Source of the DNA: a virus
Virus record (IMG/VR): IMGVR_UViG_3300030098_000499
Span: 1 to 28,690 of that record
Direction: 5' to 3' (one strand)
DNA: 28,690 bases
Part shown: positions 1 to 28,690 of the stretch, one piece after another
Numbering within the stretch: the stretch's first letter is position 1
How the letters are laid out: each line of letters opens with the position of its first letter
Notes under the pieces: model-generated
The model's input: the letters and a program-made list of their open reading frames with translations, nothing else
Told to the model about the DNA's origin: nothing
The model's database searches: none
Program-made: the position numbers and the translations under genes

Positions 1-136
1 ATGTTAAAATTTCTTTACATAATTCATAAGGTACTACGCTTCTTTCATAGTTATTTTTTAGCCCCTGCGTTCCTGTTTTAGAACCTCTTGGTGCTGCTTC
101 ATGGCAGGGCATTCCGTTTTTGCACATTTTTCTTGG
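1..136. repeat. Terminal direct repeat, copy 1
   Basis: Bases 1-136 match 28555-28690 in direct orientation with two differences (G38 versus A28592, T89 versus G28643). The most likely meaning is that the contig is circular, or comes from circularly permuted DNA, and was not trimmed. Both differences fall in third codon positions of the methyltransferase and are silent (Ser AGC/AGT, Pro CCA/CCC). Confidence 0.95.
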
Positions 137-595
137 CTTCCAATTGTTGCTATTAGTCCATATGTCTGTAGGTTTCATTCTTGTATCTCCATATTGACAA
201 TAGGTTACTGTTGCTCTTGGTATACATTTCATAAATTCTAACTTTCTTAATTTGCCCCTTGGGTTTTCTATAAAATATAAGTCAGGCTGTAGCTTGTCTA
301 TAATTTTAAGAGTTTCAATTACTATTTTACAGCCTAACACAGCTTCTTTTGTTTTGGGTGTGTTGTCTTTGTTCCAATGATGTCCGATACTGGCAACACT
401 AAAATATGTGCATGGTGGACTAGCCCAAATAATGTCAGGTTTAAATGGCACTTTGCTTATGTCAAAATTTAATATGTCTGTAACATAGTCTATATTGTCA
501 AAAGGTTTAATATCTACGCAATATGTTTCCATACCCATTTCTTCAGCTACTTTGCTAAATGATCTACTACCTGCAAATAATTCTAACACTTTCAT
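1..595 (-). CDS. C5-cytosine DNA methyltransferase, runs off contig start
   Basis: The start codon is at 595-593 and the frame is open to base 1. On the circular molecule it continues from 28554 to a TGA at 28546-28544, giving 201 residues. Seen: an AdoMet motif I variant FAGS (7-10), the catalytic SPPC motif with Cys62, ENP (110-112, the ENV motif of the family), and a QYG...R.KPT..W block (134-146). This order matches C5-cytosine methyltransferases that transfer a methyl group from AdoMet to cytosine C5. At 201 residues it is far shorter than bacterial restriction methyltransferases (over 300), so the target recognition region is minimal, as in other small phage enzymes. Its start overlaps the stop of the replication gene (ATGA) and its stop overlaps the next start (ATGA). 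Role inferred: protection of phage DNA from restriction, or the first step of base hypermodification. Confidence 0.85.
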   Translation of the reverse strand, partial: MKVLELFAGSRSFSKVAEEMGMETYCVDIKPFDNIDYVTDILNFDISKVPFKPDIIWASPPCTYFSVASIGHHWNKDNTPKTKEAVLGCKIVIETLKIIDKLQPDLYFIENPRGKLRKLEFMKCIPRATVTYCQYGDTRMKPTDIWTNSNNWKPRKMCKNGMPCHEAAPRGSKTGTQGLKNNYERSVVPYELCKEILT

Positions 596-1254
596 AATAG
601 TTCTTTTCCTTTTAAGTATTCGTCAAGTTGTCTGTCAATCTTTGCTGTACTTTTGTTAAACTTTTTTGAATTTTTTTGCCACGTTAAAAGCCGTCTTTTA
701 GTTTCCCATGTCTTTTGTAACTCAAAACGCATTTTAGTTCCTGATCTATTTAATTCAGTCCAGTAAGATAAAAAGTTATTAGATTCTTCTACACTTAATC
801 CAATTTCTGCACTTAAATTACTGACTTCTTCACCAAACTTTCCTTTTAATAAATCTTTATTAGTTATTTTTATTAGTTTATTATTATTAGTTTCAACTTT
901 ATTTAAATCAAGTATTAAAGTTTCTTTAGAACAGGTGTTAAAATATCTTAATATGTTCTTTTCTAGTATCTTAAAATGTCTTGTAGCAGGTAATCCTTTT
1001 AATTTACTTTCTATAAAACTCATGTTTTCTAAAGTTTCTATCCCTTTCTTTTGTTGATAATGTGTTAACGTTGTATCTTTCTCTATATTTGAAACTGTGT
1101 TAAAAAACCAACCATTGTCTATAGTACCATTTTCTATAAAATACTGCTCTTTACTTATAAGGTCTGACAATAAAATAGTTGCATTTAAACCAATTTCTTT
1201 AGCTAAAAATTTATTGACTACAAGATATGCGCTATTGCTTAATAAATGTTTCAT
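592..1254 (-). CDS. Winged-helix phage replication protein
   Basis: 220 residues. The N-terminal part (about 8-105) has the layout of phage replisome-organiser winged-helix domains: an NKFLAKEIGLNATILLSDLI stretch, a GWFFNT strand, then helix and wing segments ending in KGLPATRHFKI. The C-terminal part (about 165-195) carries an FLSYWTELNRSGTKMRFELQ segment that I recognise from the ends of Bacteroidota phage replication proteins. Likely role: binds the phage origin or assembles the host replisome, like DnaD/phage replication initiators. It sits between the DnaA-domain gene and the methyltransferase, with ATGA overlaps on both sides. No helicase or polymerase is encoded, so host enzymes are probably recruited. 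Function is inferred from family resemblance. Confidence 0.7.
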   Translation of the reverse strand: MKHLLSNSAYLVVNKFLAKEIGLNATILLSDLISKEQYFIENGTIDNGWFFNTVSNIEKDTTLTHYQQKKGIETLENMSFIESKLKGLPATRHFKILEKNILRYFNTCSKETLILDLNKVETNNNKLIKITNKDLLKGKFGEEVSNLSAEIGLSVEESNNFLSYWTELNRSGTKMRFELQKTWETKRRLLTWQKNSKKFNKSTAKIDRQLDEYLKGKELL

Positions 1255-1775
1255 AAATTAATATATAAATCGTGTACATAATCTTTTAATGCTTTCTTTA
1301 TATTCTCTACATCTTCTGTAAAGTGTTTATATGTAGAACGCAACCTAATTGATGCTTCACCTACAACAACATCAATAAAAACTTTGTGATCTTTTCTGTT
1401 GTAAATTCCTGCGTCATTAAGTATGTCTTTTAAATCTACGTCTTTTAGTTGTGCTTTTTTCCCTTCTGTATAAGCATTATAAACTTTATTGAATAAACGT
1501 CTATATATATCCCAATTAGAATAGTATATATTATGATACCTTTCATAGTGATATATACTGCTTCTATCTCTATTTATAACTTCAGCAATAGTATTGTAGT
1601 GAATACCTTTTTCAATAAGGCATATGTTACTTGCAACCATTCTAGGTAAGTGTATTTTTTGCAATCTTGTAGGGCTGCTCAATATACCTTTACGCAATCC
1701 ACAAACTTTTGTTGCAATATCGCATATGTTTTCCACTACTTCTCTGTCTGTTATATCTATACGTATGTTTCTCAT
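1251..1775 (-). CDS. DnaA domain IV-like DNA-binding protein
   Basis: 174 residues. Residues about 40-80 resemble the C-terminal DNA-binding domain of DnaA: SPTRLQKIHLPRMVASNICL, then IAEVINRDRSSIYHY, corresponding to the DnaA helix-turn-helix and the signature usually read as RDHSTV. The AAA+ ATPase part of DnaA is absent. The remaining 90 residues are unassigned and include a probable helical end. Likely role: recognition of phage origin repeats, next to the SSB-like and replication-organiser genes. It begins 1 nt after the SSB-like stop and its own stop overlaps the next start (ATGA). The domain call is by pattern; whether it binds DnaA boxes is not shown. Confidence 0.65.
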   Translation of the reverse strand: MRNIRIDITDREVVENICDIATKVCGLRKGILSSPTRLQKIHLPRMVASNICLIEKGIHYNTIAEVINRDRSSIYHYERYHNIYYSNWDIYRRLFNKVYNAYTEGKKAQLKDVDLKDILNDAGIYNRKDHKVFIDVVVGEASIRLRSTYKHFTEDVENIKKALKDYVHDLYINL

Positions 1776-1776
1776 G

Positions 1777-2208
1777 TTAAAAAGGCATATCGTTATTAGT
1801 ATCTTTTTTAGCGCAACAGTTATCCATAACCCAATCTACAAAGTATTGTGCATCATCTATAATCTGACTTCTGTCACCAGTCTTGTCGTTTTCAACTGCA
1901 CATTTTAAACAGCTTTGTTTAACGATCATAAGTTGTACATTGTCTGTATCTTGACTTTTAGGTGTAAACGTTTTTGGTTTAAATCCTTCAGGTGCTACTG
2001 CTTTTGCTTTATTATATTCTTGTTGCCCAAATTCTGTAATATCATATGTAAGCTCCCAACCTTCTTGTTGTTCTTTCTTTTTACCGATATTAATTTTGTC
2101 ACCGTTTTCCATTTCTAAATCGTGATACAAAGTCTTGCCATATTTACCTTCGTATTCTTTTATGTTTACTACTTTTTTAATGTTACTAGTTTTTGCTGTA
2201 CTTGTCAT
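1777..2208 (-). CDS. Phage single-stranded DNA-binding protein (SSB-like)
   Basis: 143 residues. The first 60 or so residues are beta-rich (VVNIKEYEGKYGKTLYHDLE, then GDKINIGKKK), compatible with an OB fold. The protein ends in an acidic tail, DTNNDMPF, which closely resembles the SSB C-terminal tip (DDDIPF) that docks host replication and repair proteins. Residues about 88-130 resemble small phage SSB-like proteins with Cys residues (SCLKCA, CCAKK). Position in a replication block beside the DnaA-like gene fits. Likely role: coats ssDNA during replication and recombination. OB fold is inferred; the tail motif is directly seen. Confidence 0.65.
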   Translation of the reverse strand: MTSTAKTSNIKKVVNIKEYEGKYGKTLYHDLEMENGDKINIGKKKEQQEGWELTYDITEFGQQEYNKAKAVAPEGFKPKTFTPKSQDTDNVQLMIVKQSCLKCAVENDKTGDRSQIIDDAQYFVDWVMDNCCAKKDTNNDMPF

Positions 2209-2260
2209 TTTAATTTAGTGGTTGAGCCACAAGCTATTAAGTTAAAAAATGTTAAATATA

Positions 2261-2497
2261 CTATATTTCCTTTATATGTTTAATTAATTTTTCTTTAAAA
2301 TACTCTTTATCTAACCAATTTACTGCTTCCCAAAGACACATTGTTAATGTAAATTCTTTACCGTATTCATCACGCCCATACAATGTTAATTCACCGTTAT
2401 TACAATACATGGTGCGAATATCATGTAAATGTTTGTGTATATGTTCTTCTTCAGGAAGCATATTTAAATCGGGTTTTGTTTCTTTTTTCTTTGCCAT
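2261..2497 (-). CDS. Small hypothetical early protein (78 aa)
   Basis: I do not recognise this protein. It is charged, with a Lys-rich N-terminus (MAKKKETKPD), a His-rich helix (EEEHIHKHLHDIRTMY), a beta hairpin (GELTLYGRDEYGKEFTLTM) and a Lys-rich helical end. There is no signal peptide or membrane segment. Its ATG overlaps the stop of the preceding gene as TAATG, so it is translated from the same early transcript. About 50 bp separate it from the SSB-like gene. The small size and place in the early block suggest a host-takeover or accessory replication role, which is inference from position only. Confidence 0.6.
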   Translation of the reverse strand: MAKKKETKPDLNMLPEEEHIHKHLHDIRTMYCNNGELTLYGRDEYGKEFTLTMCLWEAVNWLDKEYFKEKLIKHIKEI

Positions 2498-2775
2498 TAT
2501 CTTTTATATTTATAATAAAATACTTCTGCTATTTCTTGAATACTCCATTCGTCATATATATTATAGTCGTCACCTTCTAACTCTAATATACACCTTTCGC
2601 CTAAACAATCAACCTCAGTAGGATCTAAACTTCTATTAGTCCACAATTCTTTTTTAAAGAGTTCTGCATCTAATCTATATTCCTCGTTAGTTAATTTGTT
2701 ATACAATACAACTTCTTCTTCTTCATCATCTAACCACCAATCTGCGTTATCTACTTTAAATTTTTCTGTTTTCAT
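2497..2775 (-). CDS. Small acidic hypothetical protein (92 aa)
   Basis: Unrecognised, strongly acidic protein: WWLDDEEEEVVLYN near the start and ELEGDDYNIYDEWSIQEIAE towards the end, followed by a basic tip (YYKYKR). Two Cys residues lie close together (CLGERC, about 58-63). No membrane segment or signal peptide. It starts 1 nt after the stop of the upstream coiled-coil gene and overlaps the downstream start (TAATG). High acidity in a small early phage protein can indicate DNA mimicry of a host nucleic-acid-binding protein, but that is only a possibility here. Confidence 0.55.
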   Translation of the reverse strand: MKTEKFKVDNADWWLDDEEEEVVLYNKLTNEEYRLDAELFKKELWTNRSLDPTEVDCLGERCILELEGDDYNIYDEWSIQEIAEVFYYKYKR

Positions 2776-2776
2776 T

Positions 2777-2995
2777 TTATTTATTGTATTTAGCTGCTAC
2801 TCTATTAGACGTTTGTTTATCTTTCTCCCTCAATTCTTCTATCTCTTTATATGCTTCAGTTAAAGTTCTGCGTTGAATTACATTACGTTGCTCTAAATCA
2901 TTTATTCTTTTTTTCTGACTTTTAACAACTGTTTTTAAGTGGTTAAGTTTACCTGGTGTTGGGTCTAGGTTTCTAAAAAATTCTTTTAAATCCAT
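2777..2995 (-). CDS. Small coiled-coil hypothetical protein (72 aa)
   Basis: Unrecognised. Residues about 18-62 form a long amphipathic helix with heptad-like spacing (LKTVVKSQKKRINDLEQRN, then AYKEIEELREKDK), predicting a coiled coil. The N-terminus MDLKEFFRNLDPTPGK looks like a short globular or docking segment. It is the second gene after the early promoter at 3346-3316 and is separated from the first by 31 bp holding a weak hairpin. A dimeric accessory protein is plausible; no function can be assigned. Confidence 0.55.
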   Translation of the reverse strand: MDLKEFFRNLDPTPGKLNHLKTVVKSQKKRINDLEQRNVIQRRTLTEAYKEIEELREKDKQTSNRVAAKYNK

Positions 2996-3026
2996 TGTTT
3001 TAAGTGCCTGTTTTAGCAGGGCTGTT

Positions 3027-3287
3027 TTAATTAGTTATTGTTTTATCGTATTTTTTAGCTTCTTTATGAATATCAGTTAAGCTAATTGTATTTTTTATTA
3101 AGTTAGTGTGTAGTTCTTCTAACTCCATTAATTTATCTAACGCTTGTACCATACCTTTTTTACCAATAAGTCTTTTATGTTTTCTTTCTGCTTTTTCAAT
3201 CAATTTTTGTGTTTCATTGATTTTATTGTTATGCAGATTGCGTTCTTTTAATAACTCTTTATATTTAGATGCGTAAGTTTGTGACAT
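3027..3287 (-). CDS. First gene of early operon, coiled-coil hypothetical protein (86 aa)
   Basis: Unrecognised, Lys/Glu-rich and helical throughout: YKELLKERNLHNNKINETQK followed by further Lys-rich helix (KAERKHKRL, then LDKLMELEELHTNLIK). Coiled coil is likely from about residue 8 to 70. The ATG lies about 24 nt downstream of the transcription start predicted from the TTTG-N19-TATATTTG promoter, so this is probably the first protein made after infection. No Shine-Dalgarno is present; the sequence before the ATG is only A/T. Function unknown; first-gene position suggests a host-interaction or regulatory role, by inference. Confidence 0.6.
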   Translation of the reverse strand: MSQTYASKYKELLKERNLHNNKINETQKLIEKAERKHKRLIGKKGMVQALDKLMELEELHTNLIKNTISLTDIHKEAKKYDKTITN

Positions 3288-3315
3288 TTTTATATTTTTA
3301 ATTAATTTGATACGA

Positions 3316-3346
3316 CAAATATAGAAACATTTTCAACAACTACAAA
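3316..3346 (-). promoter_or_regulatory. Early promoter, Bacteroidota sigma-ABfr type
   Basis: Read on the minus strand, TTTG (3346-3343), 19 bases, then TATATTTG (3323-3316). This matches the known Bacteroidota primary promoter (-33 TTTG, 19-21 bases, -7 TAnnTTTG) exactly. The predicted start is near 3311, about 24 nt before the ATG at 3287. It is the only perfect match I found upstream of minus-strand genes, so it probably drives the whole early block through the contig ends. Confidence 0.8.
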
Positions 3347-3363
3347 GCTATTTTGTTTAAAAC

Positions 3364-3388
3364 TTATTAACATACTTATTGTTAATAA
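3364..3388. promoter_or_regulatory. 9-bp inverted repeat upstream of early promoter
   Basis: TTATTAACA (3364-3372), a 7-base spacer, and its exact reverse complement TGTTAATAA (3380-3388). It lies about 18 bp upstream of the -33 box of the early promoter, where an activator, repressor or replication protein dimer could bind. A second, weaker pair (ATACT 3416-3420 and AGTAT 3429-3433) lies further upstream. Function is inferred from symmetry and place. Confidence 0.5.
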
Positions 3389-3479
3389 CTGTATGTATTG
3401 ATTTTAAGAGCTTTTATACTCTATATATAGTATGTTATTAAAAGGTAAAGATAATGCGTTAGAACGCATATAAGGGCTA

Positions 3480-4199
3480 TTATAGAGCCATTAAAACATT
3501 AAGTGGTAATGTACCATAGTTTTTAACTACTCCAACACCAATTGCAGGCTTCTTTCCATACTTTGCATATGCCATTGCATATGATTCGTGATTAATTCCG
3601 CAGCCTGTCTGCATTCCCCACACTCTAAAGTTTTTTCCTACGTAATGTTCGCAGTATGCTTGTGTATGTAAATGCCCTTGTACTGTATTCATCATATCAG
3701 CACGACATTTAGTTCTAGCTGTACCCCCTTCACCATGTATATATTGTACTCCGTCTAGTTCGTAACGTTCTGTAAAAGTCCAATTAGGTACTTGTAAAAC
3801 TTCTTTATATGACTTAATCCATTTAGAAGGTATAGCACTTGTCTGTGCTTTCCTCATAATCATGCGATCATGGTTGCCTAAAATTACAGTTGCAAAAGGA
3901 AAAGAATTGTACCACCTTGCTATGCGTTTAATTGCTAGCTCTAGTTCGTCCAATCCACCCATGCCGTCTGCTGATGTTTCGTGGTAGCTGCTATAGTGGT
4001 TGTCAATGATGTCTCCAATAAAGACAATTTCTGAGCAGTTATGTATTTTTTGTTGTTCTAAACAGAAGTCCAGGTATGCGTCTAAGCAAAAGGGTTCGTG
4101 TAAATCGCCAATGACAAGCACATTTCTTAAGCCTTGGCGCATACTCTGTATTACTTCTATTTCGTTAGGTCTTAACCTGTACCTGTTACTTTGTCGCAT
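3480..4199 (-). CDS. Calcineurin-like metallophosphoesterase
   Basis: 239 residues carrying the full set of metallophosphoesterase motifs in order: GDLH (31-34), GDIID (62-66), GNHD (108-111), HGEG (155-158) and GHLH (175-178). These residues coordinate a two-metal centre that hydrolyses phosphoester bonds. Substrate cannot be told from sequence; phage relatives act on nucleic acid ends or nucleotides. It overlaps the upstream holin-like gene by 14 bp and is the last gene of the late block, before the early control region. Placement directly behind lysis genes is notable, though such enzymes also accompany replication genes in related phages. Family assignment is firm, biological role is not. 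Confidence 0.85.
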   Translation of the reverse strand: MRQSNRYRLRPNEIEVIQSMRQGLRNVLVIGDLHEPFCLDAYLDFCLEQQKIHNCSEIVFIGDIIDNHYSSYHETSADGMGGLDELELAIKRIARWYNSFPFATVILGNHDRMIMRKAQTSAIPSKWIKSYKEVLQVPNWTFTERYELDGVQYIHGEGGTARTKCRADMMNTVQGHLHTQAYCEHYVGKNFRVWGMQTGCGINHESYAMAYAKYGKKPAIGVGVVKNYGTLPLNVLMAL

Positions 4200-4377
4200 T
4201 CTTTCCCATGTCTGCTATACCCTGTCCTAAAACTAGAGTAAGTAGTGCGTAGTAAAGATTAGTAGCTGTTGTTTCATCAACACCTAAATAAGTAACAATA
4301 GCAGGAACGCATACTGAAGATATAGCGTACCAAAATTTCTTGCTTTTAAGCATCTGTGAAATTAAAAACTGTTTCAT
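4186..4377 (-). CDS. Holin-like small membrane protein (63 aa)
   Basis: The start MKQFLISQMLKSKKFWYAIS is followed by a hydrophobic helix (about 15-32) and a second one (about 40-53), ending in LGQGIADMGKNATK. Short phage holins that begin with KSKKFW and end with a GQGIADMGK-type tail are familiar in phage genomes; the protein would sit in the inner membrane. It lies 15 bp after the M15 peptidase gene and overlaps the metallophosphoesterase gene by 14 bp, which supports a lysis role: forming membrane lesions that let the peptidase reach the wall. Membrane topology is inferred by eye. Confidence 0.65.
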   Translation of the reverse strand: MKQFLISQMLKSKKFWYAISSVCVPAIVTYLGVDETTATNLYYALLTLVLGQGIADMGKNATK

Positions 4378-4392
4378 TGTTTAAATTTTTGA

Positions 4393-4764
4393 TTAATAAT
4401 TGTAAGTCCAGATTGTGTTCTGCACCTTTGAAATATCCATGTCAACGTGGATAAATTTTGATTTGAAAGAAATGCCAAACCGAGTCATTCCAACTTTCAT
4501 TAAAGCATTTAATATCAAATATAATTCGTTGTTGTTTTTATAAACGAGGTCAACTGCAAGTCCTTTACAATGGCTAGATCCAACTCGTCCACCTGCCTTT
4601 TTATTATGCTCCTGTGTTCTATAACCGCTTGATACTCTAAATGGGCAACCTGCAATTCCTCTTGCTTGATCTAAAAGTTCAACAAAGTGTTTGTTCATAT
4701 TAAAGCCCGATCCTGCTTTGTCAGGGCTGTCAAATTCTGTAATTGCAAAATAAGTAAAAGCCAT
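4393..4764 (-). CDS. M15-type peptidase endolysin
   Basis: 123 residues, the full length of a single-domain Peptidase_M15_3 protein. Seen: VSSGYRT (44-50), SSHCKGLAVDL with zinc ligands His65 and Asp72, and FIHVDMD with His106 as third ligand and Asp108 nearby. The family cleaves peptide cross-links of peptidoglycan (D,D- or L,D-peptidase). No signal peptide, so export to the wall must depend on a holin, and two holin-like genes flank it. No separate wall-binding domain is present, as usual for Gram-negative hosts. Its ATG directly abuts the stop of the upstream small gene. Confidence 0.88.
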   Translation of the reverse strand: MAFTYFAITEFDSPDKAGSGFNMNKHFVELLDQARGIAGCPFRVSSGYRTQEHNKKAGGRVGSSHCKGLAVDLVYKNNNELYLILNALMKVGMTRFGISFKSKFIHVDMDISKVQNTIWTYNY

Positions 4765-4958
4765 TATTTATAAAATACTGCATAAACTTGTGCAAATAAC
4801 AAGTCTATTATTAGCCTTCTTTCTTTTATTTCTTTCTTTTCTTCTTTTGGAAGATAACGTGGATTTTTACTGTTTAGTTTTTTTCTTTTCAAACCTAAAA
4901 AATTTATAAATTGTATAAATGATTGCCAATGATAATGAAACAAATGTAAGGTACTCAT
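4764..4958 (-). CDS. Small basic protein, start uncertain, possible frameshifted extension of holin-like gene
   Basis: The frame from the ATG at 4958 gives 64 residues, but the first 22 overlap the holin-like gene in another frame and look unnatural (His/Trp-rich). The second half, NSKNPRYLPKEEKKEIKERR followed by LIIDLLFAQVYAVFYK, looks like real protein with a hydrophobic end. A TTG at about 4893 is an alternative start. Alternatively, loss of one T from the T-run near 4899 would fuse this segment to the upstream membrane protein, giving one 88-89 residue product. It abuts the M15 peptidase ATG, so it belongs to the lysis cassette. Function unknown. Confidence 0.4.
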   Translation of the reverse strand: MSTLHLFHYHWQSFIQFINFLGLKRKKLNSKNPRYLPKEEKKEIKERRLIIDLLFAQVYAVFYK

Positions 4959-5034
4959 TACACTCTGTTAAATTCATACCTATTGCTGTACTATTTGCTA
5001 CACCTACTAATAGTGTGTCTTTCACTTCTTTCAT
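4867..5034 (-). CDS. Holin-like membrane peptide (55 aa)
   Basis: Short gene in a frame not covered by longer ones. It begins MKEVKDTLLVGVANSTAIG, continues with a strongly hydrophobic segment (LTFVSLSLAIIYTIYKFF, about 29-46) and ends in a basic tail (FEKKKTKQ). One membrane helix followed by a Lys-rich cytoplasmic tip is the layout of small phage holins, and similar peptides with an IIYTIYK segment occur beside M15 peptidases in flavobacterial phages as I recall them. It overlaps the 40-residue upstream frame by 44 bp and the downstream frame by 92 bp. Holin role is inferred from hydropathy and place. Confidence 0.55.
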   Translation of the reverse strand: MKEVKDTLLVGVANSTAIGMNLTECNEYLTFVSLSLAIIYTIYKFFRFEKKKTKQ

Positions 5035-5113
5035 TTTTCTTTGGTTTTTCTTTTAAAAAGTTCTTCAATGCCTTTTCGTTTTTTGGTTTAGGTTTGTATG
5101 TTCCTCTTTTCAT
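4991..5113 (-). CDS. Very small basic protein (40 aa), tentative
   Basis: The ATG at 5113-5111 shares its A with the TAA stop of the head-tail connector gene (TAATG), the same coupling used elsewhere in this genome. The product starts MKRGTYKPKPKNEKALKNFL and is very Lys-rich, with no membrane segment. It overlaps the holin-like gene by 44 bp, and the last third looks less protein-like. The translational coupling is the main support. If not expressed, the stretch would simply be the leader of the holin-like gene. Confidence 0.35.
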   Translation of the reverse strand: MKRGTYKPKPKNEKALKNFLKEKPKKNERSERHTISRCSK

Positions 5114-5679
5114 TATTTTAAATCAGGTGTAAGAAAGTCGTCTAAAGTTATTTCTCTCCTGTCGTTCTGGTTTCTTTCTAAATTCATTCCTGAATAGAAA
5201 GCGTTTTTATCAGGGCTAACATCAGCCCCTGAGTTAGTTGAGTATTCAGGGTAGTCAGCAGTGTTATTTTTTATATAATCTATAAGCCTTTCTGTGTAAA
5301 ATTCTGCTGTGTTTCTTATTTCTTCCCTTAAGTCTTGTGCTTCTTCTCTACTTAATGCTGTTGCGTTTTCTGCTGTTTTAGATACAACATTATTATTCAT
5401 CACTTTATAACGTAAAAACGGTAAGCATTCGTAGAAACTCCAATGGGTTAAAGCGTCTTGTATGTAGTCGTCAACCAAAGTCTTGTAAACTCCTGCTAAA
5501 GATCCTGCTGTAATATCTGCTTGTAGTTTAGCAAACAAGTCTGTTCCTAGTTTAGTTTCAATGTACTTTTTTTGTGCTACTTTTATATAAGGCAATATGT
5601 AGTCAACGTCAACATTTCCTGCTATTGCGGTGCTATCCTTAAGCCTGTTTTCTGATATAAAGAGTACGTAATTTGCCAT
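5113..5679 (-). CDS. Head-tail connector protein
   Basis: 188 residues. The N-terminal part (VDVDYILPYIKVAQKKYIET, then KLGTDLFAKLQADI) and the following helices (LVDDYIQDALTHWSFYECLP) match the helical adaptor proteins that follow the portal in Bacteroidota phages (DUF6712-like, gp6-type connectors). These form a ring under the portal that the tail docks to. It starts 2 bp after the portal stop, which is the normal place for this adaptor even though the pair is far from terminase here. The C-terminal 35 residues are polar and probably flexible. The family name is from memory of the pattern. Confidence 0.7.
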   Translation of the reverse strand: MANYVLFISENRLKDSTAIAGNVDVDYILPYIKVAQKKYIETKLGTDLFAKLQADITAGSLAGVYKTLVDDYIQDALTHWSFYECLPFLRYKVMNNNVVSKTAENATALSREEAQDLREEIRNTAEFYTERLIDYIKNNTADYPEYSTNSGADVSPDKNAFYSGMNLERNQNDRREITLDDFLTPDLK

Positions 5680-5681
5680 AT

Positions 5682-7595
5682 CTATTTATTTACAAATCCT
5701 TTTTTATTCATTCTTTTAGGTGCTTGAGCAACTCTACTGTCGTTAGGTTCTGGGTAAAATCCTTCACTTCGTGCTTTTGCTGTGCTTACAATCATACTAC
5801 TATTTATAGGTCTTTTCATTCCTCTACCTAATGCTGTTCTATATATCCTTCTAACCCAGCGGTGATGACAATTACCTCCTCCTTTGAAGAGCCAGATTGA
5901 GTATGTATCTGCACCATTTAACCCCCAGCCAGGGTTTACTGCTCTACCTCCCATTTGTAAGATGTCTTGTTTTCTATATACCTTTCTAGCTTGTACCATT
6001 TTTTGACAAAAATCTCTGCTAGAGCCTTCTCTTGACAATCCACTGTCTTCACTATAAGTATATCTAACTCTAAAATACTTGTCAAATTTGTTATTTAAAC
6101 CGTCTTGTGGATCTGTTGCGTTTGGTCTTGCTGTACCTGTTGAAGCTAGTTCTATATGGGATAGTTCGTTTAAAGCTTCTTCAAAATCAAAGTCTTCGTG
6201 CTCACCTTCTGCATCTTGCTCGTCAATTAGTTCCCAATCTTCTGGTACATCTTCACCAAATTCTGCTATAAATTTATCTAGTTCTGTTTGCTCATATCTA
6301 TCGCATTTCTTTTCACAATCTTTTGAAGGTTTTTCGCAATCACATTCTTTAGCCATTTTATATTTGTCCTTTTCTTCTTCTTCTTTTAATGTTTCTTCGT
6401 CATTGTCTAATGGCTCTAATCCGATTTCCTCTCTTATCTCATCTTGTGTTAGAATTTCTTTTAATGTATCTAAACTCCACCTTGTAGAAACAGGTTTAAA
6501 TTGCTGTATAGATATAGGTAAATTAACGTCATTAATTTCTAATACTTTTTTAAAGCATTTTAACAGTATTTCTTGAAATGGTCTAACAACGCTATTGCTA
6601 TATATTTCGTATGCTTCTATCATCTCTTGTGCGTTGTTTCCTAATCCACTATCGCTACGAATACCCATTAACATAGGGCTAGTGACTCTGTGAGCAGTTA
6701 GTATGTTCTGAACAAGTAGTTCTTGTAAAGCCAAATACTGCTTGTCTGCGTTTGACTGGTCAATAGGTGTTATTTCAGGTGTTCTATTTTTGTCCTCGCT
6801 GAAGCTTAAAATAAAGCGTCCTGCTGCCTTTTCGCCTGTAAATTTCTTTGTAATACTACGTTCTATTTGTAGTCTTTCTTCTGCTGAAGGTACTCCGTTA
6901 GCAAAGGATATAAAGTAAGTTCCCGCAAATCCGTTAGCTATGTTATTTAGGTGAAACTCGGCAACCTTTTGATCTATTAAGCACCAATTGCAGCCACTCA
7001 CGTAATCTGGTGTATTGTATATCTCCATATTAGGACTGTATAAACCCTCAACTAATAGTTGATTTGCTGATGTTCTATCATTCATATTAAATGCAGCAAC
7101 TGGTAATGGTTTATTTCTTCTTGTATTACTCCAATCTGCAGATATATAATACTTGTCTATTCTGCCCATTTCGTTGGGTTTTCCTGCCCTTATTCGTTCC
7201 ATAGGTACATGATACAGTTCGCTAATGCTTAATTTGTCTTTGCTCCATATAACATTCAATGCAAAACTACCATGTAATTTAAGGTCAAATGCACACTTTT
7301 TAAATACTGTATGTAAATCTTCTTTTGAATTTGCGTTTGCTATAAACTTTTTTAGACGTACATAAGCTGCTAAGTCGTCTGTTTCTTCAACAACAAAACT
7401 CTCTCCTGCTATCATATCTGCTGTTGCATTTATAATAGCTGAATGTGTACTAGAATTATAGTATAAATCAATTAAAAATTGTGGAAATAAATTCTTATAT
7501 TCTTCTGTACCGTACTCAATCCAATCGTTACGTAAAGTTTCAACAATTTTAGGTGCTGTTGAAGTTTCTAAATTTATGTTAAGTATATTATCCAT
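5682..7595 (-). CDS. Portal protein with C-terminal head-morphogenesis extension
   Basis: 637 residues. Residues about 1-400 have portal features: early helices (FPQFLIDLYYNSSTHSAIIN, DMIAGESF), LHGSFALNVIW, then DQKVAEFHLNNIANGFAG and SPMLMGIRSDSGLGNNAQEM, as in PBSX/SPP1-like portals of Bacteroidota phages. The portal forms the dodecameric DNA channel at one head vertex. An acidic linker with a Cys cluster (CDCEKPSKDCEKKC, about 418-431) follows, then a domain with DILQMGGRAVNPGWG and IWLFKGGGNCHHRWVRRIY (about 560-600) that I know as the tail of such portals. It overlaps nothing and is followed 2 bp later by the connector gene. The exact role of the extension is unknown. Confidence 0.8.
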   Translation of the reverse strand: MDNILNINLETSTAPKIVETLRNDWIEYGTEEYKNLFPQFLIDLYYNSSTHSAIINATADMIAGESFVVEETDDLAAYVRLKKFIANANSKEDLHTVFKKCAFDLKLHGSFALNVIWSKDKLSISELYHVPMERIRAGKPNEMGRIDKYYISADWSNTRRNKPLPVAAFNMNDRTSANQLLVEGLYSPNMEIYNTPDYVSGCNWCLIDQKVAEFHLNNIANGFAGTYFISFANGVPSAEERLQIERSITKKFTGEKAAGRFILSFSEDKNRTPEITPIDQSNADKQYLALQELLVQNILTAHRVTSPMLMGIRSDSGLGNNAQEMIEAYEIYSNSVVRPFQEILLKCFKKVLEINDVNLPISIQQFKPVSTRWSLDTLKEILTQDEIREEIGLEPLDNDEETLKEEEEKDKYKMAKECDCEKPSKDCEKKCDRYEQTELDKFIAEFGEDVPEDWELIDEQDAEGEHEDFDFEEALNELSHIELASTGTARPNATDPQDGLNNKFDKYFRVRYTYSEDSGLSREGSSRDFCQKMVQARKVYRKQDILQMGGRAVNPGWGLNGADTYSIWLFKGGGNCHHRWVRRIYRTALGRGMKRPINSSMIVSTAKARSEGFYPEPNDSRVAQAPKRMNKKGFVNK

Positions 7596-7597
7596 AT

Positions 7598-7822
7598 TTA
7601 TTCAAATTCTGCCGTCCAATCTTCTGTGGCAAGTATTACTAGCATTTCTGCGTTAGTGTATTCTGTCTTTCCTGCTAAAAATGAAGGCTGTTCACCTTCG
7701 TATTTAACAAAAGTATATAGTCCGTCATTAGAATATCTTAATGTTAGCCATGAGTCTTCCATGACTTGTGAAAAGTCTACATTTTTTACTTCATCTTCTC
7801 TTATTATAACGTATTTTTTCAT
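7598..7822 (-). CDS. Small hypothetical protein next to adhesin (74 aa)
   Basis: Starts MKKYVIIREDEVKNVDFSQV and ends in a Trp/Glu-rich stretch (AEMLVILATEDWTAEFE). The segment LYTFVKYEGEQPSFLAGKTE resembles small proteins I have seen next to receptor-binding genes in Bacteroidota phages, but no function is established. Its ATG shares a base with the stop of the LamG-like gene (TAATG), and the portal gene begins 2 bp beyond its stop. It could be a tail-fibre chaperone or a small virion protein; both are inference from position. Confidence 0.55.
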   Translation of the reverse strand: MKKYVIIREDEVKNVDFSQVMEDSWLTLRYSNDGLYTFVKYEGEQPSFLAGKTEYTNAEMLVILATEDWTAEFE

Positions 7823-8565
7823 TATATTGTTGTTACTGAATAAGCTGTTCCGTTAGTTAATGTGCCTACTAGATTATTTTGTGAATGGTCTATTGCTGTT
7901 GTTCCAGTACCTTCATTAAATCTCCAGTAACCTTTTAAATTAGCTGCACTTGTATAATTACCATAGTTAGAAGTTAAATCAATTGAAGATCTGCCACCAT
8001 TATATATAGCTGTTATTTCTGCTGCTGTTAAGGGTTCATTCCATACAGCAAACTCATCTAAAAGCCCTTTATAATATGCACCGTCAGATGTGTTTTGTCC
8101 TACATCTACTGCTGCTATATCACCACTCCAAGTACCTAAAGAAGCAACGTCACTACCTACTTGTGTTCCGTCAACGTATCCTTTTAAGACATCACCGTCA
8201 GCACTCCATGTCATAACAAATAAATGCCATGCGTTATCTGAGTCAGTTGTTCCTGCTGAATACTGTACTTTCTTTCCTGTTCCACCTGCTTTATAAGTGA
8301 ACCGCCATTCATCTGATGAATTATGCCAAAAAATAAAGAACTCGTTATTAGTATCTACTTTTGCTCTAAATAATGTTTTTGATCCTGTTGTAGTTAAACT
8401 CTTAGCCCATATAGCAACTGTACCTTCTGTTGAAGCTGCTGTAAATGAAGCTGCGGCTGCGTCTAAATTAACGTAGTCATTTGTTCCGTCAAATGATAAC
8501 GAAAAGTCATTAGAATAGGTTGTCTCTGTTGCTGAAAGACTTAAACTGTTTCCTAGTTTTAGCAT
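7822..8565 (-). CDS. LamG/concanavalin-like receptor-binding protein
   Basis: 247 residues. Residues about 22-165 form a LamG/laminin-G-like jelly roll: FSLSFDGTNDYVNLDAAAAS, GTVAIWAKS, WHLFVMTWSADGDVLKGYVDG, and YYKGLLDEFAVWNEPLTAAEI, the standard ending of these lectin-like domains. A C-terminal GYWRFNEGTGTTAIDHSQNN segment is also typical. Such domains bind glycans, so this is most likely a tail or capsid surface adhesin that recognises the host envelope. It is coupled to its neighbours by one-base overlaps (8565 and 7822). Domain call is strong; whether it sits on head or tail is unknown. Confidence 0.8.
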   Translation of the reverse strand: MLKLGNSLSLSATETTYSNDFSLSFDGTNDYVNLDAAAASFTAASTEGTVAIWAKSLTTTGSKTLFRAKVDTNNEFFIFWHNSSDEWRFTYKAGGTGKKVQYSAGTTDSDNAWHLFVMTWSADGDVLKGYVDGTQVGSDVASLGTWSGDIAAVDVGQNTSDGAYYKGLLDEFAVWNEPLTAAEITAIYNGGRSSIDLTSNYGNYTSAANLKGYWRFNEGTGTTAIDHSQNNLVGTLTNGTAYSVTTI

Positions 8566-8864
8566 TACTGTCCTGTTCTTTCGTCAGATTCCATGTACCC
8601 AATTCCAATTCCACTCGAAAGTGTTATGCCTGTAATTCGCATGAACAATGTTGTTCCTGCAGGTACGGTGGTATGTAGTTTGTTAGGGTTTGTATCTGCT
8701 GCTCCACTTGCGTTGCCTACTGTGATGTTTGAAATAACCGAAGCAACAGGAAAATAAACACAATAATAGTCTTTTGTTGACATATCATCAGTTGTAAAAA
8801 TATCTACTTTGCCCTTTCCTAGTTGTTCTCTTAATAATGTATTACTACTATCTACTAAACTCAT
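8565..8864 (-). CDS. Small virion-associated protein, putative (99 aa)
   Basis: Beta-rich, low-charge protein with VDIFTTDDMSTKDYYCVYFP, a middle loop (VGNASGAADTNPNKLH) and TTLFMRITGITLSSGIGIGY. There is no signal peptide or membrane helix. The composition (Ser/Thr/Gly, strand alternation) fits a small structural or decoration protein. It lies between the tail-tube-side genes and the LamG protein, with 6 bp to the upstream gene and a one-base overlap downstream. I do not recognise a named family. Confidence 0.55.
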   Translation of the reverse strand: MSLVDSSNTLLREQLGKGKVDIFTTDDMSTKDYYCVYFPVASVISNITVGNASGAADTNPNKLHTTVPAGTTLFMRITGITLSSGIGIGYMESDERTGQ

Positions 8865-8870
8865 AATGTT

Positions 8871-9368
8871 TTAATTTGTATATAAATAATTTGTTGTTGT
8901 TTCTGTATGTTCTGTGTATCTTACTTGCTCCGATCCTGATGTTTCTGTTACATATAATTTACCTTCTTCTACCTTTCCTTTAACTACTCCATGAACTCCT
9001 GATGTGTCGTTTGCTGCGTCTGATTCGTTTATAGGTGCTGTATTTGCGTTTAAAGTTGGTACAGTACCGTTGAATGTAACCTCATAAATTTCATATTTCC
9101 AATATCCATAAGGTTTAAAATTTACTTTTCCTGTAAACACATCTTCACTTGTATTGTGTGAAATCAAGACTGATGTATAACGCTGATAGATTCTATTAGC
9201 ATCATTATGCGATGTGCTTGTTCCGTATGCGTACTTAGTTGCCCCTGTCATATCGTTTATAAACTTAAAAAGAAGTCTAACACGTGCCGAAGCAACCGAA
9301 GTATCAATTCTTTTTTCTTCCGTAGTGACATAAAAGGTTGCGTTTGATCCGTAAGTTATGTGTAACAT
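8871..9368 (-). CDS. Putative structural protein downstream of tail tube gene (165 aa)
   Basis: Begins MLHITYGSNATFYVTTEEKR and has the strand-rich pattern of a beta-sandwich (RVRLLFKFINDMTGATKYAY, FKPYGYWKYEIYEVTF, LYVTETSGSEQVRY). The line from a tail-side immunoglobulin-like fold to a Tyr-rich end is seen in Bacteroidota phage virion proteins of unknown role. It starts after the intrinsic terminator at 9435-9408, so its expression needs readthrough or a promoter in the gap. TATATAC lies six bases upstream of its ATG, as at two other block starts. Structural role inferred. Confidence 0.55.
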   Translation of the reverse strand: MLHITYGSNATFYVTTEEKRIDTSVASARVRLLFKFINDMTGATKYAYGTSTSHNDANRIYQRYTSVLISHNTSEDVFTGKVNFKPYGYWKYEIYEVTFNGTVPTLNANTAPINESDAANDTSGVHGVVKGKVEEGKLYVTETSGSEQVRYTEHTETTTNYLYTN

Positions 9369-9407
9369 ACTAGAGTATATAAAAAAGTTTGTTTTGTTTG
9401 CAATCCA

Positions 9408-9435
9408 ATAAAAAAAGGGTGAATAAACACCCTTT
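9408..9435 (-). terminator. Intrinsic terminator after tail tube gene
   Basis: Minus strand: AAAGGGTG, loop TTTATT, CACCCTTT (an 8-bp perfect stem at 9435-9414), continued by a run of T ending about 9410. It starts 24 bp after the tail tube stop. A partial stop here would lower expression of the adhesin and portal genes relative to capsid and tail tube, which are needed in hundreds of copies. Confidence 0.8.
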
Positions 9436-9458
9436 AATTATTAGATATAATCTATTTT

Positions 9459-10022
9459 CTAATTTTGTACAACTGCGTTGAATGTAAATGCTCCATTGTC
9501 AAACGGGGTAGTCGTATAGTCTGCAACTAACTGCATCGGGTTCGGCTCTTGCGATTCGAAGTTCCAATCGTAACCGCTCATGTCGCCTAGCGCAACACCA
9601 GATGAGCTTGTTCCTGTTGTTAATTCCATACCGTTGTCTAATCCCATAGCAACGATTTTATTTTTACCACCTGAAGAAAGTTGATTAAGTTCAGCAAAAA
9701 CAACTAAACGTTGTTGTGCTAAAAGCTTAATTTCGTTTTGGTCTTCTTTTGTTAAATCGTGTAGTTTTATATTACAAGCATGCGTATAGAATACAGTTCC
9801 GTTTTCGCTCGATCCTGTAATTGTTTCTGTAATACTGCCTGTGCCACGCTTTAAAACGTATTTATAAATATCGTCGCCTGAACCTAAGTCTAAGTCTGTT
9901 AATTCACCACTAGCTGCTACGTAAGAAGTTAACTCATCATGTTGTACGAAGTAAACTGCTTTTATGCCGCCTATACCGTCTCGACATGTTATGTTCCTTC
10001 CCTTAGTTAAATTGCAAGCCAT
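9459..10022 (-). CDS. Major tail tube protein
   Basis: 187 residues from the ATG at 10022. The start MACNLTKGRNITCRDGIGGI followed by KAVYFV matches the N-termini of tail tube proteins of Bacteroidota siphophages, so I prefer it over the in-frame ATG at 10043, which adds MSQKEIT and sits only 3 bases after a strong hairpin. Later segments also fit: YKYVLKRGTGSITETITGSS, NGTVFYTHACNIKLHDLTKE, DNGMELTTGTSSSGVALGDM. These polymerise into the tail tube. It follows the major capsid gene and ends before an intrinsic terminator, a high-output arrangement. Family recognised from pattern; firm alternatives are lacking. Confidence 0.75.
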   Translation of the reverse strand: MACNLTKGRNITCRDGIGGIKAVYFVQHDELTSYVAASGELTDLDLGSGDDIYKYVLKRGTGSITETITGSSENGTVFYTHACNIKLHDLTKEDQNEIKLLAQQRLVVFAELNQLSSGGKNKIVAMGLDNGMELTTGTSSSGVALGDMSGYDWNFESQEPNPMQLVADYTTTPFDNGAFTFNAVVQN

Positions 10023-10046
10023 AGTAATTTCTTTTTGTGACATTTA

Positions 10047-10066
10047 GATAGGGGTTGCCCCCTATC
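10047..10066 (-). promoter_or_regulatory. Strong hairpin between capsid and tail tube genes
   Basis: GATAGGGG (10047-10054), loop TTGC, CCCCTATC (10059-10066): a perfect 8-bp, GC-rich stem in an AT-rich genome. On the minus strand it is not followed by a T run, so it is not a classical terminator. It could stabilise the capsid mRNA 3' end, mark a processing site, or control the first of two tail-tube start codons. Confidence 0.6.
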
Positions 10067-10081
10067 CTAGTGTCTAGTTAA

Positions 10082-10939
10082 TTATGATTGATAAGTAAAG
10101 TCTGATGCTACACCTGTTTGCACACCCGCAGTCCACTTAGCCACCATACGTACATTGTTACTGCCGTCTAGGTTTTCCATGTCTAAAACTTTAACTGAAG
10201 TATAGTCCATGTCGATTCCTGTTGATGTTCCAAAGAATGCGTTTCCTTTTTCACCTGCATACATTACGTTGTCTGCGATGCCTGGGCAAACTGCAATTTT
10301 TATCCCTTCAAATTCTGGAGTATATTGCCCCATATGATTAAAAGGAAATGCAGATAAAGCAGAAATAGCTGAAATATAGAACCTATAAGTCTTCTTATTC
10401 ATGTAGATATATAAATCGTCTTTACCGTACACGTTAGCAGGTATGTTAGCTGCTAAAGTTTGTAAGTTAGCTACGATATTTGCTGCTGTATAAGCTGCAG
10501 ATGCACTTGAAGCTGTCATCGATCCTGTTGCTAATTTGTCAAACTGTCCTGATGTTCCAGTAGTACCTTGCCATATACTGTGCTCTATACTGTCTGCAAT
10601 AGAGTCAGTTAAGTAACTTATAGCGTAAGCCATAAAGTCGTCTTCTTGGTGGTAACTCCAATCAGCTAACATAGTTTTTTTACAAACGTCAATGTTAATC
10701 TGAAACGGCTCTACAAAAAGTACAGATTCTGTTAAAGTTAATGTAGCTGAATTTTCAGTAAAGTCACACGTTGCGTCTTTTACTAAATTTGCACCTGCTA
10801 CTTTGTTAATTACCTCTTTGTGATTAACTGACTCTCTAATAGTCATATAATCCAAAGAAGCTGCTGTTTTTAAAGCTGCTGAAACGTATGCACCTGCGTG
10901 CACTCCATTATAGCTGCTTGAAGTAATAGTTAATGCCAT
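10082..10939 (-). CDS. Major capsid protein, HK97-fold
   Basis: 285 residues starting MALTITSSSYNGVHAGAYVS. The pattern LFVEPFQINIDVCKKTMLAD, then DSIADSIEHSIWQG, IPANVYGKDDLYIYMNKKTY, and FNHMGQYTPEFEGIKIAVCP is typical of major capsid proteins of Bacteroidota siphophages with the HK97 fold (E-loop, P- and A-domains). It directly follows the scaffold-like gene and precedes the tail tube gene. The start is preceded by an unusually purine-rich stretch (AAAAGAAGAAAAA), stronger than at other genes, consistent with high translation. No N-terminal delta domain is fused; the scaffold is a separate gene. Confidence 0.8.
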   Translation of the reverse strand: MALTITSSSYNGVHAGAYVSAALKTAASLDYMTIRESVNHKEVINKVAGANLVKDATCDFTENSATLTLTESVLFVEPFQINIDVCKKTMLADWSYHQEDDFMAYAISYLTDSIADSIEHSIWQGTTGTSGQFDKLATGSMTASSASAAYTAANIVANLQTLAANIPANVYGKDDLYIYMNKKTYRFYISAISALSAFPFNHMGQYTPEFEGIKIAVCPGIADNVMYAGEKGNAFFGTSTGIDMDYTSVKVLDMENLDGSNNVRMVAKWTAGVQTGVASDFTYQS

Positions 10940-10967
10940 TTTTTCTTCTTTTTTTTAGTTAATTATT

Positions 10968-11651
10968 TTATCTATTTTCTATATTGTACCAAAACTTTTC
11001 TTTTCTAGTTAACTCGTTATAGTTTTTACTAGAAAGTTTTGTTTTTTTATCTGTGAATTTATTAACCTCAACAGGTTTACTAGCAGGTTCTTTTGACAAC
11101 TCTACAACTTGTGCTTGTAGTTCTGCTTTTTCTGTTTCTGCTAACTCCACTTCGTTTTTAAGGTCTTCATTTTCACCTTTCATGTCTTTCAATTCTGCGT
11201 CTAATCTTTCTAGATCAGATTTTACTTCTGCTAAAAGTTCTTTTACAACAGCACCTATTTCTGTTATTATACCTTCTTTGTCAAATTCATACTCCTCAGT
11301 TCTTTTGACTTTTTTAGGTTCTCTTTCTACTGTCATTTCTTCTTCTTCTACTTCTGCAATTTCTTCTACTACTTCTTCTTCTTCTACTGCTTCATCTTCG
11401 TATATTTCTGCAACTATACCGTCTTCTTCAACGCTAAAACCTACACCGTCTTCGGTTTCGTACTTGCCTTTCGGCAAAGGCATAGTCGTTCCGTCTTCCG
11501 TTAAAATCATTATGTCAACACCTGCTGCTAACTCATCTGCAGTAGACACGATAATTGTTCCGTCAACTAATTTTGCTTGGTATTCTAATTTGATTTGTTC
11601 TGTTTCTGGCTCAATGCCTAATGCTACTTTAATGCGTGTTTTTAAATCCAT
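10968..11651 (-). CDS. Scaffold-like protein with acidic and coiled-coil regions
   Basis: 227 residues. Residues about 1-90 include a folded part (VDGTIIVSTADELAAGVDIM). Then comes an acid-rich stretch (EDEAVEEEEVVEEIAEVEEE) and a long coiled coil (about 130-190: LLAEVKSDLERLDAELKDMK, then NEVELAETEKAELQAQVVEL), and a basic C-terminus. This is the architecture of phage scaffolding proteins, which hold capsid subunits during assembly and are removed before packaging. Position between the head protease and the major capsid gene is exactly that of a scaffold. The basic tail would contact the capsid, by analogy with other scaffolds. No sequence family is claimed. Confidence 0.65.
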   Translation of the reverse strand: MDLKTRIKVALGIEPETEQIKLEYQAKLVDGTIIVSTADELAAGVDIMILTEDGTTMPLPKGKYETEDGVGFSVEEDGIVAEIYEDEAVEEEEVVEEIAEVEEEEMTVEREPKKVKRTEEYEFDKEGIITEIGAVVKELLAEVKSDLERLDAELKDMKGENEDLKNEVELAETEKAELQAQVVELSKEPASKPVEVNKFTDKKTKLSSKNYNELTRKEKFWYNIENR

Positions 11652-11695
11652 AATGCGATATTTTATTTAATGTTATATACTCATGTATATAGTAT

Positions 11696-12589
11696 TTATT
11701 TACTTGTTTGATTTTCAATAATTTTTTTACACCAACGGTACATAGCATCACCCCCATATAAGTTATATGCTATAGTTCCATAGTCATTCCAATCCTCTGT
11801 ACTGCTCTTTTTAGCGTTTTTAAGATAGTTAAAAATGTTTTTGATAGTCTTTAGACTTAACCCACTTTTAGCTGCTATTCTGCGTCCTTTTTGAAGTCCT
11901 GTTGCTGTTGCTTTATTGCCTAGTTTTTCATTTTCTATTAAAGCCCTTTCTGCATTTTGGCTTGCGCCTTTTGGATAATCTGTGTAGCTTTTAAGGTTAA
12001 GCATTTCAGCTAGTTCTTGTAATATGTCTTCGTCAGAATAAACAGGTTTTGACATTGCTTCCATACGGTCAACAAAGTATCCTTCTATGCTAAGCCCACG
12101 AAGCTCGCCCTCTTTAATTCTTTGCCATAATTCATCGTTTTGAATTTTCATTGTAACAAACCATGTGCCAATAGGTAAATCAAAGCCATATAAATTTGAC
12201 TTATCTTGTTTACCTTCTTTTATCCAACTTTCAACTGTTAAAACTCCTGAAACGCGATCTTGATGTTGGTATGTAGCTTTGTGGTGGTTATTGTGTTTTA
12301 GGTAAAGTTGACTTGCTTTGCGTACTGTTTCTTTTGAAAAATATACATAGTATTCACTGTCTGTATTCGGATCGTATCTAAATATAGATTTGTCAGGTAT
12401 TAAAGCAGGGCTAATAAGCATACGTTTTTCTTCGTCAACCTTTGAGAAGGTTAAATTGTTCTTTTCTTTACCAAAGAATATAAAGTCAACTTCTATGGCA
12501 GGGCTAGTAACTAGCGATATTGCGTCAATAGATAGTTCTTCGTTTTCTTCGCTTATTACAAGTTCTGTAATTTTAGTAGTATTTTCCAT
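11696..12589 (-). CDS. XkdF-like prohead protease fused to a shared C-terminal domain
   Basis: 297 residues. N-terminal part (about 15-185): DAISLVTSPAIEVDFIFFGK, SGVLTVESWIKEG, YGFDLPIGTWFVTMKIQND and ELRGLSIEGYFVD, matching XkdF-type phage serine proteases that mature the procapsid. C-terminal part (about 200-290) starts LKSYTDYPKGASQNAERALI and ends GGDAMYRWCKKII; it resembles the entire separate protein at 20396-20746. The domain here looks more diverged. It lies upstream of scaffold and capsid genes, as proteases do. The start has TATATAC six bases upstream, shared with two other block starts. The protease call is from pattern recognition; catalytic residues were not mapped. Confidence 0.7.
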   Translation of the reverse strand: MENTTKITELVISEENEELSIDAISLVTSPAIEVDFIFFGKEKNNLTFSKVDEEKRMLISPALIPDKSIFRYDPNTDSEYYVYFSKETVRKASQLYLKHNNHHKATYQHQDRVSGVLTVESWIKEGKQDKSNLYGFDLPIGTWFVTMKIQNDELWQRIKEGELRGLSIEGYFVDRMEAMSKPVYSDEDILQELAEMLNLKSYTDYPKGASQNAERALIENEKLGNKATATGLQKGRRIAAKSGLSLKTIKNIFNYLKNAKKSSTEDWNDYGTIAYNLYGGDAMYRWCKKIIENQTSK

Positions 12590-12624
12590 ATTAAAGTATA
12601 TATTAAATTTCTTATTGTTTGATT

Positions 12625-14232
12625 TTAAATAGTTGCTCTACGTCTTATATCTGATAGTTGTGCTTGGCTGTCCGTCATTTCGTCTGCTACAACAAAAGCT
12701 TTCATAGGTTCTGGTTGCATTCCTTCACCTAAAGTAAATGCACCACTTATAGGTCTTGCTTCTGCTGTTGGTGCTGAAGGGGTAGAACCACTTGCTGAAG
12801 CACTATCTGGATTAGTTGAAAGTATTTTAGCTAATGCTGCTGCACCCATTACACCTGCTGCAATTGCGTTAGCTATCTTCATAGGAGCAGGCATTGTATT
12901 GTCTGCCATGGCTGCCATTACAGCTTGTTGCGTATTATAGATTGTTTCTGCTGCTGCAAATGCTTTAGAAGCTGCTGCATTTTCTCCTGCCATTTGTTTT
13001 GCTAAACCAAATCCTTGTTTTATTAACCCTTGTTTATTTTTTTCTACTGCTGCGTCTAGTTTCTCTTTTTCTTTTGCTGCTTTTTCATCTGCTTTCTTTT
13101 TTTCTGCTATTTCCGTTAAGTGTATTTTTAGCTTTTCATCTGACAATAGTAATGCTGCTGCTAGTTCTTCTTCATCTAATATCTTCTTTGCTTTTAATTC
13201 TAAAGCCCTGCGTTTATTTGCTTCACCTTCCATCTCTATTGTTAATGCTTCTACCTCACCTTGTAGTCTTTTTTGTGTCATAATAGATTTTGTATTCATA
13301 TCTATTAAAGCAGCTTTCTCATTTTCTAACTCTACAAATTCTTCGTGCATTGATTCTCCTAAAGCTATTTCTGCTTCCATTGTAGCAATTTTCTGCTCTT
13401 GTAACTTAATTAATTCTGCTGTATGTTCTTCTTCTATTTCCTTTACTTTGTTTAAAGCATCTATTCTTTCTTGTTGTGTTTTAGTTTCGTCCATTGCGTC
13501 AAGTCGTGCTTCTGCTACTTTTCTACGCATTTCTGCTTTAGCTGTTATCATATCAAGTTCTGCGTCACGAAGATCTTGCATAATACCTCGTAATTCCATA
13601 GCTGCTGCTGATTCGTTTCTTATTTCTTTAGCTACGTTTTTAAAACCGTCTGCTACCCTTTTTTGCTGTTCTTCGTCTAGTCCTGTCGTTATTTGAACCA
13701 TAGCTGTTGCTGCTTCCGATGCTCCTTCTTTTATGGTATCTAAATCAAGAGTAAACGCACCCTTTATTACTTTACCTAATGAGCCAAACATATCTATAAT
13801 TCCTGTAACTCTATTTACTATGTTACGTTTTAATGATTCCCATAAATCTTTAATAGCTTGTTTAGGATCTCTAAATGCTTTCATAAGTATTTCACCAACT
13901 ACTGACATTCTATCTGTTATAACTGCAACGGCTGCACCAAATCCTGCTGTTGCTCTTGCTAATGCGTCTGCACCTCGTTGTGTGTTTTTAAAATATGACG
14001 TTAAAGTTGTAACAGCTATTAACAAAGCACCTATACCTGTTGCTATTATAGCTTTTTTCATTATTCCAAATGCAACTCTTGACGCTGTACCTGTTTTTGT
14101 TATTCCCATTGTCATTTTACTGAACATACCTGTAACACCTTGTAGTTTAGACATAGCACCACCTGTAAATCCGTCTATTGCTTTCTGTGCTCCACCTACA
14201 TTTGCTCCTACGTTAAAATTTAAATCTGCCAT
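12625..14232 (-). CDS. Tape measure protein
   Basis: 535 residues. Starts MADLNFNVGANVGGAQKAID and has hydrophobic segments (AIIATGIGALLIAVTTLTSY, about 61-80; IANAIAAGVMGAAALAKIL, about 455-475) separated by a long Glu/Lys/Ala helical region (about 200-400), the usual build of tape measure proteins. These fix tail length and are ejected with the DNA. The length would give a short tail, roughly 80 nm at the usual 0.15 nm per residue. It lies between a fibre-like gene and the head protease, not directly after the chaperone pair as in most siphophages. The C-terminus is Ser/Ala/Pro-rich and probably flexible. Confidence 0.75.
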   Translation of the reverse strand: MADLNFNVGANVGGAQKAIDGFTGGAMSKLQGVTGMFSKMTMGITKTGTASRVAFGIMKKAIIATGIGALLIAVTTLTSYFKNTQRGADALARATAGFGAAVAVITDRMSVVGEILMKAFRDPKQAIKDLWESLKRNIVNRVTGIIDMFGSLGKVIKGAFTLDLDTIKEGASEAATAMVQITTGLDEEQQKRVADGFKNVAKEIRNESAAAMELRGIMQDLRDAELDMITAKAEMRRKVAEARLDAMDETKTQQERIDALNKVKEIEEEHTAELIKLQEQKIATMEAEIALGESMHEEFVELENEKAALIDMNTKSIMTQKRLQGEVEALTIEMEGEANKRRALELKAKKILDEEELAAALLLSDEKLKIHLTEIAEKKKADEKAAKEKEKLDAAVEKNKQGLIKQGFGLAKQMAGENAAASKAFAAAETIYNTQQAVMAAMADNTMPAPMKIANAIAAGVMGAAALAKILSTNPDSASASGSTPSAPTAEARPISGAFTLGEGMQPEPMKAFVVADEMTDSQAQLSDIRRRATI

Positions 14233-14242
14233 ATTATTTTGT

Positions 14243-15085
14243 TTAGAATGTTGCTGAATTTAGTTTGTTTTCGTATAACTGAACACTAGCTGCCCAACCT
14301 ATATTTACGTTAGCTGCCCCTACTACTTTAATTGTCATATAAGGATCTGTTGTTGTTGCCATAACAGGTGTTGTACTTATAGATAAACTACCGTTAGCAC
14401 TTGTGCTTATAGATTGTGTAAATGTTGCGTTATATCCGTTGTCTACTTTTACTGCTCCTATTAATTTGTAATATATGTATTGTCCTGGTGTGCCACTCGA
14501 ACCCCCTGAACATAAAGCTACTATATGTGCTTCGTAACCTACAATAGAATTGTTCTGCAGCTCTATGTAGTTTGTTCCTACCCCTTGCGCTGTTAAAGAC
14601 GTTAATGTTGCATCAGTGGTCTTATTTGATAGTTGAACAAATGACATTTGAATTAATCCTGGTTCACTATTATAAGAACCGCCACCAATTAACACTTGCC
14701 CCTGTGTTAAAGCTTTTCCCATTTTACCACCTATTATAGAGGTGTTGTTTAACCCATTGCTAATTATGTTTTGCTCACCTGTTATAAATACGTTTGTGTT
14801 CTTTCCTTTTGTTTTATTACTACTACCTAATAATACGCTGTTATTTGTTCCTGTTTCAACTGTATTGTTTTTGCCAAATTTAGTATTATCTGCATTTCTG
14901 AATGCTTTTTGTACTGATAAAGAGTTAGTTGTTATTTTGCAAGTACCTGAATGTTGATCCCATACATAGCCATATGCTTCACAAGTAATTTGATTTGCTC
15001 TTACGTCATTAGTTCCGTCTGTAAATATGACTTCTATGCCTTTTATTTCTTTAGGTTTTATTTTATGCTCTTTTAGGTATTCCAT
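14243..15085 (-). CDS. Tail fibre-like protein with YadA-head-type repeats
   Basis: 280 residues. The N-terminal part contains CEAYGYVWDQHSGTC, then short repeats with G-N-N and N-N-S/T turns (about 65-125: GKNNTVETGTNNSVLLGSSN, then TGEQNIISNGLNNTSIIGGK). This pattern is that of YadA-head/trimeric autotransporter beta-rolls, which form stiff stalks or tips on phage fibres. The C-terminal half is Ser/Thr/Gly-rich beta structure, possibly the receptor-binding end. It shares a base with the preceding large tail gene stop (TAATG) and precedes the tape measure gene. Inferred function: host recognition. Confidence 0.65.
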   Translation of the reverse strand: MEYLKEHKIKPKEIKGIEVIFTDGTNDVRANQITCEAYGYVWDQHSGTCKITTNSLSVQKAFRNADNTKFGKNNTVETGTNNSVLLGSSNKTKGKNTNVFITGEQNIISNGLNNTSIIGGKMGKALTQGQVLIGGGSYNSEPGLIQMSFVQLSNKTTDATLTSLTAQGVGTNYIELQNNSIVGYEAHIVALCSGGSSGTPGQYIYYKLIGAVKVDNGYNATFTQSISTSANGSLSISTTPVMATTTDPYMTIKVVGAANVNIGWAASVQLYENKLNSATF

Positions 15086-17886
15086 TATATCAATATAAAT
15101 TCTACTTTAGCTAATTCACCTGCTTTATAGTCAATTTTGTTTACTCTATATTCCCTGTTTTTAATAATAACTGTATCGTAAAAATTAAAGCCGTTTATGT
15201 CTGAAGGTGTTAAATAAACCTTTAATTTCATTATCCTTGTATTAGGGTTATATAGTTCTTCGTAATACGCTGCGTAATATATGTTAAATAAATTGTTAAC
15301 AGGTAAGCCACCACTACCAACAGGGTTTATTAAAGCACACTCACCGAAGTTATAGTCAGTTGTGTCTAATACTGTAGGTACAGTTGTTAAATGAGCAAAT
15401 TGACAAATAGTTTGGTGATTAGCAACTCCAGAAACACCATTCTGGGCAGGTACACTCCATTGTCCACCTGTAATATAAGTTGTAGTTGTGTGTGTTACGT
15501 CATATAGTATTCTAGGTGCGTTTGAAAAGCTTTCACATTCATCATCTTCACATTTATAAATAGCTGGTACTGTCATATCTGTGGTAAATCCTTGTATAAC
15601 AGGTTTAATAATAGTAGGTGCAAATGGACTTGCTTTTATTTCCTTTTCACCTTCCAATATAGTTAAATTTGAAGCGTCATATATTTTAGTTCCATACAAA
15701 TAATCACCACCCATAGCTGTGTTGTAAGTCTTTAACGCATAGTCGTCTTTGTCTTTCACATAAGTAAATAAAGTACGTCTTTTAAGATCCTTTAATGGTT
15801 CTAGTTTAATTTCTGATATATCTACTTTGTGTGTCCAATCGTGTTGAACAGATGTTAACCCAACGTTAGAAGGGTTTAAAAATATATCGTTGTATGGTTC
15901 TATTTGTAACGTCTTTGGGTTGTCTTTGTCTTGTATAGCTACTAAATTAAACATTGTGAATATGCCCTTTAAAAACTCCCATTGTTTTAGCTTACCTCTT
16001 TCGTTATTTAGTAATTCAGATGATGTTATAGCTTCACGTGCAAAATACCCTACAACTGCTCCTGTACCAATTCCACTAGACGTAGCAGAGGTATCAAATT
16101 GGCTAACTGTTCCTGCACTCTTTTTGAATTGTACTTCTAGTGTTTCATTAGACATGAGATTCCTAACAAAGCCACCTGCATATGTATATGTTCCTGCACT
16201 ACTAAACGTTTGTGTTTGTACGTCTATTTCTTCTAATACGTTTCCACTGCTATCTTTATGCACCCACCTTAAAGTGAAGGTTGAAGATGAAGAGTATTCT
16301 ATTCTAAAACTATATGTTTGAATAGTAAAGTCCGTTGTATCTTCTGGTGATACAAATTTAAAATTAGTAGTGTCATATACACCTTGATTGTTAAATGATA
16401 TTGCGTTTAATTGTAAGTTTGTATAACTGCTACCTGCTGTGTTATTAGAAGCTGCTAAATGTCTTTTATATTCTGCTAATACTATACCTCCTGTGCTTTC
16501 GGAAGGTGCGTTTTCTGCACCCCAGTTGAAGTCCATAAACAGTCTTTTGAAATCGTCTGTATTAAAGAAATTAGAAGTGTATTGAAAACCTGCGTCATAA
16601 AAAATCCTGTCAATTAAATACTTTATTTGTATCCATGGTCTAAATGCGTCTTGTAATGAAGATAATTCTAATGTAGGTGGGGTTGTCGTGTTATCTAGTT
16701 CCAATGTACCTGTCCAATCACAAAAAGGATATTTTAAAACACCTGTTGTAGATGCTCCTGTTGTTCCTGCAAAGCCACCATATGTGTTTGTTAAAGCTGC
16801 TCTTAAAGGTAAAGCATTTGTCCAACTTCCCTGTATATTAGTTCTATGGTAGTCGTGTTCTAACTCTGTAAAATCTAGATCTGAAAATGTTCTTGCGTTT
16901 AACGTTTCTTTTAGACTAATTGCTTCAGAATATAAATTTACATTGTATGATATTTCGCCACTTTTATTTATTATCTCTATTAACCTCAAATAGCCTTCAA
17001 ATATAGAATAACTATCCTCTTTTAAAATAGCCTGTGTCTTTATATAAGGGTTAAAACTGTATGCGTCTTGACTTGTTGTTACTTCAAATAAATGTGTAAA
17101 AATCTTATTGTTTCTTTTTGTAGCAGGTAAATTAAAACTCTTTGAATAGCTTTGTATTTTTTCTGCTGCGTTTTTAAAGTTATCAACACTTAAACTTAAT
17201 GGTATAGTTGAGTCATCGTATAAGTCACAAATAACTTGTCCGTCTGAAAAACCACCCTGTACTTGTGGTGCTGTGTTTATATTCTCTTTAATACTTACCT
17301 TACTAATCTTAATTGCTGCGCCAGAGTCATTTTGATATGTAACTATTAATACTTCGCTAGTATGTTGTGCTGTAAAAGAAGATGTTAATGTGCCTGTACT
17401 TCCTGTTGAACCTAAATTAATTTGTGTAGATGTTCCAACTGTAAATCTAGTTGTTGAACTTGTGTCTGTCCATGTATGTGGGGTAGTATGTAAAAAAACA
17501 AATGCGTTAGCACCTGCTGCTGCTTGACTTATAGTGATTTTAATTTCATAGTCTTGTCCTATTGTTAAGTTTGTAATAAGCTGATACACACCACTTTGCG
17601 AGATTGTTGTGTCTGAGTCAAGAACTAATGCACCCCCTGATATAGTAGGTTGTGTAGGTGTTCCCCAACTTCCGCCGTTTGTTCTAAACCTTTTCCAACT
17701 TTGCGTTGCAGGGTTATTTATTACTGCATGATTTGTTGGGTTTGTAGATGTTGTATTATGTACACTTGTAGCTGCAACACCTTGAAACAAAACGTTATCA
17801 GCAACATATTCATTTACTTGTTGAGTAGTAGTTGAACTGTAACTACCTTCATATTTTTGTGGGTATAGAATTAGTTGTAAACTCAT
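15085..17886 (-). CDS. Large tail tip/baseplate protein with inserted carbohydrate-binding-like domain
   Basis: 933 residues, the largest gene. Residues 1-40 (LQLILYPQKYEGSYSS) and from about 210 (DGQVICDLYDDSTIPLSLSV, KIQSYSKSFNLPATKRNNKI, YSFNPYIKTQAILKED, ISYNVNLYSEAISLKETL) match a tail protein of flavobacterial and marine phages. Between them (about 55-205) is a Ser/Thr-rich beta-sandwich resembling CBM_4_9 domains (GGALVLDSDTTISQSGVYQL, TNLTIGQDYEIKITISQ, KISKVSIKEN). The C-terminal third (VYLTPSDINGFNFYDTVIIK) is typical of tail-tip hub proteins. Likely function: tail-tip hub with a glycan-binding domain. It overlaps its neighbours by one base at each end. Confidence 0.65.
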   Translation of the reverse strand: MSLQLILYPQKYEGSYSSTTTQQVNEYVADNVLFQGVAATSVHNTTSTNPTNHAVINNPATQSWKRFRTNGGSWGTPTQPTISGGALVLDSDTTISQSGVYQLITNLTIGQDYEIKITISQAAAGANAFVFLHTTPHTWTDTSSTTRFTVGTSTQINLGSTGSTGTLTSSFTAQHTSEVLIVTYQNDSGAAIKISKVSIKENINTAPQVQGGFSDGQVICDLYDDSTIPLSLSVDNFKNAAEKIQSYSKSFNLPATKRNNKIFTHLFEVTTSQDAYSFNPYIKTQAILKEDSYSIFEGYLRLIEIINKSGEISYNVNLYSEAISLKETLNARTFSDLDFTELEHDYHRTNIQGSWTNALPLRAALTNTYGGFAGTTGASTTGVLKYPFCDWTGTLELDNTTTPPTLELSSLQDAFRPWIQIKYLIDRIFYDAGFQYTSNFFNTDDFKRLFMDFNWGAENAPSESTGGIVLAEYKRHLAASNNTAGSSYTNLQLNAISFNNQGVYDTTNFKFVSPEDTTDFTIQTYSFRIEYSSSSTFTLRWVHKDSSGNVLEEIDVQTQTFSSAGTYTYAGGFVRNLMSNETLEVQFKKSAGTVSQFDTSATSSGIGTGAVVGYFAREAITSSELLNNERGKLKQWEFLKGIFTMFNLVAIQDKDNPKTLQIEPYNDIFLNPSNVGLTSVQHDWTHKVDISEIKLEPLKDLKRRTLFTYVKDKDDYALKTYNTAMGGDYLYGTKIYDASNLTILEGEKEIKASPFAPTIIKPVIQGFTTDMTVPAIYKCEDDECESFSNAPRILYDVTHTTTTYITGGQWSVPAQNGVSGVANHQTICQFAHLTTVPTVLDTTDYNFGECALINPVGSGGLPVNNLFNIYYAAYYEELYNPNTRIMKLKVYLTPSDINGFNFYDTVIIKNREYRVNKIDYKAGELAKVEFILI

Positions 17887-19337
17887 TATGCTTTCTGTAT
17901 TACTCTTTCTTTAGATCTTTCTATGTCTAACGTATATTGTAACAGCTTGTCATTTGCTGTGGTTTTTCTTACATAACTAGACGTTTTAACTACTACTGGT
18001 TCTATATATCTTCTTATATATGCGTTAGCTGTGTCTTCTTGATAACCGTTTAATATATAGACTTCAGGGCTTGTAAATAGTTCTTCTATCCATATAGCTT
18101 CGGATTCACTTATATAATCTGTGTTTAGTTTTAACATTTCTTTAGCACCTGCTTTAAAAGTCTTTGTACCTCCTTGATGTCCATGTAATTTAAATCTGCT
18201 TTCATTCCATGTACCTGTTATTTGCTCATATGTTACTCTGTTTGTAGTAACTGTTCTTGTTGACTTCTTTGTAAAGCTGTAATAATCCCAAACACCATGT
18301 CTATTAAGCCAAGTCAATCTAATGTTTTCAAATCCTTTGCAATCATCTCTTATTATGTCAAATCTATACACTTGACTAATACCTGTATCTGTATCGTCAT
18401 ATGCTTGTACGGTATAATATGCTGCTGCTGTATATGTGCCTGATAGTCCGTAGTTTTTAAAATTACCCATTCCACAACCAAAGAATTGAAGCTTTTGATT
18501 GCTGTCATTAAAGTAACCTCGTTTACCACCGTTTGAAGGAGTACAAGTTGTGTCTATATCCGATCCTAATTGTGCACCTGCGCTGTTATAGAATTTAGCT
18601 TTGATATAATGTACTGCGTAGTTTCCTGTGCTTGTCGTACCTACTCTAAAGTCAGCATTATAAGATGTGAAGAAAGCTAATGTATGATAGTCTGTATTTT
18701 TAAGGTATTGTGTTGTAGGTGCGTTAGTTAAAAACTTAGCATCAGTATCATTCATAATAAAATTATTAGCGTCTAAAGGATAACCATAATTGCCGCTAGA
18801 GTCTAATCTTAACACATCTTCATTTTGTAACACTCCATTATATGCTAAAAAATTGTCTGTTTCAGGGTTATTAGTATTAGCTATTGCTACTGTATTTTCT
18901 GCTGTACTATCTGCACCTAAATACTGAACCTTAAATTTAACAGCAAAGTATCTTATGCAATTTCTGTTAGTTGAGAATTTATCTATTAAATGAATAGGGT
19001 GTGGAGTAGTGTCTGAATAAGGTACTGTTTTATAACTACTAAAATTAGCACTATTATTAGCTGTAACTACACCGCCCTGCTGTTCAGGACTTACGTAACT
19101 TTCTATAATAGGCCTTAAATCAAATATCCCTGCACCTTTGTTATTTGGTACTACCTTTAATGTTGCTGCTAAATTAGTTGTAGATATTAAGTTCGCTGTT
19201 AATTGACTTATATAGACTTCAGCAATAAATTTAATCTTTGTTTCGTTTGCTATTACAACATCATCTTTTACTGTAAAAATTATTTCCTGTCCTGCTGCTA
19301 ATAGTTGGAATTTAGGTTTCTGAATTATCTGTATCAT
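17886..19337 (-). CDS. Tail protein, Dit-like or baseplate component
   Basis: 483 residues, mostly beta. Start MIQIIQKPKFQLLAAGQEII. The pattern GAGIFDLRPIIESYVSPEQQ, then FDIIRDDCKGFENIRLTWLN and NRHGVWDYYSFTKKSTRTVT, is recurrent in tail proteins of Bacteroidota siphophages encoded before the large tail-tip protein. No enzyme motif is visible. Its start overlaps the upstream gene by 4 bp (ATGA) and its stop overlaps the next ATG. A distal-tail role is inferred from order and composition; the exact part is unknown. Confidence 0.55.
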   Translation of the reverse strand: MIQIIQKPKFQLLAAGQEIIFTVKDDVVIANETKIKFIAEVYISQLTANLISTTNLAATLKVVPNNKGAGIFDLRPIIESYVSPEQQGGVVTANNSANFSSYKTVPYSDTTPHPIHLIDKFSTNRNCIRYFAVKFKVQYLGADSTAENTVAIANTNNPETDNFLAYNGVLQNEDVLRLDSSGNYGYPLDANNFIMNDTDAKFLTNAPTTQYLKNTDYHTLAFFTSYNADFRVGTTSTGNYAVHYIKAKFYNSAGAQLGSDIDTTCTPSNGGKRGYFNDSNQKLQFFGCGMGNFKNYGLSGTYTAAAYYTVQAYDDTDTGISQVYRFDIIRDDCKGFENIRLTWLNRHGVWDYYSFTKKSTRTVTTNRVTYEQITGTWNESRFKLHGHQGGTKTFKAGAKEMLKLNTDYISESEAIWIEELFTSPEVYILNGYQEDTANAYIRRYIEPVVVKTSSYVRKTTANDKLLQYTLDIERSKERVIQKA

Positions 19338-19876
19338 TTCGTATTATTTTTTTGTTGCCTTTTTATATCTGCTTCAATGTCTTTTGCTAATGCTTGTTTT
19401 AATCCTTTAATATATGTCTTTCTTAACTTTAACCATGCTTTAGATATGTGACTAGAAGATTTTATTCCTTTACTTGCAACAGATCTACCAATTAAATATG
19501 ATAACGCTTTTGTACTTATATATCTACCTAACTCATCTCTTGCTTTGATGTTATTCCTGCTAATAAATTTTTGCATAGCACCAAGATTAACAATTTCTTT
19601 TTTAAATTTAAAACTACTGTTTTTCTTATTTCCTTTTTCATCTTTATAAGTCTGTGTTCTAAATCTACCACTTACACCCTGGTTAATAAACTCGTTATGT
19701 TTTGCACCTACTAAAGAAAGGCTTAATTTGTTTGTCTTATATACTCCTTTAGCTTTTATAGAACCTGCTAACGAGCCTGAACCCCTACCCTTTAACCCTT
19801 TTTTAGCTTCGGCAACTAATTGTTTTCCAAACCCTCTCAAAAAGCGTCTTTGATGTACTGTGCTTTTTCTAGCCAT
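19334..19876 (-). CDS. Basic neck or tail-completion protein (HK97 gp10-like)
   Basis: 180 residues and strongly basic. It begins MARKSTVHQRRFLRGFGKQL, then GSGSLAGSIKAKGVY, a strand LSLSLVGAKHNEFINQGVSG, and a Lys-rich C-terminus. The order of helix, L-x-x-S-I motif, beta strands and a surface Gly-x-x-G loop resembles gp10-type proteins that bind between head and tail. Located among tail completion genes and coupled to both neighbours (TAATG before, ATGA after). Remote similarity only; it could also be another DNA-contacting neck protein. Confidence 0.5.
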   Translation of the reverse strand: MARKSTVHQRRFLRGFGKQLVAEAKKGLKGRGSGSLAGSIKAKGVYKTNKLSLSLVGAKHNEFINQGVSGRFRTQTYKDEKGNKKNSSFKFKKEIVNLGAMQKFISRNNIKARDELGRYISTKALSYLIGRSVASKGIKSSSHISKAWLKLRKTYIKGLKQALAKDIEADIKRQQKNNTK

Positions 19877-20328
19877 TACACACTAGCTATAAACATTTCA
19901 ACTTGAATGTCGTTAGTTGTGCTAGGTCTAATTTGTAAAGAAGCTAAATCTGCTGTAATAGAAGCAAAAGCTGGTGTCGTATCTTCTTCTGCAACCATAA
20001 TGTCATCACCGTTATATAGTAAGTGTGAAGCACCTGGTCTAAGTCGTACTTGATAATTTGAAGCACCTGTTACTACTCCTAACATACATTCATTAGTGCT
20101 ATCTAAGTTTGTAACTCTAACATATTTCACATTGTCTCTATCTATATTGCTACCTGCTGCATGTGGAGTTGCTCCAAATTCTGCAATTATAGTTGTTTGT
20201 GAATGTGTGCAAGTTATAGTTCTTTCTAAAGTGTCTGTAATACCTGTTGTTGTAACTGTGTTTGTTGAACCTCTAACGCTACCATTTATTGTAACGTTTT
20301 CTGTGATCGTAGTTTGTAAGTCTGCCAT
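19876..20328 (-). CDS. Virion structural protein, beta-rich (150 aa)
   Basis: Low-charge protein with many Thr/Val strands: TTITENVTINGSVRGSTNTV, then KYVRVTNLDSTNECMLGVVT, NYQVRLRPGASHLLYNGDDI. The last part (VRLRPGASHLLYN) is typical of small virion proteins whose strands end in a buried Leu-Leu pair. No signal peptide or enzyme motif. Preceded by a 67-bp gap (20329-20395) with no gene; the transcript continues into the neck-like gene with a one-base overlap. I do not recognise a named family. Confidence 0.55.
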   Translation of the reverse strand: MADLQTTITENVTINGSVRGSTNTVTTTGITDTLERTITCTHSQTTIIAEFGATPHAAGSNIDRDNVKYVRVTNLDSTNECMLGVVTGASNYQVRLRPGASHLLYNGDDIMVAEEDTTPAFASITADLASLQIRPSTTNDIQVEMFIASV

Positions 20329-20395
20329 ATTTAAATGTTTATTGTTATTTTAAAAAATCCTATTTTAATTTTATATCTACCTATTTTGAATGTCA

Positions 20396-20746
20396 TTATT
20401 CTTTGTCTATTTCTTTTAGTTTACTTATAGCCCAATTAATGCCTGATGATCCTCCCCAAGCATCCCACATTATGCCGCCACAACCTTCACTATACGGCAC
20501 GTCTTTATGTTGTTGGTGTCTTTTAAATGAAGCCATACGTGCTATTGTATCTCTGCTTATAGGTTTACGGTTAGCGATTTGATTGGCTCTTGTCCACCCT
20601 ACACGAGTTCCACAATCTGAACCATTTTCTTCTTTCCATTTTATAGCCCTTTTAGCATTGTTAGTTGCTCCCTGTGGATAGTCAGTATAGCTTTCTAGCT
20701 TAATACTTATTTCTTCTAATTTGTCTAATGCGTCTTCGTAGTTCAT
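20396..20746 (-). CDS. Standalone copy of the prohead-protease C-terminal domain (116 aa)
   Basis: From residue 18 the protein reads SYTDYPQGATNNAKRAIKWK, CGTRVGWTRANQIANRKPIS, RDTIARMASFKRHQQHKDVP, YSEGCGGIMWDAWGGSSGIN, which I recognise as a domain often fused to phage prohead proteases and portal-associated proteins. It has conserved Cys, Arg, His and Trp residues, suggesting a compact, possibly metal- or DNA-binding fold; its function is unestablished. Here it stands alone with only a 17-residue N-terminal helix, while a diverged version is fused to the protease at 11696-12589. It is coupled (TAATG) to the upstream tail gene. Confidence 0.6.
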   Translation of the reverse strand: MNYEDALDKLEEISIKLESYTDYPQGATNNAKRAIKWKEENGSDCGTRVGWTRANQIANRKPISRDTIARMASFKRHQQHKDVPYSEGCGGIMWDAWGGSSGINWAISKLKEIDKE

Positions 20747-21240
20747 TATTGAATTATGTTAGTCGTTGGTTGTGGTATATTGCACGTATCGTATGGTTGT
20801 TCTATTATGATTGGTAATTCAAATACAAACCCTGTTACTGCGTTGTCAAATCGTTCCGTAAATGGCTCAAGAAAAAAATCTTCTTCTACAAAATACCTTG
20901 CTTCTTCACCATGTGATGTGCTTGATAAATATAAACTTTCACCTGACTTAAATGTAGCAATTAAATCTGTGCAAATACTTAATGTATCTGACAATACTTC
21001 TTGTTCGTTGCTCTCATCTTCGTTTACTAAATCGCATATAAATACTTGAAAGTTAAATGTCATTCTACTTGCTTCTGCGTCAACAGAAACAAAGTTAATA
21101 TGCATAAGTGGGTACTTGTTATTCTTCTCTAAATCAAATTCGTGTACATCGCCACTTGATACCTTTTGTATTTGATAGTGATTTGTTCCCCATTGTTTCA
21201 GAGTATCTATGACATTGTTATAAGTTTTATATCTTATCAT
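20746..21240 (-). CDS. Tail terminator or neck-type structural protein
   Basis: 164 residues. Pattern: YNNVIDTLKQWGTNHYQIQK, GDVHEFDLEKNNKYPLMHIN, TFNFQVFICDLVNEDESNEQ, EVLSDTLSICTDLIATFK and PFTERFDNAVTGFVFELPII. This matches a family widespread in Bacteroidota phages encoded near tail genes, with the size and helix-strand pattern of tail terminators, which cap the tail tube. It overlaps the chaperone frameshift frame by 14 bp. Function by place and fold impression; not proven. Confidence 0.6.
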   Translation of the reverse strand: MIRYKTYNNVIDTLKQWGTNHYQIQKVSSGDVHEFDLEKNNKYPLMHINFVSVDAEASRMTFNFQVFICDLVNEDESNEQEVLSDTLSICTDLIATFKSGESLYLSSTSHGEEARYFVEEDFFLEPFTERFDNAVTGFVFELPIIIEQPYDTCNIPQPTTNIIQ

Positions 21241-21499
21241 TTTGTAGTTTTACGTTTCGTATTTCGTTTAAATCTGCTTCGTATGATAACCATGTTAAGC
21301 ACTCGTATAAAAGCAAATTAGTTATCTTGTTTAAATTAGTTATATTGCCATTACATAATCTGTGCATTATTGAAAACCAGCCCCATTTACTTGCGAATTG
21401 ATTTTCGGTAGTATCTCCTGCATTTTCGTTTCCAGATCCTTCTGTAGATTTGCCAAAAACTGCGGCAAAATAGTCAGTAGTTCGTTCCCTAAAGTCCAA
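21227..21499 (-). CDS. Tail assembly chaperone, frameshift-encoded extension (gpT-like)
   Basis: The frame has no ATG; its first codon after the T-run is TTG-GAC. It is the -1 frame relative to the upstream chaperone gene and overlaps it by 133 bp. Expected expression is by ribosomal slippage at U-UUU-UUU (21505-21499), giving a fusion of 172 + 90 = 262 residues that ends at 21227. The extension has a Cys/Trp pattern (FASKWGWFSIMHRLCNGNIT, then CLTWLSYEADLNEI) like the extensions of other Bacteroidota phages (KWGWYS...CL..L.FE). The longer form is thought to recruit tail tube subunits to the tape measure. Confidence 0.75.
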   Translation of the reverse strand: MDFRERTTDYFAAVFGKSTEGSGNENAGDTTENQFASKWGWFSIMHRLCNGNITNLNKITNLLLYECLTWLSYEADLNEIRNVKLQNDKI

Positions 21500-22014
21500 A
21501 AAAAAACTAACGCTGAATTAACGTCTTTTGCTTTCATCTTTTTAAACACTTCTGCCCTGTCCTCAAATTTATCACTATCATAAGCAGCTATTGTATAATT
21601 GTCTTTATCTTCTGCTACTATAGGCCTGTAAAGTACAGCCATTATATTGTGCATATTTTCTTCCAATCCATTTGAAACATATTGTTCAATGTCTGCGTAT
21701 TCGCCTATGGTTATTGCTTCTAAATTAGGGTGAAAGCCATAGTCTATATCATGCATCGTAATCTTATGTTTTAGTTTTCCTTCTTTTTGTACTTCTGTTG
21801 CCTTTTCTAATATAAATGCTACATCTTTAACTGTTAATTGTTCAATAAGCTTTTTAGGTATGTCTGAAATTAACCTAATGTTTTCTACTGCTTGTTGAAC
21901 GTTACTTCCTTTGTTTATAGCAATTACTTCTGCCCATTTTTCAAGTGTAAGTTCTTTCCATTCTTTAATCTTATACTTGTGCTTCTTTCCGTCTTTCTTT
22001 ATATTGACGTCCAT
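21367..22014 (-). CDS. Tail assembly chaperone (gpG-like)
   Basis: 215 residues. Begins MDVNIKKDGKKHKYKIKEWK with a LTLEKWAEVIAINK motif common in these chaperones; the middle is helical with DIEQYVSNGLEENMHNIMAV and LYRPIV, followed by GNELLTILPQFLANLQK at the end. The 9-T run lies at codons 171-173 and supports a -1 frameshift into the downstream frame. In lambda the pair gpG/gpGT loads onto the tape measure. Here the pair is 7 kb upstream of the tape measure and just after terminase. The start has TATATAC six bases upstream, in a gap with a convergent small RNA. Confidence 0.75.
   Translation of the reverse strand: MDVNIKKDGKKHKYKIKEWKELTLEKWAEVIAINKGSNVQQAVENIRLISDIPKKLIEQLTVKDVAFILEKATEVQKEGKLKHKITMHDIDYGFHPNLEAITIGEYADIEQYVSNGLEENMHNIMAVLYRPIVAEDKDNYTIAAYDSDKFEDRAEVFKKMKAKDVNSALVFFWTLGNELLTILPQFLANLQKDLETKMQEILPKINSQVNGAGFQ
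21499..21505 (-). promoter_or_regulatory. Slippery heptamer for -1 ribosomal frameshift
   Basis: The minus strand has nine T (21506-21498). In the upstream frame it reads GTT-TTT-TTT-TGG, so U-UUU-UUU at 21505-21499 fits the X-XXY-YYZ rule. Slipping back one base joins the chaperone gene to the frame ending at 21227. Confidence 0.75.
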
Positions 22015-22030
22015 AATAATGTATATATAA

Positions 22031-22061
22031 TTTGTGTATTTAGTTTAAAATCGTATATTTG
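22031..22061 (+). promoter_or_regulatory. Plus-strand Bacteroidota promoter
   Basis: TTTG (22031-22034), 19 bases, TATATTTG (22054-22061): an exact match to the Bacteroidota primary promoter, and element-for-element identical to the early promoter at 3346-3316. It points opposite to every gene. The start would be near 22066. Confidence 0.7.
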
Positions 22062-22065
22062 CTGC

Positions 22066-22127
22066 GTTTTAGGTTAGTTTGATTTTTTATAGGTTGGTTA
22101 CTACTATGTAGTAGCCTTCCTTTTTTT
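22066..22127 (+). ncRNA. Candidate small antisense RNA (~60 nt)
   Basis: A plus-strand RNA from the promoter at 22031-22061 would be stopped by the hairpin at 22096-22116 and its T run, giving about 60 nt. It contains two similar copies of AGGTT(A/G)GTT before the hairpin and holds no start codon of note. It is complementary to the leader of the chaperone gene and to the very end of the terminase large subunit gene. No family is recognised. Roles to consider: control of the late morphogenesis mRNA, or a trans-acting regulator of a host gene. Confidence 0.55.
22096..22127 (+). terminator. Intrinsic terminator on plus strand
   Basis: GGTTACTAC (22096-22104), loop TAT, GTAGTAGCC (22108-22116): nine paired positions with one mismatch, followed by TTCC and seven T (22121-22127). 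The T run lies on the plus strand only; on the minus strand the hairpin is not followed by T, so it should not stop the gene-strand transcript. Confidence 0.7.
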
Positions 22128-23439
22128 ATTGAACAAAATACCTTCCATAATTACTATCAATCTCATAAAACATTCTCATCATTATAGCGTCTGAATAGTC
22201 AGGTGATCTACCTAATATAGTTTTAACTGTGTCTTTAGAATGCATTTGTATCTTTGCGTCTTTGTCTGCGTTCTTTGAACGTACTTGTTCCAATTCCTCT
22301 ATAATACATTTTTTAATATGTATGTCGTTACAATCTATTCCTATCTGTGCTTTATTTACAAGGTCTGCTAATTTGTAATAACATTGTGTCTTTAAGTTTT
22401 GATAATTCTCTCGTTTAAGGGGTTTTGCATTGTTTTGGAAGGGTGTGCAACGTAAATAGTCTTGTGCACCGCCCCCAACTCCGTCAGAGTCTACTATAAT
22501 GTGTTTAAGGTTTACAGCATAATCTCTTTGTACTTTCCTTACTTCGTCAACCACTTCGTTTATAGATGACTTATCAATGCTTATAATCTTTTCAATATGT
22601 AGTCCGTTCCATAATACTATGACTGTTTTATCTGTACCAAATCGTGCCACATCTACACTAATATATCTTTCTCCCATTACTCCCTTTTGATTAAATAGAT
22701 TAATAATAGAGTCATAATCTATTAAGTTATCTGTTGTTGCTTCGTACTCCCAATTTCCAAATAATAGTCTTTGTTTACTTATCTCATCTAATTTTCCTAA
22801 TTGTTCTTTATAATGTGTGCCTATATATTCGTTGTCATCAACTAAACTTTGTATAAATTTTCTGTGTTCTTTTATATTCCCTTTTTTACTAGGTTTATAA
22901 AATTGAGTATATGTCCAGTTCTTTGCTGGGTTACAGGTTAGAAACAATTTAGGTTGTATATTATATAAGTCTAATTTATATCTTATTCTACTGCTTAATA
23001 TGTTCTTACACTTTTCTGTTATTTGGTTAGCTTCGTCTATGAAAGCACCTGTCAACTCAAGTGAGCCTAATGAGTCGAAGTTAGGATCTGAAGGGTAAGT
23101 AAATAAATCTTTTAATAGTATTTCACTATCATTAAAAAACGTAATTATATTAGAAGCCCCATTAAACCGATAATGTTTATCTGATTTTAAACCCCATAAT
23201 TCACACACTTCAAAGAACGTGTTTAATGTTGTCTTCTTTAAATTATCTAGTTTACTCCTGCCCATTAAGTAACGTGTCTTTGGGTATTTAATACAAGATA
23301 GTATAAGCCATGCACAGCCTATAAAAGATTTGCCACCCCCTGCTGCACCACCAAATAAAACTTCTGTTGTGTTCTTATCAAATAAGTATGCTATTGCTTG
23401 TCCTTGTGTTTTAGTAAAACTTGTGTCAATAACTTTCAC
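22126..23439 (-). CDS. terL: Terminase large subunit
   Basis: 437 residues, normal for the family. Walker A GGAAGGGKS (30-38), Walker B region LTGAFIDE (129-136, with the catalytic Glu136), then the RNase H-like nuclease part with YISVDVARFGTD (about 245), HIIVDSDGVGGG (about 310) and the late Asp motif PDYSDA (about 418). The enzyme uses ATP to drive DNA into the prohead and cuts it to length. It overlaps the small subunit gene by 14 bp. Its stop codon lies in the T run of the plus-strand terminator. The type of end cutting (pac or cos) cannot be told from this sequence. Confidence 0.92.
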   Translation of the reverse strand: MKVIDTSFTKTQGQAIAYLFDKNTTEVLFGGAAGGGKSFIGCAWLILSCIKYPKTRYLMGRSKLDNLKKTTLNTFFEVCELWGLKSDKHYRFNGASNIITFFNDSEILLKDLFTYPSDPNFDSLGSLELTGAFIDEANQITEKCKNILSSRIRYKLDLYNIQPKLFLTCNPAKNWTYTQFYKPSKKGNIKEHRKFIQSLVDDNEYIGTHYKEQLGKLDEISKQRLLFGNWEYEATTDNLIDYDSIINLFNQKGVMGERYISVDVARFGTDKTVIVLWNGLHIEKIISIDKSSINEVVDEVRKVQRDYAVNLKHIIVDSDGVGGGAQDYLRCTPFQNNAKPLKRENYQNLKTQCYYKLADLVNKAQIGIDCNDIHIKKCIIEELEQVRSKNADKDAKIQMHSKDTVKTILGRSPDYSDAIMMRMFYEIDSNYGRYFVQ

Positions 23440-23779
23440 CGTTTATGTTTACGTTAATCTTTACTGGTTCATTTCCAGAAGATAAGTCTAGTTCTTGTTT
23501 CTCAATATACCCTCGTTTCTTGCCTTTAGTTTTTAAATAAAAAATAGTAGCTGACGTATTACCGTCTTTAATTTGTTTGTGTAACTGACTCTCTGCAAAG
23601 TCTAACGTTATATTATCAATGTCTTTTACTTTCCTTGCAAAGTCCTCATCTTCTTTAATCCATTTATAAAACGTACTTCTTCCTACACCTACTGACTTTA
23701 CTGCTGTTGTTACTATGCCTAAAGATTTTTCTAACGCTTCTAATACTGCTTCCTTTTTTATGTGTCTATTATTGTCCAT
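23426..23779 (-). CDS. terS: Terminase small subunit
   Basis: 117 residues from the ATG at 23779, or 121 from an upstream ATG at 23791. The nearer ATG directly follows the stop of the glycosyltransferase gene and fits the tight coupling elsewhere. Residues about 10-50 contain a helix-turn-helix (ALEKSLGIVTTAVKSVGVGR, then STFYKWIKEDEDFARKVKDI), followed by a helical oligomerisation region (FAESQLHKQIKDGNTSATIF, then YLKTKGKKRGY), as in phBC6A51-type small terminases. It binds the packaging site and recruits the large subunit. It overlaps that gene by 14 bp. Confidence 0.82.
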   Translation of the reverse strand: MDNNRHIKKEAVLEALEKSLGIVTTAVKSVGVGRSTFYKWIKEDEDFARKVKDIDNITLDFAESQLHKQIKDGNTSATIFYLKTKGKKRGYIEKQELDLSSGNEPVKINVNINGESY

Positions 23780-23780
23780 T

Positions 23781-24524
23781 TTATATTCCATTTATTGGTA
23801 TTTTTACTATGGGGTTTATATCAAAACCTTTTTTCTTTTTACCTCTTTGTGTAGTATCGTTCTTTACTATTCTTTTGCCCCACTTCTTTTGTAATAATTT
23901 TAACTGTTCTACTTCTCTGTCTAGTGTTCTATAGTCTGCGCAACCCCCTCTATTTTTATGATCCTTTTTAATCATATGTGCATAGTTAATTCTTAATAGC
24001 TTTCTATATCTATTACAGTTCTGTATGCTATAATCGTAGTCTTCTTTTAAGGGTATCGTTTCGTCAAATCTTAAATCATTATTTAAAAACCCCATAAAAG
24101 AACCTGATATAGTATTCTTTAAACTAAAAGGTGTGTACTCTCTATAGCTTCCTTTATCTCCTAATATATTTATGCCCCATAATCTGCAGCCAAATTCTTC
24201 ACATAAATTGAAGCCTTGTTCTATAAATTCTTCTATGTCGTCTATGTCTTTAACGCTTGGTAGTCCTTCTTCCCAATCCCATATTTTTAGCCCTTCTATA
24301 TCGTCATCTATTACTAGCCCTTTATCCTTAACATAGTTTTCTAGTATATAGTTTCTTACTCTTGCTATATTTCCTTTGATTGCATCTGGCATTATCTCTA
24401 CATTATATCCTTTGTCTATATATTCCTGTGCTTCAAATTCATGTACGCAATATATTATGTCAGGTATGATCTTGTGAGTTTTAACTCCGTTTGCTCTTTT
24501 ATAACTAGGTGCGTATATATTCAT
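23781..24524 (-). CDS. TAGT-family GT-A glycosyltransferase (putative DNA modification)
   Basis: 247 residues. The N-terminal strand IYAPSYKRAN, VKTHKIIPDIIYCV, the IMPDAIKGNIARVRNYILEN segment and the DxD-type metal motif GLVIDDDIEG (Asp73-75) match TET-associated glycosyltransferases. The C-terminal half (LKEDYDYSIQNCNRYRKLLR, then a NRGGCADYRT motif) also fits. The family is proposed to transfer sugars to modified pyrimidines in phage DNA. Here the neighbours are a ParB-domain protein upstream and the small terminase downstream, and a C5-cytosine methyltransferase lies elsewhere in the same block; no TET/JBP oxygenase was found. Fold assignment is good, substrate is inferred. Confidence 0.72.
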   Translation of the reverse strand: MNIYAPSYKRANGVKTHKIIPDIIYCVHEFEAQEYIDKGYNVEIMPDAIKGNIARVRNYILENYVKDKGLVIDDDIEGLKIWDWEEGLPSVKDIDDIEEFIEQGFNLCEEFGCRLWGINILGDKGSYREYTPFSLKNTISGSFMGFLNNDLRFDETIPLKEDYDYSIQNCNRYRKLLRINYAHMIKKDHKNRGGCADYRTLDREVEQLKLLQKKWGKRIVKNDTTQRGKKKKGFDINPIVKIPINGI

Positions 24525-24525
24525 A

Positions 24526-25116
24526 TTATATTTTTTTAATGCTTTTTAAATACTTACCGCCATTTAGTACTCTACCTACTCCTTTACTCCACTCTTTACC
24601 GTTTGCCCTTTTACTATATACGCTACTTATGTCAAAGTGTGTTTGTGCTGAAAGCCAATCTATTTCATTATCAAAATATAACACAACATAGTTATTGCAT
24701 TCGTCTAAAAATTCGCTAAACTCTATTTCCTCTATTATTTCTTCTTCCTTGTCGTCTTCATTTTCCCATACATCTAAACCCCATTCTGCAAGTTGTACGC
24801 TATCCCATTCGTTAGCCAATAGATCGTAATCCCATTCTCCAAAACCTACATTGTCTTTTACTATAAACTCCCTTTTTTGTTCCTCTGTCAAGCCTTTAGC
24901 TATTGTTATAGGAACTTCTTTTAGTCCTGCTTCTATACACGCTTTGTATCGCATATTTCCACCTAATATAGTAAAGTCTTCATCTACAACTATAGGTCGT
25001 AACTTTAGCATTTTTGGAAACTCTTTGATTGATTTTACTAGCTTTTTAAACTTATCATTTTTTATAACTCTGGGGTTATCTATGTTTGTATGTATTTGAT
25101 TAATAGGTACTTTCAT
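24526..25116 (-). CDS. ParB/Srx-like nuclease-domain protein
   Basis: 196 residues. The ParB N-terminal domain is clear: IHTNIDNPRVIKND, KEFPKMLKLRPIVVDEDFTI, and the phosphate-binding motif GGNMRYKA (52-59), followed by EVPITIAKGLTEEQKREFIV. The C-terminal part (about 140-190: YVVLYFDNEIDWLSAQTHFD and GVGRVLNGGKYL) recurs in phage versions, where these proteins lie next to DNA-modification or terminase genes. ParB-type domains bind CTP or cleave nucleic acid. No ParA partner exists, so partitioning is unlikely. Starts 18 bp after the NinB-like gene with TATATAC four bases upstream of its ATG. Confidence 0.8.
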   Translation of the reverse strand: MKVPINQIHTNIDNPRVIKNDKFKKLVKSIKEFPKMLKLRPIVVDEDFTILGGNMRYKACIEAGLKEVPITIAKGLTEEQKREFIVKDNVGFGEWDYDLLANEWDSVQLAEWGLDVWENEDDKEEEIIEEIEFSEFLDECNNYVVLYFDNEIDWLSAQTHFDISSVYSKRANGKEWSKGVGRVLNGGKYLKSIKKI

Positions 25117-25134
25117 AATAGTATATATATTTAA

Positions 25135-25365
25135 TTAACATTCATTTGGTAGTGGTAAAAATACGTCTAGCTCTGTCATCGCCCAAATACGTACTTCTTC
25201 ACAATAATTATTAAACTGTTTTGTGTCTAAAGCTTTGCTACGATCTGCTATAAATCTGTGAGTTAGTATTTCGTGCATTTCAAATTTATGGTATCCTGTA
25301 TGTTGGCACAATGGCATTACTATACACTTCCAATAATAGTTGTTTTGTTTATTACTTCTTTTCAT
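25135..25365 (-). CDS. NinB-like recombination-associated small protein (76 aa)
   Basis: Starts MKRSNKQNNYYWKCIVMPLC, then HTGYHKFEMHEILTHRFIAD and LDTKQFNNYCEEVRIWAMTE, ending in DVFLPLPNE. The order of a QN-YYW start, a H-GY-MHE helix and a final IW segment matches small NinB-like proteins of phages. Full NinB is about 145 residues, so this corresponds to the core or a shortened variant. NinB mediates ssDNA-dependent recombination in lambda. It overlaps the upstream gene by 14 bp and is followed by the ParB gene. The relation to NinB is remote. Confidence 0.5.
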   Translation of the reverse strand: MKRSNKQNNYYWKCIVMPLCQHTGYHKFEMHEILTHRFIADRSKALDTKQFNNYCEEVRIWAMTELDVFLPLPNEC

Positions 25366-25588
25366 TTCTTTTAATTGACTCGTTTGCTTTTGCTACTAAT
25401 CCACTCATGCTGTGCGTTGCTTCTTTTCTGTGTATCGTTGGAAAGCCTTTAAATTCTTCTTTTACTTCTTCCATATATTCACCACACTCGCACAAAGATT
25501 CTGCTGTTCTTATTTTTCCGTCTATGACTTTAATTGTTGCTTTCTTGATGTCTTTTATTACGTCTTTACATTTACATTTAAATCTCAT
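25352..25588 (-). CDS. Small Cys-cluster protein (78 aa)
   Basis: Two Cys pairs (CKCKD near residue 5-7 and SLCECGEYM about 32-38) suggest a small zinc-binding fold, with a conserved FKGFPTIHRKE stretch afterwards. Proteins with this CKC...CECGEYM...FPTI pattern are common in phages, with no known function. Overlaps the upstream small gene by 11 bp and the NinB-like gene by 14 bp, so all are translated from one message. Possible roles are nucleic-acid binding or inhibition of a host enzyme, unproven. Confidence 0.6.
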   Translation of the reverse strand: MRFKCKCKDVIKDIKKATIKVIDGKIRTAESLCECGEYMEEVKEEFKGFPTIHRKEATHSMSGLVAKANESIKRNEKK

Positions 25589-25769
25589 TGTTTTCTATTT
25601 TATCTAATAATTGTTGTGGGGTATATATAGTGTCTTTAGGATCGTAATTTCTATAAATACATTTAAAGTCGTCATTTTTGTAAGTCCAAAAAGTTCTATT
25701 ATTGCTTTTAATGTACTGCTTTAAAACCCACTTTATTGTTCTAAAACTTCTCCCTTGTGATTTTGTCAT
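25578..25769 (-). CDS. Small basic hypothetical protein (63 aa)
   Basis: Very basic start MTKSQGRSFRTIKWVLKQYI, then NNRTFWTYKNDDFKCIYRNY and an acidic helical end (QQLLDKIENNEI). Unrecognised. It overlaps the upstream Cys-rich gene by 29 bp, and there is no later ATG, so the long overlap must be accepted if it is real. It overlaps the downstream gene by 11 bp. Place among nucleic-acid-related early genes suggests a DNA- or RNA-binding accessory. Confidence 0.45.
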   Translation of the reverse strand: MTKSQGRSFRTIKWVLKQYIKSNNRTFWTYKNDDFKCIYRNYDPKDTIYTPQQLLDKIENNEI

Positions 25770-26166
25770 ATAAGTATTTTAATGAATTATAAACTGTATG
25801 TAGGCAGCTAGGACAGTTTGTTGTTGTTTTATATCCACCACCAAAATAAGCGTTGTATATTTCTATCATCTTTGCCTTTGTTTCTACGTCTTTAGCTTTA
25901 CCGTCTTTAAAGTCTGGGTATATAGCAATTAGTTCTTGTTCTAAATGTTTCTTGCCTTCCGTTTCTAACCCCTCAATCATTGGTTCTATTTCTGTTGTAT
26001 TTTTCCAGTAACCCTTTGGGCAACTTTGTGTTGCAATTCTTGACTTAATACGCATAAAACAGCCACATATTTTGCAAGATCCTGTTAGTTTAAAGTAATA
26101 ATCACAACTTTTACATATGTTTATACGTTCTTTATATATGTCTTGTGGCACTAAAAATCTAGTCAT
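25741..26166 (-). CDS. Cys-rich zinc-binding protein (141 aa)
   Basis: Cys residues at 18, 21, 31, 34, 36 and 49 (ERINICKSCDYYFKLTGSCK, then CGCFMRIKSRIATQSCP) form a zinc-ribbon layout known from many phage proteins with the pattern CK-CGCFM.K.R....CP-G-W. A second pair lies near residues 118-121 (NCPSCLHTVYNSLKYL). The middle is helical. No function is established for the family, though late-gene transcription or DNA-binding roles have been suspected. Overlaps the sigma-like gene by 8 bp, so the two are translated together. Confidence 0.65.
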   Translation of the reverse strand: MTRFLVPQDIYKERINICKSCDYYFKLTGSCKICGCFMRIKSRIATQSCPKGYWKNTTEIEPMIEGLETEGKKHLEQELIAIYPDFKDGKAKDVETKAKMIEIYNAYFGGGYKTTTNCPSCLHTVYNSLKYLYDKITREKF

Positions 26167-26722
26167 TAATTATATTTTTTAGTTTCTTTCTTACTTTATC
26201 TATTGTTGTAAATAAACTGTTTCTGCTTATTCCTGTTTTTTTAGCCAAGCTGTCTAGTGTGTTATCTTCGTAGTAGTATAGTTTAAATAACTCCCTATCG
26301 TACCAATACATTTTGTCAAGTTCTACGTCTATCGTTTCTAGTTTTTCCCAAGTATTTGTGCTTTTTTCTTCTTCTATATTATATAAGTTTATTTTGTTTG
26401 ATACTTCGCCTGTTTCCATAATGTCATATGTTGCTCTTGATGAAGCGTCGCGGATGTTTGTGTAATACTTTTTGTATTTATAGTAATAAGGGCTGTTTTT
26501 ACTTCTAAAACATCTGCGTAATATAACTGTTGCGTATCGTATTATGCCTGTTCTACCGTCTTTTTCATAAATCTTTTTTAATGTGTCAGGATTCATTTTT
26601 AAAAAATTGAGCATAGTTTCTTGTACTGCTTCATCTATTTCATTAATGTCTTTTGTAAATCTTCTGCATATTCTTACAAAATCTTCTCTGCATTCACTTA
26701 CTAATATATATATTTTATTCAT
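26159..26722 (-). CDS. Sigma-70-like (ECF-type) transcription factor
   Basis: 187 residues. Residues about 12-75 resemble sigma region 2 (CREDFVRICRRFTKDINEID, then EAVQETMLNFLKMNPDTLKK and GIIRYATVILRRCFRSKNSP). Residues about 140-185 form a region-4 helix-turn-helix (DRELFKLYYYEDNTLDSLAK, then KTGISRNSLFTTIDKVRKKL). The combination is that of small ECF-type sigma factors and their phage relatives. It may direct host RNA polymerase to phage late promoters, since the morphogenesis block lacks a visible primary-type promoter. It begins 8 bp before the stop of the upstream gene and overlaps the zinc-ribbon gene. Region 2 is less certain than region 4. Confidence 0.6.
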   Translation of the reverse strand: MNKIYILVSECREDFVRICRRFTKDINEIDEAVQETMLNFLKMNPDTLKKIYEKDGRTGIIRYATVILRRCFRSKNSPYYYKYKKYYTNIRDASSRATYDIMETGEVSNKINLYNIEEEKSTNTWEKLETIDVELDKMYWYDRELFKLYYYEDNTLDSLAKKTGISRNSLFTTIDKVRKKLKNIIND

Positions 26723-27071
26723 ATTCAGTTTTTAATTGCTTTAATTGTTCTATCAAATCCTGCGTTTGTTCTGATATTAAAAACCTATATGCTCTAATCT
26801 TTTTTAGGTTGTTTTCGTTTTCTAAAGCTGCCAAATATCCATTAGTCATAACTGATACTTGAACAGGTATAATCATTAAAAAGTCGTGGAAGTTTCCTGT
26901 ACCTATGTCTCTTTTATAATTGTTGTTATATTCAATTATAATGTCTAGTACATCTTTAAAATTAGTAAATGTTTCTTTTGTAGATACGTCTTCAATAAAT
27001 TCTAAAAGTACGTCTATGTAATTTAATACAATAACGCTGTGTTGTGAATTTAAACAAATTGGCATTTGCAT
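26715..27071 (-). CDS. Hypothetical helical protein (118 aa)
   Basis: Unrecognised. Helix-rich, with LNYIDVLLEFIEDVSTKETF, FKDVLDIIIEYNNNYKRD and a C-terminal helix (LISEQTQDLIEQLKQLKTEY) that might form a coiled coil. No enzyme motif; a short hydrophobic stretch (FLMIIPVQVSVM, about 64-75) is not long enough for a clear membrane helix. It is the gene before the sigma-like factor and overlaps it by 8 bp, so it might modulate it (for example as an anti-sigma-like partner), but nothing in the sequence shows that. Only a -7-like box without a -33 box precedes it. Confidence 0.5.
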   Translation of the reverse strand: MQMPICLNSQHSVIVLNYIDVLLEFIEDVSTKETFTNFKDVLDIIIEYNNNYKRDIGTGNFHDFLMIIPVQVSVMTNGYLAALENENNLKKIRAYRFLISEQTQDLIEQLKQLKTEYE

Positions 27072-27094
27072 TTGCCGAAGCTATACAAAATTAT

Positions 27095-27511
27095 TTATGA
27101 AATTCCTTTTTGTTTTTTTATTTTATTAACAAGTGATTTGTAATAACTTATTTGTTCTTCGTATTCTGCTCTAGTAATTTTAACTGTTGTCGTTGCTAAA
27201 TACTGCATTTCTTCTGCTGTTTCAAATCCGTATGTTGCATCTAAATTAAGGGCAAATTTAAACTGCTCACCCTGTTCAAACATATTGCATTTGACGCACT
27301 GCACTTGACAATTTATGTCATGCCACCTTGTTGCTAAATGCCTTCTGCTTTGAAAATGGCCGCATTGCATTTTTTTGTAGTGTGCTACTTTGCCACACGT
27401 GAAACATTGACAAAGCCCTGTTTCTGTTGAATTACGTATCCTAATATAAAGACTGAAGCATTTGTCAAGATCCTTTTTTAATTTGCTAATGGATTTTATT
27501 TTATGCCCCAT
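27095..27511 (-). CDS. ninG: NinG-type Holliday-junction nuclease (Rap-like)
   Basis: 138 residues. Opens with LKKDLDKCFSLYIRIR (11-26), then CQCFTCGKV (Cys34/36/39), KMQCGHFQSRRHLATRWHDI (48-67, Cys50/His52) and CQVQCVKCNMFEQGE (68-82, Cys72/75), the ordered Cys-His pattern of NinG/Rap proteins of lambdoid and many other phages. Rap cuts branched DNA such as Holliday junctions and helps phage recombination. The C-terminal coiled helix is typical (YKSLVNKIKKQK). Overlaps the upstream gene by 16 bp. Presence of this and a NinB-like gene implies replication through recombination intermediates. Confidence 0.85.
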   Translation of the reverse strand: MGHKIKSISKLKKDLDKCFSLYIRIRNSTETGLCQCFTCGKVAHYKKMQCGHFQSRRHLATRWHDINCQVQCVKCNMFEQGEQFKFALNLDATYGFETAEEMQYLATTTVKITRAEYEEQISYYKSLVNKIKKQKGIS

Positions 27512-27711
27512 TTCTTTTTTTCTTCTTCAGTAAAATAATTATTTTTTTCTAATTTATCAGTATATTTTTTAGCTTCTTTGTATAGTTTTAAATTATTTTC
27601 TTTTATATATTCTATAAAAGCTTCTTGCCAATCCATTTTAGCTAAATTAGATCTATTAATACTTAAAGCTATTTTTAAAAGTCCTAGTGGTGCTGTTTCA
27701 TTGTTTTCCAT
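27496..27711 (-). CDS. Small hypothetical protein upstream of NinG (71 aa)
   Basis: Unrecognised. N-terminus MENNETAPLGLLKIALSINR, followed by helical, Lys/Tyr-rich segments (MDWQEAFIEYIKENNLKLYK and KYTDKLEKNNYFTEEEKKKW). No Cys or membrane segment. It overlaps the NinG gene by 16 bp, and the start follows the upstream stop after 11 bp. Possibly a NinG partner or regulator; no direct evidence. Confidence 0.5.
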   Translation of the reverse strand: MENNETAPLGLLKIALSINRSNLAKMDWQEAFIEYIKENNLKLYKEAKKYTDKLEKNNYFTEEEKKKWGIK

Positions 27712-27722
27712 TTTATTTAGTT

Positions 27723-28031
27723 TTATAAGTATTTAGACTCTATAATTTCTTGTCTTACGTCTTCTGCTTTTAATTTGCGTTTGTACCAATTGTTACCTCG
27801 TAGTTCTATATTATCTTCTTGTAGCTTTCTTCTTGCTCTTGTTATACTGTCAGCAAGTGTTAATTTTCCGTCAATATAATTTTCAAAATAAGTATATAAA
27901 TTCCAATTTTCTTTTTTGGCTTCTTCATACCAAATTATAACTGTAAGTAATCTGTCGCAATCTCTTGCTGCAGGTTTTTCCATTAGTATTCTTTTTACTT
28001 TGTCTTTTAGTTTGTTAGTTAGTAATTTCAT
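27723..28031 (-). CDS. Conserved phage hypothetical protein (102 aa)
   Basis: The pattern ILMEKPAARDCDRLLTVIIW, then LADSITRARRKLQEDNIELR and GNNWYKRKLKAEDVR is one I know from many phages: an N-terminal RDSD-LL helix followed by S-RRKLQE--PELRG. The fold is helical and likely binds nucleic acid (IT-ARRKLQE), with function unestablished; homologues lie near recombination nucleases. It overlaps the upstream membrane-peptide gene by 17 bp. A start at MEKPAARDCD (codon 17) is an alternative that avoids the overlap. Confidence 0.6.
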   Translation of the reverse strand: MKLLTNKLKDKVKRILMEKPAARDCDRLLTVIIWYEEAKKENWNLYTYFENYIDGKLTLADSITRARRKLQEDNIELRGNNWYKRKLKAEDVRQEIIESKYL

Positions 28032-28200
28032 TGTAAAATTTTTGGTTAAAGATTTTTTCTATTTGTCTGTTCTTCGCGTCCAACTCGTCTTCTAATGCTT
28101 TCATTTTTTTTTGTAAGATTTTAAATACTATAATAGTTCCAAATATAAATCCTGTTGACATTGAAATTAATATCATTAATAGTGCTTGTATTGTACTCAT
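28015..28200 (-). CDS. Single-span membrane peptide with coiled tail (61 aa)
   Basis: MSTIQALLMILISMSTGFIF followed by GTIIVFKILQKKM gives one membrane helix (about 5-30) with no signal cleavage site, then a coiled helix (MKALEDELDAKNRQIEKIFN). The layout resembles lambda Rz-like or other small phage membrane proteins, but it lies in the early block, far from the lysis cassette. Possible roles: superinfection exclusion or membrane attachment of replication; unproven. Its ATG overlaps the stop of the upstream gene (ATGA). Confidence 0.55.
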   Translation of the reverse strand: MSTIQALLMILISMSTGFIFGTIIVFKILQKKMKALEDELDAKNRQIEKIFNQKFYNEITN

Positions 28201-28547
28201 TTTAAAAGTTTTTGTTTTGGTTTATAATGTGGTATTTTTTTTGGATCTTGATTCAAAGTATGTACACTGTAATATGCTTCATTCATACGTTGCTTATGGT
28301 CTCGTACCCACCGATAGAATGTGCTTATGTTTAGAAATTGTTGTTCTTTACTGTGTCTTACTCCAATAGAGAATGATTTTTGTATGTCTTCAAAATCCAT
28401 GTTCTTAAACATTTTGTCAGTCTGTATATCGTTTGCAAATATCTTTGCTAAACTTGCCATTGTCTTACCGTCTGTTGAATAACCCAATTCAATAGAAGTC
28501 TTTGCAATTAAATCATATACTGCTTTTACAAATTCTGTATCACTCAT
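28197..28547 (-). CDS. Conserved hypothetical early protein (116 aa)
   Basis: The middle (FEDIQKSFSIGVRHSKEQQF, then LNISTFYRWVRDHKQRMNEA) fits a pattern common in Bacteroidota phages and mobile elements: a helical N-terminus that ends in MT-DI--AF--G-R, followed by LN--T-Y-W. It may be a DNA-binding accessory, because FYRWVRDHKQR resembles a recognition helix, but no function is established. Its start overlaps the methyltransferase stop on the circular map (TGA at 28546-28544), so both are translated together. Confidence 0.6.
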   Translation of the reverse strand: MSDTEFVKAVYDLIAKTSIELGYSTDGKTMASLAKIFANDIQTDKMFKNMDFEDIQKSFSIGVRHSKEQQFLNISTFYRWVRDHKQRMNEAYYSVHTLNQDPKKIPHYKPKQKLLK

Positions 28548-28690
28548 AATGTTGATGTTAAAATTTCTTTACATAATTCATAAGGTACTACACTTCTTTC
28601 ATAGTTATTTTTTAGCCCCTGCGTTCCTGTTTTAGAACCTCTGGGTGCTGCTTCATGGCAGGGCATTCCGTTTTTGCACATTTTTCTTGG
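28544..28690 (-). CDS. C5-cytosine methyltransferase, 3' part from the redundant contig end
   Basis: This is the same gene as at 1-595, seen again because the contig runs past its own start. The segment encodes the C-terminal 48 residues (from about KMCKNGMPCHEAAP) and the TGA at 28546-28544. It differs at two bases from the first copy, both silent. It should be merged with the other part and not counted as a second gene. Confidence 0.9.
   Translation of the reverse strand, partial: PRKMCKNGMPCHEAAPRGSKTGTQGLKNNYERSVVPYELCKEILTSTL
28555..28690. repeat. Terminal direct repeat, copy 2
   Basis: Second copy of bases 1-136 with A28592 and G28643 in place of G38 and T89. Together the copies show circularity or terminal redundancy and give a unique genome of about 28,554 bp. 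A contig end inside a gene on both sides, with no inverted structure, favours an assembly overlap over a true short terminal repeat of the virion DNA. Confidence 0.95.

Follow-up and report, generated by a model that had tools for sequence, protein, structure and literature searches.

A predicted small RNA gene between terL and the tail block of uncultured Bacteroidota phages, with a 5' end that may pair with the first early gene

Results

Genes and features at the locus

The window, that is, the whole stretch of DNA analyzed, corresponds to an IMG/VR virus record that is 28,690 bases long, and nearly all of its genes lie on the minus strand. The gap between terL and the first gene of the tail block holds a set of elements that read in the opposite direction (Table 1). 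A promoter, a hairpin, and a run of seven Ts had been described there on the plus strand, and all three were recovered at the same positions. The core stem-loop reads GGTTACTACTATGTAGTAGCC, and the T-run occupies 22121-22127; its end overlaps the terL stop codon.

Table 1. Coordinates of the features discussed, as positions in the window.
Feature	Position	Strand	Remarks
Small-RNA promoter TTTG-N19-TATATTTG, Bacteroidota sigma-A type	22031..22061	+	
Predicted small RNA, ~62 nt, +1 taken as G22066	22066..22127	+	fold; TSS offset from PMC9723704
Unstructured 5' pairing region GUUUUAGGUUAGUUUGAU (predicted)	22066..22083	+	fold, pairing
Intrinsic terminator, stem-loop and T7	22091..22127	+	core 22096-22116, closed by 22091-22093/22119-22121
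Late-type promoter of tail block	22015..22047	-	overlaps small-RNA promoter back to back
terL	22126..23439	-	stop codon overlaps T-run end
First tail-block gene, function unknown	21367..22014	-	PHROG 32199 sole match
First early gene, 86 aa, function unknown, likely target	3027..3287	-	
Best predicted pairing site in window, 5' mRNA leader of first early gene, AUCAAAUUAAUUAAAAAU	3294..3311	-	
Early promoter of target gene, TTTG-N19-TATATTTG	3316..3346	-	exact string; drives early genes from 3346 downward
72-aa gene MDLKEFF..., alternative or second target	2777..2995	-	
Sigma-factor-like phage protein	26159..26722	-	phrog_1740, E 2.6e-7; below Pfam cut-offs

We took G22066 as the predicted start of the RNA because the -7 box of Flavobacterium psychrophilum sits at -12 to -5 (PMC9723704). 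When folded, 22066-22127 gave a 5' end with 25 free nucleotides and, behind it, a hairpin (-16.1 kcal/mol, z -3.4) that three extra pairs shut straight onto the T-run. The sigma-A promoter of the TAnnTTTG type upstream and the intrinsic terminator downstream are features expected of a Bacteroidota-type intergenic small RNA gene. An Rfam search of the window returned 0 matches above the gathering score and placed the RNA in no Rfam family.

The exact string TTTG-N19-TATATTTG occurs twice in the window, against 0.02 copies expected from shuffled sequences. The second copy is the early promoter on the minus strand, so the only two exact copies in the window are the promoter of the small RNA and that of its best predicted target. 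The looser form TANNTTTG, with N19 fixed, finds the same two sites and no others (0.48 expected; 13 of 100 shuffles reach two), and in the loosest form, where the spacer may range over 17-21, two sites are found against 2.35 expected. Within the window, the exact form alone is thus clearly non-random, and it is conservation that settles the matter.

Conservation of the module

Relatives were fetched via terL, via the next gene (the tail block), and via DNA motifs, which gave 169 non-redundant IMG/VR gaps. A TAnnTTTG-type box is kept upstream of the same gene in 115 of these, with changes falling mostly at degenerate positions (variants: TATATTTG 71, TATCTTTG 13, TATGTTTG 12, TACATTTG 6, TAACTTTG 5, and the rest rare). 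A hairpin before a T-run is present in 101 of the 115 box-bearing gaps, whereas the same lenient rule finds one in 34% of shuffles. The stem sequences differ among relatives yet still pair, and the 101 hairpins have 53 different stem beginnings. In many relatives, a G followed by a U-rich stretch is conserved at the same offset, and the small RNA usually abuts the terL stop codon. At least 105 distinct phages conserve promoter and terminator together. The preliminary description had called for such a search in relatives, and its outcome strongly supports the proposal that the feature is the gene for a discrete small RNA on the plus strand, equipped with a promoter and a terminator to itself.

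In relatives that do not carry the module, the gap between terL and the tail block has shrunk to ~33 nt, in some with a remnant of the T-run. The relatives L171, L188, L192, L217, L218, L228, and L230 have no module but keep, ahead of the terL stop, a remnant of the kind ACGATTTTTTTTA, and such remnants suggest loss by deletion. On a tree of the proteins of 155 relatives, the state of the module changes at least 17 times, by gain or loss; the module is therefore dispensable. We found no cultured phage that carries it among those inspected: Flavobacterium phage 11b has a short gap with the portal gene after terL, the terminase gene of Nonlabens phage P12024S overlaps the next gene, and neither isolate has room for the module.

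The surroundings of the module vary. In L086-L094, the space that separates terL from the small RNA holds a short gene on the plus strand, which has a TAnnTTTG promoter of its own; these genes differ from one another (e.g., L087, L088, L093), and the gap resembles a site where accessory genes are inserted. Nine relatives (L109, L117, L118, L120, L123, L124, L125, L128, and L134) keep the small RNA and the tail-block gene, while the large terminase upstream is unmatched by the terL of the window.

The overlapping late-type promoter

Directly before the tail-block gene, the family carries the minus-strand motif TAAACTAAA-N-TTCTATTATATANT-ATG, including relatives without the module. This motif looks like a phage late promoter that would give nearly leaderless mRNAs. 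In most relatives, it overlaps the plus-strand promoter back to back. A similar motif recurs ~2-4 kb upstream, before a ParB-like or small-terminase operon. In these same phages, neither a box nor a hairpin is present on the plus strand at this second copy; the small RNA is therefore a separate element and no by-product of the late promoter.

In the window, the late-type motif has diverged to a TATATAC version at 22015-22047, which is perhaps also present before 12589 and 9368. The recurring minus-strand motif is also found just upstream of 25116 (-), and was seen in L100, L036, L049, and others. The sigma-like protein encoded at 26159-26722 is a candidate reader of the late-type promoter, and a candidate for a role in late transcription.

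Pairing with the first early gene

The 5' ends of the RNAs of 18 phages were scored against all gene starts, and strong matches fell on an early gene family that we call EATNK. A permutation of own against swapped RNAs over all genes, which preceded the early-gene hypothesis, gave no significant result (p 0.14 and 0.11). When limited to EATNK in six phages, some of which had served to form the hypothesis, the comparison gave p 1/720. New phages bearing EATNK were then fetched; 16 of them, none of which had contributed to the idea, made up the independent set. In these, the pairing of each RNA with the start of its own early gene summed to -201 kcal/mol, against -141 (sd 10) for swapped RNAs. 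None of 100,000 permutations was as good, although the permutations ignore shared ancestry and the set is small.

We also shifted the test stretch along the target. The z values were -0.2 at -90, -0.1 at -70, -4.9 at -50, -5.8 at -37, -6.2 at -25, -4.0 at -10, -2.4 at +10, and 0.1 at +30. The pairing signal is confined to the translation start and peaks on the start codon. In the same test, the complement of the RNA gave no signal, and the reversed RNA gave a weak one (z -2.0).

In phage G060, TTCATTTTATTAAGTT pairs with AACTTAATAAAATGAA over 16 nt, perfectly and across the start codon; G042 forms 15 pairs, one of them G-U, over the start codon. The G038 type matches GTTTTTGTTTT to AAAACAAAAAC, and its sister G037 has changed on both sides with one mismatch left. 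Two EATNK phages, G061 and G036, showed no match between RNA and target. A second target family, YxxNK, occurs in too few phages for a test of its own.

An unbiased scan covered every gene start of each fully fetched genome and compared the phage's own RNA with the RNAs of other clades; pairing energies were computed without mRNA structure. The gene just downstream of the intergenic TAnnTTTG box ranked first among ~45 starts in eight of 16 genomes, and in a further three it came second. When the test stretch was made slightly shorter, this promoter-proximal early gene ranked first in nine of 16, and it was not the top match in seven of 16. Foreign RNAs in the same scan put the early gene first in 13 of 534 cases (p 3e-11), and the enrichment persisted when the two genomes that had suggested the idea were left out (p 1.5e-8). 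Partial complementarity to a distant target, kept through sequence change as it is here, is what is expected of a trans-acting base-pairing sRNA. The genes that lead the early operon are often non-homologous between phages, and the target would seem to be a position, the first early gene, instead of a particular gene. The suggestion that the RNA might act in trans is strongly supported, and the evidence favors the phage's own first early gene over a host mRNA as the target.

Four phages of the window's clade have four different proteins as first early gene: MSQTY in the window (rank 1), MDLKEFF in G001 (rank 2), MDKMNLKEL in G002 (rank 1), and MANMSYCRF in G003 (rank 1). In the window, RNA positions 22066-22083 form 17 pairs, several of them G-U, with mRNA positions 3311-3294 (-11.8 to -13.6 kcal/mol). 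Measured against foreign small RNAs, the start of the 3027-3287 gene is at the top of 48 gene starts (z -2.2), and one of 31 foreign RNAs pairs equally well. This duplex is modest and one of the weaker cases. A genome-wide search for perfect trans complements of the window's RNA gave nothing outstanding, and none above those of shuffled RNAs. In the sister phage G001, TAAAAAACAAACTAAC-ATG matches GTTAGTTTGATTTTTTA with one bulge, and none of 31 foreign RNAs pairs as well. The window's own MDLKEFF gene was considered as the main target and set aside; its raw energy is lower (-16.4), but it ranks below the promoter-proximal gene.

Discussion

Proposed mechanism

The comparisons among relatives support the conserved promoter and terminator and the target-tracking pairing; from here we infer transcription of the small RNA, translational repression, its timing, and a coupling to the late promoter. 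The feature is probably the gene for a trans-acting phage small RNA whose free 5' end pairs with the mRNA of the first early gene and stops ribosomes from loading. A host-type sigma-A promoter would give a transcript of ~62 nt that ends at the intrinsic terminator, and the free 5' end would base-pair with the leader or the start codon of the first early gene's mRNA. Pairing would then keep ribosomes from loading and limit early protein synthesis as infection proceeds. Blocking of ribosomes is the simplest reading of pairing over a leader or a start codon, given that the phylum lacks Shine-Dalgarno signals. As RNA and target share a promoter type, the RNA could be a dose limiter that grows with genome copies; the overlap of its promoter with the late one could let it mark the change from early to late expression. 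The back-to-back arrangement may, in this way, couple early shut-down to late activation. A wider proposal, which we offer tentatively and with some doubt, is an RNA-based early-to-late switch in a large group of uncultured Bacteroidota phages, in which an sRNA with its promoter embedded in the late promoter silences whichever gene leads the early operon and has its 5' end re-tuned at each replacement.

Alternative explanations

Antisense control of the late block had been proposed for this RNA. It would pair with read-through mRNA from terL into the tail genes and lead to RNase III cutting or lower late expression, as OOP of lambda does with cII. By position, the RNA is perfectly complementary to the mRNA between terL and the tail block, and its usual place against the terL stop codon fits as well. 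We nevertheless consider such a role unlikely: the 5' end of the RNA lies ~50 nt upstream of the start codon of the late gene, and neither this start, nor any other start codon of the late block, nor the likely late promoter is covered by it. Cis-antisense RNAs such as OOP and sar lie opposite the gene that they regulate and cover its start or end, whereas this RNA reaches no further than the terL-tail gap and the stop codon of terL. The plus-strand gene of L086-L094 parts it from terL, in L109 and others the terminase upstream is a different protein, and perfect pairing in cis requires no tracking of a distant gene, yet tracking is what we see. The RNA could also be incidental to its promoter, with host polymerase occluding the late promoter early in infection and the terminator merely stopping transcription antisense to terL. 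The overlap of the two promoters in most relatives and the sigma-like protein encoded in the window agree with this; however, in L021, L064, and L068, the plus-strand box has moved off the late motif while RNA and terminator are kept, and occlusion does not predict that the RNA 5' end should match an early gene, which makes it quite improbable.

The match to an early gene could itself reflect DNA, if the shared sequence were an operator for a phage regulator, placed in inverse orientation at both promoters without any RNA pairing. Both sites do adjoin sigma-A-type promoters in many phages. But the match is centered on the start codon, it occurs also where the target start has no -7 box nearby (G042, G058, G065), and several matches use G-U pairs, so that an operator has hardly any likelihood. 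PreS and similar phage sRNAs target host genes (PMC12197685), and the RNA could likewise work mainly on host mRNAs; given that its 5' end tracks a phage gene, this is very doubtful.

Comparison with known small RNAs

Most known phage sRNAs come from individual cultured phages of Proteobacteria. P22 sar is encoded at the locus of its target, antisense to it, and lambda OOP is read against neighboring genes, as is the RNA predicted here. The preliminary description knew of no counterpart, which was too strong: OOP, sar, VpdS, and PreS are all phage small RNAs, the first two antisense to phage genes and the other two acting in trans with Hfq (PMC12197685). Like the predicted RNA, sar is a short phage RNA (68-69 nt) that pairs with a phage mRNA, where it blocks translation initiation, and OOP is of ~77 nt with its own promoter (PMC12197685). 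However, sar serves lysogeny, whereas the predicted RNA has its likely target elsewhere in the genome, with imperfect pairing that tracks different genes; OOP is cis-antisense to cII and works via RNase III, whereas the predicted RNA has no such overlap with its likely target. VpdS (phage VP882) and PreS (lambda) are trans-acting and phage-encoded, and VpdS also alters phage mRNAs (PMC12197685); both depend on Hfq and belong to Vibrio and E. coli, in contrast to an RNA of Bacteroidota phages. Bacteroides has no obvious Hfq homologue (PMC7366714). GibS of Bacteroides thetaiotaomicron is likewise a Bacteroidota sRNA; its 5' end, also unstructured, forms pairs that span start codons, and a block of ribosome loading has been proposed for it in Bacteroides (PMC7366714). 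GibS is, however, encoded by the host, ~145 nt long, and directed at metabolic targets, and the likeness is one of features, with no sequence relation expected.

The main text of the review of phage sRNAs (PMC12197685) nowhere uses the term "Bacteroid", and none of OOP, sar, VpdS, and PreS has the first early gene as its target or is described there for a phage of Bacteroidota. No description of such an RNA was found in the literature, our coverage of which is incomplete; as far as we found, it would be the first report of an sRNA that acts in trans from a phage of Bacteroidota. The predicted sRNA occurs in 105 or more distinct uncultured phages, and co-evolution by itself suffices to read off its target. 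If the reading is true, this sRNA follows a position, and the RNA-target pairs of these phages are natural compensatory pairs.

Host and neighboring genes

A scan of host genomes gave distant relatives only (Lewinella sp. and one Bacteroidetes MAG), and no host could therefore be assigned. The gene at the head of the tail block had been described as a tail chaperone. Its sole match is PHROG 32199, a family of unknown function. An ORF with a TTG start (21227-21499, minus strand) overlaps the end of this gene in another frame and might be an extension reached by frameshifting, of the kind that tail assembly chaperones have.
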